From Brachycybe producta (Eukaryota > Arthropoda > Diplopoda > Playtdesmida > Andrognathidae), in assembly GCA_036925085.1 (NCBI GenBank), contig JAUPFP010000165.1:55788-119787 (forward strand): DNA of 64,000 nucleotides, in the 5' to 3' direction. The stretch's first letter is position 1, and each line of letters starts with the position of its first letter. Both the position numbers and the translations under genes were made by a program. This document shows, in pieces, positions 1 to 64,000 of the stretch. A model generated the notes under the pieces. It searched no databases. It saw nothing but the letters and a program-made list of their open reading frames with translations, and was not told the origin of the DNA.

Positions 1-269
1 GTTCACTAACAAAAAAACCGGCGATTGTTGGCAATTTCGGCAGTGGTATTCGGGGTCACCAATGGATCACCTTGTGGCCTGACCCTGAGTGAAGCCACAC
101 TGCGTTTTTTACTATTAATAATTTAATATTTAATATTATTTTATTTATTTTTATCTTCTTGTTGAATATATAATATAGGATTCTTATATTTGAAGGATTC
201 GAAATATTCGAGATTCGAGAACCTTTTAGGATTCGGATTTGAGAAAATTTAGGATTCGTTCCACCTCTA
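1..269 (+). mobile_element. Family B hAT-like MITE, 5' part cut by window edge
   Basis: The sequence matches the right two thirds of an approximately 410-bp dispersed element found about nine times in the window. Recognisable parts are an ACCGGCGATTGTTG block, a CACCTTGTGGC block, an AT-rich TTAATATTTAATATT stretch and a terminal TTAGGATTCG...CCACCTCTA. It contains no coding capacity. The hAT assignment rests on the complete copy at 28370-28781, which has an 8-bp target duplication. Confidence 0.7.
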
Positions 270-336
270 GTTTTCAATAATTCTTTGCAAAATATATGCA
301 GTCATGATAATTGTTAAGAAACTGCCAAAAAAAAAG

Positions 337-663
337 TAGGGATGGGACATTCGAATCCTCGAATCTTCACAAATATTCGAATCTTCGCGCTTCTTTCGTC
401 TTTCGAATCCTAACCTAAAAAAACTGTTAAAAACTTTGATCAATTTAGTTTTAACTCCATTGACGTCCAATACAAGCGTTCACTAGCAAAAAAAAAACCG
501 GCGATTGTTGCAATTTCGGTAGTATACCGGATCACCTGAATATCACCTTGTGGCAGTGACCCTTCAGTGCCACACACTATGTTTTTTATTATTAATAATT
601 TAATATTTAATATTATTTCATTTATTTGTATCTTCTTAATGAATAATATAGGATTCTTATATG
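337..663 (+). mobile_element. Family B hAT-like MITE, 3' truncated
   Basis: It begins with the family terminus TAGGGATGGGACATTCGAAT and follows the consensus up to the TATAGGATTCTTATAT stretch. There it breaks off and unrelated sequence follows. The missing part is the right terminal inverted repeat region of about 90 bp. Confidence 0.7.
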
Positions 664-823
664 TTATAATGCTCGTGCACATTGAGAGTGCTCGCTGTAA
701 ACAGTGGAACAACTGCGAACGTGAACATATTCACTCCAGTATGGATGCAAGGGGAGCATTTCAAAAGAACACGAACAAATGTTTGCTCTTGCTCGCTCTT
801 CTGGTAAATATCCAGCTTTAGAT

Positions 824-872
824 TCCGGCTTGTCAATCTTGACTTTTCAAGCCAAGATTGACAAGCCGGAAT
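824..872. repeat. Perfect 19-bp inverted repeat (hairpin)
   Basis: Arms 824-842 and 854-872 (TTCCGGCTTGTCAATCTTG and its exact complement) are separated by an 11-nt spacer. No other copy was noticed in the window. It is either a small foldback element or the remnant of one. Confidence 0.75.
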
Positions 873-923
873 TGTTCGTCTGTCACCCATGTTAACAATA
901 CATTAAGAAGACACCCTGTAGTT

Positions 924-947
924 AGAAGAAGAAGAAGAAGAAGAAGA
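924..947 (+). repeat. (GAA)n microsatellite
   Basis: About eight AGA/GAA triplets lie in non-coding sequence. Confidence 0.9.
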
Positions 948-1170
948 AAAAACCTCAATAAAGTTTTCTCATTTCACACCTTTACTTAAAATTGTATTCT
1001 CATTTATCACTGATGAGCAAAACTAATAAACACCGTGGTCCTGCAGTGTGGCCCACCGCCCCCCCCCCCATTTGCCGCCCTTTTTTTCCTTTTATTCCTT
1101 TCTCAATTTCCTTCATCATTCATTTCCAAGTAGAAAAATACATGCTGAATCATTGGTCAAATTCATTGGC

Positions 1171-1624
<454 letters not shown>

Positions 1625-1820
1625 ACAGGCATTTGTAGACAGCTTCAGAATTTCTTTGGCTCCGCCCTTTTAATGAGCGTCAGACCAAATATAAACCTAA
1701 ATTAGAAATAAAAAGGGCGGGGCATGCAACAGCTATGTAATAACAAACCAATTCGAAATTAAATGACGCTCATAAAAGGGTAGAGCCAAAGAAATTCTGA
1801 AGCTGTCTACTGATGCCTGT
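1625..1820. mobile_element. Divergent relative of family A MITE
   Basis: The termini ACAGGCATTTGTAGACAGC and its complement ending in GATGCCTGT enclose the GGCTCCGCCC / GGGTAGAGCC core typical of family A. The inner TIR differs from the main family (AGCTTCAGAATTTCTTT). Flanks GATTGCAAT and ATTGGCAAC resemble each other only loosely, so the target duplication has decayed. There is no coding content. Confidence 0.7.
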
Positions 1821-1869
1821 ATTGGCAACGCTTGACAGTAAGCTTACTGCATTACTTGCAGAGACAACA

Positions 1870-2024
1870 ACAGTCAGTTGGGCGCATCCAGAAAGATTCT
1901 GTTAGCCCCGCCCTTTTATGAGCATCAGACCAATAACAAACCCATAACAAACAGAATCGAACACGTAACAAACCTAAATAAAAAATCAGAACGAACTTTT
2001 CTGGCTGCGCCCAACTGTCTCTGT
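1870..2024. mobile_element. Divergent relative of family A MITE
   Basis: Inverted ends ACAGTCAGTTGGGCGC and GCGCCCAACTGTCTCTGT surround a short AT-rich middle containing CCCCGCCCTTTTATGAGC. AGAGACA occurs just outside both ends and is probably the remains of the target duplication. The right flank directly becomes the left end of the next element. Confidence 0.6.
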
Positions 2025-2028
2025 AGAG

Positions 2029-2222
2029 ACAGGCATTTAGGCTCAGCAAAATAGTCGTTTTTGCCCCGCCCTTTTATGCGGAACGGCAACTTCTATCTAA
2101 TTGGTTTGTTACTTCGTCTGATGTCACATGCTCCACCCTTTTCAATTTCTGATTGGTTATTTGGTCTGACGTCATAAAAGGGCGGAGCAAAAGAAATTCT
2201 AATGCTGAGCACAATCGCCTGT
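2029..2222. mobile_element. Divergent relative of family A MITE
   Basis: It starts ACAGGCATTTAGGCTCAGC and ends GCTGAGCACAATCGCCTGT. The middle contains the family A signature CGGCAACTTC...ATTGGTTTGTT...TGATGTCACATGCTCC...GTCTGACGTCAT. It abuts the previous element with only a few bases between. Confidence 0.65.
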
Positions 2223-2224
2223 CT

Positions 2225-2440
2225 GAAATTGTGTACACTGCATCCTTTACTAGTGCATCTTCTCAAATTTTAACGGATCTTTGAATGACCTGTCCTGAAT
2301 CCGCCGTTATAGGAGGAGGAGGAGGATGAGGGTCCCACCTTAAATTAAACGTACTTTTCAACAAAATAAAACAAATTCCACTCCTGTAGTCCCCAAAAAC
2401 AAAAACACGTCTAAGTGGAAATAAAAGCTTGTTTTTAATT
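2225..2440 (+). repeat. Dispersed repeat with GATCCGCCGTTATA-type block
   Basis: This matches the segments at about 61340-61437 and 63290-63432 (shared: TGAATGACCTGTCC, TCCGCCGTTATA, GGAGG run, GGGTCCCACCTTAAAT, AAACGTACTTTT). At 63.4 kb the same repeat is interrupted by a Harbinger-like MITE. The repeat type is unknown and no coding frame was seen. Confidence 0.6.
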
Positions 2441-2833
2441 TTTACTCTAATGTTTGGCCATTTCATTCTCAAACTACAAATTAGGCACTCGAATGATTCC
2501 CTCCTCCTCCACCCCTTCTTTCAACTGGAAAATGTGTAAGGGGAGGATTTGGGGGGGGGGGGGGTGGTAACACACAACCTCAGATTAGAATCAATCATTG
2601 AACCAAGTGACATCTTTTCTCCAAACGAGAAAAAAAGAGAAGAAAAAAAAAACTGTCCCATGAAATTATTGTCTCATTGAAATGTAGGAACAGATTTTGG
2701 ATCCATTGGATGACAATTAGAAATCGACCGACAACCGTTGAATAATAGTGTGTTTCAATGTAAGGAGAGAGAGAGAGAGAGAGAGAGGGGGAAGAGGAGG
2801 AAGGTTGTTTTTCAAACAGTTTTTCTGTTTCAG
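2441..2833. other. Low-complexity stretch, no gene seen
   Basis: Contains a G homopolymer of about 14 near 2550, A-runs near 2640 and a short (GA)n at about 2763-2788. No supportable gene. Confidence 0.5.
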
Positions 2834-3000
2834 ATTCTTGATTTAAACTATTTCAATCAGAATAGACAAGCGAAACGAAAAAGAATGGGCCCACCCATAG
2901 TGTGTGTGGATTCAAGAATCAAACGTTTGGAGAACAAGAAAAAAGCAACCAAAAAAATACTCAAAGGACTCAAAGCTTCTATACTCTGGTCAAGATTGGA
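2834..3000 (+). other. Possible exon interrupted by a MITE (weak)
   Basis: A pyrimidine tract and CAG at 2821-2833 (TTTTTCTGTTTCAG) could be a splice acceptor. It is followed by an open frame of roughly 55 codons that is rich in Lys/Arg (a KRLENKKKATKKILKG stretch). A family A MITE is inserted near its end. Reading across the reconstructed empty site would stop the frame two codons later. The frame is short, A-rich and unrecognised, so it may be chance. Confidence 0.15.
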
Positions 3001-3175
3001 ACAGGCAATTAGAAAACGGGACGAACAGAAGTTGGCTGCGCCCTTTTTATGACGAACGGCAACTTCTAATTGGTTTGTTGTGTGGTTCGACGTTGAAAAG
3101 GGCGGAGCATGTGACGTCAGACTACATAACCAACCAATTAGAAGTTTCCATTCATCCCGTTTTCTAATTGCCTGT
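3001..3175. mobile_element. Family A MITE (9-bp-type target)
   Basis: The TIR ACAGGCAATTAGAAAACGGG lies at the left, with the complement ending TTGCCTGT at the right. The internal core is GGCTGCGCCC / AAGGGCGGAG / GTGACGTCAGAC. Flanks AGATTGGA and AGACTGGA are a near-identical duplication. The right arm lacks about 30 bp found in other copies. Confidence 0.88.
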
Positions 3176-3229
3176 AGACTGGACCCTTAAGGAAACTTTT
3201 GAGCATATAGACAAAAAGGGATAGTTTAA

Positions 3230-3573
3230 GAATGCAAGTAGATCATTTATTTTGTGCGTGTAGCATTAGATGGCGCCACTAGCCCTCTCCCATAGAAATA
3301 TCTACTGACACTCTTCAACTCTGTTGACTCATCTTCCTTTTTTTTTCACGAAAACTTAATCGCTTCGCTATTTCTACACGTGTTCTTCTTCACTTATATT
3401 GTGTTCTGGGTTGTTTGTCCACGTGCTGTTAATTAAGGTTGTTTTGGACGCTTTTAATGCTAAAAGGGTGCATTTGATTTCAACTAATTGGCGAGTGTAG
3501 TTTGTCACCTATCGAGGTTTGCGCCATCTACTTTGCGATTATACAAGTAATAGTATTTTTCTATGGAGCCCTT
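3230..3573 (+). mobile_element. TTAA-target MITE, family F (GAATGCAAG...GAGCCCTT)
   Basis: TTAA lies immediately outside both ends (3226-3229 and 3574-3577). A second full copy is at 30081-30415 and a reversed partial copy at 6749-6835. The element carries internal inverted segments around GATGGCGCC and its complement. No coding frame. Confidence 0.7.
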
Positions 3574-3577
3574 TTAA

Positions 3578-3952
3578 GGTGCTCGCCCACTAGGTCGGTG
3601 ATGCGGCGCGGAGAAAAAACGGCTCCCAAACAAAATGCATGGAAATGAATGTAGCCCCCATCCATTAGGGTGGAAGAGCAGAGAAGCGCGGCGAAATTCC
3701 GACTTCAAGAAGTTTCAAACTTTTTCCAGATCGGTACCGTGCAAGCACTTCGCCGCACTTCCGCCGTAATGAACGGGGCTCCTTTCATTTACATGCATTT
3801 TGTTTGGGAACCGTTTTTTCTCCGTGCTGTATCACCAACCTAGTGGGCGAGCAGCTCTAATGGAAGGGGGCTTCATTCATTTACATGCATTTTGTTTGGG
3901 AGCCATTCTTTCTCTGTGCTGCGTCACCGACCTTTAGGGCGAGCAGCTTTAA
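3578..3952. mobile_element. Palindromic TTAA-type element, GTGCTCGCCCACTAGG ends
   Basis: The left end GGTGCTCGCCCACTAGGTCGG is matched at 3830-3857 by its complement (CCTAGTGGGCGAGCAGCTC followed by TAAT). A second, divergent copy of the right end follows at 3858-3952 (GACCTTTAGGGCGAGCAGC). GCATTTTGTTTGGGAGCC occurs in both right copies. The left TTAA is shared with the preceding element, so two TTAA insertions abut. Confidence 0.6.
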
Positions 3953-5040
3953 ACAAACGGGTTCTTGCTTTCTTTTGTCATTAACCCTTTTTTTTATCAA
4001 GACTAAAACGACACAAGCCTTAATTTGTTGTCAACCCCTTCGACGTCACAAGCTTCATCTTATGATGAGGCAAGTATCATTAGTGTACCGTTTATTGAGA
4101 CTCCACATAATACGTTTTTACAGATGATCAGAAGCACTCAAGTCAAAGTAACCAATCTCTATATACTACGAGTTCGTGTGTTCCAAGTTCAACTTCTCAA
4201 AAACCCAAATTGCCAATTCCCCCCTTCTTTCTCCCCGCCACCCCCACCCCTTTTCAATCCTCATTAATATGAAATGCAAATCAGCTATAATCTCCTAATT
4301 GTGACATTCCCACAATTGCCAACAACAAACCATTTTCAGTTTGAATACAAAGTGGTGTAGTAAGACAAAACAGTTAACACGTCCTAAGTTCGATCCTTTG
4401 GTGTTTTAGTTTGGCCCCCTCCCTTCCCCTTCCCTTCACCCCCACCCTCTCTCCACCTCATGAACTATAAAGCATTGGATATGGCAACAAACATCATCAA
4501 TAAAGATTAAATTGTCATTCTCAAAAAAAGGCAAGTTCGAAAGACTCCAAAAAAGACACAGAATGACGACGACGGGATCTGGCTCCTTACTCCTATATTA
4601 CAATCATTCTATCCGTCCAACCAAAACATCAAACAGAACACAAAAAAAAATACAAAAGTGAAACACCAAATCCAATGCAAAACTTAATACTTGAGCTTAG
4701 CTAACCAAGAAATATATATAAAATGAATGTATATTATACCTAAAACCTTCTCCATCATTCCTCATGATGTCCTTATGTTACTGTTTGATTAATGACGAGG
4801 TCGCAACTGAACAAGCAATCAGCTGTTCAGATAGAAGTTCAGCGTTGAAAGAACACCTAACGCCATCTATCGACATACATGAGAAACTTCAATTATGACA
4901 GTTTCCCGATCAGAATGATTTTTTCAAATTTTATTAAATATAATAAAATATGCGCAGAACAGTGCGTAATGTGACAGTTTATCGTATATCTAACCTTGTG
5001 ACCTTCTAGACAAAAGAATTGGTGGAGATGTGTGCTAAAT
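3953..5040. other. No gene or element recognised
   Basis: AT-rich, with C-rich patches near 4220-4260 and 4415-4460. Short open frames here lack splice context, codon bias and similarity I can recognise. Confidence 0.45.
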
Positions 5041-5245
5041 ACAGCCAATTAGAAATCGGGACGAGCAGAAGTTGGCTCCGCCCTTGTTATGACGACCGGC
5101 AACTTCTAATTGGTTGGTTGTGTGGTTCGACGTTGAAAAGGGCGGAGCATGTGACGTCAGACTACATAACCAACCAATTAGAAGTTGCGTTCGTCATAAA
5201 AAGGGCGGAGACAACTGAAGTTCGTCCCGATTTCTAAATGCCTGT
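5041..5245. mobile_element. Family A MITE
   Basis: Begins ACAGCCAATTAGAAATCGGG and ends CGATTTCTAAATGCCTGT. The internal GGCTCCGCCC, CGGCAACTTCTAATTGG, AAGGGCGGAGCATG and GTGACGTCAGAC blocks match the family. Flanking duplication is not clear. Confidence 0.9.
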
Positions 5246-5369
5246 GGTGCGGAGGGGGGGCCGCAGGAAGTTTGCAGGGCGCATTTTGGAAGTACAAAGG
5301 GGCGCAGTGTTTTAAGCAGCAAGGGGACTGCATGGGGCGCAACCAAACCTAACTACGCCCTTGTAATAT
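5246..5369 (-). mobile_element. hAT-type remnant with ...TACGCC end
   Basis: GGGGGCCGCAGGAAG...GGGGCGCAACCAAACC...ACTACGCCCTTG resembles the right end of the hAT element at 54954-55635 (GGCGCAACCAAGTC...GCTACGCCACTG). The left end is absent because it abuts the family A MITE. Confidence 0.45.
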
Positions 5370-5506
5370 AAGGTAAATAGCAAAATCCTCTGATAGCTAT
5401 GTTCTCTATGACAATATATAGGCCTACAGATGAAGAAAAAAATGAATCCTGGAATTTCGTTATGGAAACCCTCATATAAGATTTTTATTCAGTTGTATTC
5501 ATTATT

Positions 5507-5510
<4 letters not shown>

Positions 5511-5584
<74 letters not shown>
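5511..5584 (+). repeat. (GA)n microsatellite
   Basis: An uninterrupted GA dinucleotide run of about 74 bp. Confidence 0.95.
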
Positions 5585-5587
<3 letters not shown>

Positions 5588-5771
5588 TAAAATGGTAATA
5601 AATTTTCTACTAAAGAGTTTTAATTGCCTCAGAAGATGAAGACAACTTAAGACCAAGAAATGAAACATTACCACAGTTTAAGAATTTAATTAAAAAAAGC
5701 TTTATGGCACAGAAACCGAAAATCACAACTGTCACAACATTAATACTTTTTACTTTTCTTCCCTTTTTCTT

Positions 5772-6188
5772 TAGGGATGAGTCAGTCGAATCCCGCGAAT
5801 CTTGAAAAATATTCGAGATTCGAAAACTCGAATCTTTGCGCTTTTTTCGTCTTTTTCGAATCTTTCGAATCCTAACCTTAAAAAAAAACTGTTAAAAACT
5901 TTAGTAAAATTAGTTTTAACTCCATTGACGTCCGATAGAAGCGTTCACTAACAAACAAACAAAATCCGGCAATTGTTGGCAATTTAGGTGTTGTACCCGG
6001 ATCACCTTGTGGCAACCCTGAATGCCACACTGTGTTTATTATTATTAATAATTTAATATTTAATATTATTTCATTTATTTGTATCTTCTTAATGAATAAT
6101 ATAGGATTCCAATATTGAACGATTCGAGGGATTCCGGAGATTCGAGAACCTTTTAGGATTCGGATTCGAGAAAATTTAGGATTCGTCA
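5772..6188 (+). mobile_element. Family B hAT-like MITE
   Basis: A near full-length copy from TAGGGATGAGTCAG to TTTAGGATTCGTCA. It is flanked by an unusually long direct repeat of about 33 bp (5735-5768 and 6187-6219, ATTAATACTTTTTACTTTTC in both). This is far longer than a hAT target duplication. Confidence 0.8.
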
Positions 6189-6235
6189 CACATTAATACT
6201 TTTTACTTTTCTTCACTTTTTTTTTTAAAAAAAAA

Positions 6236-6644
6236 AGGTGGGTTTAAAATTGGTGTATAACGACTGTCGAACTCCAGTTGATTCTGCCTTTCGACGAATC
6301 CCAAATTTTCTCGAAACAGAATAATAAAAGGTTCTCGAATCCCTCGAATCTCTCGATTCCTTCTTATAAGAATCCTATATAACAAGTGTGGCATTCAGGG
6401 ACAGGCCACAAGGTGATATTGGTGATCCGGGTACCAACAAAATTGCAACTATTGCCGGTTTTTTTTTTTTTTTTGTTGGACGTCAATGGAGTTAAAAACT
6501 AATTTTACCAAAATTTTTAACAGGTTTTTTAAGGTTAGGATTCGAAAGATTCGAAAGACGAAAAAAACGCGAAGATTCGAGTTTTCGAATCTCGAATATT
6601 TTCCAAGATTCGCGGGATTCCAGGATTCGAATGTCCCATCCCTA
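6236..6644 (-). mobile_element. Family B hAT-like MITE, reversed
   Basis: An inverted copy lying about 50 bp from the previous one. It ends with the family terminus (CATCCCTA). About 50 bp of foreign sequence separates the terminal AGGTGGG from the expected CGAATCCCAAATTTTCTCG. That insertion is not seen in other copies. Confidence 0.75.
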
Positions 6645-6748
6645 ATATTTTTTTATTGTTTATAAAAGATTTTAAAAGATGTCAACATGAAATTACTATT
6701 CAGTGATTCAATGCTACCGTTCTAGTTTCGACTGTTTTACTGTGGTCA

Positions 6749-6835
6749 CACTGGCACTTAATACATTTCTATGGGAAGAGGGCTAGTGGCGCTATCTAAT
6801 GCTACAGGGACGAACTACATGATCTACTTGCATTC
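6749..6835 (-). mobile_element. Partial family F TTAA MITE
   Basis: Reverse-oriented fragment containing GGGCTAGTGGCGCTATCTAA and GATCTACTTGCATTC, which match the left end of 3230-3573. It is truncated on the distal side and abuts the next TTAA-type element. Confidence 0.6.
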
Positions 6836-6838
6836 TTA

Positions 6839-7458
6839 GGGCAAGTATCCACTTGTTGCATTTCTGCGTATCGTATCCCAGACGCATATCAATGAATACA
6901 GTTAGCGTAGCATCGTTTCCGTATCAAACTATGATACTAAGAAACGCAACGAACCCGATCGGTCATTTGTCGGCTCCCCCCCCCCCGGGTCACATCAAAG
7001 AAATGATACGATCCGTGGTGGAGTAAGTTGGGACGGGCAGCGCGCTCGGTCACTCCATTGCACAATATTTGTTCATTACGGGGACGTCTGCAATTACAGG
7101 CAATTAGAAATCGGGACAAAAAGAAGTTGGCTCCGCCCTTCTTATGACGGACGGCAACTTCTAATTGGTTGGATATGTAGTCTGACGTCACATGCTCCGC
7201 CCTTTTCAACGTAAAACCACACAACAAATCAATTAAAGTTGCCGTTCGTCATAAAAAGGGCGGAGCCAACTTCTGTTCATCCCGTTTTCTAATTGCCTGT
7301 CTGCAATCTCGTAATCGTGCATTTTGAAAAGAAAACAGATTGATGATACGAGAAACATCGAGTAGCGTGTGTACACCGTATCCGTATCAGTGAATGATAC
7401 GGGTATGATACGCAACGGTGATATTATACGCTAAACCGCAATAAGTGGATATCCGCCC
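6839..7458. mobile_element. TTAA-type inverted-repeat element, GGGCAAGTATCC ends
   Basis: The left end GGGCAAGTATCCACTTGTTGC is mirrored by GCAATAAGTGGATATCCGCCC at the right. TTAA follows the right end (7459-7462) and TTAG precedes the left. Internal GTATCGTATCC-like repeats occur on both arms. A family A MITE is inserted in the middle, so this element is older. Confidence 0.7.
7096..7300. mobile_element. Family A MITE nested in a TTAA element
   Basis: ACAGGCAATTAGAAATCGGG at the left and CGTTTTCTAATTGCCTGT at the right. Flanks TCTGCAATT and CTGCAATCT share seven to eight bases, in agreement with a decayed 9-bp duplication. The full set of internal family A blocks is present. Confidence 0.92.
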
Positions 7459-7462
7459 TTAA

Positions 7463-7768
7463 CACCATGTAGACACATGAGTTAAATGAATTCAAATTAA
7501 AATGTGTTTAGGTGAATTATACGGAATCCAGTTAAGGACATAAACCTAAATAAAAATTGACTTTATTATTAATATTTTAAATTGAAAATACTTAATCAAT
7601 ATTTTGTCAATAGTTTATTTAATTATATTTAAGTATTAACTCAATATTTTCAGATTATTAACTGAATAAATTGAATTCGACGACATACTGCTTGTTTGCC
7701 CTTCACAGGGCTCTGTAGAACACGTTTATTATTTAAATGTATTTAACTTTTTAGGTGTGAATTAAGTA
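7463..7768 (+). mobile_element. Harbinger-like MITE (family D), degenerate copy
   Basis: Shares ATGAGTTAAATGAATTC, TGACTTTATTATTAATATTT, ATTAACTCAATATTTTCAG and CCCTTCACAGGGCTCTGTAG with the copies at 35387-35680 and 63433-63729. Its terminal bases are decayed. TAA precedes the left end and TTA follows the right. The next copy begins right after that TTA in the opposite orientation, making a head-to-head pair. Confidence 0.75.
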
Positions 7769-7801
7769 TTATACCTAGTACACACCAGATAATTTAAATT
7801 A

Positions 7802-10800
7802 TCGAGGCACTAAGATTATTGGTAGCAGGGCTGACGTCGCATCCCTGCAAGGAAAATCCCAGCGGTTAAGGCTTTTTGTTAGTGGGTGCATTCCCACAAC
7901 TTCCCCATCAGTGCTACGTTCCTATCTGGAAGAGAATGATGTTGCAGTTTTGGATGTCAAACAAACATCTCGTCCTGGAAGCTATGCTGCATCGTTTTTT
8001 ATCTCGATTGATGGCAAGTCTAAGCCATTGGTTGTGGATGATAAGTTTTGGCCAAAAGACATTTCCATTCGTGAATGGAAGGGTCCTGATCCCCATCCAA
8101 ATGTTACTTGCAACTTGGATGCTTCTAATTTTGCTGGGTCAATCATTCCCTCTGATGCTGGGGGATTCTGGCCTAACAATACTGTCCAAGGGTCAAGCAC
8201 GTCTGAACTGTCGTGCAAATCGGGGCTAAAATGTCTTCTTATAAATGCACGCAGTGTGTATAATAAACTTGACCACCTGCACCACTTTTTGCTGTCACGA
8301 TCTGATGTCAACTGCTTTTGTTTTGTTGAAACATGGCTGTTTGACTCTATACCTGACTCTTTAATTGTACCTGATGGGTTTTCAGTTCTGAGATGTGATA
8401 GGGAATCACGTGGAGGTGGGGTCTGCCTAACATTATCCAGTGGTGTCCAGTACTCAAAAGTGACTTGCTTTAGACAAGGAGGAGAATTACTTTGTGTTGA
8501 TCTTCATAACCATGGTTCTGCCTTACGATTAATTACATGCTATCAAAGCCCCCTTTGTTCTACATCAGAAACTGCAACCAATAGCTTAATAGATAGCTTG
8601 CAGTCAGTTTTAAACTTTCGTGGTCCAACAGTGATTGTTGGTGACTTTAATAGACCACACATTGATTGGCACATATTTCAAGCCAATAATACATTAGATA
8701 TGTCTTTTGCTAATTTTTTGTTTGAAAATGCTTTCTCCCAATTAGTAATGTTTCCAACACGTGGAGACAACACTCTATCTTTAATTTTTTGTGATGTTGA
8801 TAATGTTGTTTGTAATGTCTATGGGGATGAACCTTTTTGTCTGAGTGACAATCCCCCTCATTTAGCTGTCTGCTTTGCTATTCCCGATTTTGGTCCAGTT
8901 GAAGCACACCCTGTACCTAGGCGGATATTAAACAACCATGCCCTAGCACAGATTAAACATCATCTCCATTCAATAATCTGGCCCAAAGCAAACCAATGTT
9001 TTGACATTGAAACAGTCTGGGTAGAATTTCAGTCCATTGTTCTCAGTGCAGTAAATAAATATGCCCCAATTGTTTCTACTAGACGCGTGTCTTATGTTCC
9101 ACGTTGTACTCGTAAGGCATTCAACCATAAATTGATGTGTTGGAGGAACTGGAAGCGTACCAATGACCCCATAGCTCTGACTCTATATAAGCAATCAGTC
9201 TCTTACTATCGTCAAGTAGTTAGAGATAATGCTGCCAGACTTGAAATTAGTGCAGTTAGTAGTCGTGATAATACTACCTTTTTGAAGTTCGTGCGCAAAC
9301 GTCTTTGCAATCACGCAAAAATTCCAAACTTGGTCTTAGAAAGTGGGGTTGTTAGTTCTTCAGAAACAGAACAGGCAGAATTCTTAAATCTTGAATTTGC
9401 TAACTCATACTCACAAAATAACCATATACCAAACGACTGTACTAATCCACTTTATACCGATCTTGGAGCACTTTCTTCCTTTAATGTGCACACCATTTAT
9501 GAATTGCTTAATAATATACGTCCAAATTGCACTTCTGGGCCTGATGGAATTCCTGCCAGGGTATTAAAGCATTGTGCGGCAGAGCTTGCCAGCCCAATTT
9601 GTGATCTATTTAAGTTATCTTTACTATCGGGCAGTTTACCTTCCGACTGGAAATTGGCTATAGTACGTCCTGTCTTTAAAAAAGGTGATCGTACACTGCC
9701 GAAGAATTATAGGCCAATATCGCTCACAAGTATTATATGTAAGCTAATGGAAAGGATAATTGGGGAATATTTATTAAATCATATGAAATCAATGAACTTG
9801 CTTGCCTCAAACCAGTATGGTTTCCTTCTCACTCGTTCTTCAACGATACAACTTCTTGACTGTTTACTAGAAATTGTGGACTGCGTAGATAAAAAGAAGT
9901 CTGCAACCGTGGCTTATCTTGATTTTACATCTGCATTTGACAGAGTTGATCATGGTCTTCTGATGGCCAAGCTTGCTAGATATGGTATAGCAAACCCTGT
10001 CTATGGATGGATACAGGCTTTTCTGACTAACCGCTTCCAGTCAGTTCAAGTGGGATCAACCCTCTCGTGCGTTAGCTCAGTTGGTAGTGGGGTAATTCAG
10101 GGTAGCGTATTGGGACCAATCCTATTTGGTATATTTATTAATGATATAGCACAAAACAATCTCTGTAAGACCCTGCTTTATGCCGATGATGTGAAATGTG
10201 TATCCAGACTGGGCAGATACTAATGGCATGTCTCTTTCAATTGACAAGTGTATGGTGCTGGACTTTAATACTAAAGGGCTGGCATCAAGTCTATCTTGTA
10301 TGGGCAGTGCCATTAAATTGGTTCCTGAAGCCCGAGACCTGGGTGTCTTATTTAATGATAAGTTAAATTTCTCATCACATTGTAACGTAATATGTTCCAA
10401 AGGCCATCAAAGGGTAGGCATACTATTTAAAGTATTGCCCAATAGCCCAATTACAGTATTAGTCATGGCCTTTAAGGCATTTGTAATCCCAATCCTGAGT
10501 TATGCCTCTTCAGTGTGGTCCCCATATCTGATACGAGATATTGATGCAATAGAGGCAGTTCAGCGTAGATTTACTAAACGATTGAAGGGCTTGTCTAATA
10601 TGTCGTATATACAACGATTGCATTCCCTTGGAATAATTACTCTTGAACTCAGACGCCTCCATACTGACTTAGTATTGTTATACAAAATATTGGCTAAGGA
10701 TGTCTTTTTTCCCTTGGAGTGGGAGTCTTTCCTAATATTTTCTCCAACAATCACTAGGTCCCACTCAAAGCGTATTATGTCACCTGTAGCTCGCATTAAT

Positions 10801-11097
10801 TGTAAACAACACTGTTTTTTTAATAGGGTCATCCCTATTTGGAATTCACTCCCACAATATGTAGTGGACTCTTCATCATCAGCTAGCTTTTATGCTAATG
10901 TTAAGACATTGGATCTAGCTTGTTGGTTGCATGGACGGGCTGCAAGAGGAAATTAAAAAAATGTATCGATGATGAAATGATTGTTTTCACCTCTTTGTAT
11001 ATCCCTATGTATTTGTGTTTATTTTATTTTGTCTTATATTGACCAGGGTTAGACGTAAGTGTTGCTGTAATGTACAACCTGTAAAACCCTAATAAAA

Positions 11098-11128
<31 letters not shown>

Positions 11129-11129
11129 A
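7802..11129 (+). mobile_element. 5'-truncated CR1/L2-like LINE
   Basis: A non-LTR retrotransposon copy that begins inside ORF1. It retains the ORF1 C-terminus, then an apurinic-type endonuclease, a reverse transcriptase and a short 3' UTR, and ends in AATAAAAT plus an (ATT)n tail at 11098-11128. The microsatellite tail fits CR1/L2-type elements and not a poly(A) L1. It landed about 30 bp inside a Harbinger-like MITE. The flanks AATTTAAATT and ATAAATGCATTT suggest only a very short target duplication or none. Confidence 0.9.
7806..10956 (+). pseudogene. LINE ORF1 tail fused to endonuclease-reverse transcriptase, frameshifted
   Basis: The encoded protein would nick target DNA and reverse-transcribe its own RNA. 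Counting from 7911, residues 1-60 resemble the end of a CR1-type ORF1 (a KFWPKDISIREW stretch). The endonuclease follows at about 105-330: INARS near 111, ET at 140, RGGG at 167 and VGDFN at 243. The position where the catalytic SDH motif is expected reads SDN (312-314). The reverse transcriptase spans about 540-770: SGPDG at 542, NYRPIS at 599, the DFTSAFD block near 671, IQGSVLGP at 729 and YADD at 757. Just after YADD the frame breaks at about 10198-10205. Roughly 20-30 expected residues are missing there. The frame then continues in another register (WADTNGMSLSIDKCMVLDF onward) to a stop at 10956. ORF1 and ORF2 are in one frame with no stop between them. No ATG start is credible because the copy is truncated. 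Confidence 0.9.
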
Positions 11130-11408
11130 ATGCATTTAAATAATAAACGTGTTCTACGGAGCCCTGTGAAGGACAACCAACCAATATGTCGAATTCAATT
11201 TATTCAGTTAATAATCTCAAAATATTGAGTTAATACTTAAATATAAATATATAAACTATTTGACAAAATATTGATTTAGTATTTCAATTTAAAATATTAA
11301 TAATAAAGTCAATTTTTATTTGGTGTTCATGTCCTTAACTGGATTCCGTATAATTCACCTAAACACATTTAATTTGAATTCATTTAACTCATGTATGTGT
11401 ACAAGGTA

Positions 11409-12021
11409 TTAACATTGCTTGAAATTTAAAGTTTGTCAATTTCCGAGAAACACTTGCAGACAGTAAACTATCAAGAAAGAGAAGAAAACTATCCAACACA
11501 ATCGCTTTGACCTCGGGTCATTCCTCTTGAAATCACAAAATCACAAGAGGTGTTTTTCAACAAAACCATTCATTTTTTGTTGTTGTTGTAATCTTAAAGA
11601 CTGTAATTACAATTTGAAGCAAATTTCACCTAAAAATGTAGAAAATGAACCCATAGGAGGTCTCTGTATTAGTTGAATTCATATAGAAATCACGCAAAAA
11701 CCAACCAACAACCAATTAATTAGAGGTCCCGGGACGATTTCTGTGGTAATAGTGGGGGGTGGAGGGTCAGTTCCGCCCTTAGAAAAAAAAAGAGAAAACA
11801 ATCTGACTGACCATTCCCACAATTTAATTGTTGAACTCGTGCTGATATTATATGTAGATAACAACAAGAAACAAGAAACAAAATTCCTTTTATCTCATTT
11901 TGGGTCATTTAAACTTCATAAAAGGTTAAATTTAGGCCCTAAAGATATCAGATGTGATTTCTAGAAGAAATTCAAAGTTGGTTTGGAAACTAGAATAGTA
12001 ATAGAATCACATAGGGGTTGG
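11409..12021. other. No gene seen
   Basis: AT-rich sequence with weak family E similarity at most. No TIR, tandem repeat or open frame of interest. Confidence 0.5.
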
Positions 12022-12527
12022 TCCAGACTAGACAGTCCTCCATTCGGAAGAATTGTACTCCAACCAGGACCGTCCTCCACGAAGGCAAACATGTCCTCCA
12101 CGAATGTATGTAAGTTTTTATAAAATTTATTGTGTGGAACACATGTTTGCCTTCGTGGAGGACGGTCCTGGTTGGAGGACAATTCTTCCGAATGGAGGAC
12201 TGTCCTCCACAAAGGTGGCAAGCATAAACAGAACAACGAACAGACCATGTTCGCGAACATTTTAAAAAAAAACATGTTCGTTGTTCTGGCCGCCGCCGTG
12301 GCCGGAGTGTCCAAACTTGAACAGAACATGTTCGCAGTTGGTAACCTTCATAATGGATGTTCGAGGGAAGTGTTCGCCGAGACGTCCAAACTACTCCTGG
12401 CCTCGAACACAAACATCTTTTGATGTGACGATGGATCGGTGCCGAACAGAACAACGAACAAAATTTGTTACAGAGAAATATATTCGGAAAACTATCCACA
12501 CTGTTCGTTGTTCTCTTCTAGTCTGGA
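12022..12527. mobile_element. Inverted-repeat element with TCCAGACTAGA ends
   Basis: TCCAGACTAGA at the left and TCTAGTCTGGA at the right frame internal CAGAACAACGAACAGA / TGTTCGCGAACA blocks. The same ends and blocks recur at 13296-13724. A foldback element (12032-12223) is inserted just inside the left end and separates TCCAGACTAGA from the expected ACAGAACAACGAAC. Confidence 0.65.
12032..12223. mobile_element. Short foldback element, un-expanded form of the 51.3-kb minisatellite element
   Basis: CAGTCCTCCATTCGGAAGAA at the left is mirrored by TTCTTCCGAATGGAGGACTG at the right. The centre has AAGTTTTTATAAAATTTATT flanked by only one GTGGAGGACATGTTTGCCTTC-like unit on each arm. The 51291-52312 element has the same ends and centre but about 40 units on one arm. 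Confidence 0.75.
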
Positions 12528-12694
12528 ATCCCCGAACCCACCCTTACTAGAGACTGAAAAGTATTATCATAGCACTTACTTTTATGATTACTTTACTATT
12601 CTAGTTTCTAACAAGCTTTAAGTTTCTTCTAAAATTTAAAAAAATTCACTTAATATGGTTTTAAAGTTTAAGGCCCTTGAAACACACACACACA

Positions 12695-12826
12695 GACCAC
12701 TTTTTGACCGCAAAATGAAGTCGGAATGTCGCTAAATCCAACAACCTTGAGTCTCTCCATAGAAAATACACATCGCAACCACAGCCCAACCACCTTCGAC
12801 TTCATTTTGCAGTCGAAAAGTGGTCC
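12695..12826. repeat. Palindromic element, GACCACTTTTTGAC ends
   Basis: Left GACCACTTTTTGACCGCAAA...ATGAAGTCG and right CGACTTCATTTTGC...AAAAGTGGTC are imperfect inverted repeats of about 28 bp around a spacer of about 70 bp. It is a likely small MITE. A (CA)n run precedes it. Confidence 0.55.
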
Positions 12827-12913
12827 AATAGTGGCCTCTATGTATTCCTACCCTAAATGCCTTTCTAACTCTGATTATTCTGTCCAACATAAACTACATT
12901 AAGAGAAACTTGA

Positions 12914-13133
12914 AAATGTTTTCAAAACTAGAAGCGCAGTTCAATCACATACGGGTATTTTCATGTTGATTATCTCTTAAAATAAACAATTTATGTCAGT
13001 TTCAAAATGAATCAACTGTAATTAAGCTGTTAGTTGAAGATATTTTTTGTCTCTTCAAACGTTTATTTTAAAAGACATCAACATGAAACTCCTATTATCG
13101 GATTCAGTTACCCCTCTAGTTTCTAACACTCTA
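12914..13133. mobile_element. Family E small palindromic MITE
   Basis: Inverted arms carry the family signature AAACTAGAAG...TCAATCAC...TATTTTCATGTTGAT and its complement near GACATCAACATGAAACTCC...CCCTCTAGTTTCTAA. This family recurs throughout the window. Confidence 0.65.
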
Positions 13134-13180
13134 TTTCCAGTGTTACTCTTCTGAAATGCGCTGTGTAGCCTGACAACAAC

Positions 13181-13275
13181 AAAAAACTGTCGATTTTTTT
13201 CTGATAGGTGGCGCTTTTTAAAGTTGTCGCAACTTTAAAAAGCGCCACCTATCAGAAAAAAATCGACAGTTTTTT
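13181..13275. repeat. Perfect 46-bp inverted repeat with 3-nt loop
   Basis: Arm 13181-13226 is exactly complementary to 13230-13275, with TCG between. The arms include CTGATAGGTGGCGC and its complement. Perfect pairing over 46 bp with a minimal loop implies a recent origin or a maintained structure. No TIR family in the window matches it. Confidence 0.9.
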
Positions 13276-13295
13276 TTTGTCTTGTATCATCTTAA

Positions 13296-13724
13296 AGCCA
13301 AGTCCAGACTAGAACAGAACAACGAACAGAACACTGTTCGCGAACAGTGTGGACGGTTTTCCAAATATTTCACCCCCAAAAAAAAAGCAAGCAAGAGCGA
13401 AGATGAGCGAGTGAGCATTCTCATTCAATAATCGTCGGGCGAGTACCAGTTAGTGAAACCACCATTTGTCGGTTTTTGCCCTTCACATCAAAGAATGTTC
13501 GTCTTTGAGCCAGGAGTACTTTTGGACGTCTCCGTAAACATTTCCTCAAAACATTCAGTCACTGAGTGGTTCTAATAGCAGCAGCCGAGTCACAACGTTG
13601 CGAACATGTTTTGTTTAAGTTTTATCATTCCGAGTACAGCGAACAGAACAATAAATCATGTTCTTTGGAAATGTTCGCGAACAGTGTTCGGTTCGTTATT
13701 CTTTTCTAGTCTGGATCCGGCTTT
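13296..13724. mobile_element. Inverted-repeat element with AAAGCC...TCCAGACTAGAA ends
   Basis: The left end reads AAGCCAAGTCCAGACTAGAA and the right end is a near complement (TTCTAGTCTGGATCCGGCTTT). TTAA precedes the left end. The subterminal GAACAGAACACTGTTCGCGA palindromes match 12022-12527 and 48135-48250. No coding frame. Confidence 0.65.
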
Positions 13725-14405
13725 CAATGACATGAAAAAACTGACCACAAGTTCTATTCATTTGTAAACCATCCAAATCCACTCAAAAAAAAATATCTTA
13801 CATTTTCTTTCTCCCCAAGTTGAATTTCACATAAAGATGACTGCTCTTTACCGTTGATGAGCAATTATGCTCATTTCAGTTCTCAGACAGAATAAACACT
13901 AAGAAGAGTGCGTAAAGGGCACCCCATGACGAAATTCAAACCTAATAAACATCCCGAGGATATTACGAGCACATTACACACACAAAAATTCATAAAATTG
14001 CTAAACCCGATAATTATCATCAGAAAAAAAAAACGATCTCTCTTTATTTTGTAAAAAAAAACCTTTAATGATCTCAAACATACGGAGCCCTGTTGAGGAC
14101 ACAAATTAAATGTTGCGGCCAGGGAGTAACATCGGTTTTTGCAATATTTAAAGGGTTTTTTTTATTTTGTACAATTTTGAATTATGCTACCTAATAATAA
14201 TGCTCAAAAGCAGCTCTCATCCAGTTAAAAACAGAACAGTCCCACACACACACACATCATATAATATCAAACTTTTACTTAAAATGACAAACTTTTCTTT
14301 AGCTGCTTTAATATTTTTTTGTTGTTCGTCATCTCAATTATATTAATTATTAAGTAGAAAAAAAAAAGAAACGAGAATTTTAAATTAAATAAATATGAAA
14401 TACAA
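13725..14405. other. No gene seen
   Basis: AT-rich, with A and T homopolymers and a short (CA)n. Nothing assignable. Confidence 0.5.
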
Positions 14406-14433
14406 TAGGAGGAGGAGGAGGAGGAGGAGGAGG
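14406..14433 (+). repeat. (GGA)n microsatellite
   Basis: About nine GAG/AGG triplets. Confidence 0.9.
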
Positions 14434-14542
14434 AAGACATTTTTTTTTCTTTCTCTCAGCAGTCATGGGTTTTAAATTTTTAAAAACTGAAGAGAAAAAT
14501 GATGAATAGTGTTGAAATGATTAATAAAATATGAAAAGCAAA

Positions 14543-14551
14543 TTAATGTGC

Positions 14552-14597
<46 letters not shown>

Positions 14598-14598
14598 G

Positions 14599-14667
<69 letters not shown>

Positions 14668-14673
14668 ATAAAA
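14543..14673. repeat. (TA)n tracts around a GTGCCAACATA palindrome
   Basis: ATGTGCCAACATATATA is followed by a long TA run, then by ATATGTTGGCACATATATA, then by a second long TA run. The two halves can pair into a cruciform. Confidence 0.85.
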
Positions 14674-14867
14674 AAAGGAGAAAATAACTGAAGAAATAAG
14701 AAGAGAGAGAAATTTTAATCATTATTAGACTAACATTTATTATTATATGCACCTTTTAAATGATTAATGATGACCATGAGAAGACAAATTTCCATACTCG
14801 TCGTATATCATTTATACATAAATTACTCAAAATATTCTCTCTCTCCAGTATCATTCTTTCAGTCTAT

Positions 14868-15030
14868 CTCCTACACTCCCATACTTTTTTCTATCTATCT
14901 ATCTCTCTCTCTATCCATCGCTCTCTCTCTATCCATCGCTCTCTCTCTCTATCCGGCTCTCTCTCTCTCTCTAGTATCACTCTTTCAGTCTATCTCCTAC
15001 AGTCCCATACTTTTTCTATCTATCTCTCTC
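14868..15030 (+). repeat. CT-rich degenerate simple repeat with short duplication
   Basis: TATC/CTCT repeats. The segment TATCA(T/C)TCTTTCAGTCTATC followed by a CCCATACTTTTT block occurs twice, about 130 bp apart. Confidence 0.8.
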
Positions 15031-15115
15031 TCTCATATATATCTCAATCTTATAATTAATTCCTTTCTACATTTCCAATTCCTCCATCTAGTTTCCATTT
15101 CAAACTACAACTTAA

Positions 15116-15435
15116 AAGGCTATAATCGCAAAATTACTTCGAAAAATCTCCACAAAGAGCGCTAAGCATCAATTTTTTATTGAGCCCATAGACCCAATGT
15201 TAAAGAAAAAATGTTAATTTTTAAAATCCACAGTCGTGGTGGCAATATGTTTATTTTTCATATTTAAAGTTGTCCAATTTTGATGGTTCAAAGTGCAAAA
15301 TGTGCACCTTAAATATATATGCTGATCGAGTGATAGAATGACAAAAAATTGGTAAGTGCCGTTCTATTTTTAAAAATTATTTCAAATTCGCGAATTTTTA
15401 ACTTTTATGTTAAACTCCATTGAGTACGCGCTCGT
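15116..15435 (+). mobile_element. Half copy of family C TTAA MITE
   Basis: After TTAA at 15112-15115 comes AAGGCTATAATCGCAAAATT, then the family blocks AATCTCCACAAAGAGCGCTA, TTGAGCCCATAGACCC, GATGGTTCAAAGTGCA and TTAAACTCCATTGAGTA. Only the left arm is present. The full palindrome is at 20537-21348. Confidence 0.75.
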
Positions 15436-16496
15436 CACAATAGATGGCGTGTCATATTTCTGTTCTGCATGTGTTTTCATCACATGCAAACAGAAAACGA
15501 ACAGAAATTCTTTTGTTGCAGTGGTTTTCTTTTGTGTTTTCTGTTGTATGTTTTTCAGCATGTGTGCCCCCCCCCCTCACTTAACATACCCACACACACA
15601 CACACACACAAAACAGTGATTGCGCGTGTAAGTTTACATGTTCTACACATCAAGGTAGTAAAAATCTAAAATGTCAGCTTCTAACGTTGACTCGCGCACC
15701 CACAATGTACCACGTGTCAACAAGAACATGATGATGATGATAATAAATAATGTTGTATATATGTGTTCTTTATGGGCTTTGGATCAAGTAAGAAACAAAG
15801 TGACGTTTGATTTTTGCATATGATTAATGGAGGTGATTAGGTTTTAAAACAGTTCCAAAAACACAACAAGAGAAAGAAAGAAGAGAGAAAAAAAAACAGA
15901 GTGGATTTAGGTGGAGAATTTTTACAAAGCTCCTAAGTTCTCCCTTGTATTTTAGTAAAGGGGATGAGGAGGCTATAGGAGCTAGAAAACAACTGAAATC
16001 TCTTCTCTTTTTCGTAATAACAGATCACATGATCTCTCTCTCTCTCTCTCTCTCTGCTTATTAGATATTATAACAGCATCAATCATTCGTTTGCATTCAT
16101 TATTATGCATACATATGTATATATGTAGATGTATTACATAATAAACAACAAGAAATATAAAGAGGAGGAGGAGGCAGTTAGTATAAACCTCCCCCCCCCT
16201 TCTTCCCCCTTAGAAACCAATATAAAAATGGCCGACTCAATTAATTGCTCTTGAGGTCACTTCATAAACTTTACAATCGAAAAAGGGGATTATTTAAGTT
16301 CTGGGGGGGGGGGGGGGGTTACTTCTTAAACTTTTCACTGTCATCTTCTAGGAATTTTCATATCAGTCAAATGAGGATTAAAGATTGTTTATTAAAAAAG
16401 GATTAAAGTTTGGTCGCCCTCCTCCTCTCCTCCTCTAACCGCCCACCACCTCCACTCTTTCTCTTAGAAGGTTCGTTGGGGCTGTTCGGGTTTGGT
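15436..16496. other. No gene seen; several simple repeats
   Basis: Includes (CA)n at about 15590-15610, (CT)n at about 16031-16056, a GAGGAGGAGG patch near 16161 and a G run of about 17 near 16303. No coding signal or assignable element. Confidence 0.55.
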
Positions 16497-17049
16497 TAGA
16501 GGTGGGACGAATCCTAAATTTCCTCGAATCCGAATCCTAAAAGGTTCTCGAATCTTTCGAATCCTTCATATAAGAATCCTATATTATTCATTAAGAAGAA
16601 ACAAATAAATGAAATAGTATTAAATATTAAATTAATTATTAATAAGAAAAAACACACTGTGGAATTCAGGGTCGCCACAAGGTGATCCATCAATTGGTGA
16701 TTCGGATAACCACCGAAATTGCAACAATCGCCGGTTTTTTTTGTTAGTGAACGCTTCTATTGGACGTCAGTTGGAGTTAAAACTAATTTTACAAAAGTTT
16801 TTAACAGTTTTTTTTTAAGGTTATTATTCGAAAGAGACGAAAAAAAGCGCAATGGATCACCTTGTGGCCTGACCCTGATTGAAGCCACACTGTGTTTTAT
16901 TATTATTAATAATTTAATATTTAATATTTTCTTTCATTTATTTGTATCTTCTTAATGAGTAATATAGGATTCTTATATGAAGGATTCGAAAGATTCGCAA
17001 ATCTTTTAGGTGTCGGTTTCGGTTTCGAGAAAATTTAAGATTCGTCCCT
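16497..17049. mobile_element. Two family B hAT-like copies fused head to head
   Basis: 16497-16852 runs in reverse from TAGAGGTGGGACGAATCC to AAAGAGACGAAAAAAAGCGC. At that point the sequence jumps to the CAATGGATCACCTTGTGGCC block and runs forward to a decayed right end near 17049. The result is a foldback structure sharing about 190 bp of inverted sequence. Confidence 0.7.
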
Positions 17050-17742
17050 GGGGGCTCCAGCTGTTGCAAATGTATACACAATTTATAACGAAAAAATAAG
17101 AAACGACGAAAAGTTTTAAAACAAGTAACATTTGAAATTTTCAAAGTTACCGTTATGCGTTTATTTACAAAAACAAAAGGTTTTTTCGGTCATCTTCGTA
17201 AAATTATTGATACAAAACTACACTTTGCATATTCAGTGATTCACATATGGTACGCTAAAATTGTGTGGAACGTAACTTTCCACCATATCGGGGCAGCATA
17301 ACGTGATGACGTGACAAAAAACCACATTGTGTACCATTATACAAGCATTCCAGGACATTTCGGTGACAAACACACACGAAATGGGCTAGACTCATGTAAA
17401 CCTGTGTTACAGCGCGTCATCTGCACCGGATATGTGTAGCGTGTCTTTCAGATTTCGTCAAAAACCGACTAGTGATCGAGTGTGGTGAACCACTTCCTTC
17501 GTAACCAGTGATTGCGTTACATGATGCGCTTACATTACGATAAAATGAGTACGTCTTTACCAATCTTTAGAAGGCAACGCTAGAAGAGTCCGAAGGGAGA
17601 CTCGCACAAACACCCTTTCCATTCATTAAGAGCAGGCTGTCGTTTTTTTGTTGCTAGTTTAGTGAGTAAGTTGAGGCACGGAATAAGAAGATATATACAG
17701 AAGGGAAACTCTTGTGCGGCATTCCTAGGGGTTATGGTCTCT
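17050..17742. other. No gene recognised
   Basis: Less AT-rich than its surroundings, without repeats I can assign. Short open frames here show no domain or clear splice context. Confidence 0.4.
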
Positions 17743-17746
17743 TTAA

Positions 17747-18650
17747 AGCCTCGTTTTCATGGCGATAGCTCTTTCGTGAAAATAGCTGTCATGAAAGTTG
17801 CGATAGTTCACTCTCACGATAAGCAACTGTCTACACGTCTTGAAGTAACGTGATAGTTCTGGCATAACAGTGATGATTGAGAGCACAAAACAGACCATCA
17901 GTTAAGGATTGTGTTTGAAACCACAGTGTTGCCTCTCCCTACAGAAGCCTTATTTCCCTACAAAGAGAATATTTCCCTAGAAGTGGTCACTCGATAACTA
18001 TTAAGCTTCGTTTTCACGATAGTTGCTGTCAGAACAGCAGCAACTATCGTGAGAACTATCATCGTGAAGACCACATGATAGTCACTATCACACTATCTCG
18101 ATTGACTAGATAGTTGATAGTACTGTCGCGACAGTGATTTTAACTATCGTGAATACTATCACTGTGCATACAAAACTGTCGCAATAGTAATTAGTTGTTG
18201 AGTGACCACTTGTAGGGAAATTCCGCTTCTGTAGGGAAGAGGCAACACTCTTGTTGACTCTCAAACACATTTCTGTAAGCCTCGTTTTCCAGGCGATAGT
18301 TCTTTCACGAGAGTAGCTGTCATGAAAGTTGCTATAGTTCGCTCTCACGATAGGAACTGTCTACATGTGTTGAAGTAACCCGTAACCGTGATAGTTCTGT
18401 CACATGACAGTGCATGTCTACTTCACAGATATCATTGAGTCAACAACAGTGTTGCCTCTCTCCATCCAGAAGCCAAATTTCCCTACAAAGTGGATATTTC
18501 CCTACAAGCGGTCACTTAACAACTATTACTATTGCGACAGTGCTATTCAACTATCTAGTCAAACGAGATAATTGTGATAGTACTATCGTAACAGTGTGAT
18601 AGTGACTATCATGTGGTCTACACGATGATAGTTCTTGCGAAAGCGAGGCT
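17747..18650. mobile_element. Large complex palindromic element with AGCCTCGTTTTC ends
   Basis: The left end AGCCTCGTTTTCATGGCGAT and the right end GCGAAAGCGAGGCT are inverted, with TTAA outside the left. Inside, a GTTGCCTCT(C)CCTACAGAAG...TTTCCCTACAA block and a dense set of GATAGT/ACTATC motifs recur in both orientations. This suggests nested or duplicated copies of one foldback family. No coding frame. Confidence 0.6.
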
Positions 18651-19061
18651 TTACTACATAATGACGAATGGTAACGTCAACCAGTAAAATGCTTGTTATA
18701 ACATGTGGTTCGCCATGCTCCATTGCTAATCAGTTTTTTTTTTGACAAAACATAAAAGATGGTGCGGTGTCACACGGGCCCAGTTGGAAAGTCATACCAT
18801 AACACCTGCAACTTCAAAGTAAGAAGAGAAAAAATAATAGTGTGGTCCGACACGGTTTGAGACCATTTTAAGGAATACTTTTTCCTTTGTGATCGAAACT
18901 GGCAAACTGTCAACTGATTCACTTCTTCGTGTTTATAACTCTCGTTGAAATTCTCGAGTCTTTTTCTCGTAAATCATAAGTTAAAACTGACACAAATGTT
19001 TTGAATCTTTCTATGTTTTTTATCTTTGTGTTTTTCAACAACACAAATTAATTCTTAAATT
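18651..19061. other. 3' flank of the MADF-BESS gene
   Basis: AT-rich sequence downstream of the minus-strand stop at 19062-19064. I do not see a canonical AATAAA on the minus strand close to the stop, so the poly(A) site is not placed. Confidence 0.4.
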
Positions 19062-22029
19062 TCAGAATTCACTTTCAAAGCCAACTTCGGCTTCGAAAAA
19101 TAACTTCTGAATTTCAAATTGCAATTGCGCCGCAACTTTCGCATCTCTCTGATGAAACCTACGTAGCTTAAAAGCAATGGTTGAACCAAACGAGTCGAAT
19201 TCGTCCGATTTTTCTTTACATTCTTCTTTAAAAACCGGATGTTGTTGTTGTTGCTCCTCCTCGAATGTATTAAGTCGACGTTTCTGTACAAAAAAAAACT
19301 TTAATGATTTCATACGTCTTTTCTGTTTGCATTCATTTTCCAAACGCACCTTGGAGAACTTCGAGATCGTCCGCTGTGAAGGACTCACTTTGATGTGACA
19401 CGGTAACAACTGCATTGAATTCCAGGGTTGACTACCGCAATCTCCAACTTCGTTAGAGTCGACATTCGTATATGTCCTTCGGTAGCAAATAAATCAACGT
19501 AATTGAATGAACAAAAGTTTACAGAGTTTTGAGGGCGGGGCGGGACACACATGTCCAGGCCGAGGCAGGGCTAGTGGGCTGCTGAGTGACGGCCGTCACC
19601 AGGTGAAGGAATTGCACCTTTAAATTCGATGCGTCTGTTTTTACAACAGCGTGCCGTGACAGGACCGTGCCCTGGTGCTGCCACCGCCTCCGGGTGGATA
19701 TTGGTCACGTTTATTTTATTTTTTTCCGGTTACGGTTCGCTTTCGGCTTGCAGGCTGTTGTTCGCGTTGACGACGTCAAGAGGTTAATTAAGTACTGAAT
19801 TTTCTTCATTTCTTTATCACTATTTGACACGACCCGAGTCGTACTGTCATGTGAGGCCTAGACGACTGGTTCGAAGCAGGGCCGGAATGCGGACGTCTCC
19901 CGGACAAGTGTGGTTTCCAGATTACCGGAGTGCAGCCGTCTTCCGGGCCCCGGCTCGGACATGTGTGTCCCGACCTTAACTATGAAGCCATACATTTCTC
20001 CTGACGTTGTTTCCGAATAAAACCTCATCGCTTCTTCGTGGCGGAAAAACAGTTTTGGCGCTCCCTCAGGATTACTATTTGTCGGTTTCCTTATCCGTCG
20101 TAAGAATGCCACATACTGGTTGCGAATATTTTTCCACATTACCAATGCATCCTCTCCTGTAAAGCACCGGTTTAAAAACTCAACTCATTAATCGTGCTGT
20201 TGTATTAGTTGTTACGTCACACGCCCATTCCATGCCATTCATATAAGAGAACGAGAAATGAAGAACGTGACGTCACTGCAGATTAAGACTTCGTCGATAT
20301 TATAACTTTGCCGATAAACCAATTGTGATCGTTCAGAAAAAAACAATCGGATACTTTTTATTTTTCTTACATTCGTGAAATTATCGGCATAATCAGGTAA
20401 ATTAAGTTACGCCGATGTTGATTAGAAATACCAGATTCCGATTCAATTAATCGGAGAATCGATTACAAACAAAAACTAAAAGTTGGGTCATTTTTCAAAC
20501 TCACATAAAAAGTTTATTTTAAAAGATTCTCTTTAAGAGGCTACATCGCAAAATTACTTTGAAAAATCTCCACAAAGAGCGCTAGCATCGTTTTTCTATT
20601 GAGCCCATAGACCCGATGTTAAAGAAAAAACGTTAATTTTTAAAATAAATAGTCGCGGTGGCAATATGTTTATTTTTCATACTTAAAGTTGTCCAATTTT
20701 GATGGTTCAAAGTGCAATGTGCACCTCCAATACATGTTCATCTATTGATAGATTGACAAAAAATTGGTAAGTGCGGTTCTATTTTTAAAAACTATTTCAA
20801 AATCGCGAATTTCTAACTCTTATGTTAAACTCCATTGAGTAAGGTCTCGTAACCAAAAAAAACATCCATTAAAATGTTGATCAAAAATACTTAAAAATAA
20901 TTTTAAAAAACCACAATTAAACCACAGTGAAGCCAACACATTGGCTTACGTGCTGATTTTTTTTTCTGGTTTTTTAAAAATTATTTTTAGGTATTTTTAC
21001 GAGCAATTTTAATGGATGGTTTTTTCTTATTTGGCCGTAACTCAATGGAGTTTAACATAAGAGTTAGAAATTCGCGATTTTGAAATAGTTTTTTTTAAAA
21101 ATAGAAAAACACTTACCAATTTTTTGTCATTCTGTCACTAGATCAGCATATATTTAAGGTGCACATTGCACTTTGAAAACTTAATATTGGACAACTTTAA
21201 ATATGAAAAATAAACTTATTGCCGCAGCGACTTTGTATTTTAAAAATTAACGTTTCTTCTTTAACATCGAGTCTATGGGCTTAATAGAAAGACGACGCTA
21301 GCGCTCTTTGTGGAGATTTTTCGAAGTAATTTTGTGATGTGTAGCCTCTTAAGTTTAATTCACTTACCATTCTAGTTTATTACACAATTTCAATTTCGCC
21401 CTAACGTTTGCAGCTCAAGAAACGTTAAATAACCAGATTTGAAAAATCCGCGCTTTTAATAAAAACTAACGCCAACGCCACTTAGCGAGTTTGGAGTTGC
21501 TGAGCAAGCGAGCAATTGCTTTGGCGCCGCGTGACGTCGCCATCATGGCGCGATGACTCACGACTGACTCACAGCTGAGAGGCTGAAATTACACGTTTAT
21601 GGCGTGCATAAGAAATTTCACGCTAGATTTGAGGCTAGAATAAAAATTCTTTCGATTTGCAGCCTCGTAGCCTCAATGCAGGCCGCCTGTACAGCTGCTG
21701 TTTCACCTTATTTCGTGCGCCTTTTGCCGCAGCTTATTTAACAACAACAACAATTGAGGCTAGCGGCTCCTAATCGAAAGGAAAAAAAAAACACTCGAGG
21801 CTTGATTTGAGGCTAGATCTTTTCTCTTTAACTTGCCCGTATCTAAATGAAGCATTGTTGCAATGGCGTTCCATCCATTATCCTTTTTAACGACGTCCTT
21901 GTAATCGTGACGTTTTTTATCGTAGAGAAAAGGACGTTCACGAACCAAATTAATCAAATTCAATTCCAATACATTTTTCGTTATATTCTCACTTTCACGT
22001 TGACATCGACGTAAAACTTGCGAAGTCAT
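19062..22029 (-). CDS. MADF-BESS domain DNA-binding protein, three predicted exons
   Basis: Predicted exons on the minus strand are 22029-21837, 20156-19994 and 19476-19062. They total 771 nt, or 256 codons plus TGA. Exons 1 and 2 together form a complete MADF (Adf-1-like Myb/SANT) domain. It starts LINLVRERPFLYD, passes NGWNAIA and continues WKNIRNQYVAFLRRIRKP in exon 2. Exon 3 ends with a BESS-like motif (FDSFGSTIAFKLRRF...QFEIQKLFFEAEVG), as in Adf-1/Stonewall-type regulators, where BESS mediates protein contacts. Phases match at both junctions: one base then two at intron 1, two bases then one at intron 2. Intron 1 has donor GGGCAAGT and acceptor TTTACAGG, which makes it a GC-AG intron. 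A GT donor five bases away would break the frame. The start ATG at 22029 has A at -3. The gene could be a host regulator or a PIF/Harbinger accessory protein; no transposase lies nearby. The domain call is strong and the exact splice sites are inferred. Confidence 0.75.
19477..19993 (-). other. Intron 2 of the MADF-BESS gene, with an inverted-repeat insert
   Basis: Near its two ends lie GGGACACACATGTCCAGGCC (about 19541) and an inverted counterpart GGCTCGGACATGTGTGTCCC (about 19951). Much of the intron may therefore be a GC-richer MITE. The predicted donor is AAAT|GTATGG and the predicted acceptor CCGAAG|GAC. Confidence 0.45.
20537..21348. mobile_element. Family C palindromic TTAA MITE, complete, in intron 1
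   Basis: Exact TTAA lies on both sides (20533-20536 and 21349-21352). The termini are GAGGCTACATCGCAAAATTA and its near complement ending GATGTGTAGCCTC. The arms, about 300 bp each, are inverted copies carrying AATCTCCACAAAGAGCGCTA, GATGGTTCAAAGTGCAATGT and TTAAACTCCATTGAG. The 12-bp TIR and TTAA target fit a Kolobok or piggyBac derivative. It lies in intron 1 of the MADF-BESS gene and does not touch the predicted splice sites. Confidence 0.88.
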
Positions 22030-22433
22030 TTTGCTTTTGTTTTTTGTTTTACAAAATTAATCAAAATAATTCTATAAAAATCACGTCGTCTTCGTCATTT
22101 CAGAGCATCGAGAATCCGGAAATGACATCATCAGCATAAGGACGTGAAAAAGAATTTCGTTTTTACTACTATAGGTGGCTCCCCTATTAGTCATTATAAC
22201 GAAACTATAAAGGCAACAAACCGATTTGTCAATAACGACACGACGCTTTAGCGAAAAGTCGATCATATGCGTCACGACGTTCAAAATCCAAATATCTCCA
22301 GGAGGAAGTGATCGTTAAACATTTTGCAATCGTTATAAGTTATAACTTATAACTTTCTTATTTACAACACATGTGACGCCATCTAGTGACAACTTAAAAA
22401 ATTATTAAATTCAATGTTTTTTTTTAAATATGC
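22030..22433. promoter_or_regulatory. Presumed 5' flank of the MADF-BESS gene
   Basis: Upstream sequence between the start codon and the next MITE. I see no certain TATA or initiator element. A CACTAGATGGCG motif (minus strand, near 22376-22389) resembles a CTCF core at 12 of 14 consensus positions. A role in transcription is inferred only from position. Confidence 0.25.
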
Positions 22434-22833
22434 TAGGGATGGGAATGGGGACATTCGAACCCTCGAAGACCCGCGAATCTTGAAAAATATTCGAGATTCG
22501 AAAACTCGAATCTTCGCGCTTTTTTCGTCTTTCGAATTCTAACTTTTAAAAATAACTGTTAAAAACTTTGGTAAAATTAGTTTTAACTTCATTGACGTCC
22601 AATAGAAGCGTTCACTAACAGAGAAAAACCGGCGATTGTTGCAATTTCGGTGGTTATCCGGATCACAAATGGATCACCTTGTGGCGATCCTGAGTGAAGC
22701 CACACTGTGTTTTTTATTATTAATTATTTTATATTTTATTTCATTTATTTGTATCTTCTTAATGAATAATACAGGATTCTTATATGAAGGATTCGAGAGA
22801 TTCGGGAACCTTTTAGGATTCGGATTCGAGAAG
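22434..22833 (+). mobile_element. Family B hAT-like MITE
   Basis: Begins TAGGGATGGGAATGGGGACA (a short duplication in the terminal GGGATGGG) and follows the family consensus to GGATTCGGATTCGAGAAG. The final 25 bp or so of the right terminus is missing. Confidence 0.8.
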
Positions 22834-23974
22834 TTTTTCTAGTTTTTCTTTATTTTGCTCCTTTCATTGAAAGACAAGTTGTTCATGAACATTCCTCACA
22901 ATAAAACAATTGAAATACCATTTTAGTTTTAAATCCCCTTTGAATATTTAGTCATTTCATCATGTAAACCATTCAAAACACAAATTTATATCACGTAATC
23001 AAAGTCTTGCGCTAGAAATTGCATTGTTTAAGTCAAATGTCGAGATAAAAACCAAGTATAATGAGTAAAAAAAAAAAAAAATCTTACCGTAATCACTCAA
23101 TTTGCCCATTAATCGAAGAATTTGTAAATTATTTAAAACATATACGACTTAATTAATGTAAAAAAACACGCGCACTACAGTTTATTTCGACGAAAACGTC
23201 CAATTTTCACGACTGAAACACATTTTTATGCAGACGAAAAGTTTCACAAATTGCAATGGCCGGCCCGGAAGCGCGGGAATTCTAAAATCGTATAGACTGC
23301 TTTGGAAAGTGCTGCCATCTAGTGGCCAAAAAAGAAAACCAAACGACACATCCGCCATGCTTGCCATAGTTCACATAGCGCCAATGATAAATAGACCCAA
23401 ACACAAATTACCTCGTTTTCGATCATAAACACATTAAATCACCCCAATTTTTTTGCAGGATCACTAGAGAAACGTTCAGAAAGATTAATTACTAACCTAC
23501 ATTGAGATGATACAACATTTCTAACAATGTTTTTCGTGAAAAACATCGGAACGAAACGCACACAGAACAGAACGATTCATTTCCCGGCGAATGATTCGGA
23601 AACAATCATAGAGCAAACAGAGTAACATTTTCCCGTCAGAAAATCACGAGTAGAAAATCAAGATACAGATCCTTGCGCTCTCAGTTTCCGACTCGGAGCA
23701 ATAAGATCTAACTCTACACGATCACCCACTTCCTACAAAGTTTACATTAAAATCAATTAAATTCATCAAAAATACACTTACTACGGAAATAAAATTCATA
23801 AAATAATTTTAAAAAATACTGTTTCTCTTGTTAATTTTTCCTTACAAAAAAATAGATTCGCTTAATTTGTCTGAAACAGCTGTTTATGATTTTTCTTAAG
23901 ATTGTTTATTGAACAGCTGATTTTCAAACTCTTATGATTATTCTGTTATTTTCACGAGAAAAATGACCAGAAAC
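22834..23974. other. Apparently low-copy sequence, no gene called
   Basis: No TIR family was recognised in this stretch. It includes a perfect match to the CTCF core consensus at 23312-23325. Short frames around it show no recognisable domain. Confidence 0.4.
23312..23325 (-). promoter_or_regulatory. CTCF-like motif
   Basis: The minus strand reads CCACTAGATGGCAG, which satisfies every position of the published CTCF core consensus CCASYAGRKGGCRS. The match is seen; binding is inference. Confidence 0.35.
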
Positions 23975-24175
23975 TAGAAAATGTTTTAGAAACTAGAAGG
24001 GTAGCTCAATCACTTAAGGGTTTTTTCATGTTGATATCTTTCAAAATAAACTACGATGACAAAAATTAAAAAAATATCGTCTGCTTTACAGCTGGTTCAT
24101 TTTCGAACTTGTAAAAATAAAGCTTATTTTGAAAGATATCAATCCACAATTGAGCTAATTAGTTTCTAAAAAAAA
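23975..24175. mobile_element. Family E small palindromic MITE
   Basis: Left TTTTAGAAACTAGAAGGGTA...TTTCATGTTGATATC and right complement GAAAGATATCAATCCACAAT...TTAGTTTCTAA. The arms are about 75 bp with a short AT-rich centre. Confidence 0.7.
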
Positions 24176-25087
24176 CCTTTAAAATTTCTCTTAAATTTGC
24201 ATCTGAAGAACAGAATAATCCGTGTTTCGAGAGGCGCTTACACTTTAAAAAAAACTCGGCTAAAGGAAAGAAATTATAAGAAATTCTGATTTTTGACTTG
24301 TGGTTATTCTGCGTTTCAGAAGCAACACTAAAAGAAATTGAAAGTGTTTGAACCTTAATACCGGACACACGTATCCAGAGACTTGACAACAACTTCGTCA
24401 GACACTGCGACTTCTATCTGGATACATGTGGCTAGTGATGTTCTTGTTCCAAACCAAATTCAGTATCTGCTGTTCACTTCTGTAATAAATTTGTTGACCA
24501 CCAGTGTTGTTAGTCCTGCATTGGTATTTGCTTCTAGGTCCTGACTGAGTGATGTTTTTTTTTTCCATTTGAAATAGAAAACAGTGAAACAAGCAACACT
24601 CTTTGATGTGAAGCCGCCAGATACTCGGGCGATTACTGCTTTGTATCCACAAAGTTGTCTCCAGTTGTCGGGGAAACATCGCCGGCGATTATTGCAGTTT
24701 GTACTAGGGCTTTAGAACCTAGAACTTTTTCCGAATCACTTATGGGTATTTTCATGTTGATATCTTTTAAAATATCCTTTATATATTGGGTGTAAAAATG
24801 ACCCAACTTTAAGGATGTTTTCATTTTTGTCTATTTATAAACACAAATTAAAAATAAATTAACATGAAAACCCTTCTAGTTTCTAACACACTTTCCATTT
24901 CTTCTATTGTTACTCTTCTGAAATAGAAAATAAGTTGAATAATCACAATTTGAAAATCAAATGTTCACAAAACATCTTAACAGCCGATCGAAACTGATCC
25001 GTTATTCTTATTGCTTTCTAGTTTTTAAAACACTTTCACTGTTTTTCTGTTTTGTTTTCTTCTTCTTCTTCTAAAAAGTTAATCCCT
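24176..25087. other. Family E fragments and unassigned sequence, no gene
   Basis: Pieces resembling family E occur at about 24735-24895 (GGGTATTTTCATGTTGATAT, TAACATGAAAACCCTTCTAG) and at 25010-25040. The intervening CGGGCGATTACTGC / GCCGGCGATTATTGCAG region is unassigned. Confidence 0.45.
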
Positions 25088-25091
25088 TTAA

Positions 25092-25563
25092 GAGCCTAGA
25101 TACAGTGTTTAATTCAAAATTTCACCAAAGGTAGGCGCTGCAGTCGTTTTTGGCATAAAAAAGTTTTTCCTTCCGGTATGAAAACACATAAAAATAAATA
25201 GAAAAATAATTGCACGTGCTAAGCTTATAAGAAATCAATCAAAATGAAGCCAATAGATTAATGCACGTGCTAATTCTTTTATTATTACTCCAAATCGTTT
25301 TTAACGAGAGTTCTTCAAACTTTTGTGGGAAGGTATAATGCATCTCTGAGATTTAACATGGAGTTAAAAAATGTAATGTAAAATTTCTATAAAGCAATTA
25401 CTTAATGAACAATACTTTCTATTGCATTTTGGGCTTTAATGTACCTTCAGTGAACAATTGTGAGATTATTTCTTGAAATTTTAGTAACAATCATATAGTA
25501 ACAGTCATATGTCTCATTGTCGTCTGCTCAAAATAACAAGATGGAGAACGTGTGTCTAGGCTC
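25092..25563. mobile_element. TTAA MITE with GAGCCTAGATAC ends
   Basis: Exact TTAA on both sides (25088-25091 and 25564-25567). The termini GAGCCTAGATACAG and GTGTCTAGGCTC are inverted. The element at 52920-53566 has similar ends (GAGCCTACAG...ATAGGCTC). No coding frame. Confidence 0.85.
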
Positions 25564-25567
25564 TTAA

Positions 25568-26487
25568 ATAATTTTGAATAAAATTCAAACGAATAAATGT
25601 GTAACCGTGTGTTTAATTTATTAAATTCATTTTTGTTCTGTGCAATTTTGCATGTTTGTTTGGTTTTTGTTTTTAAATCCGTGACTTACAATATAAAATT
25701 AGTGAAGTATTAATTTCTTAGAGATAATAAAGATATTCTGATAAAAAACAACGTATTTAAGACAATCTTCCAACTTTGTGTCTTTTACAATAGTATTCTC
25801 AACGTTTAACGTTCGATTCATTTGTTCACCACAAAATTAAAACACCAGAAAATTAGTAGGTAAATTTCAGATATTCTTGGTTAAGATTCCGTTTCTTTTT
25901 GTAAGTTCTCATCGACGTCTTTTACTGAGCAGGGCTCATTGGAGGAGCCAATCGGTTAATGAACTGAATCACCTTATGTACAATGTTTCGTATTCCGGCC
26001 GGAAACGACGGCCGGTTTACCTGCATCTCGACGACAACCCGCAACTCGTAAAAAACTTGCCTACGAAAAAAAAAAAACCGACAAACGAATGTTAAAAGAC
26101 GTTATTGCGAATAATTAATTAAAGATCAGACCTCGTGAAAGGATTCCTTCGAGACGAGTAACGAAGTGTCAAAAAGCGGTAATACATAAAAGGAGCGAGC
26201 AAACTACTGCGACCCCTACAAAAGAAAAACGACCGAAATTTACGAGCGAAATATCATCATTAAAAGCATAAGACACACTCCAGAGTACACGTGGTACAAA
26301 ACGACATACACGCAATGTGAAATGAAATTTGACGTTTCCAAAAAGAAAGTCTCGATTCAAACCGTAAAATTGTCTTCGAATTGAGTTTTGAACAATAATT
26401 GAAGTTGAAATCGCATCTCGAATGTTGAGGCCAGGTTTTAAGGCCTTTTGGTTTTAATTATACATCTTTTTAATTACAAGTTAGTTC
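25568..26487. other. No gene called; a GC-richer patch at about 25880-26340
   Basis: A patch with GGCCGGAAACGACGGCCGG and CG-rich codons lies downstream of a CAG that could be a splice acceptor (AAATTTCAG at about 25870). The frames are short and unrecognised. It may contain an exon but I cannot support one. Confidence 0.3.
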
Positions 26488-26711
26488 GGGCCCGGCACTA
26501 GAGTACACGAGGCCCGAGGCAGTAAGCGATGAGCGGGGCCCAATACAACAAAATTACATTTTGGAGTTGATTGCCTACCAAGCGTCCATTTAATAATTGA
26601 ATCAACTGTTTGAATAATTGTTCAACTCTGTTTTGTCCGCAACATGGGGTCCCTGAAAGAGCGAGGCCCAAGGCGGTTACATCGCTCGCCTTGCCCTACT
26701 GCCGGGCCTGC
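26488..26711. mobile_element. hAT-type element, GGGCCCGGCACTAG ends
   Basis: The left end GGGCCCGGCACTAGAG...GAGGCCCGAGGC is mirrored by GCCTTGCCCTACTGCCGGGCC at the right. Flanks AGTTAGTT and CGTTAGTT agree at seven of eight bases, which fits an 8-bp hAT duplication. Confidence 0.65.
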
Positions 26712-26738
26712 GTTAGTTTGTTCCAGCTGGAATGATTT

Positions 26739-27025
26739 TTTTTTGGGACGATTCTAACTGGGACGACGCCAAGGCTTGGTGGTGGAGGCTAGCAGTGACA
26801 AGGAGGTATTAAAAACTAAACAAAGTAGCGGTTAAATAGCATAAAGCGCATTAAATACTAAAAGCAGTGTTTTCATCTCAACACTTTATTTGCAAATTTG
26901 TTGGGCTCCGTTTCACACCTGCAACCTGCTACAATTGTATATGTTGTTTGCTATTTAAAAACTCGTTTATGTTTTTTTTTGCTACGTCCCAATCACTGCT
27001 AGCCTCCACCTCTAACGTGCGTGGC
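26739..27025 (-). mobile_element. Inverted-repeat element, un-expanded relative of the 39-kb minisatellite host
   Basis: GGGACGATTCTAACTGGGAC, then GACGCCAAGGCTTGGTGGTG and GAGGCTAGCAGTGAC, are the reverse complement of the sequence bracketing the 19-bp array at 39.0-39.96 kb. The far end again carries CACTGCTAGCCTCCACCTCT. GCTACAATTGTATAT and TTTGCTATT...CTCGTTTAT also match 38970-39020. Confidence 0.65.
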
Positions 27026-27069
27026 GTTGTTGCAGTTAGCCCATATAGCTAATGTGTTAAGACCAATGT

Positions 27070-27472
27070 TAAGGATGGGACATTCGAATCCTCGAATCTT
27101 GAAAAACATTTGAGATTCGAAAACTCGAATCTTCGCGCTTTATTTGTCTTTCGAATCCTAACCTTAAAAAACCTGATAAAAAATCTGATAAAATTAGTTT
27201 TAACTCCATTGACGTCCAAAAGAAGACTTCACTAAAAAAAACCGGCGATTGTTGCAATTTCTGTGGTATGACCCAGATCACCAATATCACCTTGTGGCAG
27301 TGACCCTTAGTGCTACACTCTGTTTTTTATTATTAATAATTTAATATTTAATATTATTTCACTTATTTGTATCTTCTTAATGAATAATATAGGATTCTTA
27401 TAAGAAAGATTCAAGATTCGAGAACATTTTAGGATTCGGATAAGAGAAAATTTAGGATTCGTCCCACCTCTA
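27070..27472 (+). mobile_element. Family B hAT-like MITE, full length
   Basis: Runs from TAAGGATGGGACATTCGAAT to GGATTCGTCCCACCTCTA. All internal family blocks are present. A clear target duplication is not visible. Confidence 0.85.
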
Positions 27473-27549
27473 ATCATAACCATTGACTTTAAAAAAAGTT
27501 CATTTTGCTGACAACGTTTCAGTTCTTCAGGAACATTTCTCAGCTTTAA

Positions 27550-27943
27550 AAGGCCGATCCACATCAAGCTGACAAAAGTGCAACACAAGTTCAAGCCAAA
27601 ACCCAAACAAATTCGTGACAAAACAGAAACAAATTGGGTTTTGTTTTTGTTTCTATAGCTGTCTCCTGCGTAAACAACGCAACTGTTGTTTTTGTTTTAA
27701 TACAAACTGTCCACACTGCACAGATAAGAGTTGACAAAATGTTGCATATTTCCCCGAGACAAAATAAAAAACCTTTTCATGTTTACCAACTTGAGCTGGA
27801 ACATGGAATAGTTTGTGAAATTGCTGACATAAACAAAAACAAAACACAAAAGTCGCAGAAATGTTTTAGAATTGTTGCCAATTTGTCTTGAAACACTGAG
27901 TTTCTGCCTTGTTTTTGTTTTGTCCGCTTGATGTGGATCGGAC
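27550..27943. mobile_element. TTAA MITE with GGCCGATCCACATCAAGC ends
   Basis: TTAA flanks both ends (27546-27549, 27944-27947). The termini AAGGCCGATCCACATCAAGC and GCTTGATGTGGATCGGAC are inverted. Subterminal ACAAAAC/GTTTTTGT tracts pair. The open frame over it is a by-product. Confidence 0.8.
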
Positions 27944-27979
27944 TTAAGATAAATTGTTCATATTAATTAATTTCATAAA

Positions 27980-28320
27980 AATGCCGTTTGGTTGCTCGAA
28001 CCATTCGAGTAACTTTGGAACTGCAAAATTAACCACGTCTTGTGGCACGTACAACTACGGAGTGTCTGTAAGCTCTTACAACGAATAAATCCATGATTTA
28101 TTTACATGAATATCATGAAGATGATGAGCGGCATCAAGAAGACTTCCGTAAAAGAGATGAGCCGAAGAATGTTACGTTGTTGAAATTCGACAAGAGAGAT
28201 TAGAATTCGAGCTCCCCACCAACTATGCTGTCCAAGTTGCTAAAAGAAAAATGAGAAAAGAACCTATTGTTATCATTAAATCTTATCTGGATACGTTTTG
28301 GAATTGAGACGAGGCGAAAC
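27980..28320 (+). pseudogene. Possible broken coding remnant, unknown protein
   Basis: An ATG at about 27980 opens a 35-codon frame (MPFGCSNHSSNFG...). A second frame at about 28096 gives an acidic-basic stretch with YHEDDERHQEDFRKRDE. After a one-step frame change it continues as EIRQERLEFELPTNYAVQVA to a stop near 28310. The helix-like composition of the two linked frames suggests a decayed exon with a frameshift. I cannot name the family, and chance is possible. Confidence 0.25.
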
Positions 28321-28369
28321 ATCATGTAAGCTCGGCCAATAATTTTTCGTGTATGAAAAGGGTTTTTAC

Positions 28370-28781
28370 TAGGGATGGGCCAATCGAATGCTCGAACCCC
28401 ACGTATCTTGAAAAATATTCGAAATTCGAAAACTCGAATCTTCGCGCTTTTCTCGTCTTTGAATCTTAACCTAAAAAAAATGTTAAAAACTGGTAAAAAT
28501 TTGTTTTAACTCGATTGACGTCCAATAGAAGCGTTCACTAACAAAAACCCCGGCGATTGTTGCAATTTCTGTGGTATCCGGGTCACCAATATCACACCTT
28601 GTCGCGACCCTGAGTGAAGCCACACTGTGTTTTTTATTATTAATAATTTAATATTTAATATTATTTCATTTAGTTGTATCTTCTTAATGAATAATATAAG
28701 ATTCTTTTAGGAAGTATTCGAGAGATTCGAGAACTTTTTAGGATTCGGATTCGAGAAAAATTAGGATTCATCCCAACTCTA
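28370..28781 (+). mobile_element. Family B hAT-like MITE with exact 8-bp target duplication
   Basis: Starts TAGGGATGGG and ends CCCAACTCTA. GTTTTTAC occurs immediately outside both ends (28362-28369 and 28782-28789). The 8-bp duplication and the TAGRGRTGGG terminus assign the family to hAT. No transposase frame is present. Confidence 0.92.
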
Positions 28782-28922
28782 GTTTTTACGAAAGATGCCA
28801 TCTCAAAGTGAATTTGTTAAACGAGGTCTTTCTTTCGTGTTTAATAAAAAAGATTTTACGTAGATTTTTGTTCACGAGACCAAAAATTAACCAACTTTAT
28901 CATGTTATCCGTTTCGTCTTAA

Positions 28923-29315
28923 GGGGGCTGAATAGATGAATCTCTTTCCTCACAATTCTGCAAAACTTTACGATAGCCGGTGATAATCCTAAAAGTTTTT
29001 TTCACGATCAATATCTTGAAAAAGGAGAAAGTAGTTTTTCATGAAATTTCAATGGAAAAACCAAAAAAAAACGGGCCATTTTCAAACTGAACTATAAAAT
29101 GTTTTATTTTTTTTTTAAGATATTACCACGAAAAAAATTTTAGCATGATCTTTTACCATTCTAATTTTGAAAACGATTTGAATTTTTTTCATGATGTTGG
29201 TCCTAAAAAAAATGTTTGCTTGGCTTTTTTGCGTCCAAATTTTACAAAACACATCGATGGAGCATACGGAGACATCCGATGAAACAAAAGAAAAACAATT
29301 ATCTATAAAGCCACC
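28923..29315. mobile_element. TTAA MITE, family G (GGTGGCTTTATAGAT-type ends)
   Basis: TTAA on both sides (28919-28922 and 29316-29319). The left end GGGGGCTGAATAGATGAATC is a diverged partner of the right end (ATCTATAAAGCCACC). The middle contains a CACGATCAATATCTTGAAAA / TTAAGATATTACCACG inverted pair. A better preserved relative is at 33297-33864. Confidence 0.7.
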
Positions 29316-29615
29316 TTAAACGATTTTCACTGTAGAATATTTTCTTACTCTTAATTGGTTTCAAATCGTAAGTCAGAAACACACACACGAAACACTTACA
29401 TCGAGAAGAGTCAAACTGTAGCTAGCGGAATGCAACAAAGAGAAGAGGAAGATCGGCAAAAGAACAACTGAAAAACAATCGAAAACCGATCCATCGTTCA
29501 TTAAAAGACAGAAAAAAATATGATGTTTAACTAATCAATAAGTGAAATTACGTGTGATCGGATTAGTGTAGAGAAAAATGAGCGAATATAATAAGTAATG
29601 ACAACTGTCTTCCAG

Positions 29616-29741
29616 AAGGAGGAGACCGAGAAACTCTCGACTCAACTGGACTCTCGGAAGTCGTTGATGGAGTCGAAGTGCGCTCGTCGCCGCATTGCTT
29701 ATCAGGGCCCTCTGGTAGCAAGAGTAGGCATTAGCACTTGA
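29616..29741 (+). CDS. Putative terminal (or internal) exon of an unidentified gene
   Basis: A consensus-like acceptor (AACTGTCTTCCAG, ending at 29615) is followed by 41 open codons and TGA at 29739-29741. The peptide begins KEETEKLSTQLDSRKSLMES and continues with a CARRRIAYQG segment. It is highly charged and probably helical. Codons are GC-ending (GAG, AAG, CTC, TCG), unlike the AT-rich surroundings, and this is the main reason for the call. A GTAGCA at about 29714 could instead be a donor, which would make it an internal exon. Upstream exons were not found, and the A-rich frame at 29440-29520 is unproven. No family recognised. Confidence 0.4.
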   Translation, partial: KEETEKLSTQLDSRKSLMESKCARRRIAYQGPLVARVGIST

Positions 29742-30080
29742 GGGGGAGAAAAAATATGTAAACATAAAGAGTTACGATTGGTAACCGAGAACATCGTGAA
29801 AAAAAAAAGAAATTCACCCAAAAATGGGCAGAATGTAGAGAAATGTAAAGACCAGCGTCAATATACGAGTCACCCACAACCCAAAGTCGATCTTGTGGTT
29901 CGAAATGTGAGCCTAAATAAAAACAAAAACAACTTTATATCGTTAAACACACATATTGTCGAATATGCAAATGAAGTACCAAATTTTTTTTTGTTTTTGA
30001 TAATTGTAAGACGATTTTATCGATTTTTAACTCAATTTGAAATGAAAACCAAAAGGTCGCGACCATAAAAATTACCTTAA

Positions 30081-30415
30081 GAATGCAAGATAATTTATTT
30101 AGTCCGTGTAGCATTAGATGGCGCCACTAGCCCTTCCATAGAAATGTAATGACACCTCCTCAACTCTTAACTCACCTTCTTCCTTTTTATCACGTGGCAA
30201 ACTTTTAATTTTTGTCACTATTTCAACACGTGCTCTCTTCACTTATATTACGTTCTCGGTACGTTTGTCCACGTGCTGATAATTAAGGTTGCTTTGCACG
30301 CTTTTACAGCTAAAAGGCATTTTATTTCAACTAATTGGTAGTTTGCCACCCTATGGAGGTTGCAGGCGCCATCTATCTTGCATTTACACAAGTATTTTTT
30401 TATAGAGCCCTCTTC
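30081..30415 (+). mobile_element. TTAA MITE, family F
   Basis: Second full copy of the 3230-3573 family, from GAATGCAAGATAATTTATTT to TATAGAGCCCTCTTC. TTAA lies on both sides (30077-30080, 30416-30419). Confidence 0.75.
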
Positions 30416-30599
30416 TTAATTTAACATTCTAAACGTAAAAACTAGCTTTGCAGCATTTTCAAGTTCCCAAATGGTTTCCCTCAAGACCCACTGTTTAGGC
30501 TGAAGCTGAAAGCAAACAGATTACTATTACTGTTTTAAATATCTATGCGTCCCCTTAATTACTTCCACAATAAAAACAACACCAAAAAATACTATTAAG

Positions 30600-31115
30600 T
30601 TCTAGTTTCTAAACGACTTTCTAGTTTGTCGTTATTTTGCTTTTGAAATTGCAAAATGAAAATGTCTAAAGTGATTAATTTACTCTTTTAGTTACTAAAA
30701 CACTTTAACAATTTTGCAATAACTAGAGTTGGATTCAGTTGTTGTTCTTTTCATTTGCATATTTTGCAACGGTTTAAGAACAGCTGTTTTTCGAACATCG
30801 ATTAATCTGTCATTCAGAAGCAAAAAAGAACCACTAGAAAGTGTCTAGAAACTAGAAGGCTAACTCAATCATTTAAAAACTTGAAGGTGTTGCATCTGTT
30901 TGGTGGTGTAATTGTCCATTTCGCATTTTTCATCAGGTGCCAATCTATGTGCATTTTGCAAAAATATCGTCTGCTAATCGTCGTCTGCTTAATTTGAGTC
31001 ATTTTGTCAAACTAACATAAAAATGCTTATTTTGAAAAATATCACAACATGGAAATATCCTTAAGTGATTCAATCTACCCTTCTAGTTTCTAAAACACTT
31101 CCAAGTTTAACTTCA
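30600..31115. mobile_element. Family E cluster
   Basis: Several overlapping family E arms: CTAGTTTCTAAACGACTTTC (30601), AGAAACTAGAAGGCTAACTC (about 30848), and ATGGAAATATCCTTAAGTGA...CTTCTAGTTTCTAAAACAC (31050-31107). A GTCCATTTCGCATTTTTCA...GTGCATTTTGC segment inside matches the hairpin at 35100-35200. Confidence 0.55.
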
Positions 31116-31421
31116 TTTTGCACCTGAAAGACAGAATAATCAAGAGTTCGAGAAGCGTTTACACTTTAAAAAGAACCTTAAAACACATTTGTTGCTATTA
31201 GTAATTCGTTTCTGCGTTTTGAGACACTTGAGAGAAAGAAAAAAAACAGTATTCTATCGATCAGCAGCCGCTAGCCTCCAATGCAAAGTTGCAGAGTCGT
31301 TATGTACGTTGCGCCAAAGGCGCGAAAGCTGTTCAATCTCCCTGCATAGAGAATAAGCGGTTGCTAATCGCCAAAATTTCAAGAAGAAACGAAAAATCAT
31401 GCTGGTTATTTCATAAATTAC

Positions 31422-31499
31422 CATCAAAGTTGCAACACCTTTCGGTTGAGATTGAGCATCAGAACGATTATCCTCGTTTTCAGTCCTACTGTCGCTCAT
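31422..31499 (-). other. Possible first coding exon (weak)
   Basis: The ATG at 31499-31497, in a good context (GAAAATGAG), opens MSDSRTENEDNRSDAQSQPKG. A plausible donor (ATG|GTAATT) follows the exon at 31421-31420. Codon use is mixed. A (TG)n tract lies just upstream. There is no supporting second exon. Confidence 0.22.
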
Positions 31500-31535
31500 T
31501 TTCGTATGTGTGTGTGTGTGTGTGTTAAAAAACAC

Positions 31536-33000
31536 CTTTTATAACCTAAAATAAGACTATAAAAACGACCAGGTTTGCAATTAATTATGTTAATAAGAAA
31601 TAACAATGTAATAGGATCAAAATCTAAACGAGAGAATCAATGAGAATTCCCGTTTCAACGAAGAAAACTCAACTTAAGAATGTTTAAATTACAACAAAAC
31701 AGCTATTTTAACTTCGAATATAACTTGCAGTACATAATTAACTACATCAGTTATCTATTCTTTTAAGAAATAAACGAAAAAACAACGAAAATACTCACGA
31801 GAACGTCCAATAAACACGACGAAATTGAATAAAACCTTGACCGGAAGAGATCTTATCGAATATCGATACTCATCATTTATATATCGATTTTTAAAAAAAT
31901 TCAGCCGAAATGCTGCAAGTACTCTTGTTATATCGACGTTACGTCAGATGGCATTGAGTAAATTAATTAAATAATATTATTACTTTCTACAGCAATGCAT
32001 TTTTGTCACAGCATTAGTAATTTTGTATATTAATTTCAGCTAAGATTAAATCACATAGACAACATTGGCTTATATACCTAAATGTTTTGAAGCATAAACG
32101 TTGTTTCTTAGAGAGAAAAATTCAGGTGTACGAAAATGGTGAGTTAGCATATTTTAACAGGAAAAAAACGCCATATTAGGCAACCATCTTACCCAAATTA
32201 TGCTTCAATCCATATACATCTACGTCAATATGTTATCAATAATATGACAGTCGCTGTCTTCCTTGGTTGAAGTATTGAAGCACAGATTGCGACATAAGAA
32301 TCATAAGTGTTAAAGCGTGAATAGGGAACGAATGCACATGGTGCTTTTACATTTTCAGTCTATGTTAGGCGCCATCATTGTACGCACCGACTAGTTTCAA
32401 TAAAATGACGCATACAGTATTTTTCATTACGGACGTTCCAATTAGATATTATACAGTATTGATAATTTTAAATGCAAAATACATCGATATATTTTACGGC
32501 TTCTTATGGTTTACGGACACGATGGATTTATACTTACTGGGGAATAACAATCTTTGTTTAATTCTAATGAAATATTTAAAAATCAATATTAATAATTAAT
32601 AATTATAAAAAATTCATATTAATAAAACATCTCTACTAATTTTTATAAACATTTTTATTAGAGCTATTTGCTGCTCAATTATGACTTACATCAGATAATA
32701 TTGTTAACAAACACTAGATTTTCACAAATATGTAGCAGACAAACCCTGATTAAAAATGACGGAAGCCTCCATTGGATATCATGTATTATTGCCCGGTACA
32801 TGATGGAGGGACGGACTGTTTTTGTGGTCAATTCCTTATGTAATAAGTAATTCCTGTATCGATTTATATCGATAGATACAAGAAGTTCGTAGTTGATCAA
32901 ATAATGGCCCGCGAGTCAATCTCCCTAACAAATGAGGTCGAGCACCGCCTAAGCCAATAGAATAAGATGATGCGGATTAATACCCTCTATGATCATTACA
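31536..33000. other. No gene or element recognised
   Basis: AT-rich sequence without TIRs or tandem arrays that I can place. Two short frames at 32378 and 32668 lack any supporting signal. Confidence 0.45.
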
Positions 33001-33112
33001 TAGCCTCAAATACACCTAGGCCTGATCACGCACTCATAGTCATTATGTTGAACCACTTAACACAATGTCTATGAGTACATAGCCTGGCCTGAGGGTATTT
33101 GAGGCTATTTTG
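33001..33112. repeat. Inverted repeat with ATAGCCTCAAATAC ends
   Basis: Left ATAGCCTCAAATACACCTAGGCCTG pairs with right CTGGCCTGAGGGTATTTGAGGCTAT. The centre has ACTCATAG...ACA and TGT...CTATGAGT. It is a small foldback element. Confidence 0.6.
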
Positions 33113-33296
33113 TGACAAACGTTGAGATTTCCAAACGTAGCCATTGCAAAGTTATATAAAATTGTGTATGTAATAACTTACTAATAAGATATTTGAGCCT
33201 GCAATGTTTTACATTACCTAAACTAGAGGGCGCTCGATCTCATCAAATTCTTAGCTTAAAAATACACACACAATGTATTTTTCGATGCAACATTAA

Positions 33297-33864
33297 GGTG
33301 GCTTTATAGATATTTATTTTCCTTTTGTCCCACTGGCCGGCGCCACTGCAGTGGCTAATGCTAAGCTCCATAGACGTTTTTTGCCCAATTTAGACAATAA
33401 AACTTAAAGCGAACGTTGTTTACAAACAACATTTATATACATGTATAAAAAAATGCAACTTGTTTTAAAAACTAAAATGGTAAAATTTATGTTAAAAGTT
33501 TTTTCATGGCAATATTTTAAAAAATACACATTTTAAAGCAGTTTGATTAATAACCCGTTTTTTGGATTTTCCATTGACATTTCATGAAAACTAATTTCGT
33601 CCTTTTTCAAACTGTCATTAAAAAGTTTATTTTGAAAGATATCATCATGAAAAAAAACTTTTAGCATTATCACCGACTATTCTAGTTTCTAAAACACTTT
33701 GAATTTTTTCATAATTTTTTTTTCCTGAAAAACGTTCCCTTGAAAAATATAAACTTTCTCCAAACCGCAAGGTGGGGGGGGGAGACCTCCTATAGAATAG
33801 AATAGCCAGTGTAGGAGTGCCAATCTGGAGGGACAAAAACAAAATAAATATCTATAAAGCCACC
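33297..33864. mobile_element. TTAA-type element, family G, carrying a family E insert
   Basis: The left end GGTGGCTTTATAGATATTTA is mirrored by TAAATATCTATAAAGCCACC. TTAA precedes it and GTAA (one change) follows. Within it, 33450-33710 contains family E-like arms (AAAAAGTTTATTTTGAAAGA, CTAGTTTCTAAAACAC). The right half recurs at about 55835-55967. Confidence 0.75.
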
Positions 33865-34062
33865 GTAATGACTCTTTAGTTAAAGGTAAAGCTAAACTCC
33901 TCGACTTTTACATGAAACTTCCTATCTAAAGTTGATGAGTTTAGCACTAACTTTGACTTACCAACCCTAAATCACTTCCAATGGCTTCGTGTTTATGTTC
34001 TTTGTAGAATTCATTTTATAATAGAAATGTTTATTTTTGGAATGAGTGTGAGATTTCAATGG

Positions 34063-34063
34063 G

Positions 34064-34104
<41 letters not shown>

Positions 34105-34121
34105 CCTCTCTCTCTCTATTG
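34063..34121 (+). repeat. (CT)n microsatellite
   Basis: CT run interrupted by CCCTCCCTC. Confidence 0.92.
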
Positions 34122-34379
34122 CATAACAATAATATAATAATAACAATGTTATTTTGAATATTGTTATAGCGGATATTAAATTATATTCTGAGAAAATATA
34201 TGAAATTGTGTGTTAAATGTGGGTGGTTTTATTTATACCATTTAAGTGTCTTGAACTTTTTTTTTTCTGAATACACCACGTAATATTATATGAGAAACCT
34301 AATTAATGTTTAACAAGAAATTGATATGGTACTGTATTATGTATTACAAGGTGTGTCACAATAAAAGGGAATTTAGGAT

Positions 34380-34590
34380 TACTTTGCATCTAAAAGGCGC
34401 GTTTAAATCAAGCTCGCGAACCGTTCTAGAACAGTTCGCGAACAGAAACAGAACCAGGTTTAGACAGGAGCTCGCGAACAGCTCTAAAACTGCTCGCGAA
34501 CCGGTACAGAGTTCGCTCTTTAGGCTTTACATCAAAAGGTTTGTTCTCGAACATCTGCTGAACAGAGAACCCGGGTCTAGATGCGAGTGA
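34380..34590. mobile_element. Foldback element with GAACAGTTCGCGAAC motifs
   Basis: Dense GCTCGCGAAC / GTTCGCGA inverted motifs. GTAAAG, TTCGCTCTT and CATCAAAGGTTT blocks and an AACCCGGGTCTAGATG end are shared with the element at 48715-48970, which reads CATCTAGACCGGGTTC at its start. Confidence 0.55.
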
Positions 34591-34792
34591 GTTACATAAT
34601 TCGGCGTTTGTTCCATTTTTTAGTCATTCGAATTTCGCATTATATTAAGTTATATTGCAAACATTGCGCGCATATGTCGCATATTTTCATCAATTAAGCT
34701 TTTGCACAAAGTTTAAGGCGAAAATATGTTAGAAGTGTATGCATCGTGTGGAACCAGTTTTTATATTAGAGAGGTACAATAAAGATGTCAGC

Positions 34793-35090
34793 AGTGATTG
34801 CCGCACTCCAAGGTGCATATGTGTTAGCAGTGATTGCCGCTCTTCAGGATCTATACATATGTTAGCAGTGATTGCCACACTCTAGGGTGTATACATATGT
34901 TGGCAGTGATTGCCGCATTCCAGGGTGTATATTTGTTAGCAGTGATTGCCTTACTTCAGGGTGTAAACATATGTTGGCAGTGATTGCCGCATTCCAGGGT
35001 GTATATATGTTAGCAGTGATTGCCGCATTCCAGGGTGTATATATGTTAGCAGTGATTGCCGCACTTCAGGATGTACATATCGCATCCATT
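34793..35090 (+). repeat. 36-bp tandem repeat, about 8 units
   Basis: The unit reads GCAGTGATTGCCGCATTCCA then GGGTGTATATATGTTA. Eight units with lengths of about 33-38 bp are seen; units six and seven are identical. A ninth, displaced unit follows at 35224-35256 after an intervening hairpin. Confidence 0.9.
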
Positions 35091-35097
35091 TGGCGTA

Positions 35098-35215
35098 ATT
35101 GTCCATTACACGAAATGTATGTCCATTTGGCGTTTTTCCTCAGAGCCTATTTATGTTCATTTTGCAAAATGAACATACATTTCGTGTAATGAACAAGTAC
35201 GCCAATTGAAAGCGA
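35098..35215. repeat. Hairpin interrupting the 36-bp array
   Basis: GGCGTAATTGTCCATTACAC...GAAATGTATG is complementary to CATACATTTCGTGTAATG...TACGCC, and GTTCATTTTGCAAAATGAAC is a perfect central palindrome. It matches a segment at about 30918-30960. Confidence 0.7.
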
Positions 35216-35386
35216 CATATATATGTTAGCAGTTATTGCCCCACTTCAGGGTGTATCCGTACCTCCACACCAACTTTTTGATTCGCAAATCGTTCAAAAT
35301 AAACGCAGATAAAGAAAAAAATGTCATAAATCTCTCATTAGAAAAATCTTATTTAACTATATTTTTACAACTCTAATACCTTGTAC

Positions 35387-35680
35387 AAACATGAGTTAAA
35401 TGAATTCAAATTAAATGTGTTTAGGGAAATTATACAGAATCCTGTTAAGGACATGAACACCAAATAAAAATTGACTTTATTAATTAATATTTTAAATTGA
35501 AATATTAAATCAATATTTTGTCTCAATAGTTTATATTATTATATTTAAGTATTAACTCAATATTTTCAGATAATTAACCTGAATAAATTCAATTCGATTG
35601 AATTTGTTTGCCCTTCACAGGGCTCTGTAGAACACATTTATTATTTAAATGCATTTAAATTATCACGTGTGTACTAGGTA
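35387..35680 (+). mobile_element. Harbinger-like MITE (family D), complete solo copy
   Basis: TIRs TACCTTGTACA and TGTGTACTAGGTA are flanked by exact TAA on both sides (35384-35386, 35681-35683). It is 294 bp, with no frame. A TWA 3-bp duplication is the hallmark of PIF/Harbinger elements. Confidence 0.85.
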
Positions 35681-35831
35681 TAACCCTAAAGTCCCCGCCC
35701 ACCCACAAATATACAAACCAAAAGTAAAAACAACAAATGTTTTATACAAGAAGATTGTGAATTGAAAAAGAGCAAATTTTCCACAACTTCTGAAGGAGTA
35801 ATGCTGTTACATTGGTGTTGATATGACGTGC

Positions 35832-35836
<5 letters not shown>

Positions 35837-35897
<61 letters not shown>
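35837..35897 (+). repeat. (TA)n microsatellite
   Basis: Uninterrupted AT dinucleotide run of about 60 bp. A (TG)n run follows at about 36068-36089. Confidence 0.93.
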
Positions 35898-35899
<2 letters not shown>

Positions 35900-36566
35900 T
35901 GATGTCACTGCCGCAATCTCCCACAGAAGTTAATATAATTAACTTAAGACCCATTAATGCACAAACCTTGTACCATAAGTTGTGCATGTGACGTAAACAA
36001 TTGCAATGATTTAACGACAAAACATACAAACATGTAAGAAGAGTATTTAGTAAGCCCACCTACCTATGTGTGTGTGTGTGTGTGTGTGTTATTTACAACC
36101 AATCAATCCATCAGTAGATTTTTAAACAGATAATTTGGACACTCAAAAGTACCATACTTCCCCTTTTATAGGTCACATTACAAAGTGGTTCAAAAGTTGA
36201 AAGAAATCTTCTTTCGAAGAAACTTTAAAAAAAAAATTAAAGCTTATTTCAAATTAGAAGAATAACCCGCCAATATTTAAAAAAAACGTTGCTTAAATTA
36301 AAGTTAAGCTTAAACCACAATGCAAAACAATGTTCTCTACAGTAAATCTTTGAAGAGTTTTTAAGTTTAGCTTTGAGAAGTGGTTTCAAAAGTGGTTGAA
36401 CAGGTTTTTCTATGTAAGAACACCTGCTCAGAGGGTTCAAAAGTGCTAAATTTTCTTAAAATTCTCTTTTGCAAATATTAGATAAGATGGGTTCAAAGTG
36501 TAAACGCCACCTAAAACTCTGGTTATTTCTGCCTTTTAGGTGCAAAATAAAGAAAAAACGTAAATA

Positions 36567-36735
36567 TGGTTTAGAAACTAGAAAGGCAGCTCAATCACTT
36601 AAGTGTATTTTCGTGTTCACATCTTTCAAAATAAACTTTGAAAATGACCCAATTTCAATAAAAAGTTTATTTTGAAAGACGTGAACACGAAAATATCCTT
36701 AAGTGATTGAGCTACCTTTCTAGTTTGTAAATCGC
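36567..36735. mobile_element. Family E MITE, well-preserved palindrome
   Basis: TTTAGAAACTAGAAAGGCAG...TCAATCACTTAAGTGTATTT pairs with AAATATCCTTAAGTGATTGA...CTTTCTAGTTTGTAA over about 75 bp per arm. The loop is an AAAATGACCCAATTTC segment. Confidence 0.8.
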
Positions 36736-36946
36736 TTACTAGTTTTTCTTAATTTTGCTCCTAAAAAAACACAATAATAAGTGTTCGAAAATCAGCTGTT
36801 CATAAACCATTATTAGAATCTGGAATAAAATTCTGAAAATTTCATAAATAATTTCTAAGGAAAAAAAGAATTCTAACTTTTTGCAATCGGAAGAGGCTGT
36901 TGAAAGGCTAGAATTATTCTAATAGCAAATTCAGTTCTTTTAGAAT

Positions 36947-37504
36947 TAAAACAGCTGAATTAGTTGTCGGTTAACTAACTAGCCTCTAGCCTCTAACCAG
37001 CCTCTTTGATTTCAAAAAGCATAATTCTTTCAGCCTTAGTTATAGCTATTAAAATTTACGATTAAAAAAATATGCAAACGAGAAAGAACAATTTAATATA
37101 ATTCTAATTATTCTGCATTTTAAAAGCAACAATAAGAAAAAAAATCGAAAAAGTGTTTTGAAAAAAATAGAAGAGTAAACTTAAAACTAATCATTTAAAT
37201 GGCCATTGGTTATTTTGAACTGACATTAAGCCCTTCCAGTTTATAAAACACTTTTTTTTACAAAAAATTAACATAAATATTTAACATAATTCTGATTATT
37301 CCGAATTATGTTAAATTGTACTCTCTCCAGTTTGCATATTTTGCTGTTGGCTCTTTATAAAAGTACCTTATATTTATTTTGAATTTTACATAAATTTTAA
37401 TAGCTATAACTAAGGCTGAAAGAATTATGCTTTTTTTAAATCTGAGAGGCTGGTTAGAGGCTAGAGACTAGAGTTAACCGACAACTAATTCAGCTGTTTT
37501 AATT
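36947..37504. mobile_element. Long palindromic element with AACAGCTGAATTAGTTGTCG ends
   Basis: Left arm about 36947-37065 and right arm about 37385-37504 are inverted copies, sharing AACTAATTCAGCTG, GGCTGGTTAGAGGCTAG and AGCTATAACTAAGGCTGAAA. A related shorter piece with GGCTGGTTAGAGGCTAGA lies at 42340-42420. The middle is AT-rich with no frame. Confidence 0.75.
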
Positions 37505-37966
37505 TTTAAAAAAAATGAGAAAGTTTATCGATTTTTGTTTTGAATGTAAATTGTTTAAAAAAATTTAAAAAAAACGCGATGCTTCTTTTGAACCACTCTG
37601 TACAGATAATCCCTTTACCAAAATTTATCAATAAATGAAATTTTACATAAATTTCGTTCTGGCAATTTGGCATTTACATTAAAATTAAGCCAGGAAATCA
37701 TTTTCAGTATTTAAAAAAAAACTGCTCAGAGGAAACTTTGTCAGAATATCAAAAAAACCTAACAAAATAAATAAAAATCTTCAAAGAAAAGCAATTAATT
37801 TGATTTGCTGCTTTTTTTTTCTGTTCACATTTCAAGAAAAAAAATAACTATTTGTGTTTGTAAACAATACAAAATTGCATAAATAAATATGAAATCAATC
37901 TAATAAATTATGAGTTGCTCCCGTGGATAAAAAAAAAAAGGTGTGTTCCCTTTCGGTCGAAATTTT
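37505..37966. other. No gene seen
   Basis: Very AT-rich with homopolymer runs; nothing assignable. Confidence 0.55.
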
Positions 37967-38200
37967 TTCGGTCGACAAGCCTCAGGGATTGGATTGGAGG
38001 CTAACAGTGACGTCAATAAAAAGTAATAGGGAGCGGTGGTTAGGTTCGGTTCGGTTTGGTTTGGTTAAGATAGGGGTTAGGTTAGGTTAGGGAGAAAGGG
38101 TTATATTTTTTTTGGTAGCGCTTTCATTCACCACTCCCTATTACTTTTTATTGACGTCACTGTTAGCCTCCAATCCAATCCCTGAGGCTTGTCGACCGAA
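37967..38200. mobile_element. 72-bp inverted repeat with TTAGG-like loop
   Basis: Arms 37967-38038 and 38129-38200 differ at a single position over 72 bp (GAGCGGTG versus CACCACTC). They contain TCGACAAGCCTCAGG and GTGACGTCAATAAAAAGTAA. The 90-bp loop starts with a pentamer array at 38039-38092. Confidence 0.85.
38039..38092 (+). repeat. Degenerate (TTAGG)n interstitial telomere-like array
   Basis: Reads as pentamers TTAGG TTCGG TTCGG TTTGG TTTGG TTAAG, then a slipped unit, then three exact TTAGG. TTAGG is the ancestral arthropod telomere repeat. The array is short and internal, so it is not a chromosome end. Confidence 0.5.
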
Positions 38201-38289
38201 AGAGATGCCGATAAAAAAAACTAATTTCATTATTTATTCGAAAATTAATAACTGAGGTCACAGAAAGTTAGCAGGGGACCTACTAGAAA

Positions 38290-38790
38290 TTCACTAAGGC
38301 TCAGATTCATGAAGAAAACAAGGCGTTTTTGCACGTACAACTTGAACACTTCAACAGGTGTTTCAATTTCTATGTTTGAACCCTGTTTGAGAGTTCAAGT
38401 TGAAGTTCAAGTGCTAATTCTCTTTCTTGAATTTGGAACTAGAGCAATTTTTTTTTAACTCAACACGAGTGTAGACTTTCTAAGAAATTCAAGAAGAAAA
38501 GTTAGCACTTGAAACATAACTTGAACCCTCTGAGGGTTCAAAGTTGAAGTTCGAGTGCTATGTGTCCTTCTTGAATTTGGGCCAAGGACACAAATAGAAC
38601 TCAACATAAGTATTTCTAAGAAATTCTAAAAGAAAAATTAACATTTGAAACTCAAGTGGAACCCTCTGATGGTTCAAGTTGAAGTTCAAGTGCTAAGTTT
38701 CCTTCTTGAATTTGGATCTATGGGTTTTCTGTATTTGAACCTTGATCCGAGAGTTCAATTGCTAAGTTTCCTTCTGGAATTTGAGCTCTA
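38290..38790. repeat. Degenerate repeats of a GTTCAAGTTGAAGTTCAAGTGC module
   Basis: GGTTCAA(A)GTTGAAGTTC(A/G)AGTGCTA followed by TTCCTTCTTGAATTTGG occurs at about 38390, 38525, 38660 and, partially, 38750. CCTCTGAGGGTTCAA and its near complement also occur, so the copies are partly inverted. Type unknown. Confidence 0.6.
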
Positions 38791-38890
38791 GAGTCAAGAC
38801 TACAATCGCCTCTAACCTATGTATTTTCGACGCAGGGTCATTCTGCCGCGCAAATCAGCGGTAACGTGGCGCGAACAAAGTTCTTCTGCG

Positions 38891-38925
38891 GTGGGAGCCG
38901 CTGCCGTCGTGGCAGCGGCTCCCAC
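38891..38925. repeat. GC-rich perfect 15-bp hairpin
   Basis: GTGGGAGCCGCTGCC and its exact complement around a 5-nt loop GTCGT. It stands out in an AT-rich setting and lies in the host element of the 19-bp array. Confidence 0.75.
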
Positions 38926-39050
38926 CTTTAGACTAACGTTGCAAAAAATACTTCCCGTTCGCTTCCGTAGTCTGCTACAATTGCATATTTTTTTGCTATT
39001 AAACGCTCATCCGTTTATACTTTTTTTCGCTACCACCACGTGTCACTGCT

Positions 39051-39256
39051 ACTGGTAGTTAGAAATAGGTGAAAACTTCAGTTGGCTCCGCCCTTGTTAT
39101 GACGACTGGCAACTTCTAATTGGCTGGTTATGTAGTCTGACGTTGAAAAGGGCGGAGCATGTGACGTCAGACTTCATAACCAACCAATTAGAAGTTGCCA
39201 GTCGTCATAACAAGGCCGGAGCCAACTGACGTTTTCATCTATTTCTAACTGCCTGT
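39051..39256. mobile_element. Family A MITE with exact 9-bp target duplication
   Basis: The left TIR is decayed (ACTGGTAGTTAGAAATAGG); the right ends CTAACTGCCTGT. GTCACTGCT lies on both sides (39042-39050 and 39257-39265). It forms the left border of the 19-bp minisatellite. Confidence 0.93.
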
Positions 39257-39265
39257 GTCACTGCT

Positions 39266-39692
39266 AGCCTCCACCTCTACCTCCAACCCTAGCCTCCACC
39301 TCTACCTCCAACCCTAGACTCCACCCCTAACCCTAGCCTACACATCTAATCCTAGCCTCCAGCTCCAACCCTAGCTAGCCGCCACCTCCAACCCTAGCCA
39401 TTACCTCCAACTCTAGTCGCCACCTCCAACTCTAGTCGCCACCTCCAACTCTAGTCGCCACCTCCAACCCTAGCGGCCACCTCCAACCCTAGCGGCCACC
39501 TCCAACCCTAGCGGCCACCTCCAACGCTAGCGGCCACCTCCAACGCTAGCGGCCACCTCCAACGCTAGCGGCCACCTCCAACGCTAGCGACCACCTCCAA
39601 CGCTAGCGACTACCTCCAACGCTAGCGACCACCTCCAACCCTAGCGACCACCTCCAACCCTAGTCGCCACCTCCAACCGTAGCCTCCACATC
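39266..39692 (+). repeat. 19-bp minisatellite, about 22 units
   Basis: Unit CTAGCGGCCACCTCCAACG with ordered variants: early units TAGCCTCCACCTCTACCTC..., middle units TAGTCGCCACCTCCAACTC, late units TAGCGGCC / TAGCGACC. The array sits between AGCCTCCAC and TCCAAACCTTGG of a dispersed element whose un-expanded form is at 26739-27025. Family A MITEs lie at both edges. Confidence 0.92.
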
Positions 39693-39701
39693 CAAACCTT
39701 G

Positions 39702-39906
39702 ACAGACAATTAGAAAATGGGATGAACAGAAGTTGGCTCCGCCCTTTTTATGACGACCGGCAACTTCTAATTAGTTTGTTGTGTGGTTCGACGTTAAAAA
39801 GAGCGGAGCATGTGACGTCAGACTACATAACCAACCAATTAGAAGTTACTTTCGTCATAACAAGGGCGGAGCCAATTTCTGTTCATCCCGTTTTCTAATT
39901 GCCTGT
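39702..39906. mobile_element. Family A MITE with exact 9-bp target duplication
   Basis: ACAGACAATTAGAAAATGGG to CGTTTTCTAATTGCCTGT. CAAACCTTG lies on both sides (39693-39701 and 39907-39915). All internal blocks are present. It forms the right border of the 19-bp array. Confidence 0.95.
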
Positions 39907-39915
39907 CAAACCTTG

Positions 39916-40378
39916 GCGTCGTCCCAGTTAGAATCGTCCCAAAAAATCGTCCTAATCCCAATTTCTATCCTGAAACAAATCCTAAAAAGCCCACATTAAT
40001 TTAATATTAGAAAAAGAAAACCCCACTAAAATGATAGATTTTAATTAATTATCAATCAAGCAGAGTGGTGCTTAACCAGAACAAAAACATGAAGAAAATC
40101 GTCATTTTTATATATTATGACAGACATTCAATGATCGAAATAAGTAATCAGAGATCTAATTCTCTAATGACCATTTTTGAAAATCGTTTTTTGTCACGAA
40201 AAGTCGATCAAATAAATTAATTTAAAAGTGTGAACCCTTACTTAAGTGACAAAGAGAACTAACTCTTCATCAAGTCACAACAGCAAGAGAGACATCAGAT
40301 TGGACAGCATTCATCATTAAGATAAAGAAGAACCCAGACTGACCACCGCCGCCGCCACCACCATCACCACCACAAAAA
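39916..40378. other. Tail of the minisatellite host element, then unassigned
   Basis: GGCGTCGTCCCAGTTAGAAT at 39914-39935 matches 26739-26775 in reverse. The rest is AT-rich with short (CCACCA)-like triplets near 40350. Confidence 0.45.
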
Positions 40379-40546
40379 GCAGGCATTTAGAAATCGGGAA
40401 GAACTTCAGTTGGCTCCGCCCTTGTTATGACGACCGGCAACTTCTAATTGGTTGGTTATGTTGTCATAACCAACCAATTAGAAGTTGCCGGTCGTCATAA
40501 TAAGGGCGGAGCCAACTGAAGTTCTTCCCGATTTCTAAATGCCTGT
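40379..40546. mobile_element. Family A MITE, short near-perfect palindrome, exact 9-bp duplication
   Basis: GCAGGCATTTAGAAATCGGG pairs with CCCGATTTCTAAATGCCTGT. The middle has collapsed so that the two CGGCAACTTCTAATTGGTTG arms face each other across a few bases. CCACAAAAA lies on both sides (40370-40378 and 40547-40555). Confidence 0.95.
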
Positions 40547-40555
40547 CCACAAAAA

Positions 40556-41044
40556 CCACTTGACCACTCTGGTCGAATTATTAAAATAAAATTGTCCATC
40601 TCAGCCGCACTGACCACAACCATCAACACGACTATAATTACAAGATCTACATTTTCATTGAGACGTCCACACCAAAAAAAAAAATAGAACTTAGGCCACA
40701 CACTGACCACAATTGACCAAAATTGCAAAGTGTCCGCTTACAATACTGACCAGTAGGACTCGGATTTTTATGCAAATAACAAGCATATGTGGCTCAAATG
40801 CCACATTGCAAAACTATGGTGGTATGAGGCTAATCATAGGCAACATCTTTGACTGTAAATGTGGCAAAATCTGTCAATAACCCTTGCAGTTATTAGGTAT
40901 GTGTGAACCTGCCCTTGTTGCAAACCAGCCCCGGTCTCCAGTACTGACCTTTTTATACAGTAAGACCACTATAACCACTCTCCACGCATTGACCACTACA
41001 ATCTCTCATAAAATATTGACCTTTTATACAGTAACGCCACTACA
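40556..41044. other. CTGACCAC-rich stretch leading into the 27-bp array
   Basis: Scattered CTGACCAC(A/T) motifs (about 40612, 40702, 40748, 40942, 40989) at irregular spacing look like decayed outlying units of the array that follows. No gene. Confidence 0.5.
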
Positions 41045-41655
41045 ACCCCTATGTATACACTGACCATTACAACCACTGTGTACACACTGACCACTACAAC
41101 CACTGTGTACACACTGACCATTACAACCACTACGTACACACTGACCACTACAACCACTGTGTACACACTGACCATTACAACCACTACGTACACACTGACC
41201 ACTACGTACACACTGACCACTACAACCACTGTGTACACACTGACCACTACAACCACTGTGTACACACTGACCACTACAACCACTGTGTACACACTGACCA
41301 CTACAACCACCGTGTACACACTGACCACTACAACCACCGTGTACACACTGACCACTACAACCACCGTGTACACACTGACCACTACAACCACCGTGTACAC
41401 ACTGACCACTACAACCACTACGTACATACTGACCACTACAACCACTACGTACATACTGACCACTACAACCACTACGTACATACTGACCACTACAACCACT
41501 GTGTACACACTGACCACTACAACCACTGTGTACACACTGACCACTACAACCACTGTGTACACACTGACCACTACAACCACTGTGTATACACTGACCACTA
41601 CAGCCACTATGTATAGACTGACCACTACTTCTACTCAATACACACTGACCACTAC
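41045..41655 (+). repeat. 27-bp minisatellite, about 22 units
   Basis: Unit TGACCACTACAACCACTGTG + TACACAC, with GTG/TAC and T/C variants. Because 27 is divisible by three and the unit lacks stops, long frames appear on both strands. The repeat is not evidence of a protein. Unit types cluster (three consecutive TACATAC units, four CCGTG units), which suggests unequal exchange. Confidence 0.93.
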
Positions 41656-41660
41656 AAGGT

Positions 41661-41860
41661 CCGTAGACTAACAGGTTGGCTGGTAACCAAGGAAATTTCC
41701 TCTCACCCAAGCAAGCCGTTGCTAAAAATAGGGTTGACGGATGACGTGGGCCACATGGCGACTAATGGTGATTGATACGAGGTTACATCACTCCGCATCC
41801 TTATTCCATCCTTATTCCTGAATTCCTTAGTTACCAGCCAACCTGTTCATCTACAGACGT
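41661..41860. mobile_element. Palindromic element with AACAGGTTGGCTGGTAAC ends
   Basis: CGTAGACTAACAGGTTGGCT...AACCAAGGAAAT pairs with ATTCCTTAGTTACCAGCCAA...CCTGTTCATCTACAGACG. It begins where the 27-bp array ends. Confidence 0.7.
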
Positions 41861-42270
41861 TGGACCCACGTGCTACTAAACCTCTCGCAAAATAATAAAT
41901 ACTGACCCATTTATTTGACCTTTACTAAAGTAACCTCACCAAAAATAAGGCGCAACCAGAATTTTTATTCTTTGTTGTTTATATTTACACCCAAGTTGTT
42001 TTAATTTATCAATTCATTTTCATGCAAATTATATAAATATTTAAATTAACAACAAAAAATCAGAAGAAGAAGAAGTGATTTAGATGAAATATGGACATTA
42101 GAATTTAGACTAAAAAGCCTTTAGGACATTGGAAAGCAAGAAAAGAGAAAAAAAAAAAGAGACAAGAAAACATCATTAGAATATGTCATCACAACTTGTA
42201 AACTATTAGTATGACTCGGATTTATATGCAATATCAAGTAAATGTTTCTCAATCTGTGTGGCTCAAGTGC

Positions 42271-42306
<36 letters not shown>

Positions 42307-42951
42307 TAGAGAGCAACTGCAATTATGCTTTTTTTTTAATCAAAAAGGCTGGTTAGAGGCTAGATGTCCAGTTACTAACAGTTGTCGACTAGAGTTCTAG
42401 CCTCTAACTAGTGTTTTTGATTGAAAAAAAAACAATTGTTGGTTGATTTAAATGGGAATTGTTACTTCACAATTAGATTTAGGGCCACACATAGAGAAAC
42501 ATTTGTTTGATATATTGCCTTAAAATCCGAGCAATAGTAATTAATAATTACCTTAGAAATGGTTGAATTTAATATACTCTTTTCAGTCCATTTCACCCTC
42601 CATCCATTGTCATGTGAAGAAAGGTGAAAGGGCTCAGAGGGACCCGTCGCCCTTTAACGCCTCTTTCCAAAACGAATGAACATGTGATGCACCCTTGGTT
42701 CCTCTCTTTTGATGCTACCATCATTACTGTTCTGTAGTAGAACTAAAAAACGAAACAAATGACAAAATCATCAAAAAAAATTAACATTTTAATTCCAAGT
42801 GGAAATAATTCCAATAAATGTGAACTTGTGACAATTAGCGGATTATTCAAAAGTCTTGCAACTTTTATCTTAGTGAAACACTTGTAACCTCTTTAATTTT
42901 TTCACATTTTGTGTTTCAAATTCACTGACTTTTGTGAAGAAACTTGTATAC
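41861..42951. other. No gene; (CAT)n at about 42266-42305 and a short inverted repeat
   Basis: AT-rich. A (CAT)n tract gives a poly-Met artefact on the minus strand. 42325-42430 contains a small foldback (GGCTGGTTAGAGGCTAGA ... TCTAGCCTCTAACTAGTG) related to 36947-37504. Confidence 0.55.
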
Positions 42952-43297
42952 AGGGGCAGATTTAACAATAGGCAGAGTAGTAGGCAGCTGCCTAAAACGG
43001 AATTTTTTTTTGAGAAGGCAAAGTTTTAAATAAAGTTTTTTATTCAATTTTTTGAATATTTTTTGTTGGGGAAATTCGTTTCCGATACAAAAAAAAGTAT
43101 CGTAAAACAATAAACTGCCTAATGTAACTTGTGTAACTTGGTAGGCAACATAGGCGTAGGCAGAAATACAGATTACGAGTGGAAGGGGGGGGAACAGGTG
43201 GAAGGAGGTCTTGGAGTATCCAACAGTGGTTGTCAGGAACCAATCGCTTTGCTGGAGGAATGCTGCCTAGGGTCGGTAAAATGATAAATCCGTGGGG
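42952..43297. mobile_element. Probable hAT-type element, CAGGGGCAGATTTA end
   Basis: CAGGGGCAGATTTAACAATAGGC at the left faces GCCTAGGGTCGGTAAAATGATAAATCC at the right as imperfect inverted ends. Internal CTGCCTAA / TAGGCAGA motifs repeat. The duplication is not clear. Confidence 0.45.
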
Positions 43298-44344
43298 CGA
43301 TTGACTAAACGCCAAACTGAGTAAGCGCCAAATTGAACAAACACCAAAACTGAATAACTGCCCAATTTTTTTTACGTTTATTCAGTGTGGCGTTCGTGCA
43401 GATTGGTGTTTGTTAAGTCTGGGCGCTTGTTTAAATTTGCGCGCTTGATCAGCGCCCACCCCCTCCAAATCCGTCATTTCAAAACTTACCATAAACAGTA
43501 TTATAAACAGTGTTGGTTAATAAATAAAACAAGTAAACAAAGTTATTTCATGTTCATATTCATTTAAAATTATGACAAATTAAAAATGTCAATTATCGTA
43601 CAAAAAAAAATATCCTGAAAATGACAAAAAAAAAATTTTGGTATTTTTACGACTGCGATAATTAATTAATGCGTTATATTCAAATTAAAAAAAAAAACCT
43701 TTATGGACTGTTCCTTCCTTGACTCTTCTAGTGTCTAATGCATTTTCAATTTTTTTTTTAAAAAAATATAAGTCTAAAATAATGTTTCAGCGCACAAAAC
43801 AATTTCAAGCAAAAACAAAACAAAATTCGTTAAATACCTATTTATCTTTTATGTTGCATTCTTTTTTTGCAAGTAGTTTGCTTATTAAAAATGAATTTCT
43901 ATAAAAAAACAAGCTAACAACAAAGACAATAATAAAAGTCGAAACAGCGCCCTCCCCCCCCCCCCCCCAATCCAACCCCAACTCCACATTTGATTAATTA
44001 ACTTCCTCGTGAAGTTGATCCCATTAATAATATTTAATTTACTTTTGTTTCTTCATCTTAAGATGAATAAAGAAGAGAGAAAAAAAAAACTATCTCAAGT
44101 TCTGTCAGATTAAACCAGAAATGAAAAATTTAATGTATTAAAAGGAAGAAAAAAAAACTCTAAATGCTGCTGCTGATCCGCACTTTTTTTTAAAAAATGT
44201 CTCCTAGTAAAGGAATGTCTCCAAACAACTTGGGAATGTTTAAACAATAACAACAACAAAAAAATATTCAAACAATCCCAATTTATCATTACAACCTATT
44301 ATTCATGTCTCTTAGTTCCAACTTCCATATAAGAAAAAAAAACT
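43298..44344. other. No gene seen
   Basis: Contains a C run of about 17 near 43951 and many A/T homopolymers. A weak family E arm lies at about 43715-43760. Nothing else. Confidence 0.5.
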
Positions 44345-44773
44345 TCGGATGGAAACATTCGTATTCTCGAATCCCACGAATCTTGAAAAATTTTCGAGCT
44401 TCGAAAACTCGAATCTTCGGGCTTTTTTTTTCGTCTTTCGAATCTTTCGAATCTTAACCTTAAAAAAAACTGTTAAAAACTTTGGTAAAATTAGTTTAAC
44501 TCCATTGACCTGTAATAGAAGCGGTTCATTAACAAAAAACCGGCGATTGTTGGCAATTTCGGTGTTCTATCCGGATCACCAATGGATCACCTTGTGGCAG
44601 TGACCCTGAATGCCACACTGTGTTTTTTATTATTAATAATTTAATATTTAATTTCATTTATTTGTATCTTCTTAATTAATAATATAAGATTCTTATATGA
44701 GAGATTCGAGGGATTGAGAACCTTTTAGGATTCGAATTCGAGAAAATTTAGGATTCGTCCCGTCCCACCTCTA
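44345..44773 (+). mobile_element. Family B hAT-like MITE
   Basis: Runs from a decayed TCGGATGGAAACATTCG to GTCCCACCTCTA. A CGTCC duplication occurs near the right end. All family blocks are present. Confidence 0.82.
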
Positions 44774-44888
44774 GAAGAAACAATTTACAAGCAACAAGTT
44801 AAAAATCCTTTATTTTGTTTGTTCTTTTATAACATTTGCTTGTTGTTGATTCTTTCAAATGTGTTTGTTTCTGTTTGATCCACCTTAA

Positions 44889-45672
44889 GATCCTGCTAAA
44901 CTCGCAAAGCTACTTCTAAAAATCTCCACAAAGAGCGCTAGGATAGTTTTTCTATTGAGCCCATAGACCCAATGTTAAAGAAAAAAACGCTAATGATTTT
45001 ATTATTAAATACACAATCGCGGCAAAGTTTATTTTTCACATTTAAAGTTGTTCAATTTTGATGGTTCAAAGTGGAATGTGCACCTTAAATATATGCTGAT
45101 CGAGTGATAGAATGACGAATAATTGGTAAGTGTTTTTCTATTTAAAAAAAAAACTATTTCAAAATTTAAAAATCGCGAATTTTTAATTCTATGTTAAACT
45201 CCATTGAGTAAGAAAGACAACCATTAAAATGTTCATAAAAAAATACCCAAAAGTAATTTAAAAAACAAGCAGAAAGAAATCAGCACGTGCGCCAATGTGT
45301 TGGCTTCACTGTGGTTTACTTTATAGATTTTTTTTCATATTTTCTAGACTTAGTTTTTGGCATTTTTTTTATGAATATTCGAATGGTTGTATTTTTCTTA
45401 CTCCAATGGAATTTAACATAGAATTAATAATTGGCGATTTTGAAATATATTTTTAAAAATAGAAGCCCACTTTCTAATTTTTTGACGACCTATCACTAGA
45501 TAAACATATACTTAAGGTGCACAATTGTACTTTGAACCATCAGAATTTGACAAATTAAGATATGAAAAATAAACATATTGCCGCCGCGACTATTGTGGTT
45601 TTTAACATTTTTTCTTTCACATTGAATCTATGGGCTCAATAGAAAAACGATGTTAGCGCTCTTTGTGTGGCG
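44889..45672. mobile_element. Family C palindromic TTAA MITE, right end lost
   Basis: TTAA at 44885-44888, then a diverged left end (GATCCTGCTAAACTCGCAAA) and both inverted arms up to GTTAGCGCTCTTTGTG. At that point it runs into a LINE-like fragment and the right TIR is missing. Confidence 0.75.
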
Positions 45673-45740
45673 TGGCCACTATGGAATTCTCTTCCAGTTG
45701 ATAGTTCTTTCTTAGGATTGACGATTTCAATTTAACAATG
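45673..45740 (+). pseudogene. Possible LINE C-terminal scrap
   Basis: The plus-strand frame reads PLWNSLPVDSSFLGL, then stops. CR1/L2-type ORF2 proteins commonly end with an IWNSLP motif, and the LINE here has IPIWNSLPQYVVDSS. The fragment is only about 20 codons and follows a broken MITE, so it is at best a truncated insertion. Confidence 0.35.
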
Positions 45741-46138
45741 ATGTCTTGTTTTACCACGAATGACAATCATTTGTGATCGGGAGCAAATCCCCCCTCCTGC
45801 CACATGGCCACATGTCATAAGCCATAAGCTGATTGCAGGTGTACTGAGTTGAATTTGAATTCCAATACCCTCCCCAATGTCGAACGTTGAACTCTCGGCA
45901 TGTGTCAAACTATCGCTCGTCCACAAGCATTGTAACTTATTCACGACGCATAGTGTGTCTCAGCCTCCCAAGGCTTTATTTACAGCAATTAGTAAACACT
46001 GATCTAACTAATTTGTGCTACCTGAGAAGAGTTTTTTTATACCCAGAGGAATAATTATTATCACCAAGAAGTTCTATTAGATTTTAGCCTCTAACAGTCA
46101 TTTTGATTGAATAAAACATATAATTTTTTTTACTTTTA
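45741..46138. other. No gene seen
   Basis: Possibly 3' UTR of the LINE scrap upstream. No further evidence. Confidence 0.35.
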
Positions 46139-46243
<105 letters not shown>

Positions 46244-46451
46244 AGTTACATAATTTCTTTTTTACTCTTGCGTGTTTGTGTGTTTTTCTTTGTTGAGTGT
46301 TGCATGTTGGCATTTGTGTTTGTGTCAAATGGTTTTTTTGTCTCTCTCTCTCTCTCTCTACGCAACAAGTGCGTTTATTAGACGCGTGTACACATTATAT
46401 CATCACCATTCCTTGAGGACAAAAATGAACACCGAAAACAATTCAAGATGG

Positions 46452-46750
46452 AAAGAGAGAGAGAGAGAGTGAGAGAAAGAAAGAAAGAGAGAGAGAGCGG
46501 GAGGGAGAAAGAGAGAGAAAGAGAGAGAGAAAGAAAGAGAGAAAAAGAAAGAGAGAAAAAGAAAGAGAGAAAAAGAAAGAGAGAAAAATAAAGAGAGAGA
46601 GAGAGAGAGAGAAGGAAAAAGAGAGAGAAGGAAAGAGAGAGAGAGAGAGAGAGAGAAGGAAAAAGAGAGAGAAGGAAAGAGAGAGAGAGAGAGAGAAAGA
46701 GAAGGAAAGAGAGAGAGAGAGAGAGAGAGAAAGAAAGAGAGAGAGAGAAA
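46452..46750 (+). repeat. Polypurine tract of about 300 bp (GA/GAAA)
   Basis: Almost pure purine on the plus strand: GAGA blocks punctuated by GAAAGAAA and GGAAAAA. A duplicated GAGAGAAGGAAAAAGAGAGA module occurs. Mirror-symmetric purine tracts of this size can form triplex (H-DNA). Confidence 0.93.
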
Positions 46751-47158
46751 AACAATAAAAGAAACAACAAGTAAATGGAGAAGTGCGTGGGGGAGGGGAG
46801 GGGAGGAAAAAAGACCTTAAAAAATAGAACTTCTTCTCACTTGTTTATCTGAATGGAATTTTCTTGTCATTTTGTTCATTCACAAATTTAATATTGACCT
46901 ATTTTGGAGTCCATAAAATAAATGTAATGCCCAATGGCAATGGGAAGAAATAGATCAAGAGTTTGAGTAACAATGAAAAACAATAAAAACACCTGCCAAT
47001 GGTCGATTTTTTATTTCTTATTTCAACCGCCCCCCCCCCCAACCCCCCAAAAGAAAAAATCTATGTCCACCATATGCTTCTTTTTATGTTGTAAAGCATC
47101 GTTTCCACTTGTACTCATCAGTCTGAAATGGTACTATAAAAAGACTAAATTAACGCCC
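46751..47158. other. No gene seen
   Basis: AT-rich with a C run near 47030. No assignable feature. Confidence 0.5.
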
Positions 47159-47304
47159 AGTGGCGTAGATAGGTTTGGTTGCGCCCCCTCCCGGCTACTA
47201 AAACATTGCGCCATTTTCCCACCTCCAAAATGCGCCCTCCAAACCTCCTGCGCCCGCGGCTGCAGAGGGGGAGGGGGCTGCGAGTCCCAAGCTACGCCCC
47301 TCAT
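47159..47304. mobile_element. Small hAT-type element, CAGTGGCGTAG ends
   Basis: CAGTGGCGTAGATAGGTTTG...GTTGCGCCCC at the left and AAGCTACGCCCCT at the right. Flanks TTAACGCC and ATAACGTC agree at six of eight positions. Same terminal class as 54954-55635. Confidence 0.6.
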
Positions 47305-47349
47305 AACGTCCGTACAATGTACGGGAATCTAGGAATCTACCGTATAAAC

Positions 47350-47382
47350 TAGAGGTGGGACGAATCCTAAATTTTCTCGAAT
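47350..47382 (-). mobile_element. Family B terminal fragment
   Basis: TAGAGGTGGGACGAATCCTA followed by AATTTTCTCGAAT. Only 33 bp of the family B right end survive. Confidence 0.6.
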
Positions 47383-47403
47383 TAAGGTGGGTTTACAAAA
47401 GTT

Positions 47404-47615
47404 ACAGGCAATTAGAAATAGGGACAAACACAGAAGTTGGCTCCGCCCTTTTTATGACGACCGGCAACTTCTAATTGGTTGGTTATGTAGTCTGATGACA
47501 CATGCTCCGCCCTTTTTCAACGTCGAACAACACAACAAACCAATTAGAAGAAGTTGCCGATCGTCATAAAAAGGGCGGAGCCAACTTCTGTTTGTCCCGA
47601 TTTCTAATTGACTGT
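47404..47615. mobile_element. Family A MITE with exact 9-bp target duplication
   Basis: ACAGGCAATTAGAAATAGGG to CGATTTCTAATTGACTGT. ACAAAAGTT lies on both sides (47395-47403 and 47616-47624). A small AGA duplication occurs in the right arm. Confidence 0.95.
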
Positions 47616-47674
47616 ACAAAAGTTAGGGCAACAAAGTGTTGTAAAATGTGGTACACTACAAACCCACCACACAC

Positions 47675-48108
47675 CAGGGGTGCCCACAGGGGGTAGTCTG
47701 GTGAGCAACTCGCCATTTGCCTTTTTTTTTGGGAAGGGGGGGGGGGTGATTGAAATTTTGTATTAAAATATTTTTGTAATAATCAGAATGAGCGAAAATC
47801 CAAATTTATTATTTTATTATTTAATTTATATTTTAAAAGAAAGTAGTGTTTCAGCCACTGTTATACGTCATATTACAAGTGCAGTTTTCTTACTGCTCGC
47901 TACGCTTGCCGGAATTGATAGCAAGAGTATACTATAAAATAATTACTCGCTCGCTACGCTCGCGAAATAGGGAAAATATTCATGTTTTCTAAAGTTTAAA
48001 GACTTTGTTTCAAACACATCTTATGGCCAATTGAAGTTATATTTGCAAAGTTATAAAAAAAACGGGGGGGGGGGGGGGTGAATTCTCCACTGGCTTTGGG
48101 CGCCCCTG
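47675..48108. mobile_element. hAT-type element with exact 8-bp target duplication
   Basis: CAGGGGTGCCCACAGGGGGT at the left and TTTGGGCGCCCCTG at the right. CCACACAC is on both sides (47667-47674 and 48109-48116). Internal CTCGCTACGCT...GC repeats occur twice. No transposase frame, so it is non-autonomous. Confidence 0.88.
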
Positions 48109-48134
48109 CCACACACACTACCACATTTTATATG

Positions 48135-48250
48135 AGTTTACAAACAGAGAACACATTGCGAACATGTTCTGTTTAAGTTTGGACACTCCGGGCCACAGCA
48201 ACCAGAACAACGAACATGTTCTTTGGAGATGATCGCGAACAACTTTCACA
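48135..48250. mobile_element. Fragment of the GAACAACGAACATGTTC foldback family
   Basis: Shares TTGCGAACATGTTCTGTTTA, GGACACTCCGG and CCAGAACAACGAACATGTTC with 12240-12340 and 13600-13690. Confidence 0.5.
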
Positions 48251-48714
48251 GCCTTAGAATTTACTCTTAATTGAATTTATTGCTTTTACTGTAGGCCTAC
48301 AGCCACTTTCATGCTGGGACTTCTCTTCAGACCAAATATTGTTCATGAGACTAAAGATTCGTTGAACAAGATGGCACCCATCTCACATTGAACTCTATAT
48401 GAGTTTGGTGACAAGATGGCGGCCACCCAAGTATCAACAGTTGGCCATATACTCTAGCCTCAAACTAAAAGTTTAAATGTGACGGACAGTTTTTGAAATA
48501 AATTAATAGACACTAGATGACAGCACACCATTTTTGGACTTTTGGTCAATTACCTGGACATTTTGAGGCAAAAAAATTTAAAACCGGTACAAACACGATA
48601 TTTTAGGCATTCCTTCGAGACACCGGGACAAGCATTCTGAAAACGGTACTGTCCCAGTCAACCCGGTACGTATGGTCACCTTACCTAATAATGATCAACT
48701 GGCAATACGAGCTC
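48251..48714. other. Apparently low-copy sequence, no gene called
   Basis: Contains ACAAGATGGCGGCC at about 48411, an excellent YY1-type core (AAGATGGCGGC). No domain-bearing frame. Confidence 0.35.
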
Positions 48715-48970
48715 ACTCACATCTAGACCGGGTTCTTTGTTCGAGCAGATGTTCTTAGAGAACTAAACCTTTGATGTACCGCTTCAAGATCGAACTTTAC
48801 ACGTATACTAGTTTGCGAACAGCTCTAGAACTGTTTGCGAGCTCCCGTCTAAATAAGTTTCTCATTCTGTTTGTTCGCGAAATGTTTCTAGAACTGTTTG
48901 CGAACTGGTATACATGTAAAGTTCGCTCTTGAAGCGGTACATCAAAGGTTTAGATCTTTCCGAACATATT
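48715..48970. mobile_element. Foldback element with TTGCGAACAGCTCTAGAACT core
   Basis: TTTGATGTACCGCTTCAAGA...TCGAACTTTACA pairs with TGTAAAGTTCGCTCTTGAAG...CGGTACATCAAAGG over about 35 bp. The centre has repeated TCTAGAACTGTTTGCGA. It is related to 34380-34590. Confidence 0.65.
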
Positions 48971-48992
48971 CAAAATAATTATAAATTCAAAT

Positions 48993-49423
48993 GGCGCATT
49001 CACACTAGGCTGGTTTATAAGCCGCTGGTTGCTGCTGGCTATTATCAGCAACAGCAAGCAGCAGCTGCTTTGGCTTCACACTTGTCCAGTCACTGCTGGT
49101 ATTAGCAGCGCAAGTCATCCAATCACCGTCTTGCAAAAACACAAACTCTAACAACAGCCAACCCAAGCAGTGGAGTTTCAACTACCCACTAGTGCCACTA
49201 ACAGCGACACTGGCTGGTAGCACACTGATAATAGCAAGAAGGGAGTCACATGATCAGCTGCTAGCTGCTAAAGTTGGACATGTTCAACTTCACCAGCCAC
49301 TGTTAAAATCACTAGCCTGCTGGAGAAAGCAGCTGCTGGTAGCAGTTCACACTTTGCTGCTAGAGGGCTACAACCAGCCAGCAGCAACCAGCAGCTGGGT
49401 AACCAGCCTAGTGTGAATGCGCC
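48993..49423. mobile_element. Palindromic element, GGCGCATTCACACTAGGCTGG ends
   Basis: GGCGCATTCACACTAGGCTG at the left and CCAGCCTAGTGTGAATGCGCC at the right are nearly perfect inverted repeats. The interior is a degenerate GCTGCTGGT/CAGCAGC-rich sequence. The open frame across it is composed of this repeat and is not a gene. Confidence 0.75.
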
Positions 49424-49715
49424 AAAAGTGTTTTTTTTTAGTAACTAGAAGAGTCAATAAAAAAGGATGATTATATTTTCATAAAAAATATCTATCATAA
49501 ATTCGTGACACAGCTAGTGAAAGTCGCAACATAACCCCTTTGGGAACTACTGCCATTCCACACTTTCAATTTTTTATTCAAATTATTTGGAAGAAGAAGA
49601 AAGAAAAAAAAGCTGAGAAAAGCTAGGTTTTCATTAAAATCGCATGGAGAAAAAAAAAGGAATTGTTGTTGGGTTGAAAAGAGAATAACAAAGACTTGCA
49701 ACAACAAGTGCTTAC

Positions 49716-50012
49716 GATTTTTGGCATCTTCAATCCACTTTCCATTCTCATGTTCCAAAGTGTCCACACCTGTCTCATGAGTATAGTAAAGACAGAGTTT
49801 GTAAAGAATGGGCGACTGTTGCTCCATTCGACGGCTGCATGGAGTTGTAGTGGCACTGGCCATAGATGGTGAAGCCAACACCAAACAAATGCTCAGAATG
49901 TAGAATAGGAACATGACAGAAACAGATGAGGAGGAGGAGGAAGAGGAGGAGGAATAGGAAGAAGAATGGGAAGATGAGAAAGAATGATGATGACTGGTCA
50001 TCTTCTATACAA
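49716..50012 (-). CDS. First coding exon of a small secreted protein
   Basis: Minus-strand exon bounded by an acceptor-like pyrimidine tract ending TTCTAATTATAG (50013) and a strong donor ATC|GTAAGC (49716/49715). The frame starts at ATG 50001 with a His/Ser-rich lead. A second in-frame ATG at 49914 begins a textbook signal peptide (MFLFYILSICLVLASPSMAS, cleavage likely after SMASA). The mature part begins TTTPCSRRMEQQSPILYKLC and continues LYYTHETGVDTLEHENGKWI before the donor. It has two cysteines 15 residues apart. The second ATG is the likelier start because it puts the hydrophobic core at the N-terminus. The short pre-peptide and small cysteine-bearing domain suggest a hormone-like or other secreted protein. 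I do not recognise the family and downstream exons were not found. Confidence 0.5.
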
Positions 50013-50370
50013 CTATAATTAGAATAAAGAAAAAAAAAAGATACAAAAATAAGAGACACGAGTGCTCTGCAAGCAATCAAGAACGCCTTGTGGCAGAGGG
50101 ACAAATGTCCAAATTGCAACCATGCGAAAGACAATGTGTCAAAATACCCAAAGATATAAAACCCCCGAATAACAATTGCAATATTTTATTGGTGCAGCAG
50201 CATGAAATACATTGAAATAACGCACTGTCAGAAAATTAAGAGCTCCAACTTTTTCTAGTAATTAAACATTTTATAACTATTAATTGGAGAAATATTTTAA
50301 TTTGAATAATTAATCTGCAGGCAAACCCTATGGCTGATAAGACTATTTATATGTATATATACATATATAC

Positions 50371-50760
50371 ACATTTTAGGCAATTTGCAGAATTACTAAA
50401 ACAAACAGACAATCTGCATAAAATAGAAAACAATAGACAAGAGTCACTAGTAATTTGATGGTTTTGCAGATTGCCCAAGAAATTTGTAGAATCATTGCAA
50501 AACTTCCAAATCAGTAATTCTGCAAATTTCTTAGGCAATCTGCAAAACCATCAAATTACTAGTGACTCTTGACTAATGTTTTGTACTTTATGCAGATTGT
50601 CTGTTTGTTTTAGTAAGTCTGCAAATTGCCTAAAATGTGCTGACTTTTGCAGAGTCACTAGCCATTTGGTAGGTTTTGCAGATTGCCTAGGAAATCTGCA
50701 GAATCACTGATTTTGCAGATTGCCTAGGAAATCTGCAGAATCACTGATTTTGCAGAATGA
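50371..50760. repeat. Large inverted repeat of TTTGCAGATTGCCTA motifs
   Basis: 50371-50490 and 50525-50640 are inverted copies (ACATTTTAGGCAATTTGCAG, AAACAAACAGACAATCTGCA). 50640-50760 continues with two tandem TTTTGCAGATTGCCTAGGAA...ATCTGCAGAATCACTGA units of 39 bp. No frame. Confidence 0.75.
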
Positions 50761-51290
50761 CAGTAACATATACATGTTTATATATATAACTTTATACATT
50801 CACTTTGTATAAATAATACATGGTTACACTACTATAATAGAAACCATACTCTTTTGCGGCAAAGTTACGAAGTCCGAAAACATGACAATCCAAATTGTTA
50901 AGTGCAAAAATGCGAACGTAAAAATGAAAAACGGACTGAATTGACTTTACAAAAAGTGCCGACCGAAGTGCCTGGGCCAGTTTTATTCTTTTGCCCCAGA
51001 GAGGGGCAACTATCACGTAGGAATCAGACACAGGTCTAACGAACCAATGTTTTACCCCGGAGTGTCGACATCACCTTACACAGAATTAGATTTTAGGTGA
51101 ATTTCTCCTAAATTAGTATCACCTGTCACGAGCCATGAGAAAATGCAATCTGAAGAGTTTTCTTAATGTAATTTCTAGTACATGTGTTGTGGGCCATGAG
51201 AATCTGTTTCGACTTTTAGGAGACACCTGGGCATCAGGAGAGTGGCGAGGAATGCAAAGTTACTCACACATGTACACTGGGTGTACATTT
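50761..51290. other. No gene called
   Basis: A 79-codon minus-strand frame at 51031-50792 has no recognisable domain or splice support. Nothing else stands out. Confidence 0.4.
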
Positions 51291-52312
51291 GGCTTGCCAC
51301 CTGTGGAGGACAGTCCTCCATTCGGAAGAAATGTCCTCCGGCCAAGACCGTCCACCACGAAGTTTTTATAAAATTTATTGTGTGGAGGACATGTTTGCCT
51401 TTGTGGAGGACATGGTTGCCTTGGTGGAGGACATGGTTGCCTTCGTGGAGGACATGCTTGCCTTTCGTGGAGGACATGCTTGCCTTCGTGGAGGGCATGG
51501 TTGCCTTCGTGGAGGACATGTTTGCCTTCGTGGAGGACATGTTTGCCTTCGTGGAGGACATGTTTGCCTTCGTGGAGGACATGTTTGCCTTCGTGGAGGA
51601 CATGTTTGCCTTCGTGGAGGACATAGTTGCCTTCGTGGAGGACATAGTTGCCTTCGTGGAGGACATGGTTGCCTTCGTGGAGGACATGTTTGCCTTCGTG
51701 GAGGACATGGTTGCCTTCGTGGAGGACATGGTTGCCTTCGTGGAGGACATGCTTGCCTTTCGTGGAGGACATGCTTGCCTTTCGTGGAGGACATGCTTGC
51801 CTTCGTGGAGGACATGGTTGCCTTCGTGGAGGGCATGGTTGCCTTTCGTGGAGGACATGCTTGCCTTCGTGGAGGACATGCTTGCCTTCGTGGAGGACAT
51901 GTTTGCCTTCGTGGAGGACATGCTTGCCTTCGTGGAGGACATGCTTGCCTTCGTGGAGGACATGCTTGCCTTCGTGGAGGACATGCTTGCCTTCGTGGAG
52001 GGCATGGTTGCCTTCGTGCAGGACATGCTTGCCTTCGTGGAGGACATGCTTGCCTTCGTGGAGGACATGCTTGCCTTCGTGGAGGACATGTTTGCCTTCG
52101 TGGAGGACATGTTTGCCTTCGTGGAGGACATAGTTGCCTTCGTGGAGGACATAGTTGCCTTCGTGGAGGACATGCTTGCCTTCGTGGAGGACATGCTTGC
52201 CTTCGTGGAGGACATGCTTGCCTTCGTGGAGGACGGTCCTGGCCGGAGGACATTTCTTCCGAATGGAGGACTGTCCTCCACTAAAGAGGAAAGGTGGCAA
52301 GCCTAGTGGACA
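51291..52312. mobile_element. Foldback element expanded by a 21-bp minisatellite
   Basis: The left end GGCTTGCCACCTGTGGAGGA...CAGTCCTCCATTCGGAAGAA is mirrored by TTCTTCCGAATGGAGGACTG...AAAGGTGGCAAGCC. TGTACATTT stands just before the left end and again at 52313-52321, a possible 9-bp duplication. AAGTTTTTATAAAATTTATT near 51361 matches the centre of the short copy at 12032-12223. Here the array has grown on one arm only. Confidence 0.82.
51376..52230 (+). repeat. 21-bp minisatellite, about 40 units
   Basis: Unit GTGGAGGACATGYTTGCCTTC, with variants at the GTTT/GCTT/GGTT/AGTT position, a few GGGCAT units, and about four 22-bp units with an extra T. The unit length and lack of stops leave five of six frames open for hundreds of codons. 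These frames are artefacts. A run of T,T,A,A variant units occurs twice, which suggests block duplication. Confidence 0.95.
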
Positions 52313-52876
52313 TGTACATTTCCAACCACATGACAAATAAATGTCGCAATAAGACGTTTTCTACAACATTTTGCCATTTTTAACAAAATATTTAGTAACA
52401 CAAAATATATGCTTTTTACAACCTTAATGTCATGACTAATCATTTGATTGCTGACATTGTTGAGAACATCAGCTTACAATTCGAATGGCTTTTCAAAAAA
52501 TTTCAAAATAATGGCATAGTTAAAAATAACATTTTTAATGGTCTTTTACGGCATTTCTTGAATATTCATTCCATATTGCCATTAATCTGTTATTTTAATA
52601 TAGCATCACGTATATATATACATAAAAACATGTTTAGCATTTTTAACTGAAGAGCGGATTTATATGTGCCAACACACTGTTGAAATAAGACCTGCAAATA
52701 TGCATTATTTTATTAATTATTTTAATTAAGAAAAAATCATGTTAAATTAATTCAAATTTAATAAATTTAAAAAAATCAATCCTGACTTTTACTTAAAACG
52801 GTTTATGAATAGCTAATTTTTGAACTGTTGAACGCTTGATTATCTTTGGTTCTTTGGGAACAAAATGAAGAAAAAC
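52313..52876. other. No gene seen
   Basis: AT-rich; no repeat or coding signal assigned. Confidence 0.5.
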
Positions 52877-53750
52877 TATAAAGGCTTTTAGAAACTAAAA
52901 GTGTAACTCAATCCATTAAGAGCCTACAGTGAAAAAAAACTTACAAAAATCTTCGCATGTAGGCGCTTCTGTAGCTGTGACGTCAACATGTGGCAAAAAA
53001 ATCAATTTTGATACACTTTTGTCCGCCATCTTTTCTCTTATCAATGGATAGAAGTGGGTATATTTTAATAATGACTCTTTTTTTGGTAAATATGCACTAC
53101 TGTAAAAAGGAAGAGCAACTTTTGATCTACAATGGTGAGTAATTTGAGTCGTATACAATTAGTGGTCAAATTTTAGGGTACTATGAAACGTATTGTTAGT
53201 GGGAAATTTAGATCCTATAAAATGTATAAACGGAGGAGTTTTTGTGGCCTATAGGATTTAACATGAGCTAAAAAAAATACGAGATTTTAAAATGAAATTA
53301 AAAATAGAAAAACTAATTATAAATTTTTACCAACGTATTACTAGATGAGCAATATTGTTATGTACATATTGCAATTTGAATTTTGAAAATCACAATTTTT
53401 GTTGCAGAAAACAAAACATTTGCCTGAACGAGGAATTTTTTTAAAATAGGAATTTCTCTTTCTCATTTGCTTCAATGGCTTAGCTGTGGGGCGCCACTAA
53501 ATGGCGAAAAGTGGAACTATAACTGTCATCTGCTAATATTCAAAATGGCGTCACCCATATAGGCTCTTAACAGTATTTTCATGTTGACATCTTTCAATGT
53601 AAATTTTTTTATAGGGAAAAATTTGTTTAAAACAAATATTGTATGCTTAAAGTTGAGTCATTTTCAAAATGCCATAAAAAAGCTTATTTTAAAGATCTCA
53701 ACATAAAAATACTTTTTACGCAACTGAGCTACCCTTCTAGTTTATAAAAA
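52877..53750. mobile_element. Family E MITE split by a TTAA element
   Basis: The left piece TTTTAGAAACTAAAAGTGTA...CTCAATCCATTAA resumes after the insert as TTAACAGTATTTTCATGTTG. The right arm ends CTACCCTTCTAGTTTATAA. Joining the pieces at one TTAA restores the family consensus. Confidence 0.8.
52920..53566. mobile_element. TTAA MITE (GAGCCTACAG ends) nested in family E
   Basis: Exact TTAA on both sides (52916-52919 and 53567-53570). The termini GAGCCTACAGTG and CACCCATATAGGCTC are inverted. It is related to 25092-25563, with shared AAAAATCTTCG / GTAGGCGCT-type blocks near the left. Confidence 0.88.
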
Positions 53751-53799
53751 AAAACATTTAAGGTTTACATTTTAAAACCAGCTTAAATATTTGTTGAAA

Positions 53800-54295
53800 A
53801 GTATTTAAATATTTTAATATTTAATAAAAATTTAAATATTTAATAAAAAAATATTTAATAATTTTTTTTAAATATTTAATAAAAATTGAAATATTTAATA
53901 ACAATTTGGAAGATTGTGAATATTTATCAAAAATATAAATATTTTAAATATTTATCAAAAATTTAAACATTTTAATTATTTATCAAAAATTTAAACATTT
54001 TAATTATTTATCAAAAATTTAAACATTTTAATTATTTATCAAAAATTTAAACATTTTAATTATTTATCAAAAATTTAAACATTTACTAAAAAGTTAAATA
54101 TTTAATAAAAATTTAAACATTTAATAACAATTTAAATATTTAATAAAAATTTAAGTATTTAATAAAAATTTAAACATTTAATAAAAATTTAAACATTTAA
54201 TAAAAATTTAAATATTTAATACAAATTTGGAAGATTCTGAATATAATATATAATAATAAAAATATAAATATTGCAAATATTTAAATGTATTTAAC
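53800..54295. repeat. AT-rich tandem repeats (TTTAATAAAAATTTAAATA-type; 28-bp core)
   Basis: From about 53930 to 54080 a 28-bp unit (TTTATCAAAAATTTAAACAT + TTTAATTA) repeats about five times nearly exactly. On both sides shorter units, ATTTAATAAAAATTTAAA, repeat irregularly. Confidence 0.85.
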
Positions 54296-54750
54296 TGTAA
54301 GTTATAGTTTTGGTTACACAAATACCAATTTGACTAAAATAACCTAATGACCAGAAGCAGTTTCCGATGCTCGTTATTTTCTTCCTACTGGATTTATAAT
54401 AATGTAATTTGATACATGAGTTCTTCTTTTTATGAATGGAGGAAAGAGGCTAAAAGAAATAAACAAAGACATGAAAGACAAAAAAACCTAATATCCGGAG
54501 TTGTTTCAGATTTAAATCACTCATTTAAATGATATATTTTAAATAAAAGTTTCATCTAGAAAATGGCTACAGGTGTAATTTCTCCTGAAGGAAGTGCACC
54601 CACCCACTGCAGTTACAAATTTAACAATTTAAATATTTTAATCCAATTTTGCTATGATAAATGTTCATTTTTACTAGCTTTTATTAAACTTCATAATTTG
54701 TTTGTTTGTTTTGTCCACTGCCACCTTCTGAAATATTTGAAAATATAATT
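54296..54750. other. No gene seen
   Basis: AT-rich; no assignable feature. Confidence 0.5.
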
Positions 54751-54822
54751 CACTCAGCACGGGGATTGAACCCACGACCAACAGTCCGAGAGTCCGAGAC
54801 ACTAACCACTACACCAAGCATG
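54751..54822 (-). tRNA. tRNA-like sequence (SINE head or tRNA pseudogene)
   Basis: The minus strand has an A box TGGTGTAGTGG (54816-54806) and a B box GGTTCAATCC (54772-54763) with normal spacing, plus a D-loop TAGTGGTTAG and a T-arm GTGGGTTCAATCCCCGTGC. The acceptor stem pairs poorly and the anticodon arm is unclear. A functional tRNA is therefore unlikely and a tRNA-derived SINE head or pseudogene more likely. It abuts an hAT terminus. Confidence 0.5.
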
Positions 54823-55834
54823 TCAAACTCGCGGCACACAACGAATATCTTTGCGGCCCAGCCCCTCTCAGATCCAGGATTACTGACATTCAACTTGGGT
54901 CAGTTTTGAAAGTAACCACTGTGAACAAGACTTCCCCCCAAAGTAGGAAAGATCACTGGCGTAGCTAGGCACCCGCAAGACCCGCAACTGCGGGGGGGGG
55001 GCGCCGGTGGTTTGGGGCGCAAAAAACGAAATGAAAGTTATGTATTTTCAAAAATAACTGAATAAATTAAGCGAGAGATTCCGAATCGCTCGCTTAATCT
55101 ATTCAGAAATTAAATTGAGTTTCATTTAATATTTACTTTTAAAAACTACATACTTGCACCAGTAAATCTTCATAGAGATCAATGGGCACGGCGGAACGGT
55201 CGGAACAACGGTAGGAATAGTCGGAAAAATAGTAGGAACAGTCAGAATGTTAGGTTTAGTTAAATTAAGCTTCTTGCAGGGTGGTTGGGGGGCGCAGCCT
55301 CCAGTTTTTAAAAAAAAATTTCTTATTAAATCAAATGAATCCATTGTTCGACTGTTCCCTAATTTGATTAACGGGAAGAAAGGTCAAAACAATGGACAAA
55401 TTTGTTTTAATAATTCTTTAAAAATTGGGGGGATGCGCCCCCCCCCCAGACCCCCTGCAACAAGCTTAATTTCCTAACCTTTCCTAAGGAAACCTTCCGA
55501 CTGTTCTATACTGTTGCTCAGACCTGTTCCACCGTTCATCAAAATAGCACCTCCTATGTGGAGAAGAAGGTAAGGGGGCGCAAAGTTTTAAGTGGCCGGG
55601 GGGGGGGGCGCAACCAAGTCATAGCTACGCCACTGGGAAAGATTGTAGCACAGAAGAGATGCCAAGTGTCAGGAAAAGAAAACATTAATTTTACCGTTGT
55701 CCTTGTTCGTTTTTATACTGTACTAATTTCGAAATAAACCTACGTTTCTATAAAAATTGAAGTTTTTTTTTTGCGGCCCACATCAACTTAGACCTTGTTT
55801 ATTTGGCCCGTGTTAGCCTTTGTGTTTGACATGA
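54820..55834. mobile_element. Outer hAT-type element, CATGTCAAACTCGCGGC end
   Basis: CATGTCAAACTCGCGGCACAC (54820) and GTGTTTGACATG (to 55834) are inverted, with GCGGCCCA near both ends. GTCAAACTCGCGGCCC is a recurrent terminus of a widespread hAT group. The element is interrupted by a second hAT copy at 54954-55635. Confidence 0.55.
54954..55635. mobile_element. Inner hAT-type element with exact 8-bp target duplication
   Basis: CACTGGCGTAGCTAGG at the left, CATAGCTACGCCACTG at the right. GGAAAGAT on both sides (54946-54953 and 55636-55643). The interior includes CGGAACAACGGTAGGAATAG and GTTAGGTTTAGTTAAATTA...GCTTCTTGCAGGG, shared with 62510-62680. No transposase. Confidence 0.9.
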
Positions 55835-56264
55835 AAAACGCTCGCTTGAAAAATATAATTTTTTTTCAAAACTGTGGTTTGCGGGGAAGAGGCCCTCTCC
55901 TATAGAGCATTAAGCGGTGCCATTCAGGTGTGGGGAGACAAAAAAAATAAATATCTATTCAACCACCTTAAGTGATTCATGTTACTCTTCTAGTTTCTAA
56001 AATTATTTTGAAGTCGTTTTTAGAAATAATTAAAAAACTCGCGCATAAAATATTATATATTTTAAAAAATGAAGAATTCTTTATTTGAATTTTTGATTTA
56101 ATAAATAGTGATTTTTTTTTTGTAAAAACTGCTAAAAGCCTTAAAATGTTTTCTTTTACCAAACGGAAGCTCTATTTTTAATGTTCTTGTCAAACTATTA
56201 TTTCATCTCGACTTTTTATTTTGTATAAAAAGAAAGCTAAATTACATTTCTTAAAAGCAAAATC
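55835..56264. other. Family G right-end fragment and family E arm, no gene
   Basis: 55840-55967 matches the right part of 33297-33864 and ends at ACCACC|TTAA. A family E arm (CTTCTAGTTTCTAAAAT) follows at about 55987. Confidence 0.55.
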
Positions 56265-56690
56265 TCTATTTATCTCTCTCTCTCATTCTGTCTCTTACTC
56301 TCTATTTCCCTATCTCTCTATCCCTCTATCTCTCTGCCTCTCTTTCCCTCTATTTCTATCCCGATCTCTCTCTCACTCTATTTCCCTATCTCTCTCTATC
56401 CCTCTGCCTCTCTTTCCCTCTATATTTCTATCCCCCACTCTCTCCCTCCCCCTCTATTCATTTCTCCCCCTTACCCCTCTCTCTCTCTCTCGCTCTCTCA
56501 CTCTTTTTCTCTCGCTCTGTCTCTTTTTCCCTATCTCTCTATCTCTCTGCCTCTCATTCTTCCTCTCCCTCTATATTTCTATCCCCTTCTCTCTCTCTCC
56601 CTCTATTCATGCCGCCCCCTTTCCCCTCTCTCTCTCTCTCTCTCGCTCTCTTTTTCTCTCTACGCCTATCCCTCTCTCCTCTCTCAAATC
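56265..56690 (+). repeat. Pyrimidine-rich (CT/CCCT) simple repeat of about 425 bp
   Basis: Degenerate CTCTCTATC/CCCTCT units with internal block duplication (CTCTATATTTCTATCCCC occurs twice, TATTTCCCTATCTCTCTATC twice). The long Ser/Leu/Pro frame is an artefact. Confidence 0.92.
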
Positions 56691-57179
56691 TCTACCTGTC
56701 CCCCTCAAACTTTTTACTATAACACTACCACCCACACCTTTAGTAATGCGCTTGTGACAAAAATGTGATAAAACTGAAATAAGGAGCCCTGTGTACAGAC
56801 TTTCTTTAGTAATTAACAAAGTTATGAACTAATAAACTCTTCAATTAAGATAAACTAACCCTTATGCTACAATTGAAATATAAACAGAAGACCTGAGACA
56901 GTATATGTCTCAGAAGCAGAAACACCACAATCTATACAGGGTGGGGTCCCACAAGTTGAAATACTTATTAGTAAAAATTCATATTCTAAATCATACTCAA
57001 GTGTGCGCCTGAATTTGTGTACAGTACCCACACAGTTAAGTTTAAGCTTGTGACGTCATAAAGTTGATCAAAAAAATCTAGGATTGTGTTATTTTTTTCT
57101 GATAGAAAAAGGATAATAAATGAAATACAATCCTAGTGGGGGTTTTTTTATAAACCACTCTGATATCACAAGCTTCAAT
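56691..57179. other. No gene seen
   Basis: A loose inverted pair, CTAGGATTGTGTTATTTTTT and AATACAATCCTAG, lies at 57086-57155. Otherwise unassigned. Confidence 0.4.
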
Positions 57180-58260
57180 TTATATCAACATAAAAAATAT
57201 CATTGAAACAATCAACTGCCATTCTAGTTTCTATGTTATTCATGTAGCTTCTAGTAGACACACAATTACCAGGAGCGCTCATTAGAGAAAAGTCATAAAA
57301 TTATAACAATCATATCTTATGATGTGTCACTGCGCTTGTTAAAAAAGATAACAGAAAAATACTTTTAGGTGATACGGTTACTCTTCTAGTTTTTAAAATT
57401 AAGTATATTTTTTTTCTTAAATTTGCTAACAAAACGGAAAATATGTAAAAATTGACGTTTAAGTATGCAGTTACTCTTCTAGTTTATAAAACAAATTCAT
57501 GTTAATATTGTTTAAAAACCACAAACTTTTTTTTATGGCAAATTCAAATTTTTCATTTTCATTTTTCACTTTAAGTTGGGCCAAAAAAAGTGTATTTTCA
57601 AACGTCTATAAAAATTTTAGTTAAAAAGATGCCAACATGAAAATTGAAAATTACCTTTAGATTGGATGTATTTACTTTTCTAGTTTCTAACACAATATTA
57701 ATTATTTTTTTCGTAAAACTGTTAACAAAACGGAAAATATGTATAATTGACATTTAAAGTATGCAGTTACTCTTCTAGTTTATAAAACAAATTCATGTTA
57801 ATATGTTTAAAACCACAAACTTTTTTTTAAATGGCAAATTCAAATTTTCCATTTTTACAATTGTTCACTTTTAAGTTGGGCCAAAAATAAAAAGTGTTAT
57901 TAACTTAATTTGAAATTAGGCAATTTTCAAACGGCCATAAAAAGCTTATTTTAAAAGATATCACACATGAAAATACCTTTTAAGTGATAAAAGTAATTTT
58001 TCCAGTTTGTAAAAACAAGTTTCAAGTCAATTTCTTTACAACTAAACTTTTAATTCAAATTTTTCATATTTTTTTCACTTTAAGTTGGGTCAACTTAAAA
58101 AAATATATTAAAATTTTCTAATTTCAAACAGCCATAAAAAGTTTATTTTAAAAGATATCAACATGAAAATGCAAATATTCTAGTTTCTAAGAGTACTTTA
58201 GATTCTTTTTTTTTAAATCGTTAACAAAACGCAAAAATGACGTTTAAGTAACATTTTTCT
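57180..58260. mobile_element. Family E cluster, partly tandem
   Basis: Repeated arms (TACTCTTCTAGTTTATAAAA, TTTCTAGTTTCTAACAC, AAAAGATATCAACATGAAAA). A block TAACAAAACGGAAAATATGT...AAATTCAAATTTTTCATTTT occurs twice about 300 bp apart (57425 and 57725), so part of the cluster is duplicated. Confidence 0.65.
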
Positions 58261-58585
58261 TACCTTTTTGTGATTAAAAAAACACCTGTTTGATTTAAAT
58301 AAAACAAAACTTTGTTGTTGTTGTTGTTTATTCTCTCTTTTTTCTAATATAAAATTCACTTTTAAAAAAAAAGTTTTAAAATACAGAATGAAAAAAGAGA
58401 AAGAAGATTTACTTGAAATTTTGAGAAAGATGATTTCAAGTTAAAGTAAAACAAAAATTTGAGTTTGGGTTCCTTTATAGCTAAAGGCCCTGGATTTTTT
58501 TTCTTCTGAATTTTAAATGCACCCCGCCCACCACCTTTTTCTATATGATTGAAGGGACACACCAAAAATCCACCCACACACACAC

Positions 58586-58792
58586 ACAGGCAATTAGAAA
58601 TCGGGACATACAGAAGTTGGCTCCGCCCTTTTTATGACGACCGGCAACTTCCAATTGGTTGGTTATGTAGTCTGACGTCACATGCTCCGCCCTTGTCAAC
58701 GTCGAACCACACAACAAACCAATTAGAAGTTGCCATGTCGTCATAAAAAGGGCGGAGCCAACTTCTGTATGTCCCGATTTCTAATTGCCTGT
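58586..58792. mobile_element. Family A MITE inserted in (CA)n
   Basis: ACAGGCAATTAGAAATCGGG to CGATTTCTAATTGCCTGT. CACACACAC on both sides (58577-58585, 58793-58801) is compatible with the 9-bp duplication but is not diagnostic inside a CA repeat. Confidence 0.93.
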
Positions 58793-59384
58793 CACACACA
58801 CCTTCTCATACAAAATTACAATTGAAGGCGGAGTTACCGGTTACTATGGTAACAAGTATATATATATATATTTTTTTTGTTGGTTTCAAGAGAGGGGCCA
58901 AAAAAGACACAAATGTCAAATAATTATTTATCATCATGCAATACACAACTCTTCCTTCATTGGATGAAAAATGAGGTTTCATTTATTTTATTTTTCACCC
59001 CTCATTCTGATCCCATAGGACCTCTCAAAACCTCCACCCCCTTACCCTCATTCAAGAAATATATTTTTAATAATCACCGCTACTCTCAAAACAATCCCCT
59101 CCCTTCCACCTTATCAAAATACTACTCTCTCTTCAAAAGACGTTATGTACAGGGTGGGCCATAAGTCACCATACCCTCCCTACTTAAATATGGATCTAAT
59201 TGGGGGGTATGTGAGCTCCATCGTTGTCTCTGCAGACTTTGATACGTCTCCAGGTCCTTTGAGACATTTTACGTAACATCGCTGGTATTATGCCTGCCCA
59301 GTTTCCGGCCAAACACTCGCAACTAAATGCTCTTCAATCGAGAAATTACTCGTATCTTCCATCTTATGTCCAAGATCCTGCTAT
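58793..59384. other. No gene seen
   Basis: 59149-59180 (GTACAGGGTGGGCCATAAGT) resembles transposon termini of the CAGGGTG class, but no partner end was found. Confidence 0.4.
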
Positions 59385-59840
59385 CACGATGTCAAAAAAT
59401 TGGAAAGTGTGCTTCCATTTTTTTTAAAAATAAAATTTCAAAATCTCGAATTTGTAACTTCTATGTTAAACGTTATTGAGTAAGAAAAACACAACCATTA
59501 AAATGCTCATAAAAATACCTAAAAAATAATTTAAAAAAAAAAAACTCGCAGAAAAAAATCTATAAGTAAACCGTAGTGAAGCCAACATGCTGATTTTTTC
59601 ATCTTTTTCTGTCTTTTTTCAATAGAGTTTAAGCATAGAGTTAAAAATTCGCGATTTTTAAAAATAGAAGCACACTTTCCTATTTTTTGACGTTCTATCA
59701 CTAGATGAACATGTGTTTAAGGATGCACATTGCACTTTGAACCATCAAAATTGAACAACTTTAAATATGAAAAATAAACATATTGCCGCCACGACTTTGT
59801 ATTTTTTTAAAATTAACGTTTTTTCTTTAACATTGGATCT
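59385..59840. mobile_element. Family C MITE, decayed
   Basis: Contains both arms in shortened form: CGAATTTGTAACTTCTATGT...TATTGAGTA, CCATTAAAATGCTCATAAAA and GTTTAAGCATAGAGTTAAAA...ACCATCAAAATTG. Both terminal TIRs are missing. Confidence 0.65.
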
Positions 59841-61339
59841 AAACACTTGACTAAATTACTGATTTTTTTAAACTAATTATGTGTAATTTTTAAAGTTTAT
59901 TTTTTTTTTAATGTTCCTGAGACCAGGTGAGTTTCTCTGCATATTTTCGTTACAAAAAAAAATTATATCCCATTGAAAAAAATCGTTTTGTTTAATTTTT
60001 AATTGTCATTTTTATTATCTGGATGACTCAATATTGAGTCGAAACGTTGGCTTCGTTGCAAGTTCTATTGAATTATTTTAATGTATTGATGCATGATTTA
60101 TATTGTTGTTTTTTTCTACAATATTTACCATTTTTAAAAGAATAATTAACTATAAAAAATAATAATAAATTTGATTTTGTTTGTATAAAAAAAGAAAACC
60201 CAATAAAAAGTTTGAAAAGTTACAAGATAATCATTATTTTTTTATATATATATTATTAACTACACGGCAGTGATAAGGTTTTAAAAAAATCGTTACCTCG
60301 GTTTACGCGTAAATATTGAAGTTTTTTAAGTTTTTTTTTTAATTTTATAAAAAAAAAATCCTTTTTCCAACTTTGATATTCGAAAACAAAAATATTAAAT
60401 TTAGCGGAAATAAAAGTCAAGATTATAATTTTGAAGTGGAAAAGAAAATGTTTTATTAACTAGGGTTTCCATCACCGGTCACTTTATAGCATTACCAAAA
60501 CCGGTAATAAAGCAAAAACTTTCAAACTTCCAATGTTAAAAAAAAATTAAAATAAATATTAATTAATAACTAATAATTATATAATAAAAAAATAATCATG
60601 TTAAATAAAAATAGGTGGGTTTTTATTTCGTCTCTCGATGCAAATTTTAATTTTTTTGTTTAGTTTTAGTTTTTAGTTGTATTAGTTTTATATTTATTAA
60701 CAAAATACATATTAGCAAATAATTTGTATTTAATTTAAAATACAAATTATTTGCTAATATGTATTTTTATTATTAATATTATCTAAGGCTTGGTTTTCTT
60801 AACTAGTAATTGTTCTCCTAACAAGAAAAAGGATGGCAGATTGGAGTGAAATTAATAATGATTTAAATTTAAATTAAAAAATGAAATTTCAAAATCATTT
60901 TTTTTTTTCGTAAGACATTTTTACACTTAACATTTGTAAAAGAAAGTCATTGGTCATTTTAGGAGGACAGATTCAGTTTGGGCTTAAAACCCAATGGAAA
61001 GCAAAAAAAGAAGAAGGAAAAACAAAACTCAATTTGATTTGTTTTTATTAACTTTCAAGTTCTAATTCTGTAGTCAAGTTAAATATTAATGTTAAGAAAG
61101 GTATGGGAGACCTCTAAACTAATAATAAAAAATAAGTTCTAAACTTGTGATGGTCACACATCTTGTAAATTGTTTGCGATTTTAAAGGGTAGCACTTGAA
61201 ATAGGTCTTGACCTGACTTTTTACAAGCTTTTATTTAAGTTGACATCACAATTGTCCGTGTTGTCTGGACTGGTATTTCTCCTATTTTAACCAACGTCCC
61301 CCCCCCCAATAAGGTACAGTTAAGAGCACTCAATGACAT
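59841..61339. other. No gene; AT-rich with one perfect hairpin
   Basis: Extremely AT-rich with long T and A runs. 60702-60767 holds a perfect inverted repeat (listed separately). ACCGGTCACTTTATAGC...ATTACCAAAACCGGTAATAA near 60472 is a short GGT-containing inverted pair. Confidence 0.5.
60702..60767. repeat. Perfect 30-bp AT-rich hairpin
   Basis: Arm 60702-60731 is exactly complementary to 60738-60767 with a 6-nt loop AATTTA. The arm includes ACATATTAGCAAATAATTTG. Confidence 0.85.
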
Positions 61340-61437
61340 TTTGTACACAGCCTCCTCTACTAGTGCGACCTGTTAATCTATCAAATGTTGACAGATCCCC
61401 GAATGACCTGTCCAATATCCGCCGTTATAACAGGGTA
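61340..61437 (+). repeat. Dispersed repeat (2225-2440 type)
   Basis: TAGTGCGACC, AACAGATCCCCGAATGACCT-like and TCCGCCGTTATAAC blocks match the copy at 2.2 kb. It runs directly into a family C MITE. Confidence 0.55.
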
Positions 61438-61444
61438 ACTTCAG

Positions 61445-62212
61445 AGGCTACATCGCAAAATTACTTTGAAAAATCTACGCAAAGAGCGCTGGCATCGTTT
61501 TTCTATTGAGCCCATAAACCAAATATGTTAAAGAAAAAACGTTTATTTTTAAAATCCACAGTCGCGGCGGCAATATTGTTTATTTTTCATATCTAAAGTT
61601 GTACGATTTTGATGGTTCAAAGTGCAATGTGCACCTTAATTACATGTTCAATTGGAAAGTGCGATTCTATTTTTAAAAACTTATTTCAAAGTCGCGAATT
61701 TCTAACTCTTACGTAAAACTCCATTGAGTACGCCCAAATTATCCCTTAAAATGTTGGTAAAAATCATTTTAAAAAACCACGAAAAAATCAGCACGTGCGC
61801 CAATGTGTTGGGTTCACTGTGATTTAATTGTGGCTTTTTAAAATTATTTTTACGTATTTTTACGAACATTTTAATGGATGTTTCTTTTTTCTAACAAGCG
61901 TGTAGGGCCTACTCAATGGAGTTTAACATAAGAGTTAGAAATTCTCGATTTTGAAATAGTTTTTAAAAATAGAACCGCACTTTCCAATTGTTTGTCATTC
62001 TATCACTAGATCAGCATACATTTAAAGTGCACATTGCACTTTGAACCATCAAAATTGGACAACTTTAAATATGAAAAATAAACATATTGCCGCCGCGACT
62101 GTGTATTTTAAAAATTAACGTATTTTCTTTAACATTGGGTCTATTGGGCTCAATAGAAAAACGATGCTAGCGCTCTTTCTGGAGATTTTTAAACGTAATT
62201 TTGCCTTTTAAA
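61445..62212. mobile_element. Family C palindromic MITE, near complete
   Basis: GAGGCTACATCGCAAAATTA at the left (preceded by TTCA, a one-base variant of TTAA) and both inverted arms are present. The right end is worn (GTAATTTTGCCTTTTAAAAT). The central GTGCGCCAATGTGTTGG... block is retained. Confidence 0.8.
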
Positions 62213-62504
62213 ATTAATGGTCTAGTAAGTGGGGTACGCGAGTAAATACATGGGGTTATGCCAAGACAATTTAATAAATTTTCTTTTTGTATAACATATT
62301 ATGGGATTTTCTAAAGGCAGTCACCGGTTTTTCAATTTTTAAAACAAAAAAAATGTAGAATTTGTTCATTTTCAATCTACTATGGAAAATTTAATTGAAT
62401 AGATGCCATTGTGGAATTTGTCTTTTCACTTTCGTTTACTCTTTTCGTTTCAATTTATTCTTGAAATGCTATAAATCAATTCAAACTGGACTTTGTTGTG
62501 CAGC

Positions 62505-62680
62505 CAGGGGCCGAACGGGTTGGAACAACTGTAAGAGCAGTCGGAAGATTAAGTTTAGTTAAATTACGCGTGTTGCAGGGGGTCCGGGCCCCCTCCCCCC
62601 GTCCAGTTTTTAAAGAATTATTTTTCATGAAATTTGTCGATTGTTTCGACCGTTCCTCCCGTTGATCAAGTTACGGAACA
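62505..62680. mobile_element. Fragment of the inner-hAT interior
   Basis: GGTTGGAACAACTGTAAGAG...CAGTCGGAAGATTAAG...GTTGCAGGGGGTCCGGGCCC corresponds to 55195-55300. No TIR is visible at its edges. Confidence 0.45.
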
Positions 62681-63285
62681 GTCTAGTGATAGAATGACAA
62701 CAAATTACTAAGTGCGGTTCTAATTTTAAAAACTATTTCAAAATCGCGAATTTCTAACTCTTTTTGTTAAACTCCATTGAGTACGCGCCCTCGTAAGCAA
62801 AAAAAAAAACATTCATTAAAATGTTGGTAAAAAAAAAATACGTAAAAATAATTTTAAAAAACCACGATTAAAATACAGTGAAGTCAACACATTGGCGCAC
62901 GTGCTGATTTTTTTTTCTGGTTTTTTAAAAAAAATTATTTTTACATATTTTTATGAGCATTTTAATTGATGTTTTTTTCTTATTTGGGCGTATACTCAAT
63001 TGAGTTTAACAAAAAAGTTAGAAATTTGCGATTTTGAAATAGTTTTTAAAAATAGAACCGCACTTACCAATTTTTTGTCATTCTATCACTCGATCAGCAT
63101 ATATTTAAGGTGCACATTGCACTTTGAAAACTTAATATTGGACAACTTTTAAATATGAAAAATAAACATATTGCCGCCGCGACTGCGCATTTTAAAAATT
63201 AACATTGGTTCTACGGGCTCAATAGAAAAACGATGCTAGCGCTCTTAGTGGAGATTTTTCGAAGTCATTTTTCGATGTAGCCTCT
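62681..63285. mobile_element. Family C palindromic MITE, left end truncated
   Basis: Starts inside the left arm (AGTGATAGAATGACAACAAA), has the full centre and right arm, and ends GTCATTTTTCGATGTAGCCTC. Immediately followed by the dispersed repeat at 63290. Confidence 0.78.
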
Positions 63286-63289
63286 CTTA

Positions 63290-63432
63290 ATCTATTAAAT
63301 TTTGATGGATCCTGGAATAACCTTGTCCAAGATCCGCCGTTATAGGAGGAGGGTCCCACCTTAAATAAAACGTACTTTTTCAAATAAAACAAATTACATT
63401 CCCATAGTCTCTAAAACAAAAAACATGTCTTT
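63290..63432 (+). repeat. Dispersed repeat (2225-2440 type), interrupted
   Basis: Carries TTGATGGATCCTGGAATAAC, GATCCGCCGTTATAGGAGGA and GGGTCCCACCTTAAATAAAA. The copy resumes after the MITE as AGAAATAAAAGCTTGT (63735), matching 2420-2435. Confidence 0.65.
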
Positions 63433-63729
63433 TACTTAGTACACAACCTGATAATTTAAATGCATTTAAATAATAAACGTGTTCGACAGAGCCCCGTGAA
63501 GGACAAACAAACAATATGTCGAATTCAATTTATTCATTTAATAATCTGAAAATATTGAGCTAATACTTAAATATAATCAGATAAACTATTGACAAAATAT
63601 TGAATTAGTATTTCAATTTAAAATATATTAATAATAAAAGTCAATTTTTATTTGTGTTCACGTCCTTAACTGGATTCCGTATAAATTCACCTAAACACAT
63701 TTAATTTGAATTCATTTAAGTACAAGGTT
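63433..63729 (-). mobile_element. Harbinger-like MITE (family D), reversed
   Basis: TACTTAGTACACAACC to GTACAAGGTT, matching the 294-bp solo copy at 35387 in reverse. TTT and TTA flank it, a one-base variant of the TTA duplication. It splits a dispersed repeat whose intact form is at 2225-2440. Confidence 0.78.
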
Positions 63730-64000
63730 TTAGTAGAAATAAAAGCTTGTACCGAAAAATGTAGTTTTTTAATATTTACTTGTTTTTAAAGATATAATAA
63801 ATAAACTTTAATTTTCTTCTAATTGTTCTTTTTTTTAAAAAAAAAAAGTTTTATAAATTACAAGATAACTAACTGCTCAGCCACTTTAAATATTTCGAAA
63901 ACTTGGACTAATAGTAATGCTTTGTTTAAAAAGGGGTGAAAAATTTGAACTTTTTGAAAATTTCAACTGGATAAAAAATAGAAGAAACGTGCTGCCCACC
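63730..64000. other. No gene seen
   Basis: AT-rich end of the window; no assignable feature beyond the resumed dispersed repeat at its start. Confidence 0.5.

What the first reader, a model, noticed from the sequence alone, without database searches (positions are those of the whole stretch)
19062..22029. A complete MADF-BESS gene hidden across three exons
No single frame covers it, yet three minus-strand frames join into 256 codons with consistent phase at both introns. The MADF domain is split exactly at the first junction and a BESS-like motif closes the protein. It is the only gene in the window with two recognisable domains. It could be a host regulator or a co-opted PIF/Harbinger accessory protein.
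Basis: partly seen in the sequence, partly recalled or inferred. Interest (0 to 1): 0.72.

Follow-up and report, generated by a model that had tools for sequence, protein, structure and literature searches.

The report
MADF gene, kin to PIF transposons
An insect genome carries an apparently intact DNA-binding-protein gene split across about four exons; it belongs to a large known family whose relatives here often sit beside PIF/Harbinger jumping-gene transposases, so it is a sound gene find of an ordinary kind.

Summary
The gene looks real. On the minus strand, exons 22029-21837 and 20156-19994 join in phase 1 into a full MADF domain (PF10545: 53.6 bits joined, 34.2 and 16.8 for the halves). 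Of 20 paralogous loci fetched from the same insect genome, 16 have the same phase-1 intron with a GT donor; the window has a GC donor. No BESS domain was found. The C-terminus instead matches a module of other MADF genes here; its link to BESS rests on one paralogue and fails a profile comparison. 'Only gene with two domains' is wrong. At least 21 of 79 MADF loci lie within 10 kb of a PIF transposase, all on the opposite strand. The window gene lies on the tree side that holds most tested PIF-linked rows, but has no transposase beside it and no close copy. Its exons stayed open while a transposon in its intron gathered substitutions and indels. Most likely a retained DNA-binding regulator, perhaps of PIF descent.

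The parts
21837..22029 (-). Exon 1: start codon at 22029; N-terminus and first half of MADF (21837-21957); ends in phase 1 at a GC donor ACG G|GCAAGTT
   Evidence: sequence; Pfam 34.2 bits alone; phase-1 GT donor at the aligned place in 16 of 20 fetched paralogous loci
20157..21836 (-). Intron 1 (1680 nt), GC-AG, inside the MADF domain
   Evidence: the acceptor fell below the threshold of the hand-made score
20533..21352 (.). Inverted-repeat (MITE-like) element inside intron 1; outer arms 249 nt, 88% complementary; many copies in the genome
   Evidence: 4823 first-look candidates, 40 scored; private divergence
19994..20156 (-). Exon 2: second half of MADF (20020-20156); ends in phase 2 at donor AAT|GTATGG
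   Evidence: Pfam joined 53.6 bits, alone 16.8; phase-2 introns after MADF in L046 and L038 and L040; L047 and L048 not clean
19477..19993 (-). Intron 2 (517 nt); 79 nt without the inserted repeat; acceptor weak
19538..19975 (.). Old dispersed repeat with 29-nt, 86% terminal inverted repeats inside intron 2
   Evidence: 113 first-look candidates, 40 scored; main pieces 72-86% identical
19350..19476 (-). Exon 3 (linker), weakest part of the model; may end at 19389 instead
   Evidence: two phase-0 donors of equal score; codon score -4.5 in its frame, +0.4 if it ends at 19389
19284..19349 (-).
   Evidence: donor AAG|GTGCGT or AAA|GTGAGT; acceptor TTTTTTTTGTACAG|A scoring 10.8, the only one over the script's threshold in 19100-19560
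19062..19283 (-). Exon 4: C-terminal module (19077-19211) and stop TGA (19064-19062)
   Evidence: 43.0 bits to a profile of five other MADF genes' C-termini, best of 2000 shuffles 9.5;

Best explanation
This is an intact MADF gene of an insect with no close copy found in its genome, about four exons and 221-234 residues. Its N-terminal Myb/SANT-like MADF domain binds DNA (inferred from the family and from positive charge) and its C-terminal FG...KLR...IQ.LLFE module pairs the protein with itself or a partner (inferred from its place and its recurrence). Its MADF falls on the side of the family tree where most split-MADF genes lie, a set that in this genome includes the accessory (second) genes of PIF/Harbinger transposons. 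It has no transposase beside it and carries transposons in its introns while its exons stayed open. The simplest account is a DNA-binding regulator kept by the host, possibly descended from a PIF accessory gene or from the same stock. Shown by computation: MADF, the shared split, the C-terminal kinship, PIF linkage in the family, no transposase found nearby. Indirect: selection. Inferred: expression, splicing at the GC donor, DNA targets, partner binding, direction of descent.
For: Joined MADF 53.6 bits, above the sum of its halves, 51.0. Phase-1 intron with GT donor in 16 of 20 fetched paralogous loci, 15 of them with a matching acceptor. Phase-2 second intron in L046, L038 and L040. C-terminal module 43.0 bits, best of 2000 shuffles 9.5. 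21 of 79 MADF loci within 10 kb of a PF13359 hit, about 0.5% expected, 21 of 21 on opposite strands; a tblastn check of the loci held adds pieces at three more, L002, L026 and L038, also on the opposite strand. In a 29-row tree the window is on the 18-row side of a 100/98 branch with 7 of 8 PIF-linked rows, or 8 of 10 after relabelling. No PF13359 hit on contig C165; 10 transposase frames against the window, best E 0.40. Of 23 tblastn matches in the genome, 3 are its own exons and the next has E 4.9e-4. Intron-1 MITE: 34 of 742 private substitutions and 8 indel events; at 5% and 1%, 2 of 2000 simulated neutral copies keep the frame. MADF (residues 25-110) charge +6.0.
Against: No transcript data. 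The GC donor is rare and may splice poorly. The window's MADF has the longest end branch of 29 rows (2.0) and at most 33% identity to any other, which also fits relaxed constraint; its place on the tree is unresolved and the tree has no outgroup. The split is not a clean marker: L044 is split but falls on the other side, and the PIF-linked L056 and L002 too. Linkage does not differ clearly between split and unsplit types (16 of 46 against 4 of 27, p = 0.10). PIF-linked rows are not one group (6 changes; 85 of 500 shuffles as low, 16 of 500 after relabelling, where near-copies help). The selection test leans on indels: with substitutions alone 368 of 2000 copies keep the frame at 6% and 101 at 10%. 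Exon 3 scores -4.5 bits in its frame and no exon clearly beats all other frames. The charge is +3.0 on the longer segment used in the tree. No AATAAA or ATTAAA in the 1 kb after the stop.
Confidence: 0.7

Rival explanations
1. A host MADF gene that never was part of a PIF element; the PIF elements share an old ancestor with, or took their accessory genes from, the host family.
For: 58 of 79 MADF loci have no PF13359 hit within 10 kb (at least three of these do have a transposase piece). Ten unlinked rows (nine after relabelling) of 17 share the window's side of the tree. Split and unsplit types do not differ clearly in linkage.
Against: Unlinked L048 pairs with linked L047, and L038, first labelled unlinked, pairs with L032 and proved to hold a transposase piece, so part of the unlinked set may be element remnants.
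Confidence: 0.4
2. The lone remnant of a dead PIF/Harbinger element: its accessory gene is open by chance.
For: Tree side shared with PIF-linked genes, longest branch, GC donor where 16 paralogous loci have GT.
Against: All exons are open although the intron MITE has aged (2 of 2000 neutral simulations at 5% and 1%, 57 of 2000 at 3% and 0.5%, 50 of 2000 at 5% and 0.5%). No transposase trace. The long inverted repeats flanking the gene (16523-16830 and 22533-22830, 87% alike) belong to a dispersed repeat (2676 first-look candidates, 40 scored), not PIF ends.
Confidence: 0.14
3. The reader's three-exon, 256-residue MADF-BESS protein is right as written.
For: The frame is open through 19476-19062; the MADF score is about the same (51.9 against 53.2 bits).
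Against: A donor/acceptor pair brackets 66 or 105 nt in it. No BESS in Pfam or by a local BESS profile (-0.1 bits, 426 of 2000 shuffles do as well).
Confidence: 0.2

Closest known systems
MADF domain proteins of insects (Adf-1 type; PF10545)
   Same: N-terminal MADF domain over the curated cut-off; MADF charge +6.0 over residues 25-110, near the +6.1 given for Stonewall in PMC5982830 (passages read)
   Different: C-terminus is not Pfam BESS; GC-AG intron inside the domain
PIF/Harbinger accessory (gene 2, Myb/MADF) proteins and their domesticated forms in insects (PMC9710019: abstract and passages read)
   Same: MADF protein, on the same tree side as most tested transposase-linked MADF genes of this genome, C-terminal module shared with several of them
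   Different: no transposase neighbour found; no PIF ends found; no orthologues on hand to date a domestication
MADF-BESS family (sixteen proteins according to PMC5982830, passages read)
   Same: MADF at the N-terminus and a short conserved module at the C-terminus; paralogue L040 matches both BESS and the module
   Different: the window's C-terminus does not score as BESS, and profile-profile comparison of module and BESS gives 1.4% probability

Membership tests
MADF domain family (PF10545) | match over the Pfam gathering score (22 bits) | tested here: met
   53.6 bits (191-residue join) and 54.8 bits (first 118 residues); 53.2 and 51.9 bits (4- and 3-exon models)
MADF-BESS family | C-terminal BESS domain (PF02944) | tested here: not met
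   none listed, none among 33 genome hits at E<=10, local BESS profile -0.1 bits
PIF/Harbinger element | DDE_Tnp_4 transposase next to the MADF gene | tested here: not met
   no PF13359 hit on contig C165 among 79 genome hits; 10 transposase frames against the window, best E 0.40
PIF/Harbinger element | terminal inverted repeats and 3-bp target duplication around the genes | tested here: inconclusive
   the long flanking inverted repeats belong to a dispersed repeat; the ends of this genome's PIF families were not worked out
Domesticated PIF accessory gene | kinship to PIF-linked MADF genes | tested here: inconclusive
   same side of a 100/98 branch as 8 of 10 linked rows, no outgroup, place within it unresolved
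Domesticated PIF accessory gene | conserved synteny and purifying selection across species | not testable with these tools
   no relatives of this genome are held; only an indirect selection test was possible

The most novel reading that the evidence does not exclude
A PIF accessory gene taken over by the host whose DNA-binding domain is switched by splicing: the GC donor inside MADF, where 16 of 20 fetched paralogous loci have GT, makes inclusion of the second half regulated, and unspliced transcripts give a half-domain protein.
Probability: 0.05. Interest if true: 0.45.

Novelty: new member of a known kind. Interest (0 to 1): 0.2.

Why it matters
PIF elements are a documented source of new insect genes (PMC9710019, abstract and passages). 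This genome shows both sides at once: 79 MADF loci, at least 21 of them beside a transposase. The window gene is one more candidate for a retained accessory protein. It also shows that a gene missed by single-frame reading can be recovered by joining frames and then tested by intron position in paralogues.

Tried and rejected
BESS by Pfam, by whole-genome PF02944 search and by a local profile: rejected for the window. The local profile used 10 segments, of which L032 and L045 are under the Pfam cut-off. GT donor at GGCAA|GTTAAAG in exon 1: rejected, since its phase fits no acceptor by 20156 and the paralogues splice elsewhere. Flanking inverted repeat as element ends: rejected. Transposase remnant: none in the window; the first attempt used wrong-strand frames for several queries and was repeated. 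Rfam: no match at gathering scores. PDB: no match at E<=1. IMG/VR: 5 pattern matches, none confirmed. Codon score: undecided. The splice score uses position weights typed from recall; it missed the acceptors at 20157 and 19477. No structure was predicted: the joined protein is not read letter for letter from the DNA.

Rows dropped: the tree holds the window and 28 paralogous loci out of 78. Of the 20 loci, L030 (a frame-shifted near copy of L031, PIF-linked) and L035 (second half not found, PIF-linked) were left out; the junctions of L033, L043 and L045 are approximate. Halves in L055, L058, L059 and L062 were not used. The five sequences of the C-terminal profile were chosen because they matched the window or its nearest kin, so the 43.0 bits are not an independent draw.

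Full report
Setting. The window lies in contig C165 (55788-119787) of a 295.3-Mb, 442-contig assembly. Hits to insect odorant receptors (8, PF02949) and to arthropod cuticle proteins (33, PF00379) make it an insect; that these families are insect- and arthropod-typical is recalled. The species is unknown.

The gene. On the minus strand an ATG at 22029 opens exon 1, which encodes the first half of a MADF domain and ends in phase 1 at 21837. Exon 2 (20156-19994) completes the domain. Joined, Pfam MADF scores 53.6 bits; the halves alone score 34.2 and 16.8.

The first intron is shared. Of the 20 paralogous loci fetched, 16 have a phase-1 GT donor at the aligned place (L029, L031, L032, L034-L042, L044, L046-L048), and 15 of these show a matching acceptor (none found for L035). 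L030 is a frame-shifted near copy of L031; L033, L043 and L045 show no clean phase-1 donor there. The window has ACG G|GCAAGTT...TTTACAG|GA GAG, a GC-AG intron. Enrichment of GC donors in alternatively spliced genes is stated in the abstract of PMC2490688 (outline with abstract seen).

The second and third introns. The phase-2 donor at 19994 sits where L046 and L038 and L040 have phase-2 introns after MADF; L047 and L048 were not clean there. It lies 18 nt from a 438-nt dispersed repeat; without that repeat intron 2 is 79 nt. The acceptor before 19476 is weak. In L040 the corresponding third intron appears to be phase 2, not phase 0, so paralogues do not confirm intron 3. A codon score is positive in the right frame for exons 1 (4.9), 2 (2.7) and 4 (9.2) but other, stop-ridden frames come equal, above or close (4.9, 3.6, 7.2); exon 3 gets -4.5, or +0.4 if it ends at 19389.

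The C-terminus. It is not BESS: none listed by Pfam, not among 33 genome hits at E<=10, -0.1 bits to a local BESS profile, where 426 of 2000 shuffles do as well. It matches a profile of five other MADF genes' C-termini (L005, L019, L020, L047, L048) at 43.0 bits, best of 2000 shuffles 9.5; these five were picked through their likeness to the window. The profile also finds the module at other MADF loci: clearly at L007 and L008, moderately at L031, L040, L044, L046 and L056, weakly (E 0.0005 to 0.007) at L001, L006, L059 and L062. L040's segment is over the Pfam cut-off for BESS (36 bits) and matches the module (20.4 and 22.7 bits), but the other nine BESS segments score 6.4 bits or less, and profile-profile comparison of module and BESS gives 1.4% probability. 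None of the five has a Pfam hit over cut-off. So 'BESS-like' is at best a remote resemblance and wrong as a domain call.

PIF/Harbinger. Grouping the 92 MADF hits (150 of 153 candidates scored) gives 79 loci; some split genes may count twice. With 79 PF13359 hits, 21 of 79 loci have one within 10 kb, against about 0.5% expected; all 21 nearest hits are on the opposite strand, 18 downstream of and 3 between the MADF hits. The count is a lower bound: among 62 loci held, tblastn finds transposase pieces also at L002, L026 and L038. Split-type loci are linked in 16 of 46 cases (window left out), unsplit in 4 of 27 (p = 0.10), partial hits in 1 of 5. In a tree of 29 MADF domains, midpoint-rooted, the window is on the 18-row side of a branch supported 100/98, with 7 of 8 linked rows, 8 of 10 after relabelling. 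Of the 18 split paralogues in the tree, 17 are on that side; L044 is not. Within that side the window is unresolved and its branch is the longest. The linked label needs 6 changes either way; 85 of 500 shuffles are as low, 16 of 500 after relabelling. PMC9710019 (abstract and passages read) reports that PIF elements carry a transposase and a MADF gene and that insects have taken over one or both several times.

Not a live element. No transposase trace in the window and no PF13359 hit on contig C165. The inverted repeats at 16523-16830 and 22533-22830 that flank the gene belong to a dispersed repeat with 2676 first-look candidates, 40 scored. Of 23 tblastn matches of the joined protein in the genome, 3 are its own exons and the next has E 4.9e-4, 49% identity over 39 residues.

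Selection. The MITE in intron 1 (20533-21352) has 34 private substitutions in 742 comparable columns and 8 indel events, measured against six copies. Simulated neutral exons keep their frame in 2 of 2000 runs at 5% substitutions and 1% indels, 50 at 5% and 0.5%, 57 at 3% and 0.5%, and, with no indels, 368 at 6% and 101 at 10%. This speaks for a gene kept since the insertion but leans on the indel rate and cannot replace orthologues.

Mechanism. By the charge rule of Maheshwari et al. as quoted in PMC5982830 (passages read) positive MADF domains fit DNA binding; this one has +6.0 over residues 25-110, +3.0 over the longer tree segment. I infer a small nuclear DNA-binding regulator whose C-terminal module pairs it with itself or a partner. 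PMC11893794 (passages read) describes a PIF-derived MADF protein, ADF-1L of M. miiuy, that binds and regulates its own and a neighbouring gene.

Verdict. A correct and careful gene find with one wrong domain call and probably one missed intron; a new member of a known kind.

Noticed in passing
L032, L042, L045, L038 (C117:221905-223171, C1:13814635-13816027, C5:6819026-6820677, C120:192936-194053): A PIF transposase match lies on the opposite strand between the two halves of the MADF domain, i.e. nested antisense in the MADF intron; in L032 the transposase frame (2493-1555) overlaps both stop-to-stop MADF frames.
   Followed up: partly
window 7779-10956 (+): Non-LTR retrotransposon-like frame with endonuclease and reverse transcriptase domains over cut-off, followed by a second overlapping frame without a Pfam hit over cut-off.
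   Followed up: partly
L005, L007, L008, L019, L020, L031, L044, L046-L048, L056; weaker L001, L006, L059, L062: A C-terminal module (FG..VA.KLR...I..LLFE) shared by split and unsplit MADF genes; no Pfam family over cut-off in the five sequences tested.
   Followed up: partly
C49:969691-972559 and C61:934782-937650: Two MADF hits in the same order and spacing with near-equal scores on two contigs: a recent duplication or two haplotypes of one region in the assembly.
   Followed up: no
window 17919-18643: A nest of inverted repeats (59-nt arms, 88% complementary, and others) just downstream of the gene, likely another fold-back element.
   Followed up: no
window 51175-52306 and 40996-41761: Long repetitive tracts open in several frames on both strands; they do not look like genes.
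   Followed up: no
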